In this document: positions 1 to 64,000 of the stretch, piece by piece
Numbering within the stretch: the first letter of the stretch is position 1
Layout of the letters: the number at the start of each line of letters is the position of its first letter
From: an uncultured Kordia sp.
GTDB lineage: Bacteria > Bacteroidota > Bacteroidia > Flavobacteriales > Flavobacteriaceae
Direction of reading: 5' to 3'
Assembly: GCF_947489565.1 (NCBI RefSeq)
Contig: NZ_CANLEA010000023.1
Coordinates: 1-64,000 of the forward strand
Length of the DNA: 64,000 nucleotides
Notes under the pieces: generated by a model
Seen by the model: the letters and a program-made list of their open reading frames with translations, nothing else
Told to the model about the DNA's origin: nothing
The model's database searches: none
Position numbers and translations under genes: made by a program

Positions 1-17
1 ACAAAATTCTTTCAGAA

Positions 18-125
18 TTTCACTCGAACTGACGTTTGGTACTGACTTTATAATACAAGATCGAGTGCAATCGAGATGTAGAATGATTTAGATTTCTATC
101 TTCTCAATGGCACTCGAAGTGACAA
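18..125. repeat. Dispersed TCACTCGAA..TGAC element
   Basis: TCACTCGAACTGAC at 20-33 and CACTCGAAGTGAC near 111-123 flank a middle with TCGAGTGCAATCGAGATG at 61-78. The same words recur at 2274-2400 and 33727-33765, so this is a copy of a dispersed, partly palindromic intergenic element. No gene is seen between 1 and 158. Confidence 0.55.
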
Positions 126-158
126 ATACTGGTATGTTATTGATTTTTAGACTTGTGA

Positions 159-632
159 TTAATTATACGTCTTCTTTAATTTTTTCCAGTTTTTGTTTGC
201 TGTTGAAACCAATTTCCCGTGATTGTTTTCTGCCAACCACAATTGTTGTGCATCCAATTCTAAATTGTATAAATACAAGAAGTACTTTCCTCCTTTGACA
301 ATAAATTTGTTAGGATCTGGACGGAATTTTGCACCTGCATACACTCCAAAAGCGCAGAATCCGCCATACTGTGGAAGGTATTTTTTAGGATTTCCATCAA
401 AAGTTGCTTTTTGCTCCGCAGATGTAAAATAATAGATCACTTTGTTGTATTCTGATTTGTGTTCTTTGACACCTTTTTGTGCAATTCCTAAGTCCAAATA
501 TGAAACCGGACTGTAACCTTGTAATGCAATATTACTATTGTCAATGTTGTTTGCTTTGTTGTCTTGTGCAAATATGAGTGTACTTGCTAACATGCTTAAA
601 ATTAAGATACTAGATTTTATGATATTTTTCAT
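159..632 (-). CDS. Secreted YHS-domain protein
   Basis: A 157-residue protein with a clear Sec signal peptide (hydrophobic residues about 5-21, ending LIFAQ). The mature part reads as a YHS domain: ALQGYSPVSYLDLG near residues 37-50, then YYFTSAEQKATFDGNPKKYL and YGGFCAFGV near 67-98. YHS domains are small and usually associated with metal-binding or redox proteins; the substrate here is unknown. It is the last gene of a run in one direction (AraC regulator, SnoaL-like protein, this gene), 29 bases after its neighbour, so the pair probably shares a transcript. Periplasmic location is inferred from the signal peptide. The family call is fairly sure; the function is not. Confidence 0.8.
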   Translation of the reverse strand: MKNIIKSSILILSMLASTLIFAQDNKANNIDNSNIALQGYSPVSYLDLGIAQKGVKEHKSEYNKVIYYFTSAEQKATFDGNPKKYLPQYGGFCAFGVYAGAKFRPDPNKFIVKGGKYFLYLYNLELDAQQLWLAENNHGKLVSTANKNWKKLKKTYN

Positions 633-661
633 TGTTTTTGTTTTTTAGTGATTCGTATTAG

Positions 662-1015
662 TTATTGTGCGTTAAAATATTCTTCTTGGATTACTTCTCC
701 TTTATCATTCCATTTGCGACGAATGATTTCATGCCAGTAGATTTTACTGTTGTCTTTCATATTGAAATCAAACGTGAATTCGGAAGCAGAAAGATTTCCA
801 TCAACAATGGTATTGTGATGCGTAATTCCGTTTACTTGTGCAATGGCACCAGCAAAACCTTCCATTTTTTGAACCATTTCTTGTTTGTTGGCAGTTGCTA
901 AACCATTATAATCTGAAGTGGTTGCATTGTCTGCAAAGAATTGTTTTACAGCATCTACTATGGCGCCTTGCGCTACGATGCTATCCATTTGTGTGGCTTG
1001 TTCTTTAATATTCAT
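662..1015 (-). CDS. SnoaL-like / NTF2-fold protein
   Basis: A 117-residue cytoplasmic protein without signal peptide. The pattern of an N-terminal helix (IVDAVKQFFADNATTSDYNG), a helix with KQEMVQKMEGFAGAIAQVNG and then antiparallel strands (SEFTFDFNMKDNSKIYWHEI, EEYFNAQ) is that of SnoaL-like polyketide-cyclase or nuclear-transport-factor-2 fold proteins, which include small-molecule binders, isomerases and many uncharacterised members. It lies 131 bases downstream of the AraC regulator at 1147-2184 and 29 bases upstream of the YHS protein, in the same direction, which suggests that the regulator controls both. No catalytic residue set can be assigned with confidence. Confidence 0.75.
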   Translation of the reverse strand: MNIKEQATQMDSIVAQGAIVDAVKQFFADNATTSDYNGLATANKQEMVQKMEGFAGAIAQVNGITHHNTIVDGNLSASEFTFDFNMKDNSKIYWHEIIRRKWNDKGEVIQEEYFNAQ

Positions 1016-1146
1016 CTGTATATTTTTTTGAATGTTAATTAATTTGTTATTGTTAATTACATTGCAAATATGCGGACGAATCGCTGTTTAGACGCTACAA
1101 AAAAGACGCCTAAAATTGTACTTTTTATTCGACAATCGAGATTTGA

Positions 1147-2184
1147 TTATTTTTTGTAATTGGAAGGAGAAACACCTACATAATGTGAGAAGAATGCAGA
1201 AAAGTGATTGGCTTCTTCAAAACCTAAGGTATGTGCAATGGTTTTGATAGCGACTTCTTGAGCCAACATTTCTTTGGCAGAGATAATTAATTGCGAACGG
1301 ATCAATTGTCCTAGCGACGTATTCATCTTTAGTTTTACTTTTTTGGACAAGGCTTTGACACTGATATTCATTTGATCGGCATAAAAGCCTAGTGTATGCT
1401 GTTCTTTATGAAACTCTTGAATCAGGTGAATTAAATCTTGCGTAAACAAATCACGTTCTCTATAATCGAAATTATCGCGAAACTGTTTCGGTGTTTGTCC
1501 AGTTTTGTTTTTGAAGGTACGATTGAAATATCCTGGATCTTTAAAGCCTTGATCATAAGCGATTTCCTGAATGTTTTTATCGGTAAAAGCAATGTCCTTT
1601 TGACTTTCGATCAGTTTTTTATTCTGAATTAAATTCTTGACAGACAGTCCAATTTTATTTTTAACCAACTGTTTTACATGATATTCCGAATGTGTCAAAT
1701 GATTTGCCAAAGCCGTTGTATTGATCGTATTGGCAAACTCTTGATCAATGACTTCTTTGACATCAAAAATGATTTGATATTCGTCTTTATTTGCTTGAAA
1801 TGGATTTTGCCAATACCATTGTTCGGTAGAAATATCGATCAGATCAGACATATTATCATTAAAAATCGTCGTATTTAAAAACGTTTTGCAATCATCACAT
1901 TCTTTAAAGTTGATATATCCTAAGGAAATTAAGTGTTTGAAGAGAATTCGAACATCTTTAGATTTAAAGATAATTTCATCCGGAAAGTGAATAAAACGCA
2001 CTACAAAATCATCTGAAAGGAACTTAATATACTGTCCTTTTTCTAAATAAATGGCTTTATCTTCCCAATCTTGATAGTTTTTAAAATCAACTTGAATATT
2101 TCCTGAACCTTCAAGAATATGTACTAAGGTATACTTTTCAATAAAATATACTTTGTTGATTTCGGCATGAATCTTAGTGACCAT
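1147..2184 (-). CDS. AraC-family regulator with two AraC DNA-binding domains
   Basis: A 345-residue transcription regulator. Residues 1-120 look like a cupin-type sensor part (VHILEGSGNIQVDF, YLEKGQYIKFL). Two complete AraC-type helix-turn-helix regions follow: the first about 141-240, with the signature NIQEIAYDQGFKDPGYFNRT and GQTPKQFRDN, the second about 250-345, with AIKTIAHTLGFEEANHFSAF and GVSPSNYKK. A usual AraC protein has one such region at the C-terminus, so the duplication is notable. It is the first of three same-strand genes, and a perfect 18-base palindrome lies 61 bases upstream. The target genes and effector are inferred only from position. Confidence 0.88.
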   Translation of the reverse strand: MVTKIHAEINKVYFIEKYTLVHILEGSGNIQVDFKNYQDWEDKAIYLEKGQYIKFLSDDFVVRFIHFPDEIIFKSKDVRILFKHLISLGYINFKECDDCKTFLNTTIFNDNMSDLIDISTEQWYWQNPFQANKDEYQIIFDVKEVIDQEFANTINTTALANHLTHSEYHVKQLVKNKIGLSVKNLIQNKKLIESQKDIAFTDKNIQEIAYDQGFKDPGYFNRTFKNKTGQTPKQFRDNFDYRERDLFTQDLIHLIQEFHKEQHTLGFYADQMNISVKALSKKVKLKMNTSLGQLIRSQLIISAKEMLAQEVAIKTIAHTLGFEEANHFSAFFSHYVGVSPSNYKK

Positions 2185-2244
2185 GAACTGTTTGAATTTA
2201 TCTTTTTAAGCGCTGTAAATATAGAATATTATTCTATGTGTTAC

Positions 2245-2262
2245 TGTCATTTTAAAATGACA
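2245..2262. promoter_or_regulatory. 18-bp perfect palindrome upstream of the AraC gene
   Basis: TGTCATTTTAAAATGACA reads the same on both strands and sits 61 bases before the start of the AraC regulator. It could be an operator for autoregulation, but its TGTCA arms also resemble the dispersed repeat that begins at 2274, so chance or repeat origin is possible. Confidence 0.3.
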
Positions 2263-2273
2263 TATTATATACT

Positions 2274-2400
2274 AATGTCAGTTCGAGTGATTTGCCTAAG
2301 CGAATTGTATCGAGAAATATTTTGAAGTAATCTATTTTTCATAGTACTTCTCGATACAATTTTTCTTCATTCTGTTTCGAAAAATCACTCGAAATGACGT
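2274..2400. repeat. Long nested inverted-repeat element
   Basis: The outer arms AATGTCAGTTCGAGTGATT (2274-2292) and AATCACTCGAAATGACGTT (about 2382-2401) and the inner arms AATTGTATCGAGAA (2303-2316) and TTCTCGATACAAT (2348-2360) can fold into one long hairpin. Words of the same element occur at 18-125 and 33727-33866. It fills much of the 398-base gap 2185-2582, where no gene is seen. Confidence 0.7.
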
Positions 2401-2582
2401 TTCACTATTTATAGAAATGATTTTCATTTGTCATTCTTACGTATGCTGGAATCTATAGCAATTCAAAGTCATCCACTCAAAAACCATGTTCATCCTAAAA
2501 AATACCGTGTTCCTGTAAAATAAAACCATAAATCCCTATAAAATAATAAGTTAGTGTTATAAATCGATCAAAAAACAATCTC

Positions 2583-3437
2583 ATGAAGAATCATATTGTC
2601 TGTCTATTATTTTTAAGTTTGCTAGTAAGCTGTGAACAAAAAGAAGAAATTGCCACCACCAATGCTACCAAAAAAATTAAAGTCTACTTGCTAGGAACCT
2701 TTCATTTTGCACAAACCGATAGTACGTATAATGTTTTAGATGCGAAACATCAGCAAAGTATAGAAGAACTCTGTGATATTGTCGTGAAGCAAAAACCAGA
2801 TAAAGTTTTTATAGAACGACAACCTGAGTATGAGTTTAGAAATAAATACGATAGTTTGTTCAAAGTTTATGTTGATACTGATGTTTTGCCGTATCGAAAT
2901 GAATTGTATCAAGTCGGTTTTAGAGTAGCCAAACGATTGAAGCATTCAAAAGTATATCAATGCGATCATCCTGGGCAATACGGACGTTATTTTAGTGCTG
3001 CATTGAAGTATGCAAAGGAACACAATCAAATGGGCTATATTGATGCTTCTGCGAAAGGAACAGTACTTCGGGAAGACGATCGTGTAGATGAAGATTCTAT
3101 TCAGAAAAATAGTTCGTTGTTAGACTATATTAAATGGATCAATAGTGAAGCAGTCATGCAAACATCACATGCGAGCTATATTGTAAATGATCCTCAAGTT
3201 GGTAGCGCCGATTATTATAATTACGACGATGATGATACCTTACTTGGCGCAGAAGTTACAGCCGATTGGTATCGCAGAAATATCATGATTTATTCAAAAA
3301 TGATCAATCAATTGAGTTATGAAGAAGATGCAATTTTCCTAATCATAGGCGCCGATCATGTACCAATTTTAGAATATTTATTTACTGCGAATCCTTATTT
3401 TGAAGTAATAAAAGCGAGTTCGTGGTTGTCAAATTAA
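2583..3437 (+). CDS. DUF5694-like lipoprotein (TraB/GumN-related)
   Basis: A 284-residue lipoprotein: residues 1-17 form a signal with lipobox LVSC (Cys 17). The mature protein contains VYLLGTFHFAQTDSTYNVLD near 35-54, then PDKVFIERQPEYEFRNKYDS, and near the end IFLIIGADHVPILEYL. The GTFHF..D, ERQPE and GADHV words are what I recall for DUF5694, a family distantly related to TraB/GumN/PrgY proteins, which are thought to be metal-dependent peptidases or their relatives. The spacing of His, Asp and Glu would suit metal binding, but activity is unproven. It stands alone, converging on the LytTR regulator gene with 8 bases between stops. Confidence 0.65.
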   Translation: MKNHIVCLLFLSLLVSCEQKEEIATTNATKKIKVYLLGTFHFAQTDSTYNVLDAKHQQSIEELCDIVVKQKPDKVFIERQPEYEFRNKYDSLFKVYVDTDVLPYRNELYQVGFRVAKRLKHSKVYQCDHPGQYGRYFSAALKYAKEHNQMGYIDASAKGTVLREDDRVDEDSIQKNSSLLDYIKWINSEAVMQTSHASYIVNDPQVGSADYYNYDDDDTLLGAEVTADWYRRNIMIYSKMINQLSYEEDAIFLIIGADHVPILEYLFTANPYFEVIKASSWLSN

Positions 3438-3445
3438 GTCTAAAA

Positions 3446-4120
3446 TCAGTGGAATAAATTTTTAACGATTGCTTTGTACGTACTACCAATAGGTATTTCC
3501 GTCGTTTCTATAAAAACACTTGCTGCTGCAATCTTTTTTAACCGATTTGTATTAATGATATACGATCTATGAACTTGTATAAAGTTTGATGCGTCTAGTT
3601 TTTTAAGCCAATTCGCCAAACTTCCTAAGGTTAGAATTTTTTCGGTTGTGGTGATAATGGCCACATAATCTAGTTCTGATTTGATATACAAAATGTCGTT
3701 ACGTTTTATTTTATGTGTGATTTTGTCTGCGTAGATCAAGATATAGTCTGAATCATCATCGTTCTTCATAGATTTTGCTGCATGTATTCTATTGACAGCC
3801 GTTAGAAAGCGAGCATATGAAAACGGTTTTACCATATAATCCACAGCTGCTTGTTCAAAAGCTGCTATAGCAAAATCAGGATATGCCGTTGTAATGATGA
3901 CTTTTGGTGGATTTGTGAGCGTTTTTAAAAAGGCCAAACCATTTAATTCGGGCAATTCCATATCTAAAAACATAAAATCAATCATTTGTAAGACTTCTAG
4001 CGGAATATCTAATCCAGATTCATAGACGCCAATACAAGTAATAAAGTTCGTTTTTTCGATATAATGCAACAAAACAGCTTGTGCATTTTTTTCATCTTCT
4101 ACAAGAATACATTTTAGCAT
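3446..4120 (-). CDS. LytTR-family response regulator
   Basis: A 224-residue two-component regulator. The receiver domain (1-115) has the acidic pocket VEDE (8-10), the phosphoacceptor Asp 53 in FMFLDMELPELNG, Thr 78 in ITTAYPD and Lys 98 in MVKPFS. The C-terminal part (125-224) is a LytTR DNA-binding domain (YIKSELDYVAIITTTEKILT, FIQVHRSYIINTNRLKKI). It overlaps the end of the LytS-like kinase gene by 7 bases, so kinase and regulator are translated as a pair. LytTR regulators bind direct repeats upstream of their targets; no target is evident here. Confidence 0.93.
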   Translation of the reverse strand: MLKCILVEDEKNAQAVLLHYIEKTNFITCIGVYESGLDIPLEVLQMIDFMFLDMELPELNGLAFLKTLTNPPKVIITTAYPDFAIAAFEQAAVDYMVKPFSYARFLTAVNRIHAAKSMKNDDDSDYILIYADKITHKIKRNDILYIKSELDYVAIITTTEKILTLGSLANWLKKLDASNFIQVHRSYIINTNRLKKIAAASVFIETTEIPIGSTYKAIVKNLFH

Positions 4121-5115
4121 AAGTCTAGTTTTAGCATGACGTTAAACAGTGCATTTTGATCTTCTATTATCAATTCATGTCGGTTAGGATATAGCAATTC
4201 CAATCGCTTTTTAGTGTTCTTTAAACCAATTCCACTAGATTCCCAATCGTCCGATAATACGTATTCAGCATTATAAGGATTTTTACAGGTAAAAAATAAT
4301 TCTTCATTGTTGATTTTTAAGCTAATAACGATTCTATTCTCACCTTTTAGTTTACTAGTGTATTTTACTGCATTTTCAACAAACGTAATTAGAATCAAAG
4401 GAGAAATAAGCAGCTTATTGTTTGTAATTTCTTCATCTATTTCAAACACAATTTTATCTTCCCAACGCAAACTATTGATGTATATAAAATCTTTGATATG
4501 TTGCCAATCAAGTTCCACAGAAACCTGCTCTTTTTTTCCTTCGCGCAAGATATATTTAAAATTATCCGAAAGTTTTAGAATAAGCTCAGAAGCTTTTTCA
4601 TTATTGGTCAATGTATACGCATAGATATTATTTAAGGTATTGAACAAAAAATGTGGATTTATTTGACTTTTTAAGTTCTTTAGTTCCGCAATTCGAAGGT
4701 GATTGCTAAGAATATACGATTTTTTAAAACTGTAAAAACTGTAGAAAATTAAACTCACTAAAATATACTCACTCAATATTCCTAAGGCGTGTGTTTTATA
4801 CGAATATCCATCCAAATGATAGATGTATAGATTCAGAATAGCTTCAGAAAAAAATACACCAAGTACAGTCATCACACCAAAAAACAATAGCAATAGCGGT
4901 ATTTTATAGCGATTCCGCCAAGGAAAGAAAAAATAATAACACACATATACTAGCACTAACAGCAAAACAATATTGCTATTGGCGGTAATCCATTGTACCA
5001 AGATATAGTTGCTATCTATATGTTTTAATAACGGATACGTAATGTACAGCGTCCAGAATAAAAGATGCAGATAGATTTCCCTTTTTAAGATGTTTTCTAT
5101 GCGAAATGATGCCAT
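4114..5115 (-). CDS. LytS/YehU-type sensor histidine kinase
   Basis: A 333-residue membrane kinase. Residues 1-135 hold about four hydrophobic segments (LHLLFWTLYITYPLL, IVLLLVLVYVCYYFFF, IPLLLLFFGVMTVLGVFF, LVSLIFYSFYSF). The catalytic part begins with the His_kinase motif LKSQINPHFLFNTLNNIYAY, in which His 155 is the expected phosphorylation site, and ends with an HATPase region (ILITFVENAVKYTSK, GIGLKNTKKRLELLYP). There is no separate periplasmic sensor domain, so the signal is probably sensed in the membrane. It precedes and overlaps the LytTR regulator and follows the TPR lipoprotein gene by only 5 bases, suggesting one three-gene operon. Confidence 0.93.
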   Translation of the reverse strand: MASFRIENILKREIYLHLLFWTLYITYPLLKHIDSNYILVQWITANSNIVLLLVLVYVCYYFFFPWRNRYKIPLLLLFFGVMTVLGVFFSEAILNLYIYHLDGYSYKTHALGILSEYILVSLIFYSFYSFKKSYILSNHLRIAELKNLKSQINPHFLFNTLNNIYAYTLTNNEKASELILKLSDNFKYILREGKKEQVSVELDWQHIKDFIYINSLRWEDKIVFEIDEEITNNKLLISPLILITFVENAVKYTSKLKGENRIVISLKINNEELFFTCKNPYNAEYVLSDDWESSGIGLKNTKKRLELLYPNRHELIIEDQNALFNVMLKLDLC

Positions 5116-5120
5116 ATAAT

Positions 5121-6014
5121 TTATTTCTTTATTTCAGCAAGAACCTTAGTAGCGTTTGTATTATCTGAGTTTAGTTCTAATGATTTTTGATAGAATTTTA
5201 TAGCATTGACAGTATCTCCAAGCGTTAAATAACATTCCGCATAACTGTCAAACGTATTGAACGCATTTGGATACAATTCTGTATTGAGTTTAAAAATGGC
5301 CAAAGCTTCTTTTGCATTTCCATTCCCCATAATGCCATATCCAAACTGATTGATGCCGCTTTCAGACAGATCATATTTAGAAGTTTTTAGGTTTTCTTTT
5401 TTTACGAATGCTATGATTTCCACAATCGATTTACCCGAATCCGCTAGTTCTGAAAGCTTTTTACTGTTCATTTTTTTAACACGTTCGCGTTGCTGTGCTA
5501 AAGTTTGTACTCCGTATGCGATGCGTTCTTTATCGGTAATTTTTGTGGTATCAATCGCTGACAATTTCCACGGTTCATCTTGCTGTCTTTCATACTGTGT
5601 ACCATAGATTTGCGGTTCATTTTTACTTAATAAATGACGATCAATCGCAGCGGCCAATAACCATTTATCAGCTGTAGAATCTAATTCAATAGATTTTCGC
5701 ATCAATTTTACTGCCATTCCATAATCTACAGAGTCTCTTCCATGCTGAAAAATCATAGCGGCATTGTGATAGTCTAATGAAGTATGAATTTTGTCTTCTT
5801 TTAATAGTTCATGGATTCGCACACGACGCAAACTATCATTTTTTGACACTACTTTCCAGTCAATTGGACGTTCTTTTCTGTCACCTTGATCTTGTTTGTA
5901 AATCGTTTTTAATTCTTCATTATCTGCAAGTATTTCAAGCGTTTGTGTTGTTGTTTGCTCACCTTTGCAAGCGTATAAAAGAATAATTCCTAAGATGATG
6001 ATTGCTTTTTTCAT
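5121..6014 (-). CDS. TPR lipoprotein, DUF6624-like
   Basis: I place the start at 6014, because the protein then begins MKKAIIILGIILLYACKGEQ, a proper lipoprotein signal (Cys 16); the longer frame to 6062 would bury this signal. The 297-residue product has a middle part with AAMIFQHGRDSVDYGMAVKL, WLLAAAIDRHLLSKNEPQIY and GTQYERQ, words I associate with DUF6624, and a C-terminal tetratricopeptide repeat (YAECYLTLGDTVNAIKFYQK followed by SLELNSDNTNATKVL). TPRs mediate protein contacts. It is the first gene of the operon with the LytS-like kinase and LytTR regulator, so a role in presenting the signal to the kinase is possible but only inferred. Confidence 0.75.
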   Translation of the reverse strand: MKKAIIILGIILLYACKGEQTTTQTLEILADNEELKTIYKQDQGDRKERPIDWKVVSKNDSLRRVRIHELLKEDKIHTSLDYHNAAMIFQHGRDSVDYGMAVKLMRKSIELDSTADKWLLAAAIDRHLLSKNEPQIYGTQYERQQDEPWKLSAIDTTKITDKERIAYGVQTLAQQRERVKKMNSKKLSELADSGKSIVEIIAFVKKENLKTSKYDLSESGINQFGYGIMGNGNAKEALAIFKLNTELYPNAFNTFDSYAECYLTLGDTVNAIKFYQKSLELNSDNTNATKVLAEIKK

Positions 6015-6267
6015 AAGATCGTGTATTAAAAATTCCTGTTTGTTTTTTGATTTCGTATCCAAATCTCATCAATAAGATACAATTCTACAAAAAACATCTA
6101 TGGACTTCCCTATTTGATCTATGAATATTGTTTTGGCAGTATCTGGAAAAAGTAAAATAAACATTATTCTATACGTCATCGGTTCTAGTTCAATAAAATC
6201 AAAGTATAGGATATTGGACAATGATTTCCATAAGTCATTTATATTAGCTATTTTGGATGTCCCAAAG

Positions 6268-8316
6268 ATGAATATACGACAACCATTTTACCTACTTTAT
6301 ACAAGCTTGTTGCAGCAACAGCATGCAAGATTGCTATGCGTTGTTTTTATATTTCTATTGACAGCATTTAATTTCGCTGTTTTAGGGCAATCTCTACAAA
6401 AAGAAACTGTTACAATTGATTTACAAGAAGAAACTCTTGGAAATTCAACAGAAATTACGCTTGATACAGATTGGGAATTTTATTGGAATGCTTTGCTTGA
6501 ACCTGGAAATTTCAATACCAAAGTGCCATTTACAACAGTTTCATTGGATAGTTGGACCAATTTTCCGCTTTCAGATACCGAAAACCTTCCTGCATTTGGT
6601 TACGCTACGTACCGATTGCAATTTTCACTTCCAGAAGAGAGACCACATATTTCCATGTACATTCCTAAAGCATATGCGGCTTCAAAAATTTGGGTAAATG
6701 GAAAGTTGTTTTCAGAAATTGGTCGTGTTGGCAAGTCTAAAGCAGAAACATTGCACCGACGTTTTGCACAAACAATTCCACTAGATATTCACGAAACAAA
6801 TTTTGAAGTGGTTATTCAAGTGGCAAATTTTTATCATAATAAAGGCGGAATTAGTGAACCAATTGTATTAGGCACGACACAACATCTTCAGAATAAAAAA
6901 ACAAAACGCATTATTACTGACATGGTTTTTATTGGAAGTTTGAGTTTTATTGGACTTTTCTTCCTGCTCTTCTTCTTATTTTATTGGAATAAAGACCGTG
7001 CAGTACTGTATTTTGCCATTTTATGTCTTTCGTTAGCTTATATGGCTTTGAGCGATAGATATGCGCCATTTGCACAAATATTTGAATCTGTCAGCTGGAT
7101 TTTATTAACTACGATTGAATATATAACGTTGTTTTTAGCAGGCTTTTCTGCAAGCATGTTCTTCTATCATATATTTATCAAATTTGTTCCTGAACTCTAT
7201 AAAAAGATCACTACTTACGGTTTTTATGCACTTTGCTTATTAGCAATATTTTTACCTGCTCCGCATTTTACACGATTAGTATTGCCGTTTCTTTTATTGA
7301 TGATTTTGAATATACTCTATGCAACGTTTATCATTTTTAAAGCCATTACACGCCAACGACATGAATCTATTTTGTTATTGACAAGTATGATATTGACTTC
7401 ATTCATCTTCTTTGCACATATCTTTATTTTCTTAGGAAGTAATGGAAACGGAATTATATATGTGAATTTTGGATACATCATTGTCTTTTTGTTGCTTTCA
7501 ATGCTTTTGATGACACGATTTTCAGATTCATTCAAAGCACTTGAAGAAGCAAAAGTGGTCGCATTAGCACAGAAAAAAGAAATCTCTGAAAAGTCACAAG
7601 AACTCTCAAATGTAAATCTAGAATTGAAAGAAAATGTACGTCAGTTAAAGAATTATAATGCAGAATTGGATAGTTTCAATCATATTGTATCGCACGATTT
7701 AAAAGCGCCATTAGTGGCCATGCATTCGTTGGTTTCTTTTATTGAAGAAGATTTAGAAGTTCCTGTAAATAAAGATGCAGAGAGTCATTTTAACGCTTTA
7801 AAAGGCAGAATTTCTAAAATGTATTCGTTGATTAACGGATTGTTGGAATATTCAAGAATCGCGCAAGGACAAAAGACCAAAGTGACTTTTAGTATTACTA
7901 ATTTGCTTCAAGAAATTGCAGATACGATTGATCCTGAGAAAAAACACAGCATTGTATTACCCAAAGAGGATAGCGATATTCATACAAGTAAAATAGAGTT
8001 TCAACACGTGTTTTTAAACTTGATGAGCAATGCCATAAAACATTGCGATAAGGAAAATGCTCAAATAGTGATTTCTTATAGCAAATCGTCCAATAAGTAT
8101 ATTTTTACGATACAAGATAATGGTCCAGGAATTGATCCGAAATACCATGATAAAGTTTTTGAGATGTTTTACCAATTGGAAGAGAGCGATGCTGCTGAAA
8201 GTACTGGAATTGGACTTGCTATTGTTAAGAAGATCGTTTCTGCCAATCACGGTAAAATCTCCATTGAATCAAAAAATAGTGTTGGAACTACCATTAAATT
8301 TTCGTGGATCGTTTAA
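6268..8316 (+). CDS. 7TMR-DISM-type sensor histidine kinase
   Basis: The start at 6268 gives a normal signal sequence (LLCVVFIFLLTAFNFAVLGQ); an in-frame ATG at 6121 would add 49 unlikely residues. The 682-residue protein has a periplasmic jelly-roll-like sensor region (about 50-215, including FGYATYRLQFSLPE and AASKIWVNGKLFSEIGRVGK), seven hydrophobic segments (about 225-415) typical of 7TMR-DISM receptors, a coiled coil (about 420-460), a HisKA dimerisation helix with SFNHIVSHDLKAPL (His 476 phosphorylated) and an HATPase domain (NLMSNAIKHC, DNGPGIDPKYHDKVF, STGIGLAIVKKIV). No receiver is attached and no regulator lies beside it. Such kinases often sense carbohydrates or related ligands; the ligand here is unknown. 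It is divergent from the LytS operon. Confidence 0.9.
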   Translation: MNIRQPFYLLYTSLLQQQHARLLCVVFIFLLTAFNFAVLGQSLQKETVTIDLQEETLGNSTEITLDTDWEFYWNALLEPGNFNTKVPFTTVSLDSWTNFPLSDTENLPAFGYATYRLQFSLPEERPHISMYIPKAYAASKIWVNGKLFSEIGRVGKSKAETLHRRFAQTIPLDIHETNFEVVIQVANFYHNKGGISEPIVLGTTQHLQNKKTKRIITDMVFIGSLSFIGLFFLLFFLFYWNKDRAVLYFAILCLSLAYMALSDRYAPFAQIFESVSWILLTTIEYITLFLAGFSASMFFYHIFIKFVPELYKKITTYGFYALCLLAIFLPAPHFTRLVLPFLLLMILNILYATFIIFKAITRQRHESILLLTSMILTSFIFFAHIFIFLGSNGNGIIYVNFGYIIVFLLLSMLLMTRFSDSFKALEEAKVVALAQKKEISEKSQELSNVNLELKENVRQLKNYNAELDSFNHIVSHDLKAPLVAMHSLVSFIEEDLEVPVNKDAESHFNALKGRISKMYSLINGLLEYSRIAQGQKTKVTFSITNLLQEIADTIDPEKKHSIVLPKEDSDIHTSKIEFQHVFLNLMSNAIKHCDKENAQIVISYSKSSNKYIFTIQDNGPGIDPKYHDKVFEMFYQLEESDAAESTGIGLAIVKKIVSANHGKISIESKNSVGTTIKFSWIV

Positions 8317-8364
8317 ATATAAAAAACCGCTATCGTACTAACAATAACGGTTTACATACTTTTC

Positions 8365-8428
8365 TAACAATCTAACAATCTAACAATCTAACAATCTAAC
8401 AGTCTAAACATCTAACTGTCTAACTATC
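8365..8428. repeat. Octamer tandem repeat, TAACAATC x8
   Basis: Eight head-to-tail octamers: four exact TAACAATC units followed by TAACAGTC, TAAACATC, TAACTGTC and TAACTATC. The tract ends on the stop codon of the TonB receptor gene and lies 48 bases after the kinase gene. The reverse complement of the unit occurs at 20383-20406. A loose inverted repeat AAACCG..CGGTTT at 8322-8352 may act as a terminator just before it. Confidence 0.85.
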
Positions 8429-10631
8429 AATCATCATCATGATGTTCACTATGATTTCCAAATGGTTTGATAATGATTCCTACACTAAAGATAAATCCAT
8501 CTGTAGGTGCGTAAATTTCTGGAAACGTAGGATTTTCGTGTGGTGGCAATACCAATGGTGAAAAACGACTTTGTCTACGATCGGTAAAGTTTTCAAAGTT
8601 GGCATAAATTCCGCCCCATTCAAAATTACGCATTGCTAAGAATCCCATCGAAATGAAATCGGTTGTTTCTGTACCATTTGATAATACCTGCGAACCTGTA
8701 TAATAGGTTTCATAACCCAAACGCCATGTGCTTGTTTCATACATAATCACACTTCCTGCATTGTGCTTTGCTGTCAATGGTTTTCTAGGATTTCCAGGCA
8801 AGTAACGCAATTTGGCATCAATCAATGCATAGTTTACAAACCATTTAAAATGATTGTACGAGAATTTAATATTCGTCTCTGCTCCTTGTGTTAAAATCAA
8901 TCCGTCTGCATTTTCATACTGAAAAAGATTGTCTGCATTTATATTTAGCAATAAACCATTATCAATAGCCGTCATGTAAAACAATTGATTGATGGAGAAA
9001 CCTACCGTTTCATTGAAAATTTTGGTTTTATAATTAAAATCAAGATTCAAACCATACGATCGTTCTGCTTTTAATACATCTTCGTCTATTTTTAGAATGT
9101 TTTCAAAATTGATGAATTCAGCTTCTTCTGTAAATAAATCGGGCGTTTTATATCCTAATCCACCACCAAATCGACTCGAAAATCCTGCATCATTTTTATA
9201 GAGTAGCGAAACTCTTGGCAATACAAATACTCCCCAACCTCTTGCAAAATCGGTACGCAAGCCTGTTTCTAAGATCCAATTGTCAGAGAAATCAAAGTTA
9301 GAGTTGACAAAAGCGCCAAAGGTCAAATCATTTTGATCGCGTTGCAAAGGTGCGCTTTCATCTTCATCAAAACTTGTGGTATATAAATTGGCTCCTAAGG
9401 TCCAATCATTGGTGTCATAATTGTGCTGTAAAGTTACTTCACTAAAGGAATTTACTTGTTTTCCTTTAAATTGCATATCAGGCACATTTAATTCACGATC
9501 AAAGAAGGAAAAGCTATTTTTTAGGGTAAAAACACGCGCAGAATCTAGTTTGGTGGTGTATACAATTTGACTGCTCAAACGCTTTGAAATGTTTTCTTCA
9601 GTATATTGATGAATTCCGTTTTGTCCATCTTCTATTGTGGAAACATCGCCTCCAATTCGATCGTCATAGGTTCCGTTTAAACCAACCCACAAAGTAGTTT
9701 CTTCTGATGGATAGTAATAAAATTTTGGATTGAAAGCAATAGATGTTGTTTCGGGCAAATTGCTAAATCCGTCATCTTCCGGATCGTATACTTTTTGATA
9801 GTTTCCAGAAGCATACAAACTGACACCAAATTTCTCGTTTCGCTTGCTATAAAAGACATTTGCGGTAGTTCCTAAAGCATGTGTTTGTGTTAACATGATG
9901 TCTAATGCTGGTTCAAAATCGGGTGTTTTTGATACTAAATTCACCAAACCGGCAATGGCGCCACCACCATATAAGGTAGAAGCACTTCCTTTGATGATTT
10001 CAAATTGTTTTAAGTCTAAAGGTGGAATTTGCATGATACTCAATCCGCTTGAAAATCCGCCGAATAGCGGAAAACCATCGCGTAATAATTGTGTATAACG
10101 TCCGTCCAAACCTTGAATACGAATGTTTTGATTTCCACTACTTAAAGAGGTTTGCTGCATTTGAATTCCTGTGCTTTCGCGCAATACCATTGAAATATTG
10201 GTAGGATTCATCATGTTCTTTTCTCCTAGCTCTTCGCCGCCAATCACTTCGATTCGCGTTGGAATTCTTCGAATGTCACGTGTGCTACGTGTTGCTTCAA
10301 TCGTAACTGTATGTAACTCACCTTTCGCTTCTTTCATAGCAAAGATAATCTCTACCGTATTAGCATTGATTGTAACTGTCGTTTCAATGGTTTCAAACCC
10401 TAAAAATGAAATCATGAGTTTGTGCGAACCGCTCGGAATTCCTGTAAAAGTGGCAATTCCTTCATTGTTGGTAATCGCGCCTTTCTGCAAGTCTTTAAAC
10501 AATACATTTGCGCCTAGTAAAGCTTCTTTTTCGTGTTCTGAAAATACTTTTATTTTGAAGTCGTTGTTTTGTGCGTTGACCCATCCGCTAAGCATACATA
10601 GGAACAGTATGCTCCATATACGTAGTTGCAT
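8427..10631 (-). CDS. TonB-dependent outer-membrane receptor, probably metal-related
   Basis: A 734-residue receptor. A signal peptide (1-20, ending VNAQ) is followed by a carboxypeptidase-regulatory-like domain (about 24-105: GANVLFKDLQKGAITNNEGI, SGSHKLMISFLGFETIE), a plug domain (about 110-240: TRIEVIGGEEL, NIRIQGLDGRYTQLLRDGFP, IEIIKG-like EIIKGSASTLYGGGAIAGLV) and a 22-strand barrel to the C-terminus. The tail ends in His/Asp residues (NHSEHHDDD), which could bind metal. The gene follows a Cys/His-rich DUF6660-like gene by 114 bases; that pairing is typical of metal-linked loci in this phylum. Energy comes from TonB-ExbBD, which are not in the window. The substrate, perhaps copper, zinc or a metal complex, is inferred from context only. 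Confidence 0.92.
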   Translation of the reverse strand: MQLRIWSILFLCMLSGWVNAQNNDFKIKVFSEHEKEALLGANVLFKDLQKGAITNNEGIATFTGIPSGSHKLMISFLGFETIETTVTINANTVEIIFAMKEAKGELHTVTIEATRSTRDIRRIPTRIEVIGGEELGEKNMMNPTNISMVLRESTGIQMQQTSLSSGNQNIRIQGLDGRYTQLLRDGFPLFGGFSSGLSIMQIPPLDLKQFEIIKGSASTLYGGGAIAGLVNLVSKTPDFEPALDIMLTQTHALGTTANVFYSKRNEKFGVSLYASGNYQKVYDPEDDGFSNLPETTSIAFNPKFYYYPSEETTLWVGLNGTYDDRIGGDVSTIEDGQNGIHQYTEENISKRLSSQIVYTTKLDSARVFTLKNSFSFFDRELNVPDMQFKGKQVNSFSEVTLQHNYDTNDWTLGANLYTTSFDEDESAPLQRDQNDLTFGAFVNSNFDFSDNWILETGLRTDFARGWGVFVLPRVSLLYKNDAGFSSRFGGGLGYKTPDLFTEEAEFINFENILKIDEDVLKAERSYGLNLDFNYKTKIFNETVGFSINQLFYMTAIDNGLLLNINADNLFQYENADGLILTQGAETNIKFSYNHFKWFVNYALIDAKLRYLPGNPRKPLTAKHNAGSVIMYETSTWRLGYETYYTGSQVLSNGTETTDFISMGFLAMRNFEWGGIYANFENFTDRRQSRFSPLVLPPHENPTFPEIYAPTDGFIFSVGIIIKPFGNHSEHHDDD

Positions 10632-10745
10632 ATTTTTTTTATTTATAAGTTTTATGATTAGAATCTAGCATTATTGTCTAAGATTCATCGTTTATTTTTG
10701 AGTACACTGTAGTTTTGTTGTCTACAGTTAATTTCGCTGAATATA

Positions 10746-11081
10746 TTAACTTATGACTTGCGGCGGTTGCCAAATGGCGAATAATAGATCGAATCGGTAA
10801 TGTGATTCGTAATGTGTATTGGTTTGTGTAGAAATATTAATTTTTGATTGTAGTATAAATGTTTGCGGCACTTGATGTACAACTAGCATTCCACAACAAT
10901 TGCACACACAAAGTGTTGGACAAGAGTCTTCGTGATCGTTTTTATGATCTTTTTCGTGATCATTTGAATATTCTGAACAAATTTCAGTTTCTGTTTCATT
11001 CTCATCACAGAATCCATCAGCGCATGGTTTGAGTGCCAAGGCTAAAATTAGAAATCCGAGTATGAAACTGATGTTTTTCAT
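10746..11081 (-). CDS. DUF6660-like Cys/His-rich secreted protein
   Basis: A 111-residue protein with an N-terminal hydrophobic signal (ISFILGFLILALALKPCADG). The centre is rich in Asp, His and Lys (SNDHEKDHKNDHEDSC) and is followed by a cysteine cluster, CPTLCVCNCCGM, near residues 54-65; the C-terminal part is non-polar. This resembles the DUF6660 family as I know it: small proteins next to TonB receptors or heavy-metal efflux genes in Bacteroidota. A periplasmic metal-binding or metal-sensing role is likely but inferred. A perfect TATCTTTG -10-type box lies at 11090-11097, so the transcript probably starts only a few bases before the ATG. Confidence 0.7.
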   Translation of the reverse strand: MKNISFILGFLILALALKPCADGFCDENETETEICSEYSNDHEKDHKNDHEDSCPTLCVCNCCGMLVVHQVPQTFILQSKINISTQTNTHYESHYRFDLLFAIWQPPQVIS

Positions 11082-11089
11082 TTGTCTTA

Positions 11090-11097
11090 CAAAGATA
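11090..11097 (-). promoter_or_regulatory. -7 box TATCTTTG for the DUF6660-like gene
   Basis: The minus strand reads TATCTTTG, a perfect match to the Bacteroidota TAnnTTTG box, nine bases before the ATG at 11081. A clear TTG box 19-21 bases upstream is not seen. Confidence 0.4.
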
Positions 11098-11151
11098 GAA
11101 TAAAAGATTTTTCTGTCGTAGAAATGTTTCTTTTTGTTTGTTTTTAAATAG

Positions 11152-11159
11152 TATATTTG
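11152..11159 (+). promoter_or_regulatory. -7 box TATATTTG for the TMEM175-family gene
   Basis: TATATTTG matches TAnnTTTG. It ends 16 bases before the ATG at 11175 and overlaps an upstream in-frame start, which argues for the shorter protein. TTG words occur upstream at 11134 and 11138, with shorter spacing than usual. Confidence 0.45.
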
Positions 11160-11174
11160 AGAAAACTGTATTGT

Positions 11175-11801
11175 ATGGAGCCTATTACCTTTGATAAATC
11201 GCGCGTGGTAAGTTTTAGCGACGCCGTGTTTTCTATTGCGATGACACTGCTTGTGCTAGAAGTTGCTATTCCTGAAGCAAAAGAAGCTTCGCAAGAGAAT
11301 TTAGGCAGTATTTTAGGCAATCGAATTCCTAGTTTTATTGGACTTTTGGTTAGTTTTTTAGTAACTGCTTTGTATTGGGTTGCACACATGCGCATTATGC
11401 GATATGTAAAAGAAGTAAGCTATACTTTGTTGTGGTTAAATATCTTTCTACTACTTTTTATCGTACTACTGCCCTTTTCTACAGGATTGTATGTAAAAGG
11501 TTTTAATGCCGTTTCTCCCTTTGCGTTTTATTGCTTCAACTTGTCTGCTATTGGTTTTTTTAATTTTTTGATGATTCGATACATCGCAAAAACAGCACCT
11601 GAAGTTACGTCGCTTATGGGACAATGGGAAAAAGCACGAGCATTGAACAGTACTTTTGTATGGGTTTTGTCTGGTTTCTTGGCATTTGTGATTCCAATGC
11701 CATCACGATTTACCTTTATCTTGATTTTTATATTTCAACCGTTGATCAATCGTTATTTTAAAAAGAAGCTAGCGAAACAGGAAGTTGAAAATATATTATG
11801 A
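11175..11801 (+). CDS. TMEM175-family (DUF1211) potassium channel
   Basis: A 208-residue integral membrane protein with six hydrophobic segments. The first helix carries the family hallmark RVVSFSDAVFSIAMTLLVL (the RxxxFSD motif, about residues 9-27), which forms the pore in bacterial TMEM175 channels. Those work as tetramers of one six-helix unit, unlike the two-repeat animal lysosomal channel. The start at 11175 is preferred because an upstream start falls inside the promoter box. It is a single gene, divergent from the DUF6660/TonB unit and convergent with the lipoprotein at 11844. A role in potassium conductance follows from the family. Confidence 0.9.
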   Translation: MEPITFDKSRVVSFSDAVFSIAMTLLVLEVAIPEAKEASQENLGSILGNRIPSFIGLLVSFLVTALYWVAHMRIMRYVKEVSYTLLWLNIFLLLFIVLLPFSTGLYVKGFNAVSPFAFYCFNLSAIGFFNFLMIRYIAKTAPEVTSLMGQWEKARALNSTFVWVLSGFLAFVIPMPSRFTFILIFIFQPLINRYFKKKLAKQEVENIL

Positions 11802-11843
11802 ATGTTGAATTTTAAATATTTTAAAAATATTTCTCAATATTCT

Positions 11844-13688
11844 TTATTGATCTCTTCGTACACGAGCTGTTCCTGAGACTCTTTCAGACCAAATATTACT
11901 ATCGTCAATCTGAACATGTTCTCCTTCAAATGTGAACGTAATATATTCACCAATCGCTCCGATTTCACTAAAACTTAGTGTCATTTCATTTACAGCTATA
12001 GGAATACTTCCTATAAATAATCTCCAGTTTAATGTTGGTGACTGTCCAAAATCATGCTTAAATATGAAATTATTATCCGTTTCATAAGTTGTAGCGTTTA
12101 TAAACTGTTCTCCATCAGAAGGATTAAAATCCATAATGAATTCTTCTTCTAAAGTTTTTTCTATATACAACCTATCGGGTTCTATACTAGCATGAAAAGG
12201 TTCTAAAACTAACCTTTGTTCAGACAAGCTAAAACTAGTAGTTGAAATATCTAAATTATACACTATATATTCATCAACGTCATTACAAGTCATCAAATCC
12301 CCCACATCTGTTATTGGAGTCACAAAACTATAGCTATTTTCTCCAGTACTTTGAAAATTATTAACATCGTATCCTTCTAGGGAAAAAGATGTTTCTCCTT
12401 GGCATATTAAAGTGCTAAATTCAAAATCTCCATCAGATATAGTATAAAAGACAGGATTAGGATCATTTCTCCTCAATATTACATATCCATTTGTAACATT
12501 TACATTGTCACATTGTTTTAAGGTTCCTTGTATTTCTGATTGAGGTGCTATCGTTTCTGTAATGACTATTGGAGGAATTACACTTGTGCTTCCTTGTGGA
12601 AAGGGACCTACATTTAATGTTGTGATTGTTTCTTCACAGTGGCCTTTGACTTCTAAAACCATTAAAGTATTTGTAAAAATAAAATCAGAAGCTTTTCCGT
12701 CTTGATTTGTTGTTAATATGATTGGAAATAATGCTCCTCCTTGGGGATATGCATAAACATCGATACCTACTAGAGGAATATTATTTTGATTTAAAACGGT
12801 TATATCAATTTTTGTGTTAGAATATGGAATACCTGAATTCCAAGTAGTAAAATGCGATACAGTTCCTACATATTGACTTCCTACTTTTGTGGCTTCTCCT
12901 TCTTCTATCCAATAACCGTGATCTACATCAAAATACCAAAGTGGAATGGTATCGGGTGCGTTTGCTAATTGTTCTTCAACAATTGGGAATTTTAATTCTG
13001 AATCTGAGGCAATTTGCAGCTTTTCATTAGCACTTCCAGTTAATTCAACTGTTAGCATTCCATAGGTTTCTAAAAGATTGGCTTCATCATCCGTATCTTG
13101 CCCCAATAACATACCTGGCATAAGCTTATACAAGTTTTCATCTGAAGGACTTACATAATTAAAAGCAATGGTTACAGGTCCTGAATACGATGAACCATCT
13201 TCTCTTACAAAATCTCCACTGAATCCAATAGCATATTCATCATACTCTAATGTAAAGGCTTCACCCGCTTCTCTAACAACGCTAAATCTTTCTTTTAGCA
13301 TAATTGTAATGACGTTTTCACCATCCAAAGGTATAATGGATTTTGAACCATTAAAGTAGCCTACTAAAGATGCTTTTATGTATGCGAAATTTTCTTTTAC
13401 CAGTATACTATTCATTACAAACATACCGTTTAAGTCTGTTTGTGTAGTTTCGCTTCCAATAGTAATCGTAGCTGCTGCTAAAGGTTCATTGTCTTCATTG
13501 ATGACTCTTCCAATAAAATTTCGATTGACATCATTTCCAAAATCATAATTTAGAGTTATCGGATTTGGATTTTCGTTCTGATTCATATCAGGATTTTCGA
13601 TGGAATTCTCAGTTACATCATCATTTTCACAATTTGTAAAATTGAGAATCATTATAAAGCAGATTACTAACAATAGATACTTTCTCAT
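11844..13688 (-). CDS. Large lipoprotein with carboxypeptidase-regulatory-like domains
   Basis: A 614-residue lipoprotein: signal with lipobox FTNC (Cys 20), then a short acidic linker rich in Asn and Pro. Residues about 58-130 form a carboxypeptidase-regulatory-like beta sandwich (NFIGRVINEDNEPLAAATIT, TDLNGMF), and a second similar module appears near 290-350 (IDITVLNQNNIPLVGIDVYA, TNQDGKASDF). A middle part near 250-285 (PLWYFDVDHGYWIEEGEATK, YVGTVSHFTTW) is common in flavobacterial surface lipoproteins. No enzyme motif is visible; a structural or adhesive role at the cell surface is likely. It is monocistronic. The region upstream shares sequence with that of the lanthipeptide-like gene at 14495. 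Confidence 0.75.
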   Translation of the reverse strand: MRKYLLLVICFIMILNFTNCENDDVTENSIENPDMNQNENPNPITLNYDFGNDVNRNFIGRVINEDNEPLAAATITIGSETTQTDLNGMFVMNSILVKENFAYIKASLVGYFNGSKSIIPLDGENVITIMLKERFSVVREAGEAFTLEYDEYAIGFSGDFVREDGSSYSGPVTIAFNYVSPSDENLYKLMPGMLLGQDTDDEANLLETYGMLTVELTGSANEKLQIASDSELKFPIVEEQLANAPDTIPLWYFDVDHGYWIEEGEATKVGSQYVGTVSHFTTWNSGIPYSNTKIDITVLNQNNIPLVGIDVYAYPQGGALFPIILTTNQDGKASDFIFTNTLMVLEVKGHCEETITTLNVGPFPQGSTSVIPPIVITETIAPQSEIQGTLKQCDNVNVTNGYVILRRNDPNPVFYTISDGDFEFSTLICQGETSFSLEGYDVNNFQSTGENSYSFVTPITDVGDLMTCNDVDEYIVYNLDISTTSFSLSEQRLVLEPFHASIEPDRLYIEKTLEEEFIMDFNPSDGEQFINATTYETDNNFIFKHDFGQSPTLNWRLFIGSIPIAVNEMTLSFSEIGAIGEYITFTFEGEHVQIDDSNIWSERVSGTARVRRDQ

Positions 13689-14011
13689 AAAATGAAAATT
13701 TGCCTTTAATTTAAAAAAATAGGATTACAAATTTGATAAATATATTATTATAGTCAAATGAAAATTTGATTTCGTTACTTATATTTTGTAGTCAATTAAT
13801 AATTCAAAAGAAAGAATTTAATACTGTATGAAAAAGGGATGTTATTGATGTTTTATGAATTATCAATTGAATTTTGAACCATCAAATGTACGGTATTAGT
13901 GCTTTTGACTTAATATGTATGTTTTTATTTATTGTGAATGAGACTTGTTTGACTTTGATAATTTTAATATCTACAAACTCAGATTATCAATATATAAATG
14001 TATTTTATGTA
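13689..14011. other. Intergenic region with a segment also found upstream of 14692
   Basis: No gene is seen in these 323 bases. On the minus strand, about 13795-13870 reads TTGATAATTCATAAAACATC, then, 40-odd bases on, TTCTTTCTTTTGAATTATTA. Very similar words, TTGATAGTTCATAAACCATC and TTCTTTTGAATCATTATTAA, occur before the lanthipeptide-like gene. This may be a shared promoter region or the remains of a duplicated locus. Confidence 0.5.
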
Positions 14012-14344
14012 TTAATCCATACCCGGAAAACTAGTCACAAACTTTACTTTGATATCTGGAAAATGCTCCACAACAGCTACCTTTAAGTCTTCTCCATACT
14101 CTACTACTTGCCATTCACCACAATCATCCGCGAAACTTTCGACGAACTTTACTTTGATGTCTGAAAAACTATTTACAATTTTAATTTTTACATCAGCATC
14201 ATTAGCATATTCTACAAAACGAATTTTTCCGTAGAGTTTTTTACCTTCAAATGTGCAATCGTCTTGTTGTAATGGTAGTGAAGATGCTGAAATACATACT
14301 AAGCTTATAAGTAAGAGGAATAAAAATGGATAGATACGTTTCAT
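14012..14344 (-). CDS. Small secreted beta-repeat protein
   Basis: A 110-residue protein with a signal peptide (1-21, ending CISASS). The mature part is built of short repeats, DVKIKIVNSFS, DIKVKFVESFA, DLKVAVVEHFP and DIKVKFVTSFP, each a predicted strand with alternating Val/Ile/Lys and an aromatic-plus-acid turn. Two cysteines (residues 30 and 75) could form a disulphide. I recall similar repeats in DUF6150 proteins, but I am not certain of the match. No function can be assigned. It lies between two terminator structures and is probably transcribed alone or after the lanthipeptide-like gene. Confidence 0.65.
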   Translation of the reverse strand: MKRIYPFLFLLLISLVCISASSLPLQQDDCTFEGKKLYGKIRFVEYANDADVKIKIVNSFSDIKVKFVESFADDCGEWQVVEYGEDLKVAVVEHFPDIKVKFVTSFPGMD

Positions 14345-14402
14345 GTCAAATGATTTTTTGTAAGGTACTAATATTCTAAAATAATCATCAAGTGAAACAC
14401 AA

Positions 14403-14465
14403 AAAACGAACCGAATTCAGTCATGGTTAGAAAAAATCCAAGCCATGACTGAATCGAAGTCCGTT
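14403..14465 (-). terminator. Long hairpin terminator after the lanthipeptide-like gene
   Basis: On the minus strand, arms GATTCAGTCATGG and CCATGACTGAATTC flank a 16-base loop. The stem is extended by ACGGAC/GTTCGT and followed by TTTTTTG. It lies about 30 bases after the stop codon at 14495. Confidence 0.8.
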
Positions 14466-14494
14466 TATTTAATCATAATTTAAGACAGTCAGTA

Positions 14495-14692
14495 TTAACA
14501 TACTTCGATAATAGAAAAGATTGGTTCTGGGTCTGGATTATCAATTGGGTCTGGAGCAGGATTATTAATAGGAGGTAATATAGGACAAGCTCCACCTCCT
14601 AAAGTATTCAATCCTCCTTTGAGTGTGTGTTGGTTTAAATTAGAAATTGATTTTTTGTTCAGTTTTAGCGAATTAAGATGCATTTTCTTCAT
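14495..14692 (-). CDS. Class I lanthipeptide-like precursor, proline-rich core
   Basis: A 65-residue peptide with the Bacteroidota precursor leader LKLNKKSISNLNQHTLKGG (about residues 9-27): the LNKKSISNL box followed by a double glycine. The core begins LNTLGGGACPILPPI and is rich in Pro, Asn and Asp (NPAPDPIDNPDPEP), with one Cys at position 36 and a second as the very last residue. Leaders of this kind are recognised by modification and C39-peptidase export machinery encoded elsewhere; none is in the window. The core has few Ser/Thr, so ordinary lanthionine rings would be limited, and another modification or none is possible. It is bracketed by terminators at 14403 and 14756. Confidence 0.75.
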   Translation of the reverse strand: MKKMHLNSLKLNKKSISNLNQHTLKGGLNTLGGGACPILPPINNPAPDPIDNPDPEPIFSIIEVC

Positions 14693-14755
14693 GAATGATT
14701 TTGTTTTGTAGTTAATAATGATTCAAAAGAAGGAAGAAAATAGGGCACAAAAAAA

Positions 14756-14793
14756 GAATAGAATTGATGGTTTATGAACTATCAACTCTATTC
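14756..14793 (-). terminator. Terminator of the DEAD-box helicase gene
   Basis: On the minus strand, GAATAGAGTTGATAGTT and AACCATCAATTCTATTC pair with two wobbles around a 4-base loop and are followed by TTTTTTT. It lies 26 bases after the helicase stop codon. Confidence 0.75.
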
Positions 14794-14818
14794 CTGTTTA
14801 TGAATTAAAAGTGCCACA

Positions 14819-16132
14819 TTATATTCGCGAAACTCTTACTTTTTTCTTTTTTAAACGTGTGTTATTTGTTTTTTGAATGACTTCTTTGACTTTGGAAGCT
14901 TTTACAGCAACGAATGCACAATCGCTTTTAAGTTCAATCATGCCCAATTCGTCTTTGTTTAGATTTCCTTGTTTCATGAATAAGCCAGCAATGTCACCTT
15001 TGGAGATTTTATCTTTTCTTCCTCCAGAAATAAATAAGGTTGACCAACCAGAAGGTTTGGGTCTTTTTGTGGCTAGAACTTCTTCTATGACTTCTACTTC
15101 AGCGATAAATTCTGGAACTGTTTCTTCTTCCCATTGCAATACAAAAGCAGCTCCTTCTGCATGCATACGCGCAGTACGACCATTACGATGTGTGAATTCC
15201 TGACTTTTTAAAGGCAATTGATAGTGAATGATAAATTTGATCTCTGGAACATCAATACCACGTGCTGCCAAGTCTGTCGCAATGATGAGTTGATGTGTTC
15301 CGTTTCTGAATTTGATCAATGCGCGTTCACGATCTTTTTGTTCCATTCCACCATAAAAACAACCATGCGGAATGCCTTTGTGATTGAGAAAATCACTTAC
15401 ATATTGAATGGTGTTTTTAAAATTACAGAAAATGATTCCTGGTTGATTTGCCACTAAAGAAATCGTGTTGAGTAGTGTATCTAGTTTATCTTTTGTTGGC
15501 GAAAGAATGCGTTTTACAGTTAGTTTTGCTATTTTTTCACCTAAATAATTGATTGTTAGTGGATTTTTCATTCCGACAAACTGTGGAATCTCCATGTCTT
15601 TCGTTGCAGATGTAAGCACGCGTTTTTCAATAGTTGGCAATAACGAAACAATATCTTTCATTTCATCTTCAAAACCAACTTCTAACGATTTATCAAATTC
15701 ATCTAAAACCAAGGTTTTAATCGCAGCTGTGCTAAAAGTTTCTCTGCGTAAATGATCTGCAATTCTTCCGGGTGTTCCTACTAAGATTGCAGGACGATGT
15801 TTTAATTCAATTTTATCTTTAGAGAAATTACGTCCACCATAGACTTCATTGACTTTGAAACCTGTTCCCATTTCGCGAGTTACCTGCGCTATTTGAATTG
15901 CCAATTCTCGCGAAGGCGCTAAAATTAAGGCTTGTACTTCTTCTAGTGTTGGATCTAGTTCTGCTAAAACAGGCAGCAAAAACGCTAATGTTTTTCCAGT
16001 TCCTGTTGGTGATAACAGAATTGTATTAGGATGCGAACTGATAGCTAATTTTGCTTCTTCTTGCATTTCATTAAGTGCTGAAATGCCCAATTTAGCTAAG
16101 ATATCGCGCTGATTTTTAATGATTTTTGACAT
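14819..16132 (-). CDS. DEAD-box RNA helicase, DbpA-like
   Basis: A 437-residue ATP-dependent RNA helicase. The N-terminal RecA domain has the Q-like motif ALNEMQEEA (about 18-26), Walker A SPTGTGKT, motif Ia PSRELA, GTPGR, motif II as DEFD rather than DEAD, and the SAT motif (TSATKD). The second domain has IIFCNF, ATDLAARGIDVP and HRNGRTARM. Residues about 365-437 form a small domain with a basic tail (TRLKKKKVRVSRI), which resembles the RNA-binding domain that targets DbpA to 23S rRNA. A role in ribosome assembly or RNA remodelling follows from the family. It is monocistronic. Confidence 0.85.
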   Translation of the reverse strand: MSKIIKNQRDILAKLGISALNEMQEEAKLAISSHPNTILLSPTGTGKTLAFLLPVLAELDPTLEEVQALILAPSRELAIQIAQVTREMGTGFKVNEVYGGRNFSKDKIELKHRPAILVGTPGRIADHLRRETFSTAAIKTLVLDEFDKSLEVGFEDEMKDIVSLLPTIEKRVLTSATKDMEIPQFVGMKNPLTINYLGEKIAKLTVKRILSPTKDKLDTLLNTISLVANQPGIIFCNFKNTIQYVSDFLNHKGIPHGCFYGGMEQKDRERALIKFRNGTHQLIIATDLAARGIDVPEIKFIIHYQLPLKSQEFTHRNGRTARMHAEGAAFVLQWEEETVPEFIAEVEVIEEVLATKRPKPSGWSTLFISGGRKDKISKGDIAGLFMKQGNLNKDELGMIELKSDCAFVAVKASKVKEVIQKTNNTRLKKKKVRVSRI

Positions 16133-16198
16133 GCTGCAAAAGTACAGCTATTTATGTCAATTGAAAGATTGATTTTAATTTTTTAAATGTAGAAATAT

Positions 16199-16241
16199 AG
16201 ACTCACTTAGATTCTTTGCTTTTCAAGAACTAAGCGAGTCT
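16199..16241 (-). terminator. Hairpin after the SMP-30-like gene
   Basis: AGACTCGCTTAG and CTAAGTGAGTCT (minus strand) pair almost perfectly about a 19-base loop, 14 bases after the stop at 16255. The following T-run is weak (TATATTT). Confidence 0.6.
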
Positions 16242-16254
16242 AAAAATGTATGTT

Positions 16255-17172
16255 TTATTCGGTAACTTCTTGAAATTCATAAATCAATAATTGACTTTGA
16301 ATGTTCATTGGTAATGCTAAGAGTTTTGTTCCTGGAATGTATAAAATATCGCCTACACTTTGTCCAACTGTTAAAAGATCTTCTACAGTTCCTTGGTTGC
16401 TTATTTTCATGATTTTTCCAGTACGCCAAGCAGAAATTATAAAATTATCTTTGTCGTATACCTGAACACCATCAAGGTTTCCGAGTGTATCTTTAGAAAC
16501 TTTTGCAATTTCTTTAGATTCCATGTTTACTTTCAAAAAGTTTCCGCTTTGCTTTTGTTTTCCTTCTGCACCAACCATATTTCCCCAAGCAGCAACATAC
16601 ATGTCATTGCCAACTTGTAACAATCCGTTTGGATGTTCTAATGCTTCTGATTTGAGCCATTCTGAAAACGTTCCGTCAGTTTTTAGCATGTAAATTGAAG
16701 AGTTTCTGGTATCTGAAACATATACCGTTCCATCTGAAGCTACATTTACGTCGTTTAAAAATGCAGTTCCTTCTGTCGTATGTCTATTGAGAATTTCTCC
16801 TGTTTTTAAATCAGCTTCAACCAAAACCGTAACATCACTTACATATATTTTATCATTTGTAATGGCAATTCCTTTCGGATCGTTCAATCCTTTTACAAAC
16901 GTAGTATCGATTACTTTTCCATCTAGTGAAACTTTAGCAATACTTCCGTCGCCTTCTTCTCTATTTCCAATTAAAGAAGCTAGCAATACATTTTCGCTTT
17001 TATAGTAAACAACAGATTCACAATGTGTTAGTCCGCTTACCTCATGTAGCAGTTTAGGTGTCAATTTTGCAACTTTAGGTGTTGTCTTTGTTTCTTTTTT
17101 AGTTTCTTTCTTCTCATTTTTGCAAGCAATAATGCACAAGGAAAGTAATGCAATTGTAAAGATATTTTTCAT
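16255..17172 (-). CDS. SMP-30/gluconolactonase-like lipoprotein
   Basis: A 305-residue lipoprotein with signal and lipobox IIAC (Cys 16), then a Lys/Thr-rich linker. The rest is a six-bladed beta-propeller pattern of repeated segments such as GLNDPKGIAITNDKIYVSDV, FLNDVNVASDGTVYVSDTRN, EHPNGLLQVGNDMYVAAWGN and NLDGVQVYDKDNFIISAWRT. This is the SMP-30/gluconolactonase or NHL-like family, whose members are lactonases or ligand-binding propellers. The Asn/Asp residues in NDV and PNG positions would suit the single metal of the active site. It is probably periplasmic or surface-bound; substrate unknown. It diverges from the cyclase gene. Confidence 0.8.
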   Translation of the reverse strand: MKNIFTIALLSLCIIACKNEKKETKKETKTTPKVAKLTPKLLHEVSGLTHCESVVYYKSENVLLASLIGNREEGDGSIAKVSLDGKVIDTTFVKGLNDPKGIAITNDKIYVSDVTVLVEADLKTGEILNRHTTEGTAFLNDVNVASDGTVYVSDTRNSSIYMLKTDGTFSEWLKSEALEHPNGLLQVGNDMYVAAWGNMVGAEGKQKQSGNFLKVNMESKEIAKVSKDTLGNLDGVQVYDKDNFIISAWRTGKIMKISNQGTVEDLLTVGQSVGDILYIPGTKLLALPMNIQSQLLIYEFQEVTE

Positions 17173-17210
17173 GAATCGGTTTTTTAAATTTTCCCTCTAA
17201 AATACAGAAT

Positions 17211-17218
17211 CAAATTTA
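17211..17218 (-). promoter_or_regulatory. -7 box TAAATTTG for the SMP-30-like gene
   Basis: The minus strand has a perfect TAnnTTTG match, 38 bases before the ATG at 17172. No TTG box at the normal spacing is seen. Confidence 0.4.
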
Positions 17219-17252
17219 ATATTTATGATGAACTTTTAGTATTTTGCGAATT

Positions 17253-18326
17253 ATGAGAACTTTCCAACAATACTTATTATTTACATTTCGATCTATTCTG
17301 TTTTGGGTACTAGCTTTTGCTTTTATGATTATCATTCGGTATTTCGGTATTTTTGAAGAAAAAGGCGTTAGTATTCTTCCAAAATATGAGCTTCCAATTC
17401 AAGATTTATTGTTTTATGTATGTATGTCTTCAATTCCTTTTGGAATTTTTTATGCTGCTGTAGAGTTTTTGTTTGATCGTTATTTAGCAAAAACCCTTTC
17501 GTTAGGTGTTATTATTTTCTCCAAAACCTTTTTGTATCTCGTTACGCTTATTTTCTTAGTCAGCACGGTTGTTGAGTATACAGGCTATATGTTGGATGTT
17601 TCGTTGGCCGAAGAACGTGGTTGGTGGCGTACGAATAAGACTTTTTGGTCCATTATGATTTACTTTGTCATTGCGTCGTTGGTGTTTTCTTTTATTCGAA
17701 TTGCAAACGAAAAGTTTGGACAAGGTGTTTTTATTAAAATGTTACTAGGAAAGTATCGCAAACCTCAAGAAGAAAAGCGAATTTTTATGTTTTTGGATTT
17801 AAAATCTTCTACAACTTTTGCTGAAAACTTAGGACATTATAAGTATAGTCAGTTGATTCAGGATTGTTTTTATGATTTGAATCGAATTGTTCGAAAATAT
17901 GATGCAGAAATTTATCAGTATGTTGGTGATGAAGCTGTGTTGAGTTGGAAATACAAGCGTGGAATTAAACGAAATAATGCTGTAGCACTCTATTTTGCTT
18001 TTAATGACCGAATTGATCAGCGAAGCGAGTATTATCAAGAGAAATACGGGCTAATTCCACAGTTTAAAGCTGGAATTCACGGCGGAACATTGATGGTTAC
18101 TGAAGTTGGAAGTGTAAAGAAAGAATTAGCGTATCATGGCGATGTTATCAATACTACTGCGAGAATTCAATCGCAATGCAACACCTATAATACAAATGTA
18201 TTAATTTCTGAATCTTTATTGAATGACTTGCAGCTTCCGGAAAAGTATATCACAAAAAACATTAACGATTTACTATTAAGAGGGAAAGCGCAAACCGTTA
18301 ATATTCATAGTATTACATTAGCCTAA
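17253..18326 (+). CDS. Membrane-bound class III adenylate/guanylate cyclase
   Basis: The ATG at 17253 is chosen; a TTG nine bases earlier is the only alternative. The 357-residue protein has four hydrophobic segments in residues 1-155 and a class III cyclase domain in about 170-340. Both metal-binding aspartates are present, Asp 182 in FMFLDLKSSTTF and Asp 226 in YVGDEAVLSW, as is the conserved Asn/Arg region HGDVINTTARIQ, so the enzyme should be active. The product, probably cAMP, cannot be fixed from the sequence alone. The N-terminal membrane part resembles other flavobacterial cyclases with a four-helix sensor. No partner gene is adjacent; it converges on the Thg1-like gene with a 3-base gap. 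Confidence 0.9.
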   Translation: MRTFQQYLLFTFRSILFWVLAFAFMIIIRYFGIFEEKGVSILPKYELPIQDLLFYVCMSSIPFGIFYAAVEFLFDRYLAKTLSLGVIIFSKTFLYLVTLIFLVSTVVEYTGYMLDVSLAEERGWWRTNKTFWSIMIYFVIASLVFSFIRIANEKFGQGVFIKMLLGKYRKPQEEKRIFMFLDLKSSTTFAENLGHYKYSQLIQDCFYDLNRIVRKYDAEIYQYVGDEAVLSWKYKRGIKRNNAVALYFAFNDRIDQRSEYYQEKYGLIPQFKAGIHGGTLMVTEVGSVKKELAYHGDVINTTARIQSQCNTYNTNVLISESLLNDLQLPEKYITKNINDLLLRGKAQTVNIHSITLA

Positions 18327-18329
18327 ATA

Positions 18330-19118
18330 TTAATCTTTATCGCTTTTAGCCGTTAGTTTTCCATTTTCAATCAACGAACTTATCATTTGACTGTATTCAT
18401 TTCCCATTGGCAATTCCATATCGACTTTTAGTTCATTTCTAATGGCCATTTCTTTTTGGTTTGTTTTAGGATTGAAACCTTCTTTTTCGACTTCAGTCCA
18501 GTAAAAGCCAATTCCTCTTTTTTGCCATTTTGGAAAATCATTAAAATTCATTCCTTCCTTAAATAGCATTTCATTTTTGAAAGCAACAGATTTTCCTTCA
18601 ATTTTTTTGGTAGCTTCTTTGGCAGAATAGTTTTTATTCCTCAACATCCAATAGCAATGAGCATTTAGAGAATTTCTATGCGCATCTTCATTTCTCCATC
18701 TGAAATAATCGATAACATCTTGTTTTCTTGGAAGTTGAGAAATTCGACAATCAAATGCACCAATATCTCCTAATAATAGTGAAAATTTAGCGCTTGCTTC
18801 TCCTGCTAATACGGAATTATATTTTCTAGTTTTTCTTGAAAATACTGTTGTATTGACATCAAATAGTAGTGAAATTTCGTCACTTTCAGTAAAACCGTAA
18901 ATGACTTGAAAGCCACAATCCATAAGGTGTTTTACAGTTTCAATCATAAAATCTCTAAACCTAATGTCAAATGGTCTTTCGAAATTATGTTTTTCTTTTG
19001 TCAAACGTGTAAAACTTCTCCCATCTATTCTTGCAACCATATAAATATTAGGTGGAACGCAAAAGTCGTGAGCCGTTTCGTATATCCGTAATTTAGTATC
19101 TAATTCAGTAAATTTCAT
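18330..19118 (-). CDS. Thg1-like 3'-5' RNA polymerase
   Basis: A 262-residue member of the tRNA-His guanylyltransferase (Thg1) superfamily, enzymes that add nucleotides to the 5' end of RNA. The palm motifs are intact: ARIDGRSFTRLTK with Asp 32, and IYGFTESDEISLLF with Asp 80 and Glu 81, matching the two metal-binding carboxylates of Thg1. Further family words are FSRKTRKYNSVLAGEASAKF and HRNSLNAHCYWML. Bacterial Thg1-like proteins prefer repair of 5'-truncated tRNAs over the G-1 addition of eukaryotic Thg1. Its start overlaps by 14 bases the end of a polynucleotide-kinase-like gene, so the two are translationally coupled and probably act on the same RNA ends. Confidence 0.9.
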   Translation of the reverse strand: MKFTELDTKLRIYETAHDFCVPPNIYMVARIDGRSFTRLTKEKHNFERPFDIRFRDFMIETVKHLMDCGFQVIYGFTESDEISLLFDVNTTVFSRKTRKYNSVLAGEASAKFSLLLGDIGAFDCRISQLPRKQDVIDYFRWRNEDAHRNSLNAHCYWMLRNKNYSAKEATKKIEGKSVAFKNEMLFKEGMNFNDFPKWQKRGIGFYWTEVEKEGFNPKTNQKEMAIRNELKVDMELPMGNEYSQMISSLIENGKLTAKSDKD

Positions 19119-19554
19119 TTTTCCAAGCAGTTATTTCGAATTTGTCTTCTACAATTTTTACAAAGTAGAGTTCATCAAATCCTTCGTCAAATTTAGGCAA
19201 TACTAGTTTATTAAAAGTTCCTTTAATTCCGATTTCTGGAATTCTTTTTTTGCCTTCTCGCTTCTTATTTCTTTCAATTGATTTTTGAATTTCTGAACTG
19301 AAATAATAACCAATTACTTTATATTTATTCTCTTTTGCTTTCTCAATAAATTCTTTTCTCGTTTCTACCTCAGGATTTGTATTGTCAATTACAAACTTAG
19401 ATTGCGTATCAAAACAAGTTTGTAAAAACCGATGCTGTTTGTTTTTAGTATTTAATTGATCGAGACTGATTCTGATATGTGTATCAAAAAAATGTTTTTT
19501 ATAGAATGTTGTCTTTCCAGATGCCTGAATTCCCATAAAAATTATTGATTCCAT
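19105..19554 (-). CDS. T4 Pnk-like 5' polynucleotide kinase
   Basis: A 149-residue P-loop kinase. It has the P-loop GIQASGKTTF (residues 8-17), an Asp in the RISLDQLN stretch (Asp 32) where T4 polynucleotide kinase has its general base, FVIDNTNPEVETR near 54-66, and a lid-like NKKREGKKRIPE around 95-106. That order is the one seen in the kinase part of T4 Pnk and related RNA repair kinases, which phosphorylate 5'-OH ends. No phosphatase or ligase domain is attached. It is the first gene of a two-gene unit with the Thg1-like polymerase. A general zeta-toxin-like or other AAA kinase role is a weaker alternative. Confidence 0.8.
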   Translation of the reverse strand: MESIIFMGIQASGKTTFYKKHFFDTHIRISLDQLNTKNKQHRFLQTCFDTQSKFVIDNTNPEVETRKEFIEKAKENKYKVIGYYFSSEIQKSIERNKKREGKKRIPEIGIKGTFNKLVLPKFDEGFDELYFVKIVEDKFEITAWKNEIY

Positions 19555-19629
19555 TTTGTACTATCGTTTTATTAAAATTGGTCTAATGTACTTATTAACC
19601 TTGTGTTTCGTGATAAGAAACTTTTTAAT

Positions 19630-19830
19630 TTAATCTGTTTCTTCTAAAAAAAAGAATTCGTTTACAGGTTTTTTAAAGAGTTCACTGAGTTTTAATGATA
19701 ACACCGTAGAAGGCACATATCGTCCTTTTTCTATAGAATTGATCGTTTGCCTGGAAACTCCAATTTTCTTGGCTAAATCGTCCTGAGTAAGGTCTAAAAT
19801 AGCGCGTTCTATCTTGATACGATTCTTCAT
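19630..19830 (-). CDS. Small XRE-family regulator
   Basis: A 66-residue protein that is almost only a helix-turn-helix: LTQDDLAKKIGVSRQTINSI (about 14-33), EKGRYVPSTVLSLKLSELF, and a C-terminal NEFFFLEETD. This is the YgzD/Cro-type minimal XRE regulator. Its ATG overlaps the stop codon of the upstream membrane-protein gene (TAATG), which indicates coupling. Pairs of a small membrane protein and such a regulator are common in bacteria; here the regulator may control its own operon. The Thg1/kinase pair begins 76 bases downstream, in the same direction, so it could belong to the same transcript. Confidence 0.88.
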   Translation of the reverse strand: MKNRIKIERAILDLTQDDLAKKIGVSRQTINSIEKGRYVPSTVLSLKLSELFKKPVNEFFFLEETD

Positions 19831-20279
19831 TACTGTTTTCTTTTAAGTATGTGAAAGAATACGATGTACATAAAGAGCATAAACCAAAGAATTTGAAAAT
19901 CGCCCAAATCTTCTAAAATATCTTGTTCTTTGCCAGTTAGCACATTCGCTATATAATTTATCAACGGTTGAATGAGCGTATATATAGCTCCTACAACGAA
20001 TGCCATCGTAAATGCTTTGGCTCTGATACTGCGTATCATTTCATCTTCAATTTCTTCTCTAGATAAGGTAATAATCAATAATGCAATTAATAATCCTCGT
20101 TTGAGAACGTATTTTAATGTTTCTGAATTTTCGATTCCGAATATTTTTGCAGAAAGTATGTATACTAATAGGATAATGAATAGAATGACTCCTACTCTTT
20201 TGAACGAATTTGGTAATGAAATCTTTTCTAATTTTTCAATGCTTCGTTTTTCTGATTCGCAAAATGTTTCTTTCGCCAT
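19830..20279 (-). CDS. Four-helix membrane protein paired with XRE regulator
   Basis: The start at 20279 (MAKETFCESEKRSIEKL) is preferred over the longer frame to 20351, whose extra residues look like read-through upstream sequence. The 149-residue protein has an acidic/basic N-terminus and four hydrophobic segments (VGVILFIILLVYILSAKIF, LKRGLLIALLIITL, FTMAFVVGAIYTLIQPLINY, ILWFMLFMYIVFFHIL). Between helices 2 and 3 lies SREEIEDEMIRSIRAKAF, the short conserved loop seen in small DUF2178-like proteins that accompany XRE regulators. Function unknown. Its stop overlaps the start of the regulator gene by one base. Confidence 0.75.
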   Translation of the reverse strand: MAKETFCESEKRSIEKLEKISLPNSFKRVGVILFIILLVYILSAKIFGIENSETLKYVLKRGLLIALLIITLSREEIEDEMIRSIRAKAFTMAFVVGAIYTLIQPLINYIANVLTGKEQDILEDLGDFQILWFMLFMYIVFFHILKRKQ

Positions 20280-20382
20280 GATGATATTTGTTTTGATTGA
20301 CAATTTTATTTGATATAATGACAAATATACTTTACATTTTGTAAAACACAAGCGCTATTTTGTTTTTTTTAACTTTACTGTC

Positions 20383-20430
20383 TAGATTGTTAGATTGTTA
20401 GATTGTTGGACTCGCTATGCTTTTAGACTT
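20383..20430. repeat. Octamer repeat with GC-richer insert
   Basis: Three TAGATTGT units are followed in the same 8-base phase by TGGACTCG, CTATGCTT and TTAGACTT. The unit is the reverse complement of that at 8365-8428, and the insert has the same place as the TTGGGCGC/TTCGCTTG pair in the his region. The surrounding gap 20280-20462 holds no gene. Confidence 0.7.
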
Positions 20431-20457
20431 GTTCCGTTTGGGCGGGAATCTCTAAGA

Positions 20458-20490
20458 TTACTTCACTTCGACGAGCTCAGTGTGAACACC
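20458..20490. repeat. Dispersed palindromic repeat overlapping a gene end
   Basis: CTTCGACGAGCTCAGTGTGA on the plus strand is a variant of the CTCGACTGCGCTCGATATGA element of the his region. It supplies the last codons and the stop of the minus-strand gene at 20463. Confidence 0.6.
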
Positions 20491-20933
20491 AATTCAAACT
20501 TAGGTGGATTGTTTTCGTAGGCAAATAATTTAGAATAGTCCATAATGTTGTCAATGCCTTCTAGCTTGCAAAGGTACGCGATTACAGCGGAGAGTCCATT
20601 AAAGAGGATTTCTTTGTCTCTAGGATTGTCAGGTTTTTTACGACTGTGATGTATTGGTAATTCATAGCCACAAGCGTCTAAGAAAATAGCTTCTATGTTT
20701 AGCAATTCTAGCGGGGAATATCCGCCAAATTTGCGTCCAAGACGTTGATGCACTTTTCCAACATAATTGAGTTGCATGGAACCATGATCGTCAGAAAGGT
20801 GTTTCCAACTATCTGTATTGTCTAAAATATTCCCAACTGCGCATTGTTTGCAGCATTCGGGACTGATCATATTGTTGTGAAATGCTTCGTACAATTTTCG
20901 TATTGCGTCTTCAAATCGTTTAGAAAGTATCAT
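20463..20933 (-). CDS. Conserved flavobacterial protein (often labelled NQR subunit F)
   Basis: A 156-residue cytoplasmic protein; the start MILSKRFEDAIRKLY at 20933 is preferred, with an ATG six codons earlier as alternative. It has a Cys pair in PECCKQCAVGN (three cysteines) and conserved words DSWKHLSDDHGS, GYSPLELLNIEAIF and DYSKLFAYE. I recall close relatives in flavobacterial genomes annotated as a Na(+)-translocating NADH-quinone reductase subunit F, but the protein lacks any flavin or ferredoxin domain of NqrF, so that name is unsupported. Function unknown. The C-terminal residues TLSSSK and the stop codon come from the dispersed repeat at 20458-20490. Confidence 0.7.
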   Translation of the reverse strand: MILSKRFEDAIRKLYEAFHNNMISPECCKQCAVGNILDNTDSWKHLSDDHGSMQLNYVGKVHQRLGRKFGGYSPLELLNIEAIFLDACGYELPIHHSRKKPDNPRDKEILFNGLSAVIAYLCKLEGIDNIMDYSKLFAYENNPPKFELVFTLSSSK

Positions 20934-21041
20934 GTGACCATTTTTTTGCACACAAAAGATACAAAAAAGTCATAAAATATACTGTACAAAAATATTCAGA
21001 AAGTCGTTAAATGGAATGTGTTTAAATTGATTGTGCAAGAA

Positions 21042-21755
21042 CTATTCTTCTTTTACAATAATCATGGTTGCTTTGATGCCTGTGGTTAAGTTCCACTCAT
21101 TTGCAGAAATAAGTTGTCCTTTGTCATCATATACGCGGAATTCAGCAGTGTTTGGACCCGATGAACCTTGGTTTAATGCTTGAAAATCGATCTTGTTGAA
21201 ACCTTTTTGTAGTGTAATGTCTAATTTTTTATAAGCAGCTTCCAATCGAATGTCTTCTACAACTACAACATCATTTACGTATACACGTACGCGGTCACCA
21301 TCCACAAATTCGTGATCTCTACATACAATTTCCACAAATTTACCATTGCTTTTAAAATCACCTAAGTACTGCTCTACTTTGTATTCTGGTCGAATTTGCT
21401 TGTCTTTGTTGTTTAACTTACGTTCAAATTCCTTGTTGCGAGTTACATATTGTTCTTTCCCAATAAAGTCAATTTCTTTTTCTTCTTTTAGAGAAGCTCT
21501 TTTCGATTTTGGCAATTGAATTAAGCTAGAACGTTTGTTCACCAATAAGCTTGGCGTTTTAAACTCCATGAACGTTGGTCCTTTTTGCGGATTTAATGGT
21601 TCTTTCGGTTTTGGAAATGATAGTTTTATTCGTCCTTTCGTAATATCAGCATCCGTAGTTTTTGTTTTCGTGCTATCTTTTTGTGCGTGGAGTGTCATCA
21701 TCCCACAAAGAAGACAAAAGAAGACGATACGAAATTTTAGTTTTAGATTATTCAC
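21042..21755 (-). CDS. Secreted protein of unknown function
   Basis: I favour a GTG start at 21755, which gives a good signal peptide (KLKFRIVFFCLLCGMMTLHA, cleaved before QKDS); an ATG at 21818 would place 21 extra residues before it. The 237-residue product has a Lys/Pro-rich first half (GRIKLSFPKPKEPLNPQKGP) and a C-terminal beta domain (VEIVCRDHEFVDGDRVRVYV, NDVVVVEDIRLEAAYKKLDI, GFNKIDFQALNQGSSGPNTA). The second half resembles small secreted flavobacterial proteins with a jelly-roll-like fold, but I cannot name the family. It stands alone, same direction as its neighbours. Confidence 0.65.
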   Translation of the reverse strand: MNNLKLKFRIVFFCLLCGMMTLHAQKDSTKTKTTDADITKGRIKLSFPKPKEPLNPQKGPTFMEFKTPSLLVNKRSSLIQLPKSKRASLKEEKEIDFIGKEQYVTRNKEFERKLNNKDKQIRPEYKVEQYLGDFKSNGKFVEIVCRDHEFVDGDRVRVYVNDVVVVEDIRLEAAYKKLDITLQKGFNKIDFQALNQGSSGPNTAEFRVYDDKGQLISANEWNLTTGIKATMIIVKEE

Positions 21756-21864
21756 GGGCAAAATAGCTGATTTTAGATCAATTGAACTGCTATAACACAA
21801 TATTACGCATTTTTTCAATTACTCATTCAGATATTAACAGACAATTATCATTCCAAATTTGAAA

Positions 21865-22602
21865 TTATGAATTCCACTCAATCTCAGCAAGTTCTAAATG
21901 CACAATTTTTTTGATTCCCAATTTGATATTTTTTCGCTTCCAAAACCCACTATTAGGATGATGCACTTGGTATTCTATATCGATTACACGTGATAATTCT
22001 TGTGAAATGATTCCTTTAAAAGCACTCGTACTTCCGTTTATATAGTAATCGAATTTATATTGCTTTAAGAAATTCATAAAATCATTTCGATACTTTAGAT
22101 TGATCCAACCGTAGAACCAAAAATTCAAGCGTGTTTGGTTACTTCCTGTTTTTCCTAATAAATAGTGTAGTGAGGTTTGATATGGAACCAGCGTATAAAA
22201 TGTAATCTCAAAATTTGTCAATTCTTCTTCAGAGATCTGTTTCATTAACTCAATAAAACCTGTTTTAAAACTCTGAAAGTATCCTGCAAGCGGATTCATC
22301 GCTCTAAAATCGTTTTTATAATCGAATTCATTTTTATCTGGCGCTTCTACCGTAAATAGCACTTTTGTGTATTTTGTGCCTTCTGTGGGTTCTGCCTGAG
22401 GTTTTCCGTTTTCTACCCAAAAAGTCCAAGGTTTTACTAAATGCGGAGTTCTGAAAAAGCGGTCTTTTATAATGACAAAATCACTTTGTACATCAAAAAA
22501 CTCTTCGTTTTCATTCTTTATGATCTTAAAATCATCAATTTTAAGACTCGTCACACGTTTACTTTTTCTGTTGTATACAGGAATCGTTTGAACAATTTTC
22601 AT
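21865..22602 (-). CDS. Hypothetical protein
   Basis: A 245-residue protein with no signal peptide or membrane segment. It is rich in aromatic and charged residues, with words such as PHLVKPWTFWVENGKPQAEP, LAGYFQSFKTGFIELMKQIS, WFYGWINLKYRNDFMNFLKQ and SRVIDIEYQVHHP. I do not recognise the family and see no catalytic motif. Codon use resembles that of the neighbours, so it is very likely a real gene. The terminator and candidate small RNA at 22745-22834 lie just upstream in the same direction. Confidence 0.6.
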   Translation of the reverse strand: MKIVQTIPVYNRKSKRVTSLKIDDFKIIKNENEEFFDVQSDFVIIKDRFFRTPHLVKPWTFWVENGKPQAEPTEGTKYTKVLFTVEAPDKNEFDYKNDFRAMNPLAGYFQSFKTGFIELMKQISEEELTNFEITFYTLVPYQTSLHYLLGKTGSNQTRLNFWFYGWINLKYRNDFMNFLKQYKFDYYINGSTSAFKGIISQELSRVIDIEYQVHHPNSGFWKRKNIKLGIKKIVHLELAEIEWNS

Positions 22603-22744
22603 ATCGGGGAATACTTTTGCAGTGCATATTTAAGTATTCTTATTTAGATGGGAAACTATTTTTTTTAACAATCAATTTGTTAATTTCTTTTTTGAGTTTT
22701 CTTGCAGGGAATTATTAAGAGCGTTTTGCAGAAAAATTGCTCCA

Positions 22745-22834
22745 TAAAAAACGTCCCCAATATTGGAAATTAAGGACGCTATCTGGTCAATATATTTAAG
22801 CCGAATTGACCAGTATGCGAAAATTATTAACTAA
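22745..22834 (-). ncRNA. Candidate small RNA, about 85 nt
   Basis: On the minus strand a perfect TAAATTTG promoter box (22839-22846) is followed by two folded elements and no reading frame. First comes an 8-base stem CTGGTCAA/TTGACCAG (22783-22790 and 22806-22813), then CGTCC/GGACG enclosing CCAATATTGG, followed by TTTTTTAT (22745-22778). This is the layout of a small regulatory RNA ending in an intrinsic terminator. It does not match a small RNA I know. A TTG box is seen only at 27 bases, longer than normal. Confidence 0.45.
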
Positions 22835-22874
22835 ACAGCAAATTTAATGTTAATTCTTTTCTACTTAAATATAC

Positions 22875-22905
22875 AAAAAAAAGAGCCCAATTGAGAATTG
22901 GGCTC
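22875..22905 (-). terminator. Strong terminator with no upstream gene
   Basis: On the minus strand, GAGCCCAATT and AATTGGGCTC form a perfect 10-base stem with a 3-base loop, followed by nine T. The nearest upstream gene already has its own terminator at 23074-23101, so a non-coding transcript probably ends here; CCTAC..GTAGG and AAAACTT..AAGTTTT stems precede it. Confidence 0.75.
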
Positions 22906-23073
22906 ATAAAAACTTGTTAAAGTTTTTTTATAGTATTGCTGAATTACAAACCTACCACTTTTTCTTTTTTGTAGGAAATTATATTTTAAATAAATATACT
23001 TTTCTTAAGTTTTTAACGCTTTTATTAATAAAATCACAATGCAACAAGAGCTAATTTTTCGAAAAATTCAAAC

Positions 23074-23101
23074 AAAAAAAGAGAAACTTATCTAGTTTCT
23101 C
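23074..23101 (-). terminator. Terminator of the acyl-CoA thioesterase gene
   Basis: GAGAAACT and AGTTTCTC (stem of 8) around TAGAT-type loop, followed on the minus strand by TTTTTTTG, 29 bases after the stop codon. Confidence 0.75.
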
Positions 23102-23129
23102 TTCCCGTTTTTTAAAAAGCTAAAAGTTT

Positions 23130-23528
23130 TTATTTTTCTTTTGTATTCAACCGATCGCTTACAAATTCTACTTTGTTTTTACCGTGTGGCAGCGGATTTC
23201 CGTCTGTATCTAGGTTGACCATCACGATGTTATCGATGGTTAAGATGGTTTCTTGCGTCATTTTATTTCGTACTTCGCATTTAAGTCTGAGTGATGATTT
23301 TCCAAATTTCACGACTTCGATACCTATTTCTACAATGTCACCTTTTGTTGCAGAACTTCTGAAATCGATTTCTGACATATATTTCGTCACAACTTTCGGG
23401 TTTTCAAGCTGTATGATGGCGTATAAGGCAGCTTCTTCATCGATCCATTCTAAGAGTCGTCCGCCAAATAAAGTTCCGTTAGGATTCAAATCTTCGGGTT
23501 TTACCCATTTTCTTGTGTGAAATCTCAT
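23130..23528 (-). CDS. Acyl-CoA thioesterase, hotdog fold
   Basis: A 132-residue YciA-type thioesterase that hydrolyses acyl-CoA to free acid and CoA. The hotdog signature is clear: LNPNGTLFGGRLLEWIDEEA (about 14-33), in which the Asn and Asp are the usual active-site residues, followed by the strand pairs VVTKYMSEIDFRSSATKGDI and VEIGIEVVKFGKSSLRLKCE. The length fits a single-hotdog unit that forms a hexamer. It is monocistronic, with its own terminator. Substrate chain length cannot be read from the sequence. Confidence 0.9.
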   Translation of the reverse strand: MRFHTRKWVKPEDLNPNGTLFGGRLLEWIDEEAALYAIIQLENPKVVTKYMSEIDFRSSATKGDIVEIGIEVVKFGKSSLRLKCEVRNKMTQETILTIDNIVMVNLDTDGNPLPHGKNKVEFVSDRLNTKEK

Positions 23529-23672
23529 GTTCTATCGGGTTTTGGGTTTTGAGTGTTAGGTTTTGGAGTATTCCAAATTAACAACACTACAAAAATACAG
23601 CTTCCTTTCCTCCTATTTTAGGATTTTAAATAGAGTTTAACAATGCAAGATTCAGTTCTTTTTATAGTACGA

Positions 23673-24572
23673 TTAGAATAGTGTTTGCGGTTTTGGTGGT
23701 GTTGTAATCGTTTTTGGAATTATTAGCTTCGTTCCTAAGCGCTCATTGAGTTTTCTGGTAAAATACGCGGATAATAAGGGAGATTCTACTTCCAAATTTT
23801 GATGAATAAAAAAGTGAATGTTTTGCAAACCTTGATCAATCCAGCTTTCCAAACGATCTACCCAATCGTCTAAACGTGTATAATCACTTTCATGATTGGC
23901 GCCAACATAGCGAATGAATGCTTCATTATTGGTCATACGCATGTGCATAATATCTCGTCTTCCGGCAGTATCCACTAAGGTATTTGCAATATTATTTTCT
24001 TGTAGTAAATGGTATAATTCGTTGGCTATTTTTTCATCATTAAACCAATCCGTATGGCGAAATTCAACGGATAATGCCACTTCTTTTGGCCAAAATTCTA
24101 TAAACTGTACTACCCTATCAAAATCTTTCGGAGCAAAATTTCCGTGCATTTGCAAAAAGATGGTTCCCAATTTTTCTTTCAGATGTGAAGCATTATATAA
24201 ATACAAATCGACCAAAGCTTCTGTTGCCTGCAAACGCTTCCAATGACTGATTTCTTGTGTGATTTTTGGAAAAAACTTAAAATCTTCAGGAGTTTTGTCG
24301 CGCCATTTTTCAAACTGTTCCGCAGGAAACATTCTGTAAAACGTTGCATTTAGTTCTATGGCGTTGAATTGTGTGGAATAATACTCTAGTTCATCTTTGG
24401 TTCCTCGCGGATAAAAACCTTTTAAATCTTGTCGATTCCATTTGGCGCAACCTACATAAATAGATGGCGTTGAATCGTTCTTATATTTTTGAAATACCAC
24501 TTCGGTTTCGGGATGATCTTTTGGTAATGTAAAATCTATTTGTTGTGGATTCGTGACTTTTCCAAATTTCAT
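23673..24572 (-). CDS. DUF72 family protein
   Basis: A 299-residue protein of the DUF72 (YecE-like) family, a TIM-barrel fold of unknown activity. Diagnostic words are IYVGCAKWNRQDLKGFYP (about 36-53), YYSTQFNAIELNATFYRMF (about 64-82), DFKFFPKITQEISH, GTIFLQMHGNFAP and LSVEFRHTDWF. The family is widespread, without a settled function; structural similarity to sugar isomerase or endonuclease IV-like barrels has been noted. It is monocistronic; neither neighbour suggests a pathway. Confidence 0.9.
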   Translation of the reverse strand: MKFGKVTNPQQIDFTLPKDHPETEVVFQKYKNDSTPSIYVGCAKWNRQDLKGFYPRGTKDELEYYSTQFNAIELNATFYRMFPAEQFEKWRDKTPEDFKFFPKITQEISHWKRLQATEALVDLYLYNASHLKEKLGTIFLQMHGNFAPKDFDRVVQFIEFWPKEVALSVEFRHTDWFNDEKIANELYHLLQENNIANTLVDTAGRRDIMHMRMTNNEAFIRYVGANHESDYTRLDDWVDRLESWIDQGLQNIHFFIHQNLEVESPLLSAYFTRKLNERLGTKLIIPKTITTPPKPQTLF

Positions 24573-24682
24573 TTGCTATTTTTTTAATAAAGTATAAAAA
24601 TACGCAATTCTTACAGCATTTATCTATTGTTTGTAAGTTTTCGTATTGTTGATAAAATAGTTAACAAGTTGTTTATAACCTG

Positions 24683-24714
24683 TTGAGAATTAACATCTAT
24701 TATCTCTAATTTTA
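24683..24714 (+). promoter_or_regulatory. Probable promoter of the 24731 gene
   Basis: TTG at 24683 and TAATTTTA at 24707-24714 are separated by 21 bases. The second box matches TAnnTTTG at seven of eight positions. The ATG lies 16 bases downstream. Confidence 0.45.
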
Positions 24715-24730
24715 GTAAAACTTAAGTGTT

Positions 24731-25150
24731 ATGAACGATCGAGAAAATGATTTAGTTAAAGCGCGACCACAGATTTCACCGAAATCTATTTCTGAAAATA
24801 TGTCAAAAGACGAGCGCTTTCAAAATTCCACACTACGTCCAGTTATCAAACTTCAAAGTCCCTTATTAATTGCTGCTTTCCGAAACTATATTGCTAAACG
24901 AAAGAATGTTTTTTACGATTTATCTATGGAAAAACGTTTGCTGTATATTGAAAATGCCATTCAAAAAGACATGAAGTTTCGCAATTCACTCAAAGGTATG
25001 ATTATAGGACAGTTTACGCTTCAAGAATATCAAACGTATATTCAGAATTCATCTCCGTTAAATAAGCGTATGATGAATATTGTTGTGGAGCGTTTGAAAG
25101 ATAATATTTTACTTTTTGAGAAGGATATTGCATTTTCCGCAGTCATTTAA
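24731..25150 (+). CDS. Conserved flavobacterial protein of unknown function
   Basis: A 139-residue, mostly helical, basic cytoplasmic protein. Words such as MSKDERFQNSTLRPVIKLQS (about 25-44), LYIENAIQKDMKFRNSLKGM and IIGQFTLQEYQTYIQNSSPL are ones I recall from conserved flavobacterial proteins that are sometimes called glyoxalase; no glyoxalase metal-binding motif is visible, so I do not adopt that name. It is monocistronic, with a plausible promoter 16 bases upstream. Function unknown. Confidence 0.7.
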   Translation: MNDRENDLVKARPQISPKSISENMSKDERFQNSTLRPVIKLQSPLLIAAFRNYIAKRKNVFYDLSMEKRLLYIENAIQKDMKFRNSLKGMIIGQFTLQEYQTYIQNSSPLNKRMMNIVVERLKDNILLFEKDIAFSAVI

Positions 25151-25201
25151 TGAGCATTGCATTTTTTTAAATTGCGCTACAAAATTATAGGACATTTTCA
25201 A

Positions 25202-25209
25202 TATCTTTG
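25202..25209 (+). promoter_or_regulatory. -7 box TATCTTTG for the 25236 gene
   Basis: A perfect TAnnTTTG match, 26 bases before the ATG. The nearest upstream TTG is 27 bases away, longer than normal. Confidence 0.45.
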
Positions 25210-25235
25210 CGACCATATTTATTAGAAGAAAAGAT

Positions 25236-25838
25236 ATGAAGCGTTTCACTATTGCATTTGTTGTCCTTATGAGTATATTTTTTGTTTCCTGTGATTTTTT
25301 TGGCAGAAAACAAGTAAAGGCTGATGGTTACCGAAATATTTCTATAAAGAACAGCACTTTTGCTATCGAATATTGGTTGGGTTCACATCCTGATGCTGAA
25401 GATAAAGATTCGTATCATTTGTATATAAAAAACGATTCTGTTCAGTATTTTAAAGATGTTTTAAAGGATTTCTTTTCTAAAACGTATGATCCGAAAACGG
25501 TGCAAGCAGTAACGATTTACACAGATACGATTTTTAATACGACAGATGTAACCTTAAATCCACCTAATATTTCAGGTATACAAGTACATTATATAGAAGA
25601 TTCTCATTTACAAACGAAAGTATACAATCACAAGAACGATCAATTACAACAGATTGATGATTTGAATTCTTTTGTAGATTATTTTTCTCCAAAAGACGTT
25701 CATGATACTTCCAAAATTTTCAACGATGCTACCAATAGCATTTTCATTCTCGTAAATTCTGAAATTTCTTCAGAGTACGAGACTGGAAAATCTAATTACG
25801 ATAAAAATTTAGCAGATTATAAGCTAAAAAACAACTAA
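25236..25838 (+). CDS. Lipoprotein of unknown function
   Basis: A 200-residue lipoprotein: signal residues 1-18 with lipobox FVSC (Cys 19). The mature part has an N-terminal segment ISIKNSTFAIEYWLGSHPDA, then alternating strands and helices, with KTVQAVTIYTDTIFNTTDVT and YSPK-like FVDYFSPKDVHDTSKIFN. The protein ends in a charged coil (YDKNLADYKLKNN). I do not recognise a family. It is convergent with the DUF2461 gene, with two bases between the stops. Confidence 0.65.
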   Translation: MKRFTIAFVVLMSIFFVSCDFFGRKQVKADGYRNISIKNSTFAIEYWLGSHPDAEDKDSYHLYIKNDSVQYFKDVLKDFFSKTYDPKTVQAVTIYTDTIFNTTDVTLNPPNISGIQVHYIEDSHLQTKVYNHKNDQLQQIDDLNSFVDYFSPKDVHDTSKIFNDATNSIFILVNSEISSEYETGKSNYDKNLADYKLKNN

Positions 25839-25840
25839 GG

Positions 25841-26524
25841 TTACTCTTCAAATAAAGAAACTCCGTTTAAATCGGTTGTTAACACTTCACTCATATAATT
25901 GAAAAATGGGCGAATTGCTTTAAAGTACGTATCTATTTGCGTCATAAAATCTGGAGAAGTCACTTCCTTGTCCGTCAATTTTTTGGTAAATATAAATTGC
26001 TTCTTTTTGATTAAATCAATAGCCGCATGTTCTTTGCTAAAGCCTTTTGGAGCTGTTTTTACTTCATCTCCAACAAACGGTCCCCAAGTGTCTTTGAATG
26101 CTTTTTTATTGATGATTTTACGAATTTCAGTATCATCCATTTCAAATTCTTTACGAATTCGGAGCAAGTCATCTTTATTTGGTTCCCAAAAGCCTGTTGC
26201 AATAAACGATTCATTATTTGGCTGAATATGAAGATAGTAACCTCCACGCAATCTTGGTTTTACTCTATGAAAACTTCCACCAAAGTGCGTTTTATAGGGT
26301 GTTTTATCTTTTGAAAAACGAACATCTCGATAAATACGGAATATTTTTACCTTATCAATTTGGTCGTGCTTGTTTAAATGCTCTCCTAATTGATTGTAAA
26401 ATTGCTTTACCTCTTTCTCAATCTCCTTAAATTCTTTTTTGTTTTCTGTAAACCACTCACGGGTATTATTTTCTTGAAGTCTGCTTAAAAATGAAAAGGT
26501 TTCTCTTGGGATTGTTTCGTTCAT
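25841..26524 (-). CDS. DUF2461 (TIGR02453) family protein
   Basis: A 227-residue protein of the DUF2461 family, found in many bacteria and some fungi, without known function. Typical features are the N-terminal FSFLSRLQENNTREWFTENK (about 11-30), KIFRIYRDVRFSKDKTPYKT (about 60-79), HFGGSFHR, GGYYLHIQPNNESFIATGFW and LLRIRKEFEM. The length agrees with the family. It lies upstream of no clear partner; the small membrane protein at 26579 precedes it by 54 bases in the same direction. Confidence 0.9.
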   Translation of the reverse strand: MNETIPRETFSFLSRLQENNTREWFTENKKEFKEIEKEVKQFYNQLGEHLNKHDQIDKVKIFRIYRDVRFSKDKTPYKTHFGGSFHRVKPRLRGGYYLHIQPNNESFIATGFWEPNKDDLLRIRKEFEMDDTEIRKIINKKAFKDTWGPFVGDEVKTAPKGFSKEHAAIDLIKKKQFIFTKKLTDKEVTSPDFMTQIDTYFKAIRPFFNYMSEVLTTDLNGVSLFEE

Positions 26525-26578
26525 TATCGATTATTTTTCACTAAAATACAAAATATTCAATGGTACGAAAAATTGTTT

Positions 26579-26809
26579 TTAATAAGCTGCTGGCGGATGT
26601 TTAAAGACAGCGTAAATCGCAGCAATTAGAAAGATCGAAAGTACTATAAATAATACGACTCCAAAAGCAGAGATAAGAAGCTGTGCTCCTGCTACTGAAT
26701 AACTGTTTTCATATAATTCTCTTTTGACTTTGGCTACTTTTTCACCATCTCTATAGCGAATCCACAAGTATAGATAACCAATTGGCCAGAATATGATATG
26801 ATCTTCCAT
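26579..26809 (-). CDS. Small membrane protein
   Basis: A 76-residue protein with one amphipathic N-terminal segment (IIFWPIGYLYLWIRYRDGEK), a charged stretch (VAKVKRELYENSYS) and one long hydrophobic helix (LLISAFGVVLFIVLSIFLIA, about 44-68). It has no recognised domain. Terminator at 26826-26852 separates it from the larger oxidase gene upstream. Confidence 0.6.
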   Translation of the reverse strand: MEDHIIFWPIGYLYLWIRYRDGEKVAKVKRELYENSYSVAGAQLLISAFGVVLFIVLSIFLIAAIYAVFKHPPAAY

Positions 26810-26825
26810 AAACTAAATATAAAAA

Positions 26826-26852
26826 AATAAGCATACGTATAGCATGCTTATT
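26826..26852 (-). terminator. Terminator of the LamG-oxidase gene
   Basis: AATAAGCAT and ATGCTTATT pair around a 9-base loop and are followed on the minus strand by a T-rich run; it begins 20 bases after the stop at 26873 and could serve as a terminator on either strand. Confidence 0.65.
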
Positions 26853-26872
26853 TTATAAATTCTGTTCGTTTA

Positions 26873-29578
26873 TTATACAATCGTTTTTCGAGTTCTAAAA
26901 TGATTCAGTGGATCTTTAGAATAGTCTTTTTTCACTTGAATCAAATCTGGATAACTGTCTCCAAAATACGTTTCTGTTGGGATTGAAGCATCTTTGAAAC
27001 TGATAAATGCACCTCCAGAATTTTTAATTTTATAATCTCGACAAACTTGCATCCAATCTAAAGCTCTATTGGTTCTGTCGTATACTTTATTGTTTTGCTC
27101 TTCTTCTTTTTGAAGCAATTCTGTATTCCACCATGTCTGATATTGAATGGTATACGCTTTGTCTTTGTATGGAAAAGCACTTCGTTTTTTAGCTTCTTCA
27201 GACATGTTATCATAATATTCTCCAACAATGGCTCCTAAGGTGATATAATTAAATAAACCTAGCGAACGATTGTCTGGTAAAATTAATTCCGAAGTTAAGG
27301 ACCTAATTAATTGATTGAGTCCAATATCTCCTAAACCACCTTCATTGGCCAAGCGAGATGTAATTTTATGTGGTGCTGGCGCATCTAAATCTGGTGGTAA
27401 TGGTTTTTTTGTGGAAGAAAGCTGAAATATTTCCGTTGCCATATCCAAATTGCTGTTTTTAGCACTGACTTCCCCAATTGTATAGACTTTATCGTATGTT
27501 GACTCATTCTTGTTAATGGTTGCTTCGGCATTCGATTTGGCTGCAGTATCAAAATTTGCAAGTTTGATGGTTCTTTTGATAGCACTGAACGATTCTCTAT
27601 CCCAAGCACTCATCAATCCGTCGTCAGCATAATTTAAACGCTGTCCGCCTTTCCCAATTAGACGCAATTCATAAGGTTTTGCTTCTCCTACAAAACAATG
27701 GTCTACAAACGATAGTAAGCTTTTTTCAGTTCCTTGCCAATATCCATACATGACACAATTGTGAATGGCTTTTTCTGGATGAAACTCAGTTGGAGAAACA
27801 TCTAAGTGCTGTCCAGATACTTTTAAATTTGTTCCGATCAATTGATCATTCGTAAAATCGTCACCAGAATATATATTGTCTTTATTGATAATGACATTTT
27901 CCCAAGCTTTGATAATCGCTTTTGTATGTTTGTTTGGCTTACGCGTGTCAATTACAGACGGATTATCTTTTTCATACATATTCCATTCCAATTCATATTT
28001 GATAAGCTTTTCCGGCAATGGAAAGACTTCTAATTGCAATTCTGTGACAATTCCGTAACTCATTCCGCCGCCGCCTTTTAGCGCCCATAATAAATCTTTT
28101 GTATCACTGTAATCGGTAGTCAATTGTACAATTTTCCCATTTCCTAATACGACTGTTGCGCCGACCAGTCCTTCGCAATTCATTCCGTGTTTTCGCGTCC
28201 ACGGTCCCCAACCGCCACCAAATGTAAATCCGGCTACACCAACAGTGGCACAAGTTCCGTGTGGAATCATAACTTCATTTAACGCTAATTGCGGCGTTAA
28301 ATCTTTAAAACGAATTCCTGGGCCAATACGTGCAACTTTCTTATCATGACTCACTTCTACATGATTAATTCGCGACATGTCTAGTAAAATAACATCAGTT
28401 CCTGAACATTCTGCTTCATGATCATGTCCTCCAGATCGTACTCTGATTGGTAAATTGTTCGCTATGGCATCTTTGTACACGCGTTGTACATCTTCAGTAG
28501 ATTCACAATAGATAATAGCAAATGGTTTCAGTTGAAATCTACGGTTAAATACCTGACTAGCTTTGTTGTACTCTATTTCATCAATTAAATTTCCGCCTGG
28601 CGTTTGTATTTGATCACATTTTAAGTGTCCTCGTAATCCATTTAGAAAGTTGTACAGATTTCGTGTATTGACAACCACCATATTTTCTCCAATCACCAAT
28701 TCGGCTTCTGAAATTAACGGTAAGTTCGTTTTTATTGCTAAATCATCTACCAAATCTTTTTCAGAAACTACACTGATAATAGTATCGAATTGGTTTAAAT
28801 TTTTTCGAACCAACAATGTTGTACTTCCGCTTTTGTTTTCATAGCAAAATTCACGCTTAATCACCGAAGTTATACTGCTTGACATCAATTCAATTATTTC
28901 TTCACTACCTACATCTATGGTTTTAGGAATATAGCTTGGATAACGCTTTGCATCCTTTAAATGAAGGGTTTCATACGATGTATTTCGTATTTTCACAGTC
29001 ACTTTTAATCCAAGGTTTTCAGGAAACATACGATCAATTTCTTCTTTTATAATAAATGCTATAATATCTAGCAAACCATCGGCATCCGTTATATTTTCTT
29101 CTTCCCTGATCCTTGCAACTTCATGCACAAGCAATGCTTTGTTCCATACAGCAACTTGACTGATTGTTCCCTTGAAATACTGATTTTCAGTTCCTCCAAT
29201 GGTAAATTCTGAAGTTGAATTCGACGGTGCGCTTTCCGAATGATTTTCGAGTGCTAGAGAAAAATCATTGATATAGAGATATAGAAATTGTTCCGTTTTT
29301 ACGCTGGTTATGTGATACCATGCATTATCAATTACAGAAACATTTGAAGCTGTAATGCTTCTTGAAATTCCTTTTTCTGTGACCGTAAACACAATATTTC
29401 CTTGTGTATTTATATGTAACGAAAAAGAAGTGTTGTTGGTTTGCTTGGACAGAATTTCGCCAGATTTAGTTGTTTGAATCCAGCATTGTAGGGTGAAATC
29501 AGCGTCTTGGAAATTGTTTTTGGTCAAATTGTCATCTATCTGGTTATGGTCACCAGAAAAATTGAAAGCGTAATTCAT
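26873..29578 (-). CDS. LamG-domain plus berberine-bridge-type FAD oxidoreductase
   Basis: The start at 29578 (MNYAFNFSGDHNQIDDN) is favoured, since 22 upstream residues add nothing recognisable. The 901-residue protein has an N-terminal LamG/concanavalin-like domain (about 1-160: FTLQCWIQTTKSGEILSKQ, FTIGGTENQYFKGTISQVAV), a beta-rich linker domain (about 175-290), and an FAD-binding-4 plus BBE oxidoreductase (about 330-901). Both residues for bicovalent FAD are present: His 385 in VRSGGHDHE and Cys 443 in PHGTCATVGVAGFTFGGGWG. The C-terminal BBE motif is degenerate (FGDSYPDLIQVKKDYSKDPL). Such oxidases act on sugars or secondary metabolites. No signal peptide is apparent, which is odd for a LamG protein. 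Confidence 0.85.
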   Translation of the reverse strand: MNYAFNFSGDHNQIDDNLTKNNFQDADFTLQCWIQTTKSGEILSKQTNNTSFSLHINTQGNIVFTVTEKGISRSITASNVSVIDNAWYHITSVKTEQFLYLYINDFSLALENHSESAPSNSTSEFTIGGTENQYFKGTISQVAVWNKALLVHEVARIREEENITDADGLLDIIAFIIKEEIDRMFPENLGLKVTVKIRNTSYETLHLKDAKRYPSYIPKTIDVGSEEIIELMSSSITSVIKREFCYENKSGSTTLLVRKNLNQFDTIISVVSEKDLVDDLAIKTNLPLISEAELVIGENMVVVNTRNLYNFLNGLRGHLKCDQIQTPGGNLIDEIEYNKASQVFNRRFQLKPFAIIYCESTEDVQRVYKDAIANNLPIRVRSGGHDHEAECSGTDVILLDMSRINHVEVSHDKKVARIGPGIRFKDLTPQLALNEVMIPHGTCATVGVAGFTFGGGWGPWTRKHGMNCEGLVGATVVLGNGKIVQLTTDYSDTKDLLWALKGGGGMSYGIVTELQLEVFPLPEKLIKYELEWNMYEKDNPSVIDTRKPNKHTKAIIKAWENVIINKDNIYSGDDFTNDQLIGTNLKVSGQHLDVSPTEFHPEKAIHNCVMYGYWQGTEKSLLSFVDHCFVGEAKPYELRLIGKGGQRLNYADDGLMSAWDRESFSAIKRTIKLANFDTAAKSNAEATINKNESTYDKVYTIGEVSAKNSNLDMATEIFQLSSTKKPLPPDLDAPAPHKITSRLANEGGLGDIGLNQLIRSLTSELILPDNRSLGLFNYITLGAIVGEYYDNMSEEAKKRSAFPYKDKAYTIQYQTWWNTELLQKEEEQNNKVYDRTNRALDWMQVCRDYKIKNSGGAFISFKDASIPTETYFGDSYPDLIQVKKDYSKDPLNHFRTRKTIV

Positions 29579-29705
29579 ATAGGTTTGGGTTAAGATTTGT
29601 ATTCTAAAAACATCGAATTTAGAATGAATTTGTAAGACAAACAATACGTAATTGTACGCGATTTTAATTAAATTGCTTTAAAGGGTTAAAAGAGAAAAAT
29701 GGTTG

Positions 29706-29713
29706 TACATTTG
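29706..29713 (+). promoter_or_regulatory. -7 box TACATTTG for the RhlE-type helicase gene
   Basis: A perfect TAnnTTTG match, 57 bases before the ATG at 29771. No TTG at normal spacing is seen. Confidence 0.4.
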
Positions 29714-29770
29714 GACTTCATACAGAAATGAGGTTTTACCATAAAGATTGTCATTTCATAAACAATTTTT

Positions 29771-31081
29771 ATGTCATTCAAATCATTAGGATTATCTGAT
29801 GCGCTGTTACGTGCTATCAGTAAAAAGGGATATACAACGCCTTCTCCCATTCAAGCAAAGGCAATTCCATTAGTTTTAGAACGCAAAGATGTATTGGCAT
29901 CTGCACAGACAGGAACTGGAAAAACAGCAGGTTTTACCTTGCCAATGTTACAATTGTTATCACAGCAACCACCATTACGCAGAAGACCCATTAGAGCATT
30001 AATTTTAACGCCTACACGAGAATTAGCCGCTCAAGTGTTTGCAAATGTGAAGGAATATAGTGAGTTTTTAGATATTCGTTCTACCGTTATTTTTGGTGGT
30101 GTGAATGCAAAACCACAGATTAGAACTTTACGAAATGGTGTGGATATTTTAGTTGCTACGCCAGGAAGGTTACTCGATTTACATAGTCAGAAAGCATTGT
30201 CCTTAGCCAAAGTAGAAATGTTAGTGTTGGATGAAGCTGATAGAATGTTGGATATGGGATTTTTGCGCGATATTAAACGTGTGATTGAACTCGTTCCAAA
30301 ACGAAGACAGAACTTATTGTTTTCAGCAACATTTTCAAAAGACATTAAGAAGCTAGCAAACAGTATTTTACATAATCCTGTTTCGGTGGAAGCCACTCCT
30401 GAGAATACAACTGCCGAAAAAGTAAATCAAAAAGTATATAAGGTTGATAAACCACAAAAAACAACTTTGTTGATTAAATTGATTTCTGATGGAAATTGGA
30501 GTCAGGTTTTGGTATTTACGCGCACAAAGCACGGCGCTAATCGACTGACTAAGAAGTTGATTTCTAAAGATATTAGTGCAGCAGCCATTCATGGAAATAA
30601 AACTCAGAACGCACGAACCAAAGCTTTGAGCGGTTTTAAAAAAGGAGCTATTCGAATTTTAGTCGCAACAGATATTGCTGCACGAGGCTTGGATATTCCG
30701 CTGTTGCCACACGTAATTAATTTTGAATTGCCGAATGTTCCTGAAGATTATGTACACCGAATTGGTCGTACAGGTCGTGCTGGTGCAAGTGGAGAAGCTA
30801 TTTCATTAGTTTCTGCTGAAGAATACGAATATGTACAAGGAATTGAGAAGTTGTTAGGCGAAAAGTTAGTTACTGAAGAGATTGAAGGTTTTGAAGTAGA
30901 TCCTAATTATACGCCACCACCAAAGCAAGAACGTCCACAACGATCGCGAAAGAAGTCAAATTCTTCGCGAAAAGCTAATTCTGGCGGAAGTCAAAACAAT
31001 AGAAATCGTTCTAATTCCAATTCCAATTCTAGAAATAGCAAGCGTAAAAATTCGCGTTCACGAAACAGAAGACGTGATTAG
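29771..31081 (+). CDS. rhlE: RhlE-type DEAD-box RNA helicase
   Basis: A 436-residue ATP-dependent RNA helicase. It has Q motif [13 protein letters not shown] (about 22-34), Walker [26 protein letters not shown] ([13 protein letters not shown]), SAT (LFSATFS), then the second RecA domain with [24 protein letters not shown] and [10 protein letters not shown]. From about residue 375 on the tail is low-complexity and very basic, rich in Arg, Lys, Ser and Asn, as in RhlE and other cold-shock-linked helicases, and would bind RNA without specificity. A role in RNA turnover, ribosome assembly or cold growth follows from the family. It is monocistronic, with a terminator at 31134-31163. Confidence 0.9.
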
Positions 31082-31133
31082 TTTTAAGACTTACTAGACT
31101 TATTTAACTGCTACATATTTTTCTTTTTTAATG

Positions 31134-31163
31134 ATAAAAGAGGTTTTTCACAACCTCTTTTAT
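31134..31163 (+). terminator. Terminator after the RhlE-type helicase gene
   Basis: ATAAAAGAGGTT and AACCTCTTTTAT form a perfect 12-base stem around a 6-base loop. The A/T-rich flanks would let it work on both strands, serving also the small gene at 31194. Confidence 0.75.
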
Positions 31164-31193
31164 ACTCATTTTAAAAGTGTGTTTAAATTCAAT

Positions 31194-31361
31194 TTACCTT
31201 GGTTCACAGTCACAAGTTTGATTGGCATAGGTATCAGATTCTTTATAGCATTCGATGTCGCACCAAGTTGTTGATGCCTTTCCTCCTACCAAAGTTTCTT
31301 CTCTAAGATTAGAAATTACTTTTTTTGTTAGTTCTAAATGTTTCACTTGTTTTTTCTTCAT
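31194..31361 (-). CDS. Class I lanthipeptide-like precursor, four cysteines
   Basis: A 55-residue peptide. The leader LELTKKVISNLREETLVGG (about residues 9-27) is the Bacteroidota class I lanthipeptide-type signature, with LTKKVISNL and a double glycine. The core KASTTWCDIECYKESDTYAN continues to QTCDCEPR and contains four Cys (34, 38, 50, 52) and several Ser/Thr, enough for lanthionine rings or disulphides. No LanB, LanC or transporter gene is nearby; precursors of this kind often act with machinery encoded elsewhere. Upstream sequence (minus strand TTCATAAACCA, about 80 bases before the ATG) is shared with the precursor at 14495. Confidence 0.78.
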   Translation of the reverse strand: MKKKQVKHLELTKKVISNLREETLVGGKASTTWCDIECYKESDTYANQTCDCEPR

Positions 31362-31504
31362 AATACTTTATTTTAAATTAATACTTGTATGAAGTTAGCT
31401 TAGAAAATACGCCCAAACAAGAACGTTTACCGTTGGTTTATGAATTAGAGGTTGTAAAAAAATGATTGTAAATTTGTTGCTTAGATACAACAGAAGATTG
31501 ACAA

Positions 31505-32293
31505 TTATAAATCTTTGAAGGTCATTTTGTTCAAGATTAAGCCAGAAGCTGGAGCGATGTAATTGACTTCTAGAGTAGAACCAGGCAATAACGAACGTTT
31601 GATGAAGTCTAAATCCAATTCTCCTCTACCTAAAAGTATGAGTGTGCCCATCATCATGCGAATCTGATGACGTTTGAATCCTGCTCCTTGCACGCGTAAT
31701 AGATAACTTTTTTTTGGAAAGAAATTAGCCGTAAAAAGATCGTTTTCCACAATTTCACACAATTCTATTTCACCTTCTAAAACCGTATGTTCTGTCGGTT
31801 TGTAGCAATAAGTTTTCAGGTAATGATTTCCTTCAAATAGCTTTGCTCCTTTTTTCATTAGTTCCACATCTAAATCACCTAGAACATTGGTCATATAAGG
31901 TGCTGCAAAAGGATGATACTTTTCTCCAAAGGCAAATAAGTAGACATATTCTTTTACTTTTGGATGTTGAATAATGTTGAATTTTTCATCCGTTTGAATA
32001 ATATCTAAAGCACGAATATCTTGCGGTAAGTTTTTATTGAAAAGTGGTAAAAATTCAGGAATGTCTAGCGTTTCATTATCTAAAAATAATTCAATCCCAA
32101 TTTCATTCGCAGATACTTTGGCATCTGTACGTCCCGAAGCTAATAGTTTGAAGTTTTTATGCCCAAACACATACGCTAAAGTACGTTCTGTCATACGCTG
32201 TACTGTATTTACATCAGGTTGTTTTTGCCATCCGTGATAGCGAAATCCTAAGTATTGGAGCGTAATTAGATAGTAATAGCGTTTTCTTTTCAA
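31505..32293 (-). CDS. truA: TruA-family tRNA pseudouridine synthase, divergent
   Basis: A 262-residue protein of the TruA family, which converts uridine to pseudouridine in the tRNA anticodon arm. It keeps the fold motifs YLGFRYHGWQKQPDVNTVQR (about 14-33) and the catalytic Asp 57 in LASGRTDAKVSANE, and KRHQIRMMMGTLILLGRGEL near 205-225. In canonical TruA the catalytic motif is GRTDxGVHA; here Gly and His are replaced by Lys and Ser. I recall that flavobacteria carry such a divergent copy beside a normal TruA, so this may be the paralogue with a different target. It is transcribed in the same direction as the his operon, and is separated from it by a membrane-protein gene. Confidence 0.8.
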   Translation of the reverse strand: MKRKRYYYLITLQYLGFRYHGWQKQPDVNTVQRMTERTLAYVFGHKNFKLLASGRTDAKVSANEIGIELFLDNETLDIPEFLPLFNKNLPQDIRALDIIQTDEKFNIIQHPKVKEYVYLFAFGEKYHPFAAPYMTNVLGDLDVELMKKGAKLFEGNHYLKTYCYKPTEHTVLEGEIELCEIVENDLFTANFFPKKSYLLRVQGAGFKRHQIRMMMGTLILLGRGELDLDFIKRSLLPGSTLEVNYIAPASGLILNKMTFKDL

Positions 32294-32312
32294 TTTTTTC
32301 TGTGAATTTAAC

Positions 32313-32365
32313 TTTTGTTGATTTGTTGATTTGGGCGCTTCGCTTGTTTGTTGATTTGGGAAGGA
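32313..32365. repeat. Octamer-phased repeat, TTGTTGAT with GCGCTTCGCTTG core
   Basis: TTGTTGAT TTGTTGAT TTGGGCGC (24 bases, given in octamers) is followed by TTCGCTTG and TTTGTTGA in the same 8-base phase. The same compound unit recurs at 32785-32921, 33540-33720 and 35465-35533. Confidence 0.75.
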
Positions 32366-32369
32366 CTTT

Positions 32370-32753
32370 TTATGCCGCTTTTAGTAGAATAAATCCTAAA
32401 GCAATGATTACGATAGGAATGCTCCATAGTTTCCAAACTTCAGTGCCTTTGGTATTTTCCTTAATAGCTCTGTTTTTAATTTGTAACATGCGTTTTCCAT
32501 TGTAATACAAAGCATTGAATAAATACAATACAATTCCAGCTAAAATGATATAAAAAACTTGTTCGTAGATACTAGAATATAATAAGAAAGTACTGTTGGT
32601 TGCTTTGATCAAAACAATGCTTACCACTAGTAATATACTCAGTTGAAGTACTGTTATATAGTTAGTTGCCAGAGACATCAGTTTTTTATGCTTCTGTTTC
32701 TTTGCTTGTGCTTTATAGCTTAAGACTGTTTTGTAAAATAGTTGATCGAACAT
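32370..32753 (-). CDS. Three-helix membrane protein of unknown function
   Basis: A 127-residue basic membrane protein with three hydrophobic segments (ITVLQLSILLVVSIVLIKAT, VFYIILAGIVLYLFNALYY, LWSIPIVIIALGFILLK) and a lysine-rich N-terminus (YKAQAKKQKHKKLMSLATNY). No family recognised. It lies between the TruA-like gene and hisIE, in the same direction, with octamer repeats on both sides. Those repeats suggest the gap is not an efficient operon junction. Confidence 0.6.
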   Translation of the reverse strand: MFDQLFYKTVLSYKAQAKKQKHKKLMSLATNYITVLQLSILLVVSIVLIKATNSTFLLYSSIYEQVFYIILAGIVLYLFNALYYNGKRMLQIKNRAIKENTKGTEVWKLWSIPIVIIALGFILLKAA

Positions 32754-32784
32754 AGTTTTTTACTAAAGACAGTGCAATGATAAG

Positions 32785-32921
32785 GATTTTTTTTGTCTGT
32801 TGGTTAGTTTGTGGATTTGTCTGTTTGTTTATTTGTTTGTTTGGGCGCTTTGCTTGTTTGTTAATTTGTCTTTTTGTTATTCGTTTGTTTGGGCGCTTTG
32901 CTTGTTTGTTAATTTGTTTGT
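32785..32921. repeat. Octamer-phased TTTGTTTG repeat with two GGGCGCTTTGCTTG cores
   Basis: The plus strand is a run of G/T-rich octamers (TTTGTCTG, TTTGTTTA, TTTGTTTG) broken twice by GGGCGCTTTGCTTG followed by TTTGTTAATTTGT. It fills the gap between the membrane protein gene and hisIE and touches the hisIE stop codon. Confidence 0.75.
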
Positions 32922-33521
32922 TTACTTTTCGCGATTTTTTAAAACACTTACGATGTCGCTGAGCTTGTAACCTTTTGCTTGTAACAGAATTAGATAGTGA
33001 AATAATAAATCAGCACTTTCATTTAAGAATAAATCTTCGTTATCATCTTTGGCTTCAATAACTACTTCTACTGCTTCCTCTCCTACTTTTTGAGCGATTT
33101 TATTGATGCCTTTTCGGAAGAGTGAAGCCACATAGCTTTTTTCATCATCTTGATTTTCTTTGCGATTTTGAATGGTGTCTTCTAATTGACTTAAGAATCC
33201 AAAAGTCATTGTGTTTTCTTCATTCCAGCAAGTATCAGAACCTTTGTGGCATGTTGGCCCTACTGGGTTTACTTTGATGAGTAACGTATCGTTATCGCAA
33301 TCGTTTTGAATACTGACTAAGCTTAGGAAATTCCCGCTTTCTTCTCCTTTTGTCCATAAACGTTGTTTGGTTCTGCTAAAAAATGTCACTTTTTCTGTGG
33401 ATACTGTTTTTGTATACGCTTCCTCATTCATATAGCCTAACATTAAGACATTTTTGGTGTTATAGTCTTGAATGATTACAGGAACCAATCCGTCATTATT
33501 TTTATTGAAGTTGATATTCAT
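32922..33521 (-). CDS. hisI: Bifunctional HisIE (PRA-CH and PRA-PH)
   Basis: A 199-residue fusion carrying out steps 2 and 3 of histidine synthesis: hydrolysis of PR-ATP to PR-AMP and ring opening of PR-AMP. The N-terminal cyclohydrolase part (1-105) has MLGYMNEEAYTKT, TFFSRTKQRLWTKGEESGNF and the zinc-binding DCDNDTLLIKV and GPTCHKGSDTCW. The C-terminal pyrophosphatase part (about 110-199) has SYVASLFRKGINKIAQKVGE and EEAVEVVIEAKDDNEDLFLN. Fusion of the two is normal in this phylum. It is the last gene of the operon and follows hisF after an unusually long, repeat-filled gap of 350 bases. Confidence 0.95.
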   Translation of the reverse strand: MNINFNKNNDGLVPVIIQDYNTKNVLMLGYMNEEAYTKTVSTEKVTFFSRTKQRLWTKGEESGNFLSLVSIQNDCDNDTLLIKVNPVGPTCHKGSDTCWNEENTMTFGFLSQLEDTIQNRKENQDDEKSYVASLFRKGINKIAQKVGEEAVEVVIEAKDDNEDLFLNESADLLFHYLILLQAKGYKLSDIVSVLKNREK

Positions 33522-33539
33522 TTGTTTTTCTTTTTGTTG

Positions 33540-33720
33540 ATTTGATCGCTTTGCTTGTTTGTCTATTTGTTAATCTGTTGATTTGTTTTTTGATCGCTTC
33601 GCTTGTTTGTTAATTTGTTAATCTGTTGATTTGTTTTTTTGGGCGCTTTGCTTGTTTGTCTATTTGTTAATCTGTTGATTTGTTTTTTAGGCGCTTCGCT
33701 TGTTTGTTGATTTGTTTTTA
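33540..33720. repeat. Octamer-phased compound repeat, four cores
   Basis: Octamers such as TTTGTTAA, TCTGTTGA and TTTGTTTT run in constant phase and are broken four times by a core close to GATCGCTTTGCTTG or GGGCGCTTTGCTTG. About 180 bases of the 350-base hisIE-hisF gap consist of it. Confidence 0.8.
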
Positions 33721-33726
33721 CTCTTA

Positions 33727-33866
33727 ACGTCAGTTCGAGTGAATTTGCAAAGCAAATTTGTATCGAGAACTACTTTTAAACTTCTCAATTCTCACTACTA
33801 ACATCTCAAAACTATTTTTTAAGTTCATTATTCAAAGATATCTCGACTGCGCTCGATATGACATTT
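33727..33866. repeat. GTCAGTTCGAGTGA element and CTCGACTGCGCTCGA palindrome
   Basis: TCAGTTCGAGTGAATTTGC and TTTGTATCGAGAA at 33730-33765 match the element at 2274-2316. TCTCGACTGCGCTCGATATG begins at 33841 and is one of the palindromic copies of the his region. Together they fill the rest of the gap up to hisF; no gene is seen. Confidence 0.7.
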
Positions 33867-33871
33867 TTAAT

Positions 33872-34627
33872 TCAAATTCTCACATTAATTCCGTTATCTT
33901 TTAGGTTTTGTTTGAGTTCTGGAATTCCGATTTCTTTGAAGTGAAAAACACTGGCAGCCAATGCTGCATCTGCATTTCCTTCGATAAATGTGTCTTTGAA
34001 ATGTTGCATGTTTCCTGCTCCACCTGAAGCAATTATTGGAATATTTACGATGGTTGAAAGCGTAGCCAATGCTTCGTTTGCAAATCCGTCTTTGGTGCCA
34101 TCATTGTCCATGGATGTGAATAGAATCTCTCCCGCACCACGTTCCGCAACTTCTTTTGCCCAATCAAACAATCTGATTTCTGTAGGTACTTTTCCTCCCA
34201 CTAAATGTACAATCCATTCGCCATCAATTTGTTTTGCATCAATAGCCACTACAATACATTGGTTTCCAAACTTTGAAGCGAGTTCATTGATAAGTTCTGG
34301 TCGTTTTACAGCTGCCGAATTGATAGAAACCTTGTCTGCGCCAGCTTGCAACATGTGATCTACATCTTCTACCGAAGAAATTCCGCCACCAACAGTAAAT
34401 GGAATATCAACTTGTGCAGCCACATCTAAGACTAACTTTTGCAATGTTTTTCTACGTTCTTCCGTTGCCGAAATATCTAAAAAGACCAATTCATCTGCAC
34501 CTTCTTCTGCATAAATTTTAGCCAATTCTACTGGATCGCCAGCATCACGGAGATTGACAAAATTGACTCCTTTTACTGTACGTCCATTTTTAATATCTAA
34601 ACAAGGAATGATTCTTTTTGTAAGCAT
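33872..34627 (-). CDS. hisF: Imidazole glycerol phosphate synthase, cyclase subunit HisF
   Basis: A 251-residue TIM-barrel enzyme that, with the glutaminase HisH, turns PRFAR and glutamine-derived ammonia into imidazole-glycerol phosphate and AICAR. Identifying words are [20 protein letters not shown] (3-22, with catalytic Asp 11), [51 protein letters not shown] (Asp 130-region catalytic), and [14 protein letters not shown]. Full length. It lies between hisA and hisIE. Confidence 0.97.
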
Positions 34628-34667
34628 TTTTTGTTAGTTAATTTAAAGATTGAATGATTAAAAATTA

Positions 34668-34692
34668 CATCTCGACTGCGCTCGATATGACA
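34668..34692. repeat. Palindromic repeat copy between hisF and hisA
   Basis: CATCTCGACTGCGCTCGATA followed by TGACA, almost identical to the copies at 33841 and 34858. It lies in the 78-base gap between the two genes. Confidence 0.8.
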
Positions 34693-34705
34693 CGCAGGAA
34701 ATACA

Positions 34706-35461
34706 TTAAATCAATGTTTCTAGTTGTTTGAGTGATATTTTATTTTCGTAAATCGCTTTTCCTATAATGACACCTTCACAGCCAAATTCTTTTAGTTTCG
34801 GGAGTTCATCAAAGGTTGAGATTCCTCCAGAAGCGATCAGTTTGATCGTTTTTGAAGCCATCTCGACTGCGCTCGATGTGACATTCTGCGTACAGTTTTT
34901 TAAAATCTTCTCATACAAATCAAACGATGGACCTTCTAACATTCCGTCTTTGGCAATGTCCGTACAAATCACATATTCAATGCCTTTTTGCTGGTATTTT
35001 TGAATGAACGGAATTAATTCTTCTTTGCTTTCTTCTTGCCAACCACTAATCGCAATTTTTTCATCCATTGCGTCAGCTCCTAAAATAATTTTATCGCTGC
35101 CATATTTTTGAATCCACTTGGTAAAGGTTTCGCTGTCTTTTACAGCAATACTTCCTCCTGTGATTTGTTTTGCGCCACTTTCAAACGCAACATGTAAATC
35201 TTCATCCGATTTTAATCCGCCTCCAAAATCGATTTGTAAATTGGTTTTTGAAGCTACTTTTTCTAGAATTTTATAGTTAACGATATGTTTTGCCTTGGCA
35301 CCATCTAAATCAACCATATGTAAGTATTGAATTCCTGCATCTTCAAACTGTTTCGCTACTTCTAGTGGGTTTTCGTTATATATTTTTTTGGTATTGTAAT
35401 CGCCTTTGGATAAACGCACACATTTTCCATCGATGATATCTATTGCGGGTATGATTCTCAT
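34706..35461 (-). CDS. hisA: HisA isomerase with an in-frame repeat insertion
   Basis: A 251-residue TIM-barrel isomerase that converts ProFAR to PRFAR. Standard motifs are [20 protein letters not shown] (1-20, catalytic Asp 8), [39 protein letters not shown] (catalytic Asp about 129), [36 protein letters not shown] and [10 protein letters not shown]. Between the sixth helix and strand seven the protein has [20 protein letters not shown], about 13 residues more than I recall for relatives. This extra part is encoded by a copy of the dispersed palindrome (34858-34885). The insertion lies on the barrel face opposite the active site, so activity should be kept. Confidence 0.96.
34858..34885. repeat. 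Palindromic repeat copy inside hisA
   Basis: CATCTCGACTGCGCTCGATG followed by TGACATTC differs by one base from the intergenic copies at 33841 and 34668. It is read in frame on the minus strand as NVTSSAVEM. Confidence 0.85.
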
Positions 35462-35464
35462 TTT

Positions 35465-35533
35465 TTGTTTTTTTGTTGATTTGTCATCTGTTGATTTGTT
35501 TGTCTGTCTATTTGGACGCTTCGCTTGTTTGTT
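35465..35533. repeat. Octamer-phased repeat between hisA and hisH
   Basis: TTTGTTGATTTGTCATCTG, then TTTGTTTGTCTGTCTATTTG and the core GGACGCTTCGCTTGTTTG. It is the same class as at 33540-33720 and fills the 82-base gap. Confidence 0.7.
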
Positions 35534-35543
35534 TTACCGATTT

Positions 35544-36125
35544 TTATAATTCTAGAAAGTTTTTTAGTATTCTGCTTCCGGCTTTGCTGCTTTTTTCTGG
35601 ATGAAATTGGACACCGTAAAAATTGTCTTTTTGTAATGCGGAAGCGTAACTAATATCATAGTTGCTTTCTGCGATCATTTCATTTGATTTTTGAGCATAA
35701 AAACTGTGAACCAAATACATATATTCGTTTTCACGTACACCTTCAAACAATGGACTTTTCAAGTTTTGAATGGTATTCCAGCCAATTTGTGGCACTTTTA
35801 CATTTTGAGAAAAACGCATAACTTCGGTATCAAATATTCCCAAACCTTTGGTATTTCCTTCTTCCGAAGAATTACACATGAGCTGCATTCCTAAACAAAT
35901 CCCCAAAACAGGTTGTGTTAAGGTTGGAATGATGGTGTCTAATTGACTTTCATTAAGCTTTTTCATGGCACTACTCGCCTCTCCTACACCAGGAAATATG
36001 ACTTTATCGGCATTTCTAATTTCATCGGCATCATTGCTAAGAATTGCTTCAACACCCAAACGTTGCAAAGCAAATTTGATACTTTGTATGTTTCCTGCGC
36101 CGTAATTTATGATGATTATTTTCAT
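35544..36125 (-). CDS. hisH: Imidazole glycerol phosphate synthase, glutaminase subunit HisH
   Basis: A 193-residue class I glutamine amidotransferase that supplies ammonia to HisF. The oxyanion/entry words are IINYGAGNIQSIKFALQRLG (4-23) and VIFPGVGEASSAM; the nucleophile is the Cys of VLGICLGMQLMC (about residue 77), and the His-Glu pair is in FYGVQFHPEKSS (about 171-182). Full length. It lies between hisB and hisA, with repeats in both gaps. Confidence 0.97.
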   Translation of the reverse strand: MKIIIINYGAGNIQSIKFALQRLGVEAILSNDADEIRNADKVIFPGVGEASSAMKKLNESQLDTIIPTLTQPVLGICLGMQLMCNSSEEGNTKGLGIFDTEVMRFSQNVKVPQIGWNTIQNLKSPLFEGVRENEYMYLVHSFYAQKSNEMIAESNYDISYASALQKDNFYGVQFHPEKSSKAGSRILKNFLEL

Positions 36126-36127
36126 TG

Positions 36128-36250
36128 TTGGGTCTTGGGTTTTAGGTCTTGGATTTTGGTATTAAAAAGTATCATTTCTATTTCATAGTACTTCTTGAGT
36201 AACTTACTAATACCTACTACCAAAGACCAAATACCTTTATGTTTTTCTTT
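36128..36250. repeat. Heptamer-phased TTGGGTT repeat with inverted partner
   Basis: TTGGGTCTTGGGTTTTAGG and TCTTGGATTTTGGTAT form a 7-base period near 36128-36163. At about 36207-36235 TAATACCTACTACCAAAGAC is a loose inverted copy. A related 7-base tract occurs at about 23528-23570. It fills most of the 169-base hisB-hisH gap. Confidence 0.6.
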
Positions 36251-36294
36251 TTTTTCAATTTGACAATTTGTTCTTTGAAACTATTTAAAATTTC

Positions 36295-37428
36295 CTAGAG
36301 CATTCCTTTGGTTGATGGTAAAATCATTTTTTCTACATCTCTTTTTACGGCTGCTTTGATGGCTTTTGCAAAGGATTTGAAAATTGCTTCTATTTTGTGG
36401 TGCTCGTTGGTTCCTTCTGCTTTGATATTTAAGTTTGCTTTGGCGCCATCTGTAAACGATTTGAAAAAGTGAAAAAACATTTCCGTTGGCATTTTTCCAA
36501 TCATTTCGCGTTTGAAATCTGCTTCCCAAACCAACCAATTTCTACCTCCAAAGTCAATAGCAACTTGCGCTAAACAATCGTCCATTGGCAAACAGAAACC
36601 ATAACGCTCAATCCCTAATTTGTTTCCTAAAGCTTCCGAAAACACTTCTCCTAAAGCAATCGCAGTATCTTCAATTGTATGGTGTTCGTCAACTTCTAAA
36701 TCACCATTAACCTTGATATCTAAATCAATTTGTCCGTGACGTGCAATTTGATCTAACATGTGATCAAAGAAAGCAATTCCTGTTTCCATATTTGATTTTC
36801 CTGTTCCGTCTAAATTCAGATCAATTTGAATTTGAGTTTCATTGGTATTACGCGTCAATGAAGCTTTGCGTTCTTTGGCTTTTAAGAAGGCATATATTTC
36901 GTCCCAATCATTGGATTCTAAACCAATAAAAGCGTCTAATTCTGAACGTTTTACTGTAATTTCATCTGTTCCTAAAAAAGTTTCGTCATTGATATATATA
37001 CCTTTTGCGTTTAAGTTTTTAGCCAATTCAATATCCGTTAAGCGATCGCCAATAACAAACGAGTTTTCTAAATCATATTCTTCAGAAAAATACTTGGTCA
37101 ACAAACCTGTATTTGGCTTACGTGTTGGCGCATTGTCTTTTGCAAACGTTCTATCAATCACGATTTCGTCAAACACAATACCTTCTCCTTTAAGTGTTTG
37201 TAAGATAAAATTGTGCACTGGCCAAAATGTATTTTCAGGATATACTGCTGTTCCCAAACCGTCTTGATTGGTAATCATGACCAATTTAAAATCAAGCTCT
37301 TTGGCAATTTTTCGCAATGCTGATAAAGCTTTTGGGTAGAATTCTAATTTTTCAAAGCTGTCGATTTGTTCGTCAGCAGGTTCTTTGATGATTGTTCCAT
37401 CACGATCTATGAATAGTACTTTTTTCAT
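36295..37428 (-). CDS. hisB: Bifunctional HisB (phosphatase and dehydratase)
   Basis: A 377-residue fusion doing two steps of histidine synthesis. The N-terminal HAD part (1-165) is histidinol-phosphate phosphatase, with [15 protein letters not shown] (Asp nucleophile at about 7 and 9), [10 protein letters not shown] and [16 protein letters not shown]. The C-terminal part (about 178-377) is imidazole-glycerol-phosphate dehydratase with [39 protein letters not shown] and [20 protein letters not shown], which hold the manganese-binding His/Glu residues. This two-domain order is normal in Enterobacteria and Bacteroidota. It is separated from hisC by 128 bases of repeat sequence. Confidence 0.97.
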
Positions 37429-37440
37429 GGTTTATTTTTG

Positions 37441-37556
37441 TGTGTGACACTGAATCAAGTTCAATGTGACGTTTTCTATGTTTTTGTTGTGCTGAGTTTA
37501 ATTCAGCATCTCCTTTTCATTATTTTTGGATTCCTGCCTTCGCAGGAATGACAATC
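37441..37556. repeat. Cluster of three small palindromic repeats
   Basis: The gap between hisB and hisC holds GTGACACTGAATCAAGTTCA, then a TGCTGAGTTTAATTCAGCA hairpin (about 37490-37508), then TTCCTGCCTTCGCAGGAATG (37531-37550) followed by ACA. Each is a short inverted repeat of the type scattered through flavobacterial genomes. Confidence 0.65.
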
Positions 37557-38603
37557 CTAGCCAATTTCTTTTAAAGCTTTGATTAATCTTTGATTTTCAC
37601 TTTCCGTCCCAACCGTAAATCGCAAACAGTTTTCACATAAAGGTTGTGTCGTTCGGTTTCGAATTACAATTCCTTTATTTATTAACTGATCGTAGCGAAG
37701 ATTGGCATTATCTACTTTTACTAAGATAAAGTTCGCGTCCGATGGAAATATTTTTTCAATAAAATTGACGTCTTCCAGCGCTTTTGCTAATTGTGCTTTA
37801 TCTTCTTGGATGCGATCAATTTCTTGTTGTACACTTTCATATGCTGAAATACGCTCCAATGCACGAGATTGTGTGAGCAAATTAACATTATATGGCGGTT
37901 TGATACGATTTAAAATTTCTACAATAGTGAACGAAGCATAACAGATTCCAAGTCTGATGCCTGCCATTCCATACGCTTTTGAAAGCGTTTGTGTAATGAT
38001 AAGGTTAGGAAATTCCTCAAGCCGATTCAACCAACTTTCTTGGCTTGAGAAGTCTATATATGCTTCGTCGATCACTATGATTCCATTAAATTCTTTGAGT
38101 AGTTTTTCTACAGCTTCACTACTAAAACTGTTTCCTGTTGGATTATTTGGTGAGCAGAGAAATAGAATTTTACTGTTTTTATCTGCTGTGCTTAAAATTT
38201 TGTCCACTTTAGGTTGAAATGATTCCGTTAAGAATATTTCTTTGATTTCCACATCATTGATACCAGCTAATACATTGTACATTCCGTAGGTTGGTGGCAA
38301 CGTAATGATATTGTCTTGTTTTGGTTCACAAAATGCTCTGAAAATCAGATCGAGAATTTCATCGCTTCCATTTCCTAAAACTATATTGGCTGGATTACAG
38401 TTTTTTACTGCTGCCAACGCCACTTTTACATCTTTTTGTTGCGGATCTGGATATCGATTGACTCCGTTTTCATAAGGATTTTCGTTGGCGTCCAAAAATA
38501 CCATTTCACTTCCAGAAGCTTTGTATTCGTCTCTGGCTGAGGAATATGGCTTGAGTGTTTTTATGTTTTCTCTGATGAGAGAATTTATATTGAATGTTTT
38601 CAT
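37557..38603 (-). CDS. hisC: Histidinol-phosphate aminotransferase HisC
   Basis: A 348-residue PLP-dependent class II aminotransferase that makes histidinol phosphate from imidazole-acetol phosphate and glutamate. Features in order are FLDANENPYENGVNRYPDPQ (about 32-51), VLGNGSDEILDLIFRAFCEP, PTYGMYNVLAG, LFLCSPNNPTGN (about 148-159), IVIDEAYIDFSSQES and the PLP lysine in TQTLSKAYGMAGIRLGI (about Lys 209). Full length. It follows hisD by 54 bases that contain a degenerate palindromic repeat. Confidence 0.97.
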   Translation of the reverse strand: MKTFNINSLIRENIKTLKPYSSARDEYKASGSEMVFLDANENPYENGVNRYPDPQQKDVKVALAAVKNCNPANIVLGNGSDEILDLIFRAFCEPKQDNIITLPPTYGMYNVLAGINDVEIKEIFLTESFQPKVDKILSTADKNSKILFLCSPNNPTGNSFSSEAVEKLLKEFNGIIVIDEAYIDFSSQESWLNRLEEFPNLIITQTLSKAYGMAGIRLGICYASFTIVEILNRIKPPYNVNLLTQSRALERISAYESVQQEIDRIQEDKAQLAKALEDVNFIEKIFPSDANFILVKVDNANLRYDQLINKGIVIRNRTTQPLCENCLRFTVGTESENQRLIKALKEIG

Positions 38604-38624
38604 TGCTACTTTATTGTTTCAAAT

Positions 38625-38650
38625 ACATTTCGACTGTGATCAATGTGACA
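38625..38650. repeat. Degenerate palindromic repeat between hisC and hisD
   Basis: CATTTCGACTGTGATCAATG then TGACA is a variant of the CATCTCGACTGCGCTCGATA element, in the 54-base gap. Confidence 0.6.
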
Positions 38651-38657
38651 AATAGGA

Positions 38658-39941
38658 TTATTTTAAGCTTTCTAAACGTAAACTAACAGCGTTTTTATGA
38701 GCTTGTAAACCTTCTGCTTCCGCCATTTGTTCGATAGCATTTCCAATGTTTTGAATTCCTGTTGCTGTAATTTTTTGAAATGTCATACTTTTTTGGAAAC
38801 TGGCTAGGTTGACACCTGAATATGCTTTGGCATATCCGTTTGTTGGTAAGGTATGATTGGTTCCAGAAGCGTAATCGCCCGCACTTTCTGGTGTGTAGTT
38901 ACCCACAAAGACAGAACCTGCATTTTGAATTCCGCTGGTATAGAAATCCTCGTCTTGTACGCAAATGATAAAGTGTTCTGGACCGTATTCGTTGATTAAA
39001 TCTAATGCGATTTGATCATTTTCTACATAGATTAATTTTGAATTACTAATCGCTTTTGTAGCAATTTCTTTTCGTGGCAATGCTTCTAATTGATTTTCTA
39101 CGGCTTTTTCTACTTCCGTTAGAAAGTTCTTTGAGGTCGTTACCAAAATCACTTGACTGTCCGTTCCGTGTTCTGCCTGACTTAGTAAATCGGAAGCAAC
39201 AAAGTCCGCATTTGCAGATTCGTCTGCAACAACCAATAATTCGCTTGGTCCAGCTGGCATGTCAATAGCTACTCCATATTTAGTAGCGAGTTGTTTTGCT
39301 ACCGTTACAAATTGATTTCCTGGGCCAAAGATTTTATATACTTTTGAAATGGTATCTGTTCCAAAAGTCATTCCTGCTATGGCTTGAATGCCTCCTACTT
39401 TGTATATTTTCGTAATTCCACATAATTGCGCCGTATATAATATTGCCGGATTTACCTTGCCTTCTTTGTTTGGTGGTGTACATAAGATAATTTCATTACA
39501 ACCTGCAATTGTAGCAGGAATTGCCAGCATTAAAATGGTAGAAAATAAAGGCGCGGTTCCACCAGGAATATACAATCCCACTTTTTGAATGGCTCTTTTT
39601 TCTTGCCAACAACGTACTCCTTGCGTCGTTTCTATATCAATTACCGCAGTTTCTTGTGCTTTGTGAAATGAAGTAATATTTGCTTTCGCGATAGCGATAG
39701 CCGCTTTTAAATCATCAGAAACGTTTTTTGCAGCAGCGTCTATTTCAGCTTGACTGACAACCAAATCATCCAGTTTTACATTGTCAAAAAACGAAGTATA
39801 CTTTTTGATAGCGATATCGCCATTTTTTTGAACTTCAGAGAAAATTTGTGAAACCGTGTCTTCTATATCGTCTACCGTTTGTGTTGGACGTTCTAAAATT
39901 GTTGCCCAAGTTGTGGATTGTGGATTGAATATTTTGTTCAT
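38658..39941 (-). CDS. hisD: Histidinol dehydrogenase HisD
   Basis: The ATG at 39941 overlaps the hisG stop codon by one base (TAATG), so it is preferred over a start 27 bases earlier. The 427-residue zinc enzyme oxidises histidinol to histidine in two NAD-dependent steps. Seen are GLYIPGGTAPLFSTILMLAI, GVAIDMPAGPSELLVVADES, ASDLLSQAEHGTDSQVILVT (zinc-binding Gln/His), GPEHFIICVQ, and SAGDYASGTNHTLPTNGYAK. Full length. It is second in the operon and translationally coupled to hisG. Confidence 0.97.
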   Translation of the reverse strand: MNKIFNPQSTTWATILERPTQTVDDIEDTVSQIFSEVQKNGDIAIKKYTSFFDNVKLDDLVVSQAEIDAAAKNVSDDLKAAIAIAKANITSFHKAQETAVIDIETTQGVRCWQEKRAIQKVGLYIPGGTAPLFSTILMLAIPATIAGCNEIILCTPPNKEGKVNPAILYTAQLCGITKIYKVGGIQAIAGMTFGTDTISKVYKIFGPGNQFVTVAKQLATKYGVAIDMPAGPSELLVVADESANADFVASDLLSQAEHGTDSQVILVTTSKNFLTEVEKAVENQLEALPRKEIATKAISNSKLIYVENDQIALDLINEYGPEHFIICVQDEDFYTSGIQNAGSVFVGNYTPESAGDYASGTNHTLPTNGYAKAYSGVNLASFQKSMTFQKITATGIQNIGNAIEQMAEAEGLQAHKNAVSLRLESLK

Positions 39942-40798
39942 TATAATACCATTTTTTCGATTGGACATACTAAAATTCCTTCTGCGCCATTGGCTTTGAG
40001 TTCATCAATGACATCCCAGAAGTCTTCTTTTTTGATTACAGAGTGTAGTGAACTCCAGCCTTCTTCGGCAAGTGGAAGAATTGTTGGACTTTTTAATACG
40101 GGTAATATTTTGCTGATGGCTTCTATTTTCTCATTTGGCGCATTGAGAAGAATGTATTTTGAAGTGCGCGCCGTTAGTACTGACTGAATTCTGAATCGGA
40201 GTTTTTGAAGTAATTTTTGACCTTCTTCATCTATTTTTGGCGAAACTGCTAATACAGCTTCACTTTTTAGCATGACTTCCACTTCTTTAAGATTGTTTTT
40301 GAAGAGTGTGCTTCCGCTAGAAACAATATCACAAATGGCATCTGCAAGTCCGATGTTTGGCGCAATTTCTACAGAACCGTTGATAATGTGTAAGTCAGCA
40401 TTGACACCTTTTTCTTTTAAATAGGCTTTTACAGTTTCGGGATACGAAGTTGCAATACGTTTGCCTTCAAAGTCTTTTACAGAGTTATAACTTTTTCCTT
40501 TTGGAATAGCGAGCGATACTTTACATTTTGAGAATCCGAGTTTTTCGGCAATGGTGATGTTCTCTCCTTTTTCGACCAATACATTTTCTCCAAGAATCGC
40601 AATATCGACTACGCCATCGCGTAAATACTGTGGAATGTCTCCGTTTCTAAGGTAAAAAACTTCTAAAGGAAAGTTTCGTGCAGATGCTTTGAGTTGAGCT
40701 TTTCCGTTATCGATGGAAATTCCGCAGTCTTTTAAGATTTTAAGCGAGTCTTCGTTGAGTCGTCCCGATTTTTGAATGGCAATTTTTAACTTTTTCAT
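39941..40798 (-). CDS. hisG: ATP phosphoribosyltransferase HisG, long form
   Basis: A 285-residue enzyme for the first, committed step: ATP plus PRPP to PR-ATP. Residues 1-205 are the catalytic part (KIAIQKSGRLNEDSLKIL, PQYLRDGVVDIAILGENVLV, RIATSYPETVKAYL and ADAICDIVSSGSTL with the PRPP loop near 160-172). Residues about 210-285 are the HisG_C regulatory domain (KYILLNAPNEKIEAISKILP, WSSLHSVIKKEDFWDVIDEL), which in the long form binds histidine for feedback inhibition and makes the partner HisZ unnecessary. First gene of the operon, after the His leader and attenuator. Confidence 0.97.
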   Translation of the reverse strand: MKKLKIAIQKSGRLNEDSLKILKDCGISIDNGKAQLKASARNFPLEVFYLRNGDIPQYLRDGVVDIAILGENVLVEKGENITIAEKLGFSKCKVSLAIPKGKSYNSVKDFEGKRIATSYPETVKAYLKEKGVNADLHIINGSVEIAPNIGLADAICDIVSSGSTLFKNNLKEVEVMLKSEAVLAVSPKIDEEGQKLLQKLRFRIQSVLTARTSKYILLNAPNEKIEAISKILPVLKSPTILPLAEEGWSSLHSVIKKEDFWDVIDELKANGAEGILVCPIEKMVL

Positions 40799-40836
40799 TG
40801 TTTTGTTTTATGTTCAAGTACAAAAATTGGGCACTA

Positions 40837-40868
40837 AAAAACCCGTTTGATGTACTCAAACGGGTTTT
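40837..40868 (-). terminator. His attenuator terminator
   Basis: On the minus strand AAAACCCGTTTGA and TCAAACGGGTTTT pair perfectly about a 6-base loop (GTACA-type) and are followed by TTTTT. It lies 30 bases after the leader peptide stop and 39 before hisG, the expected place for a transcription attenuator. Confidence 0.9.
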
Positions 40869-40898
40869 AATATATTTTGAAATTACTTCAATACATTA

Positions 40899-40955
40899 TC
40901 AGCTCGCTTGAGGGCAAGTATGAAAATGATGATGATGTAATTGTGTATAAGACAT
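40899..40955 (-). CDS. His operon leader peptide
   Basis: An 18-residue peptide MSYTQLHHHHFHTCPQAS with five His codons in a run of six, lying between the promoter and the terminator hairpin of the his operon. In the well-known attenuation mechanism, ribosomes stall at the His codons when charged tRNA-His is scarce, and an antiterminator forms so that the operon is transcribed. The run CATCATCATCAT is directly visible (minus strand). Too short to be a functional protein. I am confident in its role because of the arrangement of promoter, His codons, hairpin and hisG; the alternative antiterminator pairing was not modelled. Confidence 0.92.
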   Translation of the reverse strand: MSYTQLHHHHFHTCPQAS

Positions 40956-40975
40956 GTTTGTTTTTTATTCTGATG

Positions 40976-41007
40976 CAAATGTAATTAATATTTTTGATAG
41001 CTTCCAA
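40976..41007 (-). promoter_or_regulatory. His operon promoter
   Basis: On the minus strand TTG (41007-41005) and TACATTTG (40983-40976) are separated by 21 bases, a good Bacteroidota promoter. The predicted transcript starts near 40970, about 15 bases before the leader ATG. Confidence 0.75.
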
Positions 41008-41090
41008 GTCTTTTTTAAAATTATTTTTCTGCATTTTATCGAAAAAATGCGATTAAAATAGATTTTTTTAGCTGTTATGATTGCGATATC

Positions 41091-41111
41091 AAAAATGAAT
41101 TCCTAATTTTA
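41091..41111 (+). promoter_or_regulatory. Probable promoter of the OmpA-family gene
   Basis: TTG at 41091 and TAATTTTA at 41104-41111 are only 10 bases apart, so this TTG is not well placed; the second box matches TAnnTTTG at seven of eight positions and lies 23 bases before the ATG. Confidence 0.3.
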
Positions 41112-41134
41112 GGAACTTAATAGCCAGCCCACCT

Positions 41135-41980
41135 ATGAAACATTTTTTGATTGCCTTTGTACTTTTTGGTACATGGCTTTACTTTGGTATTCGTTATTAT
41201 GAGTGCAATGTAAAGAATCTTTGTGAAGAACCAAAGACCTCTGTAGTCGTTGATACGATTAAGGTTATCAAAGAAATTCCCGCAAAAAAACCGCTTACCT
41301 TTTTACCCTTTTCTATTACTAAGAATGCTTCAAAAGTCTCATTGATTGATTCTGTTTCAAACCCTTTACAGTCATTTTTCGATTATTTGAATTCGAATCA
41401 ACAAGAAGAATTAGTGATTACTTCTTTCTTTAGTAAAGCTGAAGATGGAGCTGTTGCGCTTTCAAGAAATGAAATTCTTCGAAAGAGATTGGCCGATTTT
41501 GGAATTAATGTGGATCGTATTGTGATGCAAACCAAGCAAGAGGATTTTGCGTTTTCTGAAAGTAATCAATACGATAAAGGATTTGCATACGAGTATCAAA
41601 AGATGTCTGAAGAACGTATGAGAGCGATTGATAAAGGAATTGCTTCTAAGATTTTATATGCTGGTTTTGGATCGAAAACATTTAAGCCTGACAATACGCT
41701 TAATGCATATGCTATTGAGTTGAAAAATTATTTAACCAAAAATCCTACTAAAACAGTTGAAATTATTGGTCATACTGACAGCAATGGAGAAGCCGAAGCC
41801 AATATGTGGTTTGGAAAAGAACGCGCTAAAAGCGTGATGCAGTATTTTGTTTCTCAAGGAATTGATGTTAATAAACTGACAATTTCTTCAAAAGGAGAAA
41901 CAACTCCTATTGCCCCAAACAATACTTTAGAAGGACAGCGACTCAATAGACGGATTGAAATCAATATTTCTAACAATTAA
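41135..41980 (+). CDS. OmpA-family protein
   Basis: A 281-residue protein anchored by an N-terminal hydrophobic segment (FLIAFVLFGTWLYFGIRYYE). Residues about 50-165 look like a first, degenerate OmpA-like half (FLPFSITKNASKVSLIDSVS, FFDYLNSNQQEELVITSFFS). The C-terminal half is a good OmpA/MotB peptidoglycan-binding domain with IGHTDSNGEAEANMWFGKER (about 209-228), AKSVMQYFVSQGID and LEGQRLNRRIEINI. It should tie the envelope to peptidoglycan. It precedes the HhH-membrane protein gene by 56 bases in the same direction, and the pair probably forms one transcript. Confidence 0.85.
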   Translation: MKHFLIAFVLFGTWLYFGIRYYECNVKNLCEEPKTSVVVDTIKVIKEIPAKKPLTFLPFSITKNASKVSLIDSVSNPLQSFFDYLNSNQQEELVITSFFSKAEDGAVALSRNEILRKRLADFGINVDRIVMQTKQEDFAFSESNQYDKGFAYEYQKMSEERMRAIDKGIASKILYAGFGSKTFKPDNTLNAYAIELKNYLTKNPTKTVEIIGHTDSNGEAEANMWFGKERAKSVMQYFVSQGIDVNKLTISSKGETTPIAPNNTLEGQRLNRRIEINISNN

Positions 41981-42036
41981 TTATGAATAAACTAACTAAA
42001 CATAACTAACACTAACCCACACAACTAATTGATTAT

Positions 42037-42612
42037 ATGCCATTTTTACTTTTAGAAAGCCTTGCTCCTGTTTCTACTTGGGAATACTTTGTTGTATTCT
42101 TGATTGGATTTGGTTGTTTTTTGATTGGCTGGATTTTTGCAAAACGTAGTTGCAAACGAAAATATGAAAAACTACTCGCCGCCGAAAAGTCAAAGAAAAA
42201 AGACGAATTTATTAATACAAGTTATGCTCCTTCCAGAGGTGTACGAGCTGTAAAAACCCGTGAACGCTCGGGAAAAGCTGTCGATTCTAAAGATTCGGAT
42301 TCGACTGAAACCGTTGATACCGAAAATTCTCCTTTAAATTTTGATAGTTTTGGCGTTGCGGATGCTTCAGAAAAAGACGATTTGAAACGTATTAAAGGAG
42401 TTGGTCCTTTTATTGAAGAAAAACTGAATACCATCGGAATTTACACGTTTGATCAGATTAGTAAGTTTACACCCGAAGATATGCAAGCCGTAACAGAACT
42501 CATTTCTTTCTTCCCAGGACGTATAGAGCGTGACGATTGGAAAGGGCAAGCTGCTATTTTGAAAAAAGGTGGCAATACCGATTTTAGCAAACGATTAAGC
42601 TCTGAAGAATAG
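42037..42612 (+). CDS. Membrane-anchored helix-hairpin-helix protein
   Basis: A 191-residue protein with one N-terminal helix (FVVFLIGFGCFLIGWIFAKR), a basic and Ser/Thr/Asp-rich linker, and a C-terminal helix-hairpin-helix-type domain: KRIKGVGPFIEEKLNTIGIY (about 123-142), TFDQISKFTPEDMQAVTELI and RIERDDWKGQAAIL. This domain occurs in predicted DNA-binding proteins (sometimes called 5' nuclease- or NADH dehydrogenase subunit E-like) and pairs with OmpA proteins in this phylum. No nuclease residues are visible. It may bind DNA or a protein at the membrane. Same transcript as the OmpA-family gene. Confidence 0.8.
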   Translation: MPFLLLESLAPVSTWEYFVVFLIGFGCFLIGWIFAKRSCKRKYEKLLAAEKSKKKDEFINTSYAPSRGVRAVKTRERSGKAVDSKDSDSTETVDTENSPLNFDSFGVADASEKDDLKRIKGVGPFIEEKLNTIGIYTFDQISKFTPEDMQAVTELISFFPGRIERDDWKGQAAILKKGGNTDFSKRLSSEE

Positions 42613-42743
42613 ATTTATTAGACTACTTAGATTTTTAGAATGTTAGACTTCTTTGAACTTTATCGTTTTTATACAATATTTAAGATTAAGGTTAGCTAAG
42701 TGAAATTGTAGCTTCCTCCTTACCTAGAATTACTCAGAATTAA

Positions 42744-42774
42744 AAAAGGGAAACTTTAAGCCAGTTTCCCTTTT
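42744..42774. terminator. Bidirectional terminator
   Basis: AAAAGGGAAACT and AGTTTCCCTTTT form a perfect 12-base stem about a 7-base loop, with A- and T-runs on both sides. It lies between the convergent HhH-protein and SPFH genes. Octamer-like TTAGACTA, CTTAGATT and TTTAGAAT precede it at 42617-42640. Confidence 0.85.
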
Positions 42775-42803
42775 CTTTTATGTATTATTTTGTTGTTCTC
42801 TTC

Positions 42804-43616
42804 TTATTGATTCCCTAAGATTAAAGGCATTCCGCTTTCTCCAGAACCAATTACAATTACTTTTGAGTTTGGCGATTCAGATAATTTTATTGTCGCTTCA
42901 ATTCCTTTGTCTTGAAGAATTTTATCTGTTAGCGAAGCACTTAAAATTTTGTTGGCATCTGCTTTACCTTGTGCTTCAATACGTACTTTTTCAGCTTCTT
43001 TTTGTGCTGTTACAAGTCTAAATTCATATTCTAAAGATTCTTGTTCTTGTTTCAATTTACGCTCAATAGCTTCTTTAATTGTTGGAGGTAATATTACATC
43101 TTCCACTAATACTTTTTTAACAATTACGTATTGTCCTTGTAGTAATTTGGTAACTTCATCCAAGATTTCTTGTTCAATAACATCTCTTTTACTTGAATAT
43201 AACTGCTCTGGCGTGTAACGACCTACAACACTTCTTGCTGCGGCGTTAATTGCTGGATCTAGTAATTCTTCTTCGTAATCTTCTCCTTTAGTTTTTATTA
43301 ATTTTCCAAGATTTGAAAACTCAGGCTCATACCATATTGTACCGTTTACTTGTACTTGCAGACCGTTTACAGATAATGTATTCATTTCGTCTGAAATTGA
43401 CTGCTGACGTACTTTACGAATAATCATATTATTCCAAGGAGCAACGATGTGAAATCCTTCTCCGTATGTTTTTTCGGTGTTAATTCCGTCTCCAAATTGT
43501 TCGAATAAAACACCACCTTCTCCAGGTCCTATGGTTACTGCTGATTTTGCAATTAGTACAATTACTACGATTACTACGATTAGTATTGGGATTCCAATTT
43601 TAGGTAATTTGTCCAT
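42804..43616 (-). CDS. SPFH/prohibitin-family membrane protein
   Basis: A 270-residue prohibitin-like protein. It has an N-terminal membrane anchor (IGIPILIVVIVVIVLIAKSA, about 6-25), the SPFH/Band 7 domain (about 28-200: VTIGPGEGGVLFEQFGDGIN, YGEGFHIVAPWNNMIIRKVR, EVTKLLQGQYVIVKKVLVED) and a helical C-terminal coiled coil (KLKQEQESLEYEFRLVTAQK, EAEKVRIEAQGKADA). Such proteins form large ring assemblies that organise membrane domains and control membrane proteases. Full length. It follows the T9SS cargo gene by 5 bases but belongs to an unrelated function. Confidence 0.92.
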   Translation of the reverse strand: MDKLPKIGIPILIVVIVVIVLIAKSAVTIGPGEGGVLFEQFGDGINTEKTYGEGFHIVAPWNNMIIRKVRQQSISDEMNTLSVNGLQVQVNGTIWYEPEFSNLGKLIKTKGEDYEEELLDPAINAAARSVVGRYTPEQLYSSKRDVIEQEILDEVTKLLQGQYVIVKKVLVEDVILPPTIKEAIERKLKQEQESLEYEFRLVTAQKEAEKVRIEAQGKADANKILSASLTDKILQDKGIEATIKLSESPNSKVIVIGSGESGMPLILGNQ

Positions 43617-43621
43617 TTCTT

Positions 43622-46339
43622 TTAGTTTTTGATTATTTTTTTAGTGATTAATTTTCCGTTTGTTAGTGTTACAGTTACTATATAGACACCTTTTGATAGT
43701 GACGATATATTAACTGTGTTCTTTTTTCTGTTTGTTTTTATAGATTCTCCAAGTAAGTTATTGATATGTATGTTGGCAATATCATTTGTTACATTGATTG
43801 TTAAAATTCCTTTTGTTGGATTTGGATATATGGTAATTTCATCTGTTGAATCTGTTGGATTTTCGATGATTAAACCTGTGTCAGAATTGTTGGTTCTAGG
43901 AAATACCAGCGATCTATCATTATAGGTATATACAATCATACCTCCATCTGTATTTCGCAAAGAAATGAGTTCATCATTATTCGTTGAAGCATTAAAGTTA
44001 CCACTTCCTAATATATTTCCTTCAATTTGTTTTTTGTGAAATGTTTCTGTTCCCAATGCTCCAATAATATAGGTACTTCCTGTTTCGTTTACATGGTAGA
44101 CTCTGTATGTTGAATTGAGATTGCTATGCATTATGATATTATCTTTTCCATCTCCATCATAGTCTCCAACAGTCAATGCTTGCCAATTATGACCTGTTCC
44201 CCAGCCTACATTTTGTGTTTCTAATGTAAATAACTCAGTAGTAGCATCTAAAGAGAATACAAAATAACCGTTATATTCATGTTTCGGAGAATTTACCAAT
44301 ACAACCAATTCATCTCCTTGTATATTATCAATAACATTTCCAGAGGCTAAACCTACAATTGTTGCATCTCCAGGTATTCCAAAAGATGTTAATAAGGTAG
44401 TTGGTCCAGCGATTCTTTGCCCAAGACCATTATATTTATAGAGTCGTAATTCTAAGTTATAGTTTCGAGCTATTACAAATTCATCTTTGTGACCTACTAT
44501 AAAATCTCCTGCGGCGGCACCTACCCAATCAGAAGCGGGTCCCCAACCGATAGCTTCTGTATCCTGAACTATACTTTCTCCTGAAATACTATATATATAA
44601 TATCCATTTTTTCCGACTTCATTTGAGACAATAACAATTTCGTCTTTATCATCACCATAAAAATCTCCAGCAGCAAGATTTCCCCAATCAAAACTACCTC
44701 CGTGAGAAAATGGCGTAAGTCCGTCATCTTTTATTTCATTATCAGCCGTTATTGTTCCTATTCTGATAGTTCCTTCTCTTCTATTCGCATATACAAATTC
44801 TTCTGTAGTATCACCATAAAAATCGCCACCATCTACACCACACCAATTTATATTGTCAGCATGTTTATGCTCAGATGCTATTGGAGCAAATAATCCTTGT
44901 GTTTTGCGTAAATGAGCAATAGTTATTCCTCGTCTAAGATTTCGTGAAAAATTATCTGCAGAGTTTAATACTGGATAGTAATTTGTAGTATTAAAATCCG
45001 AAAGCACTTGATGAATTCTAGCATCTATAGTTGTGTACTGCATCCAATAATTATATAAATACCCATCTGGAGCCTCCGTTTGAGCCATATCAAATTCATC
45101 CGCAGGATGTGTATTTAAGTTGTTTTTAAAATTCCACATATTGTTAATTGTATGCCCATTATATACACCATCATTCAGTTGTAATACATCTCTATAGATA
45201 TCGTTCAAAAATGTATTGGCATATTGTTGTACATCTGTAGCGTCAAAGGTTCCAGCAATGTTATTATCAAAACATTCATAGGCAAATGCAGCCGTTAATG
45301 CCGAATGTGAAATGTCTTCTCGTAATGGATTATCACTTCTATCTGGATCGGGATGTTCAGCATCAGCGTGCGAACTTATTAATCCATTAGGTAGTGGATC
45401 TGGATATCCCCAATACGTCCATTGTTTTATAAATCCATCATTAGGAGAATATTTTTTAATATAATTAGCTAATTGTTCAGCTTTATCTGAATACTCTAAA
45501 CTATTAGTAGCCATATATAATTGCACAAACACTCTTCCCATGCTTGCTTGCATATTTAAAGGTAATCTAGCGCCTTTAAATGTTAACAGCGCATCTGTTC
45601 CACTATGTTGTCTATAATATCCTAATGTATCTGCACCATCTACAGTAGTTTCCCAAAAAGCATTGAAATATGAATATGTCTGTTCGGCAGCGATTCGTAA
45701 CGTAGTTGCAATTTGCAAATAAGTTTGAATATCACTCTCCGTTTGACCAAAATGATTAAAGGTATTAGTCTGAATAGCAGGATTAGCTTGAATAATATTG
45801 TGAAATTTTGCAAATGTATAGATGATATTGGCGTTTCCAATAAGGTGTGGAATATCTTTACATACTGGACAGGTTGTAAACTCCCTGGTTTCATCATCCG
45901 TATTTGTATGCCAATCGTCATCTCCTCCAAAACCTTCATATCTTGGGCAGGCTTTGTTATAGTATCTGGTGGACCAAACTGGATGTAACGTAGTACTACC
46001 ATCATATGGTTCTATAGGATCATACGTTACAGTTGCAGCGCCAGAAATTGGAATGACATCACTTCTATTATCATCACGTCTGTTGAGTGTTCTATTAGCA
46101 TTCCACAAAAAACGATTTAAATAATAAGTATTCCCCGTATTTTCATACATCACTAACAAAGCATCCATTCGCATACTGACATCATAATAAAAAGATAAGG
46201 CATCATAAGCAAAGTAAGAACTAGACATGTCAATACCTTGTGAATCATTCACATAAACATCTTCATAATAATTAGGTAATTGCGCAAAAGAAATTGTGAC
46301 ATTAAAAAGTAATGCAACTAGAAGTATTATTTTTTTCAT
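43622..46339 (-). CDS. T9SS-exported protein with VCBS/FG-GAP-like repeats
   Basis: A 905-residue secreted protein with a Sec signal (1-19, FNVTISFAQ), an alpha-helical N-terminal domain (about 20-470) with many Trp, Tyr, His and Asp residues resembling an alpha/alpha-toroid glycan-active fold, and a middle (about 490-790) of FG-GAP/VCBS-like repeats such as WGNLAAGDFYGDDKDEIVIV, WVGAAAGDFIVGHKDEFVIA and WQALTVGDYDGDGKDNIIMH. It ends with a T9SS type A sorting domain (ITIYPNPTKGILTINV, SLSKGVYIVTVTLTNGKLIT). CPVC and CPRYEG cysteines appear near 128-160. The substrate is unknown; carbohydrate degradation is likely but inferred. Confidence 0.85.
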   Translation of the reverse strand: MKKIILLVALLFNVTISFAQLPNYYEDVYVNDSQGIDMSSSYFAYDALSFYYDVSMRMDALLVMYENTGNTYYLNRFLWNANRTLNRRDDNRSDVIPISGAATVTYDPIEPYDGSTTLHPVWSTRYYNKACPRYEGFGGDDDWHTNTDDETREFTTCPVCKDIPHLIGNANIIYTFAKFHNIIQANPAIQTNTFNHFGQTESDIQTYLQIATTLRIAAEQTYSYFNAFWETTVDGADTLGYYRQHSGTDALLTFKGARLPLNMQASMGRVFVQLYMATNSLEYSDKAEQLANYIKKYSPNDGFIKQWTYWGYPDPLPNGLISSHADAEHPDPDRSDNPLREDISHSALTAAFAYECFDNNIAGTFDATDVQQYANTFLNDIYRDVLQLNDGVYNGHTINNMWNFKNNLNTHPADEFDMAQTEAPDGYLYNYWMQYTTIDARIHQVLSDFNTTNYYPVLNSADNFSRNLRRGITIAHLRKTQGLFAPIASEHKHADNINWCGVDGGDFYGDTTEEFVYANRREGTIRIGTITADNEIKDDGLTPFSHGGSFDWGNLAAGDFYGDDKDEIVIVSNEVGKNGYYIYSISGESIVQDTEAIGWGPASDWVGAAAGDFIVGHKDEFVIARNYNLELRLYKYNGLGQRIAGPTTLLTSFGIPGDATIVGLASGNVIDNIQGDELVVLVNSPKHEYNGYFVFSLDATTELFTLETQNVGWGTGHNWQALTVGDYDGDGKDNIIMHSNLNSTYRVYHVNETGSTYIIGALGTETFHKKQIEGNILGSGNFNASTNNDELISLRNTDGGMIVYTYNDRSLVFPRTNNSDTGLIIENPTDSTDEITIYPNPTKGILTINVTNDIANIHINNLLGESIKTNRKKNTVNISSLSKGVYIVTVTLTNGKLITKKIIKN

Positions 46340-46358
46340 GTAAAATTGTATCAGTTGG

Positions 46359-48395
46359 TTATATTAAACCGTAAAATTTCCTTAAGAACCATTCCAATGC
46401 AAGGAATACTGCAATGAATGCCAGTAAGTATTTCCAGTCTATCAAAGATACGACCTTTTCATTACTTTTTTCAATCGTTTTGAAACGTTGATCGTTTACA
46501 AGTGCTGAGATTAGATTTTGCGAATTGTCATTGATATGAAATGTTTTTCCACTAGTGGAAGCTGCAATTGCTTGTAAACGTTGCGTATCTGCATTTAAGA
46601 ATTGTTTTTCTATATCGAATTCCAGAATTTTGAAACTTCCCGATTTACTGATATTTTTCCCTTCAGCTCTTACGGTAAAACTATACGATGCTGGCGGCAA
46701 GTTATTCAAATCGACTGTATAAAAACCTTCACTTAACAACATTGGATACGTTGTTATTTCCTCTGAATCTTTGTTTTTGATGATGGCTGTTAAATTCGCA
46801 TTCGCATCAAATTCGTACGATGGATTGAAGTATTGTGCCGTTAGTTGAATTTCACGATTTCCATAATAGAATGATTCATAACCAACAGTCAATCGCTCCC
46901 GTTTTTTATTGGACGCCAAATATTGTGCTAATTTCCCAAGAAATGTATCAAATTCAATAAAGTTTTCCTGTGCTAAAAAGCTATTTGCGCGCCATTTCCA
47001 TATATTTTCTCCTGCTAAGATGGCTGCACGCTTATTATCATCTGTATACGTTGCTAATAAGGCTGAATTCGTTGAAACACCCGAAATTATTTGCGATAGA
47101 ATGATTTCATGAGCGACATTGAATTCTATTTCACCAAAAGCATTTTCCAATGGCGGATAGTCTGAAAAATCAATGTTTTCAATTAAGAAGTTTGTATAAT
47201 TTGTATTGAGTTGTCCTTGTACTTCTTCTGTTTCTTGCAAATCATCTTTACGGAAACTTGTTTGTATGTCATTTAAGAAATTCCAATCTGTTTGCGTCCC
47301 TGTAATGGTCAATGTATTTTTTGTCAAACGCTTTACGCTTTCGTATACTTCTTGAAATTTTCGGTTTGGCTGATATAAAATGACCAATTGATACTCATTC
47401 AACAGACTTGAAGCTTCATTAGGTTTTAAAATGTCTACACCGCGTAATTCGTTGCTTTCTAAGCTTTTTTTCAGTGCACCTAAATCTGGGTGAATCATGT
47501 CTGAAATCAATGCTATTTTCACTTTTTGATCAATGACTTCTACGGCAAAATAGCGTGAATTGTTTTGTTTGTTCTTTTCAGAATCTAATGGTGTTAAAGT
47601 CGCTCGCAGTGTTTGAACTCCGATTTTGGTCGCAGATATATTTAGGTTGACTACTTTGGAATTGTTTGTTGGCGAAAACGTCAATGTTTCACTAGCCAAG
47701 CGTTTTCCATCGGCTGTTAGTACTAAATTTGTTTGAATCGTTTCGTTTCCGGTATACGTAGCAATGACTTCAACGGGAAATTTATTCTTTAAATACGCGT
47801 ATTTGTTTGCGTTCAGCTGATCGATTTTTAAATCGACATAAGTTGTTGTATCTCCTGCTACGACAGGAAATATGGGTTGTTTTATTTTTGAAGATAGAAA
47901 CTGATAATCATTTCCATAGGTTTGGTTTCCATCAGTAATTAGAATGGTTGGTGCAATGGCATCTTTGTAGAGTTTATTGATATCTTTTAGTGCTTTGCTA
48001 ATATTTGTTTGCGATCCTTTGAAGTTGATAGAATCACTTTGTTTTATTTCTTTTGAGAACGAATACGTGTCAATGTCAAATTTATCTTGAAGTTCCTTTG
48101 AGTTTTTTAATATCCCTACAACTTCCGTGACTTTTCTATCATATCCCAATTCCGCTACCGAAGAAGAATTATCAACAGCAATGGTCAATATTGGTTTTTC
48201 GGTATAATAACTTTTTTGTTTAAATTTTGGATTGATAATTAAGAGTAATAAGGCAAATACACTTAAGAATCTCAAAAACGAAAAAAGCACTAATTTTTTA
48301 GTGCGTTTTTTCGTTTTGTAATAATAGTGAAATATCGCAACAAGTGCTGATATTATAGCTGCTATACAGATGTATACGATCGTGGTCGTTTGCAA
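46359..48395 (-). CDS. VWA-type membrane protein
   Basis: A 678-residue protein with two N-terminal membrane helices (IVYICIAAIISALVAIFHYY, FLRFLSVFALLLLIINPKF), a large extracytoplasmic part and one C-terminal helix (WKYLLAFIAVFLALEWFLRK). The first soluble region (about 70-180) is a von Willebrand A-like fold with the MIDAS-type LTIAVDNSSSVAELGYDR and PTILITDGNQTYGND. A second region near 270-330 (KIALISDMIHPDLGALKKSL) and beta-rich segments follow. The layout is that of the BatA/B or DUF4159-like proteins of this phylum. It lies between the T9SS cargo gene and the small secreted protein gene, in the same direction. Function unknown. Confidence 0.8.
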   Translation of the reverse strand: MQTTTIVYICIAAIISALVAIFHYYYKTKKRTKKLVLFSFLRFLSVFALLLLIINPKFKQKSYYTEKPILTIAVDNSSSVAELGYDRKVTEVVGILKNSKELQDKFDIDTYSFSKEIKQSDSINFKGSQTNISKALKDINKLYKDAIAPTILITDGNQTYGNDYQFLSSKIKQPIFPVVAGDTTTYVDLKIDQLNANKYAYLKNKFPVEVIATYTGNETIQTNLVLTADGKRLASETLTFSPTNNSKVVNLNISATKIGVQTLRATLTPLDSEKNKQNNSRYFAVEVIDQKVKIALISDMIHPDLGALKKSLESNELRGVDILKPNEASSLLNEYQLVILYQPNRKFQEVYESVKRLTKNTLTITGTQTDWNFLNDIQTSFRKDDLQETEEVQGQLNTNYTNFLIENIDFSDYPPLENAFGEIEFNVAHEIILSQIISGVSTNSALLATYTDDNKRAAILAGENIWKWRANSFLAQENFIEFDTFLGKLAQYLASNKKRERLTVGYESFYYGNREIQLTAQYFNPSYEFDANANLTAIIKNKDSEEITTYPMLLSEGFYTVDLNNLPPASYSFTVRAEGKNISKSGSFKILEFDIEKQFLNADTQRLQAIAASTSGKTFHINDNSQNLISALVNDQRFKTIEKSNEKVVSLIDWKYLLAFIAVFLALEWFLRKFYGLI

Positions 48396-48399
48396 TAGT

Positions 48400-48936
48400 T
48401 TATTTTGTTTTTATGATTTCAAAAGATTTTAAGAAGCGGAAAATACTATTGTTATGATCTTTGTCTGCCTCACAAATTACTTGTGTGATAAACATAGAAT
48501 TTTCTACTAGATATGCATTGATGTATATAAATCCTTTTTCCATTTGAATTTTTATACTTCTACCAGGATATCCATTGAATTTGACTGGATGATCAAAATT
48601 CAAAAATCCTTTTACATTTGCCACCGCTCCTTTAACAGCACCATCTAAAACAGTATTGTTGTATTCTTCATCTGCATTTTCGAATTGTTCTTTAGGGTAA
48701 TCTGAGCGAATTACAGAATACACCATATTATCATCACCCGAAGTTGGTGCATACATAATCATGTGCATGTCTAGTTCACCAACTGCTGTATTAATTTTTT
48801 GAACAGTTCTTTTGGGTTCACCAGGAAAATAAGTTACAAAATCTAAGTCTTCTGCTTTATATTTCTCCCAGTCTTGTGCCTGTACAGCATTGAACGACAG
48901 AAAAAATACTACCATTAAAAAAAGTGCTTTCTTCAT
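48400..48936 (-). CDS. Secreted protein of unknown function
   Basis: A 178-residue protein with signal peptide (1-20, FFLSFNAVQAQ). The mature part begins DWEKYKAEDLDFVTYFPGEP and has paired strands (MHMIMYAPTSGDDNMVYSVI, GRSIKIQMEKGFIYINAYLV) and ends FRFLKSFEII, a pattern seen in small periplasmic proteins that fold like PsbP/Mog1. I do not recognise a named family. It lies 20 bases downstream of fabG, and may be cotranscribed with it. Confidence 0.65.
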   Translation of the reverse strand: MKKALFLMVVFFLSFNAVQAQDWEKYKAEDLDFVTYFPGEPKRTVQKINTAVGELDMHMIMYAPTSGDDNMVYSVIRSDYPKEQFENADEEYNNTVLDGAVKGAVANVKGFLNFDHPVKFNGYPGRSIKIQMEKGFIYINAYLVENSMFITQVICEADKDHNNSIFRFLKSFEIIKTK

Positions 48937-48956
48937 ATTATTATTGTTGTGGTTTA

Positions 48957-49703
48957 CTAAGTTAACATTCCACCGTCAACGTTGAGCACTTGCCCTGTAA
49001 TATACGCTGACATGTCGCTTGCAAGAAATACACAGGTATTTGCTACATCTTCTGGAGTTCCTCCTCTTTTTAATGGAATAGCATCTCTCCATCCTTTTAC
49101 TACATCTTCTGGCAATTTCCCAGTCATTTCAGTTTCTATAAAACCTGGTGCAATCACGTTGCTACGAATGTTTCTAGAACCTAATTCTAAAGCTACTGAT
49201 TTAGAAAAACCAATAATTCCTGCTTTAGAAGCTGCATAATTTGTTTGTCCTGCATTTCCTTTTACACCTACCACAGAACTCATATTGATAATAGAACCTT
49301 TGCGTTGTTTCAACATGGTACGTTGTACTGCTTTGGTCATATTGAAAACTGACTTTAAGTTAACTTCAATTACTTTGTCAAAATCTTCTTCTGAGATACG
49401 CATTAATAAGTTGTCTTTGGTAATTCCTGCATTATTAATTAATACATCAATCGAGCCAAACTCTTTTAATACTTCGGCAGCCAAGTCTTGTGCTTGTTGA
49501 AAATTTGCTGCATTACTTTGATATCCTTTGGCTTTTATACCTAATCCGTTTAATTCTTTTTCTAATTCGTTAGCTGCTTCAACAGATGAACTATATGTAA
49601 AAGCAACATTAGCTCCATGAGCTGCAAATATTTGCGCAATTCCTTTACCAATTCCTCTACTTGCGCCTGTAATGATGGCTGTTTTGCCTTCTAGTAATTT
49701 CAT
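48957..49703 (-). CDS. fabG: 3-oxoacyl-ACP reductase FabG
   Basis: A 248-residue short-chain dehydrogenase that reduces 3-ketoacyl-ACP with NADPH in fatty acid elongation. The NADP-binding site is TGASRGIGKGIA (12-23), followed by NNAG (90-93). The catalytic triad is Ser 143 in INMSSVVGVKG, Tyr 156 and Lys 160 in GQTNYAASKAGI, and the C-terminal GQVLNVDGGMLT is typical of FabG. Length equals that of other FabG proteins. A strong promoter lies at 49732-49761. Confidence 0.95.
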   Translation of the reverse strand: MKLLEGKTAIITGASRGIGKGIAQIFAAHGANVAFTYSSSVEAANELEKELNGLGIKAKGYQSNAANFQQAQDLAAEVLKEFGSIDVLINNAGITKDNLLMRISEEDFDKVIEVNLKSVFNMTKAVQRTMLKQRKGSIINMSSVVGVKGNAGQTNYAASKAGIIGFSKSVALELGSRNIRSNVIAPGFIETEMTGKLPEDVVKGWRDAIPLKRGGTPEDVANTCVFLASDMSAYITGQVLNVDGGMLT

Positions 49704-49731
49704 ACGTAATTTATGGTTGATTTTATTTAGT

Positions 49732-49761
49732 CAAATATAGTTAGAATAGTTAGGTTTGCAA
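49732..49761 (-). promoter_or_regulatory. fabG promoter
   Basis: On the minus strand TTG (49761-49759), 19 bases, then TATATTTG (49739-49732): a perfect Bacteroidota promoter. The transcript should start near 49725, 22 bases before the ATG. Confidence 0.75.
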
Positions 49762-49948
49762 TAGTTAGTTTTAGGATTATTCATAAAATAATCAAAGGAT
49801 TCCATTCTAATAATTTCCTAAGCAACAGTTTATAAATGTATCAAAAAAAGGAAGAAGTTGTGATAATTTTATGAAAATTATAAGATTCATAGTGTAACAT
49901 TTTTTGTTTATTGGCGTCATACGGGAATATCATACAAAAAACACAATC

Positions 49949-51874
49949 ATGAGAAAACTACTGCTTTTTTCCTTAGTGATGCTTTTTATAGCATGTAAAG
50001 AGGAACCAAAAAAACAAACCGAGCTTGCAGAAATGAAACCTGCACCAAAAATTTCAGTTGAAGATTTTTTTAAGAATTCAGAAAAGACATCTTTTCGTTT
50101 GTCACCAAATGGTGAATATTTATCATACCTAGCACCTTATAAGGATAGAATGAATATTCATATCCAAAAAATTGGCAGTGACGATGTTACTAGAGTCACT
50201 AGTGTAGAAGATCGAGATCTTTCGGGATATTTCTGGGCAAACAATGACCGTTTGGTATATATTAGAGATAAAGGAGGTAACGAAAATTTTCACCTTTTTG
50301 CTGTAAATAAAGATGGAAGTAACGAAAAAGACTTAACACCTTTTGATGGTGTGCGTTCACAAATTATTGATGCACTTGAAGAAAATCAGGCAGAAATGAT
50401 TATTGGATTGAACAAAAGAATTCCACAAGTATTTGATCCGTATCGCCTGAATATTAATACTGGAGAAATGAACATTCTTTATGAAAACCCAGGAAATATT
50501 ACAGGTTGGCAAACAGATCACGATGGAAAATTACGTTTAGCGTATATGACCAATGGTGTTGATAATACTATTTTATACAGACCAACAGAAGATGCTCCTT
50601 TTAAGGAAGTAATTACTACAAACTTTAAACAAACCTTAGCACCACAATACTTCGATTTTGACAATGGCGATGTTGTGTACGCAGCTTCTAACTTAGGAAG
50701 AGATAAAGCAGCAATTGTAAAATATGATTTAAAAAATAATACAGAAATTGAAGAGATTTTTGTAGACACAGAAGTTGATGTTGATGGTATATCGTATTCT
50801 TCAAAAAGAAAAGTTCCAACATTCATCAGCTATACTAGAGCAAAATTAAACAGAAAGTTTTTGGATAAAGATGCTGAGAATCTTTTTAAAATGCTCGAAG
50901 AAAAGTTAGGTGCTGACAATGAATATTATCTTACTTCAAGCAATAAAGATGAAAACAAGTTTTTAATTTATGCTGGAAACGACAAAACAAGAGGAACGTA
51001 TTATTTTTATGATGCTCAAAAAGATAATTTAAAACATCTTGCTGATTTAAGTCCTTGGATCAATTCTGATCACATGGCCAACATGAAACCTATCTCCTAC
51101 ACTTCAAGAGATGGAATGAAAATCAATGGATATTTGACCTTACCTGTTGGTGTAAAAGCAGAAAACTTACCTGTTGTTGTAAATCCACACGGAGGTCCTT
51201 GGGCACGTGATAATTGGGGATTCAATCCTGAGGTACAGTTTTTAGCAAATAGAGGTTTTGCGGTACTGCAAATGAATTTTAGAGGTTCTACTGGATACGG
51301 AAAGAAATTCTGGGAAAGTTCTTTTAAGAAATGGGGACAGGAAATGCAAAACGATATTACCGATGGCGTACAATGGTTAATTAAAGAAGGAATTGCTGAT
51401 AAAGATCGTATCGCAATTTATGGTGGAAGTTATGGTGGTTATGCTACGTTAGCAGGAATTACAAACACACCAGATTTATATGCAGCAGCAGTTGATTATG
51501 TTGGTGTATCTAACTTATTTACGTTTATGGAAACGATTCCTCCATATTGGGAACCATATAAGAAAATGTTATACGAAATGGTGGGAGATCCGAATACAAA
51601 AGATAGTATTATGATGAAGGCGAATAGTCCTGTATTCCATGTAGATAAAATTAAAGCAGCATTGTTTGTTGCACAAGGAGCTAATGATCCACGTGTGGTA
51701 CAAGCAGAATCTGATCAAATGGTAGAAGCGTTGAAAAAGAACGGAGTTACTGTAGAATATATGTTGAAAGAAAATGAAGGTCACGGATTTAGAAATCAGG
51801 AAAATCGATTTGATTTTTACAATTCTATGATCACATTCTTAAACGAAAATATGCAAACTAAGATCAAAGGATAA
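49949..51874 (+). CDS. S9-family serine peptidase (prolyl oligopeptidase type), lipoprotein
   Basis: The start at 49949 gives MRKLLLFSLVMLFIACKEEP, a proper lipoprotein signal (lipobox FIAC); an upstream in-frame ATG at 49904 is less likely. The 641-residue protein has a beta-propeller (about 30-390, with RLSPNGEYLSYLAPYKDR, GYFWANNDRLVYIRDKGGNE) and an alpha/beta-hydrolase domain (about 400-641). The catalytic triad is Ser 494 in YGGSYGGYATLAG, Asp 580 in GANDPRVVQAES and His 612 in NEGHGFRNQENR. It cleaves peptides, probably at the cell surface or periplasm. It is monocistronic and ends in the terminator at 51901-51930. Confidence 0.93.
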   Translation: MRKLLLFSLVMLFIACKEEPKKQTELAEMKPAPKISVEDFFKNSEKTSFRLSPNGEYLSYLAPYKDRMNIHIQKIGSDDVTRVTSVEDRDLSGYFWANNDRLVYIRDKGGNENFHLFAVNKDGSNEKDLTPFDGVRSQIIDALEENQAEMIIGLNKRIPQVFDPYRLNINTGEMNILYENPGNITGWQTDHDGKLRLAYMTNGVDNTILYRPTEDAPFKEVITTNFKQTLAPQYFDFDNGDVVYAASNLGRDKAAIVKYDLKNNTEIEEIFVDTEVDVDGISYSSKRKVPTFISYTRAKLNRKFLDKDAENLFKMLEEKLGADNEYYLTSSNKDENKFLIYAGNDKTRGTYYFYDAQKDNLKHLADLSPWINSDHMANMKPISYTSRDGMKINGYLTLPVGVKAENLPVVVNPHGGPWARDNWGFNPEVQFLANRGFAVLQMNFRGSTGYGKKFWESSFKKWGQEMQNDITDGVQWLIKEGIADKDRIAIYGGSYGGYATLAGITNTPDLYAAAVDYVGVSNLFTFMETIPPYWEPYKKMLYEMVGDPNTKDSIMMKANSPVFHVDKIKAALFVAQGANDPRVVQAESDQMVEALKKNGVTVEYMLKENEGHGFRNQENRFDFYNSMITFLNENMQTKIKG

Positions 51875-51900
51875 TTTGCATCTATAATTTACAACTATAA

Positions 51901-51930
51901 AAAAAGCGCTTCTCTATGGAAGCGCTTTTT
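51901..51930. terminator. Bidirectional terminator
   Basis: AAAAAGCGCTT and AAGCGCTTTTT form an 11-base stem about an 8-base loop, placed between the convergent S9 and M16 peptidase genes. Confidence 0.9.
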
Positions 51931-51957
51931 GTTTGCATTATATATTTTTAAAATTGA

Positions 51958-54867
51958 TTATTGCTTGATGATTTTTGGTTTTTCATAATTGAACAGATAA
52001 TCTACATCCATTTCTTTAATTTCTCCAAGTTTGGACAATGCTTCCATATCAACATCTTCTTTATTTCCAATAACCATGACATTGTATTGCTGTCCTTTTA
52101 TGTTTTGATCAAAGAACTTTTTTAAGTCTGCCAATGTCATTTTTTCAATGGCTTTGTACATTTTTTCAATATCATCGGCCTTGATTCCTTTTTCTTTGAA
52201 GTCTTCATGTGTCCAAAATATATTTGATTTTGTAATACGATCTGCCGCAATTTGTTTTAATGTAGCTTCTTTAGCCGCATTGAATTGCTCTTCCGCTTCA
52301 GGCATATTATTTAGCAATTCCATCATTGCATCTACCGCTTCCGGAAGTTTGTTAGCTTGCGTTCCAATAAATGCCATGATATAGTCTGATTTTTCTTTTT
52401 TGGAAGCATCTTCGTAATAGGAATATGCAGAATACGCCAATGATTTTGATTCTCTAATTTCCTGGAATACAATATCTCCAAAATAGGTATTGAATAAACT
52501 AGAAGCTGCCATATTTTCGATTTTTAACGGACTTCCTTTTGCTAAAAATAACATTTGCGCTTGTACCATGTCATAATCAACAAAGAATACAGAACCGCCT
52601 GTTTTTTGCTCTACATATGCTGTAGCTTCTGGATATTGCTTTAATTCACCTGCAACTTTATGATGTTGATTTAAAGCAGCAATCGCAGGACCTACATCTT
52701 TTCCATAATAGAAAATACGTTGCTCGTAATTTTTTAAATCTTTTACTAAATCGACCAGTTCCTGTGGATTCATGTCAAGCAACTCACTTCTGCTGTATAT
52801 ATTACGCAAACGAGAGTTTTCTCCATATTTTGCATAATTCATCAACCCTCTGTTTAAAATAGTTCCTTTACGAACTTTATTGTCTTGTCTTCGTTTCGTG
52901 ATTTGTGCCACATATTTATCATATGCTTCTTGATTTGGCACTGCGTTATTCCATAAATGTTCTAACAGCTCTAATCCTTTCGGTAAGTTTTCTTTTAATC
53001 CTTTTAAACCCACATATGATTTTTCTGCACCTGTTCTTACATAATAGCTAATTCCTAATTTGTAAAACTCTTTCTTTAGTTCTTCTGCGGTATACGTATC
53101 AGTTCCTAAATATCGCATATAACCAACTCCCAAACCAAGTTTCTTATTATGATCACTTCCCATATCAAAAATGATATCCAATTCAAATAAATCATTTTGT
53201 TCATTTTCAATAAAAGAAACCTTGATACCGTTGGTGAGTTGTGTTTGTTTAATTTGTGATTCTAAATCTGGAAATACTGGTTGTATTGCTTCAGATTCTT
53301 TTGCATTAAATGCTTGCAAAAACGCCGAACTTTTATCCGTATTTAGATTTACGGGTGTAATTCCTGGGTTTTCTACTTTTACGACGTTATCATCTGCTCC
53401 TTTTCGCTTATAGGTAACTACATAATTGTCTTTATAGAATCTGTTTGCAAAATCAACTAAATCTTGTTTTGTAATCTTTTCCAATTTGCCTAAGAATTCT
53501 ACTCTTTTCGACCAATCTTCATGATGAATAAACGCTTCATAATATGATTTTGCTAGTGCAGAACTACTTTCGAAATTTTCTATTTGATTCAGTTTCAAAT
53601 CATTTACTACAGCATCAATCATCCAATCATCAAATTCTCCTTTTTTCAATTTTTCAATTTGTGCTAAAATCAAGGATTTTACTTCATCCAAGGCTTGTCC
53701 TGCTTTTGGGAAACCGCGAAACATTTGATATCCATAATCATTCAGAAATGTTGTGGAACTTGTAGCATATTGTATTTGCTGTTGTTGATTTAGATGTAGA
53801 TCTATCAAACCAGCATTTCCGTTTGTCAAGACTTTATTGGCTAGTGTTAGTAAAATTTCATCTTCGGAATTGATTCCTCCAGAACGAAATCCGATAAAAA
53901 CATTCGCTGCCGTTGGCCCAAAAACTTCTCTTTCTATCGGCGCTGTGATTGGTTTTTCTTTTGGCAATGTAGGATGTGTTACCTCCTTTTTCTTCATTTT
54001 CCCAAAAGTATTGTTCACCTTTTCAATCGTTTTTTCAAAGTCCAAATCTCCTACTAAAACAATTGCCATATTATTTGGTACGTAATATTTATCAAAATAA
54101 TTATTAATATCTACTAGTGAAGGATTTTTAAGGTGTTCGGCAATTCCAATAGTACGTTGCTGTCCATACGGATGGCTTGGAAATAAAGCATCCATCAATG
54201 CGTAAAACCCTTTTCGGTAATCGTTATCTTGACTTCTATTGAACTCTTCAAATACAGCTTCTAATTCTGTATGAAATAAGCGCAGTACTAATTGCCCGAA
54301 ACGTTCGCTTTCTAAGTCTAACCATTTATCTAACTCGTTGGAAGGAATTTTACCTTTATAAATAGTTTCTTCAAACCACGTATGCGCGTTAGAACCTGTA
54401 GTTCCTAAGGAACTTGTCATTTTATCGTATTCATTCGCAATGCTATAATTAGACGCAACCAAAGAAACGCTGTCAATTTTTCTGTATAAGATTTTCTTTT
54501 TCTCAGGATCCGTTTCAGCTCTGTGCTGTTCGTATAAGGCTGAGATTTTTTCTAATTCCACTTTTTCTTTTTCCCAGTCAGATGTTCCAATCTCATCGGT
54601 TCCTTTAAACAACATATGTTCTAGGTAATGTGCTAAACCTGTAGATTCTTTAGGATCGTAATTAGAACCTGCACGTACTGCGATAAAGGTTTGTATTTTA
54701 GGTTCATCAGTATTTTTGCTTAAATAAACTTTTAAGCCATTTTCTAAAGTATACAATCGCAAACCTGTTGGATCGTTTGCTACAGTTTCATAGGAAAAAC
54801 TGCTATTTTTACAACCGAAAACTGCAAAAAGACAGGCAATTAACAGCAGAAGATTATTTTTTTTCAT
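51958..54867 (-). CDS. M16-family zinc metallopeptidase (two-unit), lipoprotein
   Basis: A 969-residue lipoprotein (lipobox VFGC, Cys 19) made of two M16 halves, like pitrilysin or insulin-degrading enzymes. The active N-terminal half has the inverted zinc motif GLAHYLEHMLFKGT (His 80, Glu 83, His 84); the third ligand is likely the Glu of the ELEAVFEEFNRSQDN region. The second half (about 520-950) lacks the motif and is structural, as usual. Features such as PFR-like DPKESTGLAH and GDLDFEKTIEKV fit the family. It cleaves short peptides in the periplasm. Monocistronic, with its terminator at 51901. Confidence 0.93.
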   Translation of the reverse strand: MKKNNLLLLIACLFAVFGCKNSSFSYETVANDPTGLRLYTLENGLKVYLSKNTDEPKIQTFIAVRAGSNYDPKESTGLAHYLEHMLFKGTDEIGTSDWEKEKVELEKISALYEQHRAETDPEKKKILYRKIDSVSLVASNYSIANEYDKMTSSLGTTGSNAHTWFEETIYKGKIPSNELDKWLDLESERFGQLVLRLFHTELEAVFEEFNRSQDNDYRKGFYALMDALFPSHPYGQQRTIGIAEHLKNPSLVDINNYFDKYYVPNNMAIVLVGDLDFEKTIEKVNNTFGKMKKKEVTHPTLPKEKPITAPIEREVFGPTAANVFIGFRSGGINSEDEILLTLANKVLTNGNAGLIDLHLNQQQQIQYATSSTTFLNDYGYQMFRGFPKAGQALDEVKSLILAQIEKLKKGEFDDWMIDAVVNDLKLNQIENFESSSALAKSYYEAFIHHEDWSKRVEFLGKLEKITKQDLVDFANRFYKDNYVVTYKRKGADDNVVKVENPGITPVNLNTDKSSAFLQAFNAKESEAIQPVFPDLESQIKQTQLTNGIKVSFIENEQNDLFELDIIFDMGSDHNKKLGLGVGYMRYLGTDTYTAEELKKEFYKLGISYYVRTGAEKSYVGLKGLKENLPKGLELLEHLWNNAVPNQEAYDKYVAQITKRRQDNKVRKGTILNRGLMNYAKYGENSRLRNIYSRSELLDMNPQELVDLVKDLKNYEQRIFYYGKDVGPAIAALNQHHKVAGELKQYPEATAYVEQKTGGSVFFVDYDMVQAQMLFLAKGSPLKIENMAASSLFNTYFGDIVFQEIRESKSLAYSAYSYYEDASKKEKSDYIMAFIGTQANKLPEAVDAMMELLNNMPEAEEQFNAAKEATLKQIAADRITKSNIFWTHEDFKEKGIKADDIEKMYKAIEKMTLADLKKFFDQNIKGQQYNVMVIGNKEDVDMEALSKLGEIKEMDVDYLFNYEKPKIIKQ

Positions 54868-55526
54868 TCTTTTAGATTAGTTAGTAGCATATATACACTT
54901 TACATTGATTTGTAATGTATGTATCGTATAGCAATATATTACATTTTTAAGAGGAAACCGCATTCTACAAAGCCAGATCAGGCATTTTCTATGAGTGCAT
55001 TTTTATGGAAGGAAATTTAATAGTTTTTAACTGATTTTATAAGAAGGAAAATTTATAAAACTAAAAAAAGTGAACCGAAGTTCACTTTTCCACTTTTTTT
55101 CATGATTGCTATGTTACTAGCAGTTTCCATTACCTGGAAATGAAATTGTCTAAAACTTTTTTTCATGGTAAATGTTCTAAACTTTTTCAATACTAAAACT
55201 ACACATCAAAAAGCAATTTTAAAAGAAATCATACTCCAGATTCATAAATCTTAAGCACTAAAAACAAGATCTAACATTCTTATTTTCAATTCATTAAATT
55301 TAAAAATATTGTATTTTCACTCTTTAATACTAGAATGGAAATATTTTATCAAAAAACAACCTTATAACATCATTTCCTCCTATTTTTTTCGTCTTTATAG
55401 TATTTCTATTTGATCATTTTATAGTGACCTATTTTAAAGAATTTAGGTTTACACTTAGTATTTAAGCTATAATTTTTCGGTTTTTATGAGATACCTTTAG
55501 ACATATTAATTATTAAAACCATTATT
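54868..55526. other. 659-base gap without a confirmed gene
   Basis: No reading frame with coding character is seen in this region. It holds the UUCG-loop terminator at 55066-55089 (minus strand), an A/T-rich stretch upstream of the peptide array, and a TACCTTTA box at 55492-55499 that matches TAnnTTTG at seven of eight positions and may promote the array. Near 55110-55165 (minus strand) lies a start ATGAAAAAAAGTTTTAG and a stub ending in FPGNGNC in another frame; it could be a decayed precursor gene, but I cannot confirm this. Confidence 0.5.
55066..55089 (-). terminator. UUCG-loop terminator on the minus strand
   Basis: The minus strand reads AAAAGTGAAC, TTCG, GTTCACTTTT then TTT: a perfect 10-base stem closed by the very stable C(UUCG)G tetraloop. 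No minus-strand gene precedes it within this gap, so it implies an unrecognised transcript. Confidence 0.75.
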
Positions 55527-55631
55527 ATGTTAGACAATTTTAAAAAGTATCAAGTCGAAAACCAAGAACAAATTACTGGAGGAAAAAATATAATTGTTGA
55601 TCCAGAATGTTTTAGAAATGAAGGGAATTAA
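55527..55631 (+). CDS. Double-glycine precursor peptide, copy 1
   Basis: A 34-residue peptide. The leader MLDNFKKYQVENQEQITGG (1-19) ends in a double glycine, the usual cut site of C39-peptidase exporters. The core KNIIVDPECFRNEGN has a single Cys in the word DPECF. It is the first of five related genes in direct order with short gaps, all sharing the leader. No exporter, modification enzyme or immunity gene is adjacent. It may be a bacteriocin-like or signalling peptide; the role is unknown. Confidence 0.8.
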   Translation: MLDNFKKYQVENQEQITGGKNIIVDPECFRNEGN

Positions 55632-55656
55632 ATTATAAGTCTTTAAAAAAATTATT

Positions 55657-55761
55657 ATGCTAGAAAATTTTAAAAAGTATCAAGTCGAAAACCAAGAACA
55701 AATTACTGGAGGAAAAAATATAATTGTTGATCCAGAATGTTTTAGAAATGAAGGGAATTAA
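55657..55761 (+). CDS. Double-glycine precursor peptide, copy 2 (chimera)
   Basis: A 34-residue peptide differing from copy 1 only at residue 3 (Glu for Asp); leader MLENFKKYQVENQEQITGG and core KNIIVDPECFRNEGN. Its start (ATGCTAGAAAATTTT) is that of copy 3, whereas its core and following gap are identical to those of copy 1. The copy spacing is exactly 130 bases on each side. This is the pattern left by unequal crossing-over between copies 1 and 3, so the duplication is recent. Confidence 0.85.
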   Translation: MLENFKKYQVENQEQITGGKNIIVDPECFRNEGN

Positions 55762-55786
55762 ATTATAAGTCTTTAAAAAAATTATT

Positions 55787-55888
55787 ATGCTAGAAAATTT
55801 TAAAAAGTATCAAGTCGAAAACCAAGAACAAATTACTGGAGGAGAAAATGAACCACATAATCCAGATTGTTTTGGAGAAACAAATTAG
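55787..55888 (+). CDS. Double-glycine precursor peptide, copy 3
   Basis: A 33-residue peptide with leader MLENFKKYQVENQEQITGG, the same as in copy 2, but a different core, ENEPHNPDCFGETN. The NPDCF word keeps the conserved Asn-Pro-acid-Cys-aromatic pattern and the His before it is shared with copies 4 and 5. The switch from shared leader to unshared core falls exactly at the double glycine. Confidence 0.8.
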   Translation: MLENFKKYQVENQEQITGGENEPHNPDCFGETN

Positions 55889-55913
55889 AATTAGTAATCA
55901 TAAAAAAATAAAT

Positions 55914-56012
55914 ATGTTAGAAAGTTTAGAGAAATACAAAATCGAAAATCAGGAAATTATTTCAGGAGGGAGACATCAAGCTCACAATCCAGAATGTTTT
56001 GAGAATCAATAA
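55914..56012 (+). CDS. Double-glycine precursor peptide, copy 4
   Basis: A 32-residue peptide with a more diverged leader, MLESLEKYKIENQEIISGG, and core RHQAHNPECFENQ. It shares HNPECF with its neighbours and has one Cys. It follows copy 3 by 25 bases. Confidence 0.8.
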   Translation: MLESLEKYKIENQEIISGGRHQAHNPECFENQ

Positions 56013-56042
56013 ATAAAATTATAAATCTTAAAAAATTGAAAT

Positions 56043-56138
56043 ATGTTAGAAAATTTAAAAAAATATCAAATCAAGAACTTAGATAGTGTTTCAGGAGGAA
56101 ACATACATGTTCATAATCCAGAATGTTATGATAATTAG
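56043..56138 (+). CDS. Double-glycine precursor peptide, copy 5
   Basis: A 31-residue peptide, the most diverged: leader MLENLKKYQIKNLDSVSGG and core NIHVHNPECYDN, with Tyr in place of Phe after the Cys. It is the last of the array and is followed 37 bases later by a strong terminator, so the five genes most likely form one transcript. Confidence 0.78.
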   Translation: MLENLKKYQIKNLDSVSGGNIHVHNPECYDN

Positions 56139-56175
56139 TGATCTAATTATTTAGATTAGAATTAACAACAAACTA

Positions 56176-56211
56176 AAAAGCGCATTACCAATATATTGAT
56201 AATGCGCTTTT
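56176..56211. terminator. Terminator of the peptide array and of sucD
   Basis: AAAAGCGCATTA and TAATGCGCTTTT form a perfect 12-base stem about a 12-base loop, with T-rich flanks on both strands. It lies between the last peptide gene and the convergent sucD gene. Confidence 0.9.
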
Positions 56212-56231
56212 GTATATTTTGAAAAGTGATA

Positions 56232-57104
56232 TTATCCCATCACTTCAGCAACTTTCTTTCCAATTTCTGCTGGAGAATCTACTACGTGAATTCCACATTC
56301 GCGCATGATTCTTTTCTTAGCTTCTGCTGTATCATCAGCTCCACCAACAATTGCTCCTGCATGTCCCATTGTACGTCCTGCTGGCGCTGTTTCTCCTGCG
56401 ATAAAACCAACAACTGGCTTTTTACTTCCACTTTCTTGATACCATTTAGCAGCGTCTGCTTCTAATTGTCCACCAATTTCACCGATCATTACTACACATT
56501 CAGTTTCTGGATCGTTGATTAATAACTCAACAGCTTCTTTTGTAGTTGTTCCAATGATTGGATCTCCACCAATTCCGATTGCAGTTGTAATTCCTAATCC
56601 TTGTTTTACTACCTGATCTGCAGCTTCATATGTTAATGTTCCTGATTTAGAAACGATTCCAACTTTACCTTCTTTGAAAACAAATCCTGGCATGATACCA
56701 ACTTTAGCTTCACCTGGTGTAATAACACCTGGACAGTTAGGACCTACTAAACGACAGTCTTTCGTTGAGATATACGCAGCAACTTTTGTCATATCTGCTA
56801 CAGGAATTCCTTCCGTAATAGTGATGATCACTTTAATTCCTGCATTGGCAGCTTCCATAATTGCATCGGCAGCAAATGCTGGCGGTACAAAGATGATTGT
56901 TGTATCAGCACCTACTTTTTCAACAGCTTCTGCAACTGTATTAAAAACTGGCTTGTCTAAGTGTGTTTGTCCACCTTTTCCTGGAGTTACACCACCAACA
57001 ACGTTAGTTCCGTACTCAATCATTTGACCTGCATGAAATGTTCCTTCACTTCCTGTAAATCCTTGAACAATTATTTTTGAATCTTTGTTTACTAAAACGC
57101 TCAT
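56232..57104 (-). CDS. sucD: Succinyl-CoA synthetase alpha subunit SucD
   Basis: The start [20 protein letters not shown] at 57104 gives 290 residues, the normal length; a longer frame to 57179 is not supported. With SucC it makes succinate and ATP/GTP from succinyl-CoA in the citric acid cycle. Seen are the CoA-binding [17 protein letters not shown] (12-28), [20 protein letters not shown], and the phosphohistidine loop [11 protein letters not shown] with His 248. The partner sucC is not adjacent. Gene order sucD-lpxD2-efp-lpxA-lpxC/fabZ-lpxD is the one I know from flavobacteria. A possible -7 box TATTTTTG lies at 57128-57135. Confidence 0.96.
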
Positions 57105-57208
57105 TTGATATTTGTTTTTTGGCTGAACAAAAATAGTTTTTTCTAAAGTATTTGTAAAGTATTTTTTGAGATTTATCAAGAAATATTTCGCATGCTTTTG
57201 AAACCCAA

Positions 57209-58150
57209 CTATTCTTCTAAATTTTCTATTCTCTTTATCAATTCAGGTATTTGTCGAATTGACGCAATTTCTTTGTATTTTTTTCTAAAATCATCCGCAG
57301 GTGTTCCAAAGTAGCTTTTTCCAGCATCTAGACTTTTACTGACGCCCGATTGTGCTGAAATAACAGACTTTGCTCCTATCGTGATTCCACTTGTAATTCC
57401 TACTTGTCCCCAAATAGTGACTTCATCTTCAATGACAACACAACCGGCAATTCCTGTTTGTGATGCGATTAAACATTTTTTTCCAATCACAGTATCATGT
57501 CCAACATGCACTTGATTGTCAATTTTGGTTCCTTCTTTGATCGTTGTATCTCCTGTTACACCTTTATCTATCGTACATAACGATCCTAAATCAACATTGT
57601 CTTCTAATACTACACGACCTCCAGATTTTAATTTATCAAATCCTTCAGGACGTTTTTTATAATAGAATGCATCTGCTCCCAACACAGTTCCTGAATGAAT
57701 TGTGACATTGTTTCCAATCACAGCATTGTCATAAATAGCAACATTGGCATGAATCATACAGTCATTCCCAATAGTAACATTGTTACCAATAAAACAATTT
57801 GGTTGAATTACCGTGCGTTCTCCAATAGTTGCTGATGGCGAAATGGCTGCAGCGGCACTTACAAAAGGTCTAAAATGATCGGTAAGTGTATTGAAATCTC
57901 TGAAAGGATCGTCTGAAATTAACAAAGCTTTGCCTTCAGGACATTCAACTTCCTTGTTAATCAATACGATAGTTGCTTTTGATTCCAACGCTTTATCATA
58001 ATATTTTGGATGATCTACAAAGACAATATCTCCTGCTTCTACTACGTGAATTTCGTTCATTCCATGCACAGGAAAGGAATCATCACCGACATACGAAGTG
58101 TTGATGATTTTTGCTATTTCTTTGAGTGTGTGTATTCTAGGAAACTTCAT
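57209..58150 (-). CDS. Second LpxD-like N-acyltransferase
   Basis: A 313-residue left-handed beta-helix acyltransferase with 26-odd hexapeptide repeats ([40 protein letters not shown]). It has an N-terminal LpxD-type uridine-binding domain ([40 protein letters not shown]) and the catalytic His in [14 protein letters not shown]. It is a paralogue of LpxD at 61042 but shares only the fold and key motifs. Having two is a common feature of Bacteroidota; the second may act on another acyl chain or sugar. It is separated from efp by a terminator, so it may have its own promoter. Confidence 0.82.
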
Positions 58151-58164
58151 AATCTATCTTACAA

Positions 58165-58196
58165 AAAAAGCGCAATGTATAAGTATTGCGCTTTTT
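58165..58196 (-). terminator. Terminator after efp
   Basis: AAAAAGCGCAAT and ATTGCGCTTTTT form a perfect 12-base stem around an 8-base loop and are followed on the minus strand by T-rich sequence. It lies seven bases after the efp stop codon and before the second lpxD gene. Confidence 0.88.
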
Positions 58197-58202
58197 GATT
58201 TT

Positions 58203-58769
58203 TTATTCTTTTATACGTTCCATGTAGGAACCTTTTTCCGTCTCTATTTTGATTTTATCACCTTCATTGATGAATAAAGGAACATTTACTCTAGCTCCAG
58301 TTTCTACTGTTGCTGGTTTTGTAGCGTTTGTCGCCGTATTTCCTTTTACACCTGGTTCTGTGTGCGTTACTTCTAAAATAACACTTGCTGGCATATCTAC
58401 TGATAAAGGCAATCCATCTTCAGAATTGATCAGAATTTTTACATTTTCTCCTTCTTTTAATAATTCAGGAGCATCTAAAACAGATTTTTGAAGTGTTATC
58501 TGATTGTAATCAGATGTATTCATAAAGTGAAACGTATCTCCATCACTATATAGATATTGGAATGTATGCGTTTCTACACGAACATCATCAATTTTATGTC
58601 CTGCCGAAAATGTATTATCAATTACTTTTCCAGTAGTGACACTTTTTAGTTTTGTACGTACAAATGCAGGTCCTTTCCCTGGTTTTACGTGTAAAAACTC
58701 TATAATTTTAAAGATGTCGTGGTTGTAACGAATGCACAATCCTTTGCGAATATCTGAAGTACTTGCCAT
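58203..58769 (-). CDS. efp: Elongation factor P
   Basis: A 188-residue translation factor that relieves ribosomes stalled on polyproline. Domain I has the KOW-like GLCIRYNHDIFKIIEFLHVK and the exposed loop PGKGPAFVRTKL, where the lysine (about 34) is the usual post-translational modification site. Domains II/III have LYSDGDTFHFMNTSDYNQIT and PASVILEVTHTEPGVKGNTA, then GDKIKIETEKGSYMERIKE. Full length. It lies between lpxA and lpxD2 in the conserved flavobacterial order. Confidence 0.96.
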   Translation of the reverse strand: MASTSDIRKGLCIRYNHDIFKIIEFLHVKPGKGPAFVRTKLKSVTTGKVIDNTFSAGHKIDDVRVETHTFQYLYSDGDTFHFMNTSDYNQITLQKSVLDAPELLKEGENVKILINSEDGLPLSVDMPASVILEVTHTEPGVKGNTATNATKPATVETGARVNVPLFINEGDKIKIETEKGSYMERIKE

Positions 58770-58780
58770 GTTTTAATTTT

Positions 58781-59566
58781 TTAATTTGATGTAATATATC
58801 CTTTCATGATACCTCTATGCGAGTTTTTGATGAATTGTAAAATTTCATCGCGCTCGGTAGTGGCTTCCATTTCTGCTTCTATGATTTCAGCAGCTTGAGT
58901 ATTGTTGTAATTTTTTTGGTAGAGAATTCGGAATATGTTCTGAATCTCACGTATTTTTTCAGTTGTGAATCCACGTCTACGCAATCCAACCGAATTGATT
59001 CCCACATACGATAATGGTTCACGAGCTGCTTTTACATATGGTGGTACATCTTTACGAACCAAAGAACCTCCCGTTACAAACGCGTGGTTTCCTATGGAAC
59101 AGAATTGGTGTACAGCGGTCATTCCCGCAAGGATTACATGATCGCCTACAGTAATATGTCCTGCTAAGGTACTGTTGTTTGAAAAGATGCAATTATCACC
59201 CACAATACAATCGTGAGCAACATGACAATACGCCATAATTAAGCAATTCTTTCCAATGACAGTTTTCATTCGATCTGTAGTTCCTTTATTGATGGTAACA
59301 CATTCACGGATGGTGGTATTGTCTCCAATTTCGGTAATCGTATCTTCTCCTTGATATTTTAAATCTTGTGGTGGTGCAGATATGACAGCTCCCGGAAAGA
59401 TGTTACAGTTTTTCCCAATTCGCGCTCCTTCCATGATCGTTACGTTTGAACCGATCCAAGTTCCCTCACCAATAATTACATTGTTGTGGATGGTTGTAAA
59501 AGGTTCTACAACGACATTCTTTGCTATTTTTGCGCCTGGATGAACATATGCTAAAGGTTGATTCAT
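58781..59566 (-). CDS. lpxA: UDP-GlcNAc acyltransferase LpxA
   Basis: A 261-residue left-handed beta-helix enzyme for the first step of lipid A: transfer of 3-hydroxyacyl from ACP to UDP-GlcNAc. The motifs are AYVHPGAKIAKNVVVEPFTT (6-25), GAVISAPPQDLKYQGEDTIT, and the catalytic His in IMAYCHVAHDCIVGDNCIFS (about 122-130); the C-terminal helix region has GLRRRGFTTEKIREIQNIFR. Length matches the family. It is upstream of efp, 11 bases away, and downstream of lpxC/fabZ. Confidence 0.96.
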   Translation of the reverse strand: MNQPLAYVHPGAKIAKNVVVEPFTTIHNNVIIGEGTWIGSNVTIMEGARIGKNCNIFPGAVISAPPQDLKYQGEDTITEIGDNTTIRECVTINKGTTDRMKTVIGKNCLIMAYCHVAHDCIVGDNCIFSNNSTLAGHITVGDHVILAGMTAVHQFCSIGNHAFVTGGSLVRKDVPPYVKAAREPLSYVGINSVGLRRRGFTTEKIREIQNIFRILYQKNYNNTQAAEIIEAEMEATTERDEILQFIKNSHRGIMKGYITSN

Positions 59567-59627
59567 CTACTGTTTTTTAATTAATACTTTGAAATTTGAT
59601 CGTAAAATACGCTTTTTTTTGAAAGCC

Positions 59628-61049
59628 TTATTTTTTTACGATATCTTCTTCTTTTTTACGTGCGATTTGTGCCATTAATTCCGCTTCGGCAACAAGTCTA
59701 CCATTTGCATACGCGTATGCTTGCATGTGACAGATTCCTCTACGAATTGGCGTGATTAAATCGGCTTTGAATATTAAAGTGTCTCCCGGAACTACTTTTT
59801 GTTTGAACTTTACTTTGTCAATTTTCATAAAGAACGTCAAGTAATTCTCAGGATCTGGAACTGTACTTAACACCAAAATTCCTCCTGTTTGTGCCATGGC
59901 TTCTATTTGCAAAACACCTGGCATTACTGGCGCTCCTGGAAAATGTCCGACGAAAAACGGTTCGTTCATCGTTACATTTTTTACACCAACTACATGCTTA
60001 TTTGATAATTCTAAAATTTTATCAACTAATAAGAATGGTGGTCTGTGCGGTAACATCGTCATGATTTGATTTATGTCCATTAACGGCGTCTGATGCAAAT
60101 CGTATGTTGGTACTTTGTTACGTTTTTCTATCTTGATAATTTTAGATAGTTTTTTTGCAAACTGCGTATTTACGTAGTGTCCGGGCTTATTTGCAATTAC
60201 TTTTCCACGAATGCGCGTTCCTACCAAAGCTAAATCGCCAATAACATCTAATAGTTTGTGGCGTGCAGCTTCATTTGGATGATGCAACGTTAAGTTATCT
60301 AAAATTCCATTTGGTTTTACTGCAATATTGTCTTTTCCAAAAGCAACTCTTAGTTTGTCCATCGTTTCTGGAGAAAGTTCTTTATCTACATATACGATTG
60401 CATTGTTTAAATCGCCGCCTTTTATCAATCCATGTTCTAGTAACATTTCCAATTCGTGTAAGAAACTGAATGTTCTAGAACTAGCAATGTCTTTTTTAAA
60501 GTCAGAAATGTGTTTTAGCGTAGCATTTTGCGTTCCCAATACTTTCGTACCAAAGTCAACCATCGTAGTCACTTGATATTCATCGGAAGGAATAATGGTA
60601 ATTTCGCTACCTGTTTCTTCATCAATATAGGAGATCACATCTTTTACGATATATTCTTCTCTTGGTTTTTCTTGCGATACAATACCAGCTTCTTCTAAAG
60701 CTTCTAAAAAGAATTTTGCAGAACCATCCATAATTGGCGGTTCTGAAGCGTCTAATTCTATACAGATATTGTCAATTTCTAAACCAACTAAAGCAGCTAA
60801 TACATGCTCGCATGTTTGAATTTTAACACCTCTTTTTTCTAAAACAGTCCCACGTTGTGTATTTACTACGTAGTTTGCATCTGCTTCGATTACTGGATTT
60901 CCTTCAAGATCGACTCTTACGAAAGTGTATCCATGATTTTCTGGTGCAGGTTTAAAAGTTAAAGTAACTTCTTTTCCTGTGTGCAATCCAACGCCTTTTA
61001 AAGATACTTCTTTGGCGATGGTCGTTTGTTTAACAATAATTTCACTCAT
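59628..61049 (-). CDS. lpxC: LpxC-FabZ bifunctional fusion
   Basis: A 473-residue fusion typical of Bacteroidota. The N-terminal half (1-305) is the zinc deacetylase LpxC, the committed step of lipid A synthesis, with [15 protein letters not shown] (His 79 region), [14 protein letters not shown] and [20 protein letters not shown], which hold the zinc ligands. The C-terminal half (about 320-473) is the hotdog dehydratase FabZ, with [16 protein letters not shown] and [20 protein letters not shown] (catalytic His) and a Glu in the IEAMAQTGG helix. The fusion couples fatty acid and lipid A synthesis. Its start overlaps the lpxD stop by 8 bases. Confidence 0.97.
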
Positions 61050-62070
61050 TGTCGCTTATTTTTTTTTCTAGTTGATTGATTGTTTTGGCAAGTTTTGGCA
61101 AGTTTTTGAAGTATACATACGATTTGTTGTAATCTCCATAGTTTAATGCTGGCGAACCTTGCAATGTTTCACCATCTTTTACATTTCTTCCAATTCCAGA
61201 TTGCGCTTGAATTTTGACATTGTCACCAATCGTTATATGTCCAACGATTCCGACTTGTCCTCCGATCATGCAATTTTTACCAATTTTGGTAGATCCTGCA
61301 ATTCCTGTTTGAGCAGCAATAACTGTATTTTCTCCAATTTCTACATTGTGTGCAATTTGAATTTGATTGTCGAGCTTTACTCCTCTTTTGATTACTGTTG
61401 AACCTAAAGTTGCTCTATCAATAGTAGTTCCTGCTCCAATGTCTACATTGGCTTCTAAGATTACATTTCCTGTTTGAGGTACTTTTTGATACTCTCCTTT
61501 TTCATTCGGCGCAAAGCCAAATCCATCTGCGCCCACAATAGCACCACTATGGATTACGCAATTATCTCCAATAACCGATTCCGAATAAATTTTGGCTCCG
61601 GCAAAGATGACTACATTGTCTCCTATAGTAACATTATCTCCAATATATGCATTTGGATATACCTTTACATAGTCGCCAATTTTCACATTTTCGCCCATGT
61701 ATGAGAACGCTCCAAAGTATAATTCTTCTCCGTAAGTTGCAGAATCTGATATAAAGGCAGGTTGTTCAATACCTACTTTATTCATTTTTACTTTGTTGTA
61801 ATATTCTAAAAGTTTGGAAAATGATTTGTATGCGTCTTCTACTTTTATCAGCGTAGTAGTTAATTCTTCTTCGGCTGTAAAATCTTTATTTACGATGGTT
61901 ATCGATGCACGTGTACTATAAATGTACTGTGTATATTTGGGGTTTGCTAAGAAAGTTAATGAACCTTCTGTACCTTCTTCAATTTTAGAAAGTTTGGATA
62001 CTTCAGTGTTTGGATCACCTACGATATCTCCTTCTAAAATACCTGCTATTTGTGTCGCTGTAAACTTCAT
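61042..62070 (-). CDS. lpxD: UDP-3-O-acyl-glucosamine N-acyltransferase LpxD
   Basis: A 342-residue left-handed beta-helix acyltransferase for the third step of lipid A synthesis. It has an N-terminal uridine-binding domain (1-100: [36 protein letters not shown]), the hexapeptide-repeat helix ([20 protein letters not shown]) and the catalytic His in [20 protein letters not shown]. It ends in a helix with [17 protein letters not shown]. Normal length. It lies 24 bases after the HD-domain gene, and overlaps lpxC by 8 bases. Confidence 0.96.
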
Positions 62071-62094
62071 TCCCGCAAAAGTATAAAAAAACTC

Positions 62095-63324
62095 CTAAAG
62101 TTTGTCTTTTGGGTAACATATATAATATTTTGTCACGGGTTTTGAGAGCGCTTTCAAGTTTAATTGGTCAGAAGCCTTGACAACATCTTGAATTTTTCCT
62201 GATTTCATTAAGATGTTTATGTTCTGACTATTCGTTTTGTACGCTTGATTTGAAATTTCTCCCGAGAACACAAAATACGCCGCTTCCGCTTCGCTAATAT
62301 TGTATTCTTTCATTAAATTCTCTGTCTCGTTTTGTAGTTTTTTGGTAGAAATTTTCTTGTTTTTGATTTTTATAGCGAGTAAATCACGATTAATGATCAT
62401 TTTACAAAGATTGGAAAGCACAAAATCATCTTCTTTCATCCATTCTTTCATGGCAGAAACTACATCATAATCATCAAGTTGCGCAAATCTATCTAATACT
62501 TCGTAACTGAAATCTTTAATCGAAATTTCATTCTGAATAAAGAAAGATAACGCTGCACTTGCTTGTAATTTAACACCTTGCAAGGTTAATTCTTTCGCTC
62601 TTTTTAAAACTCTAATGAGTAATTGTTCTGCAACCAAACTCGTTTTATGCAAATAGACTTGCCAATACATTAAACGTCTCGCTACTAAAAACTTTTCAAC
62701 CGAATAGATTCCTTTTTCTTCAATCACCAATTCGTCATCTACAACGCTTAACATAGTAATAATACGTTCCGAATTGATATTTCCTTCCGCAACTCCCGTG
62801 TAAAAACTATCACGTTTTAAATAATCAGCTCTATCCATGTCAATTTGACCAGAAATTAACTGATACATGAATTTTCGAGGATAGTTTCCTTTGAATATTT
62901 CGATCGCAAGCGTTAAACTTCCGTTAAATTCTGTATTTAATTGTTCCATTAAGAGTAATGAAATCTCTTCATGGTGGACACTATTTACAATACTGTGTTC
63001 CATGGCATGCGAAAAAGGACCATGACCAATATCATGTAATAATATGGCAATGAGCAAGGCTTGTTTTTCTTCTTCCGATATCTCAACACCCTTAAAACAA
63101 AGCACTTGAATTGCTTTTTGCATTAAATGCATGCAACCCAACGCATGATGAAAGCGTGTGTGATGCGCACCCGGATATACCAAATATGACATTCCCATTT
63201 GTGAAATTCTGCGTAAGCGCTGAAAATATTTATGCTCAATTAAGTCAAAAATGAGCGGATTGGGAATTGTAATAAATCCGTAAATTGGGTCGTTTAAGAT
63301 TTTAAGCTTATTTCTAGTATTCAA
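62095..63324 (-). CDS. HD-domain phosphohydrolase (dGTPase-like)
   Basis: A 409-residue HD-superfamily protein. The metal site is built from HHTRFHHALGCMHLMQKAIQ (about 53-72) and LLHDIGHGPFSHAMEHSI (the HD pair, about 93-110), and Asp in DRADYLKRDSFYTG. This matches the YdhJ-type dNTPase-like HD proteins that stand next to lpxD in flavobacteria. The start codon is TTG: no ATG fits before it, and the promoter box at 63347-63354 is just 22 bases upstream. Substrate unknown, nucleotides likely. Confidence 0.87.
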   Translation of the reverse strand: MNTRNKLKILNDPIYGFITIPNPLIFDLIEHKYFQRLRRISQMGMSYLVYPGAHHTRFHHALGCMHLMQKAIQVLCFKGVEISEEEKQALLIAILLHDIGHGPFSHAMEHSIVNSVHHEEISLLLMEQLNTEFNGSLTLAIEIFKGNYPRKFMYQLISGQIDMDRADYLKRDSFYTGVAEGNINSERIITMLSVVDDELVIEEKGIYSVEKFLVARRLMYWQVYLHKTSLVAEQLLIRVLKRAKELTLQGVKLQASAALSFFIQNEISIKDFSYEVLDRFAQLDDYDVVSAMKEWMKEDDFVLSNLCKMIINRDLLAIKIKNKKISTKKLQNETENLMKEYNISEAEAAYFVFSGEISNQAYKTNSQNINILMKSGKIQDVVKASDQLNLKALSKPVTKYYICYPKDKL

Positions 63325-63346
63325 TCGTATGTTTTTAGAATAAGCA

Positions 63347-63354
63347 CAAATATA
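63347..63354 (-). promoter_or_regulatory. -7 box TATATTTG for the HD-domain gene
   Basis: The minus strand matches TAnnTTTG, and puts the transcript start near 63340, about 16 bases before the TTG start codon. It supports that start, and also implies that the lpx genes downstream may be read from here. No TTG box is seen at 19-21 bases. Confidence 0.45.
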
Positions 63355-63402
63355 AGTACATTACAAGACACCTTACTAACAATTTACTAAATAAAGATTT
63401 AC

Positions 63403-64000
63403 ATGAGTGCATTCAAGATTCTTTGGGTTGATGATGAAATAGATTTATTAAAGCCACATATTCTCTTTTTACAGAAAAAAAATTACGAAGTTACCACGTG
63501 TACAAGCGGAACTGAAGCCATTGAAATGATTGATGAAGATCGTTATGATATTGTTTTTTTGGATGAAAATATGCCTGGTTTGACTGGAATTGAAACCTTG
63601 GCTGAGTTGAAAGAGAAACAAAATAACCTTCCTGTGGTGATGATTACCAAAAGTGAGGAAGAATATATTATGGAAGAAGCTATTGGTTCTAAAATTGCGG
63701 ATTATTTGATAAAACCCGTAAATCCAAATCAGATTTTATTGAGTTTAAAGAAAAATTTAGACCATTCTCGTTTAATTTCTGAAAAAACGACTTCTAACTA
63801 CCAACAAGAATTCCGAAAGATTGCGATGGATATGGCCATGGTAAACTCCATTGAGGAATGGATAGAATTATATCAAAAATTGATTTATTGGGAATTGCAG
63901 TTAGAAGATATTGAAGATACTGGAATGTTTGAAATATTGGAATCTCAAAAAAACGAAGCCAATGTGCAATTTGGAAAGTTCATTGATAAAAATTACCCAG
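63403..64000 (+). CDS. porX: T9SS regulator PorX, partial
   Basis: The 5' part (about 199 residues) of a gene that runs past the window edge. It has a receiver domain with WVDDEIDLLKPHI (9-20), phosphoacceptor Asp 54 in IVFLDENMPGLTG, and Lys 104 in YLIKPVNPNQ, followed by a helical linker (YQQEFRKIAMDMAMVNSIEE, WIELYQKLIYWELQLEDIED). PorX is a response regulator whose C-terminal part is a PglZ domain, and with the kinase PorY it controls type IX secretion. The PglZ part is outside the window, so the call rests on the N-terminal half. Divergent from the HD/lpx cluster. Confidence 0.85.
   Translation, partial: MSAFKILWVDDEIDLLKPHILFLQKKNYEVTTCTSGTEAIEMIDEDRYDIVFLDENMPGLTGIETLAELKEKQNNLPVVMITKSEEEYIMEEAIGSKIADYLIKPVNPNQILLSLKKNLDHSRLISEKTTSNYQQEFRKIAMDMAMVNSIEEWIELYQKLIYWELQLEDIEDTGMFEILESQKNEANVQFGKFIDKNYP

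What the first reader, a model, noticed from the sequence alone, without database searches (positions are those of the whole stretch)
55527..56138. Tandem array of five tiny double-glycine peptide genes with single-Cys cores
Five direct-order genes of 31-34 residues share a leader ending in GG and a core with the pattern (H/V)-(N/D)-P-(E/D)-C-(F/Y). Nothing else in the cores is conserved and each has just one Cys. No LanB/LanC, exporter or immunity gene is adjacent. They do not fit ordinary lanthipeptides, which need several Ser/Thr and Cys. They could be single-Cys signalling peptides, dimeric disulphide peptides or substrates of an unknown modification. The genes are too short for normal gene calling and are likely missed elsewhere.
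Basis: partly seen in the sequence, partly recalled or inferred. Interest (0 to 1): 0.85.

Follow-up and report, generated by a model that had tools for sequence, protein, structure and literature searches.

The report
Kordia tiny secreted-peptide precursor gene array
A marine bacterium carries five tiny genes for short export-tagged peptides; they belong to a large family of such genes scattered through Kordia genomes, many of them with a switch-like DNA element in front, so they look like part of a coordinated set of secreted peptides of unknown use.

Summary
Five ORFs (34, 34, 33, 32, 31 codons) lie in tandem between a peptidase gene and sucD, each with a double-glycine leader and a 12-15-residue core carrying one Cys in [HV][ND]P[ED]C[FY]. 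Units 1 and 2 are a recent duplication (128/130 identical). It is not an isolated oddity: the leader profile gives 75 matches in 10 of 11 Kordia genomes and a few in other Flavobacteriaceae; outside the array 58 of 60 cores read have no Cys. Four of five cores lack Ser/Thr, so those cannot carry lanthionine. The likely exporter acts in trans: a C39 transporter 95-100% identical in all 11 genomes, near a LanC gene. New here: many Kordia double-glycine genes, of this leader family and lanthipeptide-like, carry a palindrome at a fixed distance (53 bp) before the -7 box. Of 64 sites found by a promoter model and read, 54 precede a double-glycine peptide gene; of 20 found by a palindrome pattern, 16 do (two more with altered GG). 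The array's own promoter fits only loosely: a model built without it does not detect it. Function (signal or toxin) is inferred.

The parts
55428..55448 (+). Candidate operator CCTATTTTAAAGAATTTAGGT, imperfect palindrome, 99 bp before the first ATG
   Evidence: EM motif at -130..-55; similar element at the same distance in the syntenic Kordia G004 locus. Held-out support is weak: a weight matrix without it ranks it 4th of ~128,000 positions (minus-strand score 9.7; plus-strand 6.6), and held-out model R2 gives no match at E<=10.
55492..55499 (+). Candidate -7 promoter box TACCTTTA, 64 bp after the operator start (53 in most other members)
   Evidence: consensus TAnnTTTG recalled
55527..55631 (+). 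Precursor 1: MLDNFKKYQVENQEQITGG / KNIIVDPECFRNEGN
55657..55761 (+). Precursor 2: same core as precursor 1
55787..55888 (+). Precursor 3: leader DNA identical to precursor 2, different core ENEPHNPDCFGETN
55914..56012 (+). Precursor 4: MLESLEKYKIENQEIISGG / RHQAHNPECFENQ
56043..56138 (+). Precursor 5: MLENLKKYQIKNLDSVSGG / NIHVHNPECYDN
56176..56211 (.). Hairpin terminator, shared with sucD on the other strand
   Evidence: sequence
31194..31361 (-). Another precursor gene in the window: 55-aa lanthipeptide-like double-glycine peptide
   Evidence: found through its promoter (held-out model R2 E 5.9e-7); NF038153 below cut-off
31430..31451 (-). Operator CCTCTAATTCATAAACCAACGG of that gene
14495..14692 (-). 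Another precursor gene in the window: 65-aa lanthipeptide-like double-glycine peptide
   Evidence: held-out model R2 E 4e-6; NF038153 below cut-off
14764..14785 (-). Operator TTGATAGTTCATAAACCATCAA of that gene

Best explanation
The array encodes five precursors of 12-15-residue secreted peptides. One transcript starts upstream of 55527 and ends at the hairpin 56176-56211. The MLExxxKYxxxNxxxIxGG leader docks on a C39 peptidase, is cut after Gly-Gly, and the core is exported; the best candidate exporter is the 735-aa C39 ABC transporter with HlyD-like partner near LanC/LanB on contig C2, which is 95-100% identical in all 11 Kordia genomes. The peptide leaves unmodified or with a Cys-based change other than lanthionine, and acts outside the cell as a signal or weapon between bacteria. 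The array is one unit of a scattered Kordia peptide repertoire, many units of which are switched by a dimeric regulator at a palindrome fixed relative to the promoter. Shown: genes, family, constraint on leaders, exporter genes, shared palindrome in many members. Inferred: transcription, cleavage, export, which exporter, regulator, and extracellular role; that this array itself is under the shared control is likely but not independently shown.
For: Leaders and repeated architecture. Genus-wide paralogues: 75 matches at E<0.01 in 10 of 11 genomes, 18 of them in this genome (counted by hand; two have a stop inside). Leader pN/pS 0.157/0.583 in the array. Core pN/pS 0.116/0.643 in the nine TATDDL genes and 0.143/0.726 in seven ATEYII genes, lower than their leaders (sets picked for alike cores, so biased down). 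A nearly identical single-Cys core in another genus: SSSQGAHCDAYG and SSSSGGHCDAYG. Leader residues -4 (I/V) and -12 (Y) suit the C39 groove described for Val-4, Leu-7, Leu-12 in PMC6363468 (passages). C39 transporter in all 11 genomes with a LanC match on the same contig within about 8-11 kb; LanC, LanB, transporter and HlyD-like gene read on own C2. Palindrome.
Against: No expression, cleavage or mass data. -7 is Gln in four of the five leaders, not the Leu of the model protease. The array's motif codons show no sign of constraint (3 synonymous against 15 non-synonymous differences, pN/pS about 0.94; too few sites to decide). In the syntenic G004 locus one gene is frame-shifted and the other has lost GG. 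The held-out promoter model misses this array, its G004 counterpart and its C18 paralogue. G007 has the transporter but none of the leader family.
Confidence: 0.72

Rival explanations
1. Substrates of an unknown RiPP enzyme acting in trans on the leader, for example at the conserved Cys.
For: Strictly conserved P-x-C within variable cores; LanB/LanC enzymes present elsewhere; dispersed precursors served by one enzyme are known for prochlorosins (PMC10783134, passages).
Against: Other core subfamilies share no obvious modifiable residue and 58 of 60 cores outside the array lack Cys; four of five array cores have no Ser/Thr; the leader lacks the LxLxKx5L motif reported for Bacteroidetes class I precursors (PMC7268733, passages).
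Confidence: 0.2
2. Bacteriocin-like toxins with immunity elsewhere, rather than signals.
For: Different cores behind identical leader DNA (precursors 2 and 3); variable content of the same intergenic site across the genus; promoter type shared between the leader family and lanthipeptide-like genes.
Against: No immunity gene adjacent; 12-15-residue cores with one Cys are unlike known class II bacteriocins (recalled).
Confidence: 0.35
3. Decaying remnant: a dying repeat array with no present function.
For: G004 counterpart broken; both C18 paralogue genes have lost GG; units 1 and 2 are a recent duplication; motif codons show no constraint.
Against: All five window genes are open with intact GG; leader pN/pS 0.27; the G004 record is a MAG, so an assembly error is possible.
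Confidence: 0.12

Closest known systems
Prochlorosin / synechococsin precursors (ProcA/SyncA)
   Same: Dozens of unlinked double-glycine precursors with conserved leader and variable core, singly or in tandem, function unknown (PMC10783134, passages)
   Different: Nif11 leaders, class II LanM-type enzyme; a shared fixed-spacing palindrome was not mentioned in the passages read
Bacteroidetes class I lanthipeptide precursors (NF038153, LxLxKx5L leader)
   Same: Double-glycine end, C39 partner often nearby (PMC7268733, passages), same genomes, same type of promoter element in Kordia
   Different: Different leader; no NCBIfam match for the array; array cores lack Ser/Thr in four of five
Double-glycine pheromones and class II bacteriocins of Gram-positive bacteria
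   Same: Short cores behind a C39-cut leader (recalled)
   Different: No adjacent exporter, sensor kinase or immunity gene; no family hit
Bacteroidetocins (PMC6671954, listing and start of abstract only)
   Same: Bacteroidetes secreted peptides
   Different: Described there as related to class IIa bacteriocins; no sequence comparison was run here

Membership tests
C39-processed double-glycine precursors | Leader ending in GG | tested here: met
   All five
C39-processed double-glycine precursors | Hydrophobic residues at -4, -7, -12 | tested here: inconclusive
   -4 I/V and -12 Y in all; -7 is Q in four, L in one (sequence)
C39-processed double-glycine precursors | C39 exporter in the genome | tested here: met
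   In all 11 Kordia genomes, not adjacent
C39-processed double-glycine precursors | Cleavage after GG | not testable with these tools
   needs biochemistry
Class I lanthipeptides | Leader family NF038153 / LxLxKx5L | tested here: not met
   No hit at E 10
Class I lanthipeptides | Ser/Thr and Cys pairs in the core | tested here: not met
   Four of five cores have no Ser/Thr; the fifth (precursor 3) has one Thr
Kordia palindrome-promoter set | Palindrome upstream, starting 53 bp before the -7 box | tested here: inconclusive
   Palindrome at -99 with spacing 64; held-out matrix ranks it 4th of ~128,000 positions, held-out model finds no match
Prochlorosin-type system | One promiscuous LanM modifying all precursors | not tested
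   LanM was not searched as such; LanB/LanC found instead

The most novel reading that the evidence does not exclude
Kordia runs a genome-wide repertoire of dozens of unlinked secreted peptides, unmodified and lanthipeptide-like alike, exported by shared transporters and switched through several classes of palindromic operators at one fixed promoter position; each operator class answers to its own member of a regulator family, possibly sensing its own peptides, giving many parallel communication channels in one cell.
Probability: 0.2. Interest if true: 0.88.

Novelty: new variant of a known kind. Interest (0 to 1): 0.68.

Why it matters
It turns a five-gene oddity into a testable system: a peptide family without a match in the two family libraries tried, in an algicidal marine genus whose secondary metabolites are called almost unknown (PMC10734526, passages). 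The fixed-position palindrome is a practical handle: it led to two more precursor genes in this window and to many elsewhere, and should allow the regulator to be fished out. If the regulator and inducing conditions are found, the function of dispersed peptide repertoires, an open question for prochlorosins too, becomes directly testable.

Tried and rejected
Rejected: lanthipeptide membership (no Ser/Thr in four of five cores); AgrD-like thiolactone (tail after Cys varies from 3 to 6 residues; idea recalled, AgrB not searched); the single Cys as family trait. First motif runs led elsewhere: one search found the AT-rich stretch just before ATG, other upstream similarity. A selection test mended: one search anchored cores on exact strings (TATDDL, ATEYII) and left out one and two genes, which makes pN too low; one search repeats it on 9 and 7 genes without anchors (and on 11 with the TTVEYII genes: core pN 0.232, pS 0.606, hardly lower than the leader ratio). 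Expected control that failed: the 20 matches read were picked because the model matched only from position 22 or later, as sites without an operator; 17 of 20 also precede double-glycine genes and most carry another palindrome class, so they are no control. Looked for the regulator: no regulator gene was seen behind the sites read; the TPR/AraC-type gene beside LanB is only a neighbour. R1 over the C39/LanB regions gave no convincing site (best E 0.044). Outside Kordia: 1 of 148 other Flavobacteriaceae genomes matched at 1e-4, before a 133-aa ORF that is no double-glycine peptide (strict filters, 27 candidates per genome scored, so a lower bound); 11 non-Kordia loci (7 genomes) with the leader family gave nothing better than E 0.13. 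Literature: six searches listed nothing on this leader family or the palindrome, judged from titles and abstract starts; most subscription papers are not in that library. Twelve passages of the Kordia genome paper PMC7477175 held nothing on it.

Full report
What is there. Five small ORFs of 34, 34, 33, 32 and 31 codons lie in one direction at 55527-56138, between an M16-like peptidase gene (51958-54867, minus) and sucD (56232 to about 57104, minus; both names by resemblance, recalled). The leaders align without gaps and end in GG at positions 18-19; all cores fit [HV][ND]P[ED]C[FY] with one Cys. Units 1 and 2 are identical at 128 of 130 positions; other pairs are 61-80% identical. Precursors 2 and 3 have identical leader DNA over 57 bases yet different cores, so leader and core have evolved separately. 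A hairpin at 56176-56211 (-16.3 kcal/mol, z -5.3, none of 200 shuffles as stable) closes the array and also lies behind sucD. No member matches any Pfam or NCBIfam model even at E 10.

Where it comes from. The host genome is 6.42 Mb in 100 contigs. A relative that genome-search runs same-genus (G004) has a contig of 276,732 bases that agrees in length and in the place of the match with the named record Kordia sp. isolate ALOHA_ZT_18, so the genus is Kordia; the species is not known.

A family, not an oddity. A profile of 24 leaders (A3; 21 as read, 3 altered by hand) matches 75 places at E below 0.01 in 10 of 11 Kordia genomes, 18 in this one including the five; two have a stop inside; G007 has none (my count). 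They lie singly or in tandem. Reading 58 fetched loci and the window gave 77 ORFs at E 1 or better, 71 of them at 17 bits or more; of these 71, 65 have GG after the leader and 7 of the 65 a Cys in the core, five being the array. Cores fall into subfamilies such as TATDDL(W/A)KWR, (G)ATEYIILL, SIIEExGGI, NKAKMADKAMNAMTQYISS and HNPECF. In 397 Flavobacteriaceae genomes 10 matched at 1e-4, three of them Kordia, the other seven from six genera (at most 22 candidates per genome were scored, so a lower bound). One core, S-S-S-x-G-x-HCDAYG with a single Cys, is nearly the same in Kordia G005 and in another genus.

Selection. Summed over pairs of four array genes, leaders give pN 0.157 against pS 0.583; the six motif codons give pN 0.165 and pS 0.176 on only 3 synonymous differences, which shows no constraint and is too little to decide. 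In other subfamilies, aligned whole without anchors: TATDDL, nine genes, core pN 0.116, pS 0.643 (ratio 0.18; leader 0.44); ATEYII, seven genes, core 0.143, 0.726 (0.20; leader 0.44); with the four TTVEYII genes added, 0.232, 0.606 (0.38; leader 0.45). The sets were picked for alike cores, which lowers pN, and pairs are not independent; the high pS still says that alike cores are old and kept.

The site in relatives. Of 11 genomes, 2 (this one and G004) carry the array in the gap behind sucD, 5 (G008, G006, G002, G010, G005) carry instead an 82-84-residue Cys-rich double-glycine peptide on the sucD strand, and 4 carry neither by this scan of ATG-started ORFs. G004 has two genes: one frame-shifted, one with GG changed to GE; the record is a MAG. 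The gap is thus a turnover site for such genes.

Export. C39 peptidase domains occur in all 11 genomes. In this genome there are four matches: a 735-aa transporter on C2 with an HlyD-like gene beside it and LanC, LanB and a LanB C-terminal partner nearby; a transporter on C5 in a gene cluster with a nitrile-hydratase-like leader peptide (name recalled); a 186-aa stand-alone C39 protein on C1; and a weak one on C16. The C2 transporter is 95-100% identical over its whole length in all 11 genomes, including G007 which lacks the leader family, and in each a LanC match lies on the same contig within about 8-11 kb (LanB was read only here). A LanB/LanC cluster in Kordia algicida was noted in PMC3091789 (passages). 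[quoted passage not shown] here -4 is I or V, -12 is Y, -7 is Q in four and L in one. Assignment of the C2 transporter to the array is inference.

The palindrome. An EM search of -130 to -55 before 55 leader-family genes with no family gene within 330 bases upstream found a 21-bp motif (log likelihood 149.5; eight Markov shuffles, run with half as many starts, 65.8-74.3). 19 of the 55 score above 11 bits and the rest below 0; 14 of the 19 start 89-92 bp before the ATG used. So it is not universal. Scanning 788 kb of held loci with it showed the same element 88-91 bp before five other small peptide genes, four lanthipeptide-like with GG and one ending in IIGA. In 21 aligned promoters other than the array type, a TAnnTTTR-like box starting exactly 53 bp after the element start was among the three printed candidates in 18; the array, its C18 paralogue and the G004 counterpart show 64, about one helical turn more.

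Reading of further sites. A sequence-only model of 24 upstream regions (R1) was run over the 11 genomes (about 150 matches listed, more not listed; 150 candidates scored per genome). I read 64 non-training sites: 21 (20 precede a double-glycine ORF; L200 no ORF), 23 further (17; L229 has a lanthipeptide-like leader without GG; L217, L222, L226 precede larger genes; L220 and L227 none), 20 (17; L241, L248, L254 not). Total 54 of 64. In nine of these sites the ATG lies 130-138 bp rather than about 90 bp downstream. The three larger proteins are a C-type-lectin-like, a MAM-domain and an M4 metallopeptidase protein. Sites were chosen among the better matches reaching into the palindrome, those among matches not reaching it; this is not a random sample. 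As a rough baseline, three precursor units stand among some 50 genes in this window. Some precursors with the palindrome sit within a few kb of further LanC genes (G006 C160, G008 C15, G009 1.59 Mb, own C27).

Pattern alone. A 22-bp palindrome pattern with one mismatch allowed, without promoter or start codon, gave 21 places in 10 of 11 genomes; the reversed control gave 1. Of 20 places read (17, three), 16 have a double-glycine lanthipeptide-like ORF about 87-93 bp downstream of the palindrome start, two more (L279, L280) a lanthipeptide-like leader with AGA or GKG in place of GG, and the two in G001 nothing of the kind. Seven of the 20 were known before the pattern was written; of the 13 others 9 have GG, 2 the altered form, 2 nothing. 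One place (own C36:26594) was not read.

Palindromic nature. Over 59 sites outside training (57 before double-glycine ORFs, L229 with a GG-less leader, L200 without ORF; the double-glycine site L256 was left out), the best palindrome averages 7.46 of 11 pairs, against 5.64 in shuffles and 5.59 at 100 bp further upstream; the centre is at one position in 38 and within one base of it in 55, the box being sought within 3 bases of its expected place. By simple patterns 21 are AAAT..ATTT, 12 AATTC..GAAT, 20 TTYATRAA and 6 other. Varying arms at a fixed place suggest related dimeric regulators; which ones is unknown.

How far this reaches the array. The array's element (55428-55448) was in the training set of R1. 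Held out, a weight matrix of 28 other elements of the first class scores it 6.6 on the plus strand and 9.7 on the minus strand, 4th of some 128,000 positions in the window, while held-out model R2 finds no match at E 10 there, and none at its G004 and C18 relatives. The same held-out model finds the two other precursor genes in the window at 5.9e-7 and 4e-6. So the leader family and the palindrome set overlap for certain; the array's own place under that control is likely, not shown.

Verdict. Real genes, very probably double-glycine secreted-peptide precursors, one unit of a large Kordia repertoire; not lanthipeptides. Family and promoter architecture did not turn up in the six literature searches made. 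Function stays inferred: secreted signal or weapon.

Noticed in passing
window 31194-31451 (-): 55-aa lanthipeptide-like double-glycine precursor with a class TTYATRAA palindrome in front; found through the promoter model.
   Followed up: partly
window 14495-14785 (-): 65-aa lanthipeptide-like double-glycine precursor with palindrome TTGATAGTTCATAAACCATCAA; near-identical cores (ACPILPPI(N/D)NPAPDP) recur in other Kordia genomes (L273, L281, L274).
   Followed up: partly
L065, L066, L067, L069, L070 (gap behind sucD): Five Kordia genomes hold a Cys-rich 82-84-aa double-glycine peptide in the same gap, on the opposite strand to the array: a turnover site.
   Followed up: partly
L045, L055, L107, L114, L120: ATEYIIL-type genes lie near genes with NKAK..(A)DK..MTQYISS cores in five genomes, as if a two-peptide unit.
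   Followed up: no
L226 1249-4563, L222 1155-2672, L217 1302-2438: Secreted M4 metallopeptidase, MAM-domain and C-type-lectin-like proteins behind palindrome-type promoters: possible non-peptide members of the same control set.
   Followed up: partly
L141 9256-9816: Stand-alone 186-aa C39 peptidase without transporter domains; C39 matches in similar-sized frames (194-212) in 6 of 11 Kordia genomes, one with a stop inside.
   Followed up: no
G005 C1:570278, G009 721777 and 1815987, G010 C4:22949, G003 2728424, G004 C1:276578, G001 C2:612071: A second, more diverged C39 transporter (47-58% identical to the C2 type) in 6 of 11 Kordia genomes, not in the window's genome at that cut-off.
   Followed up: no
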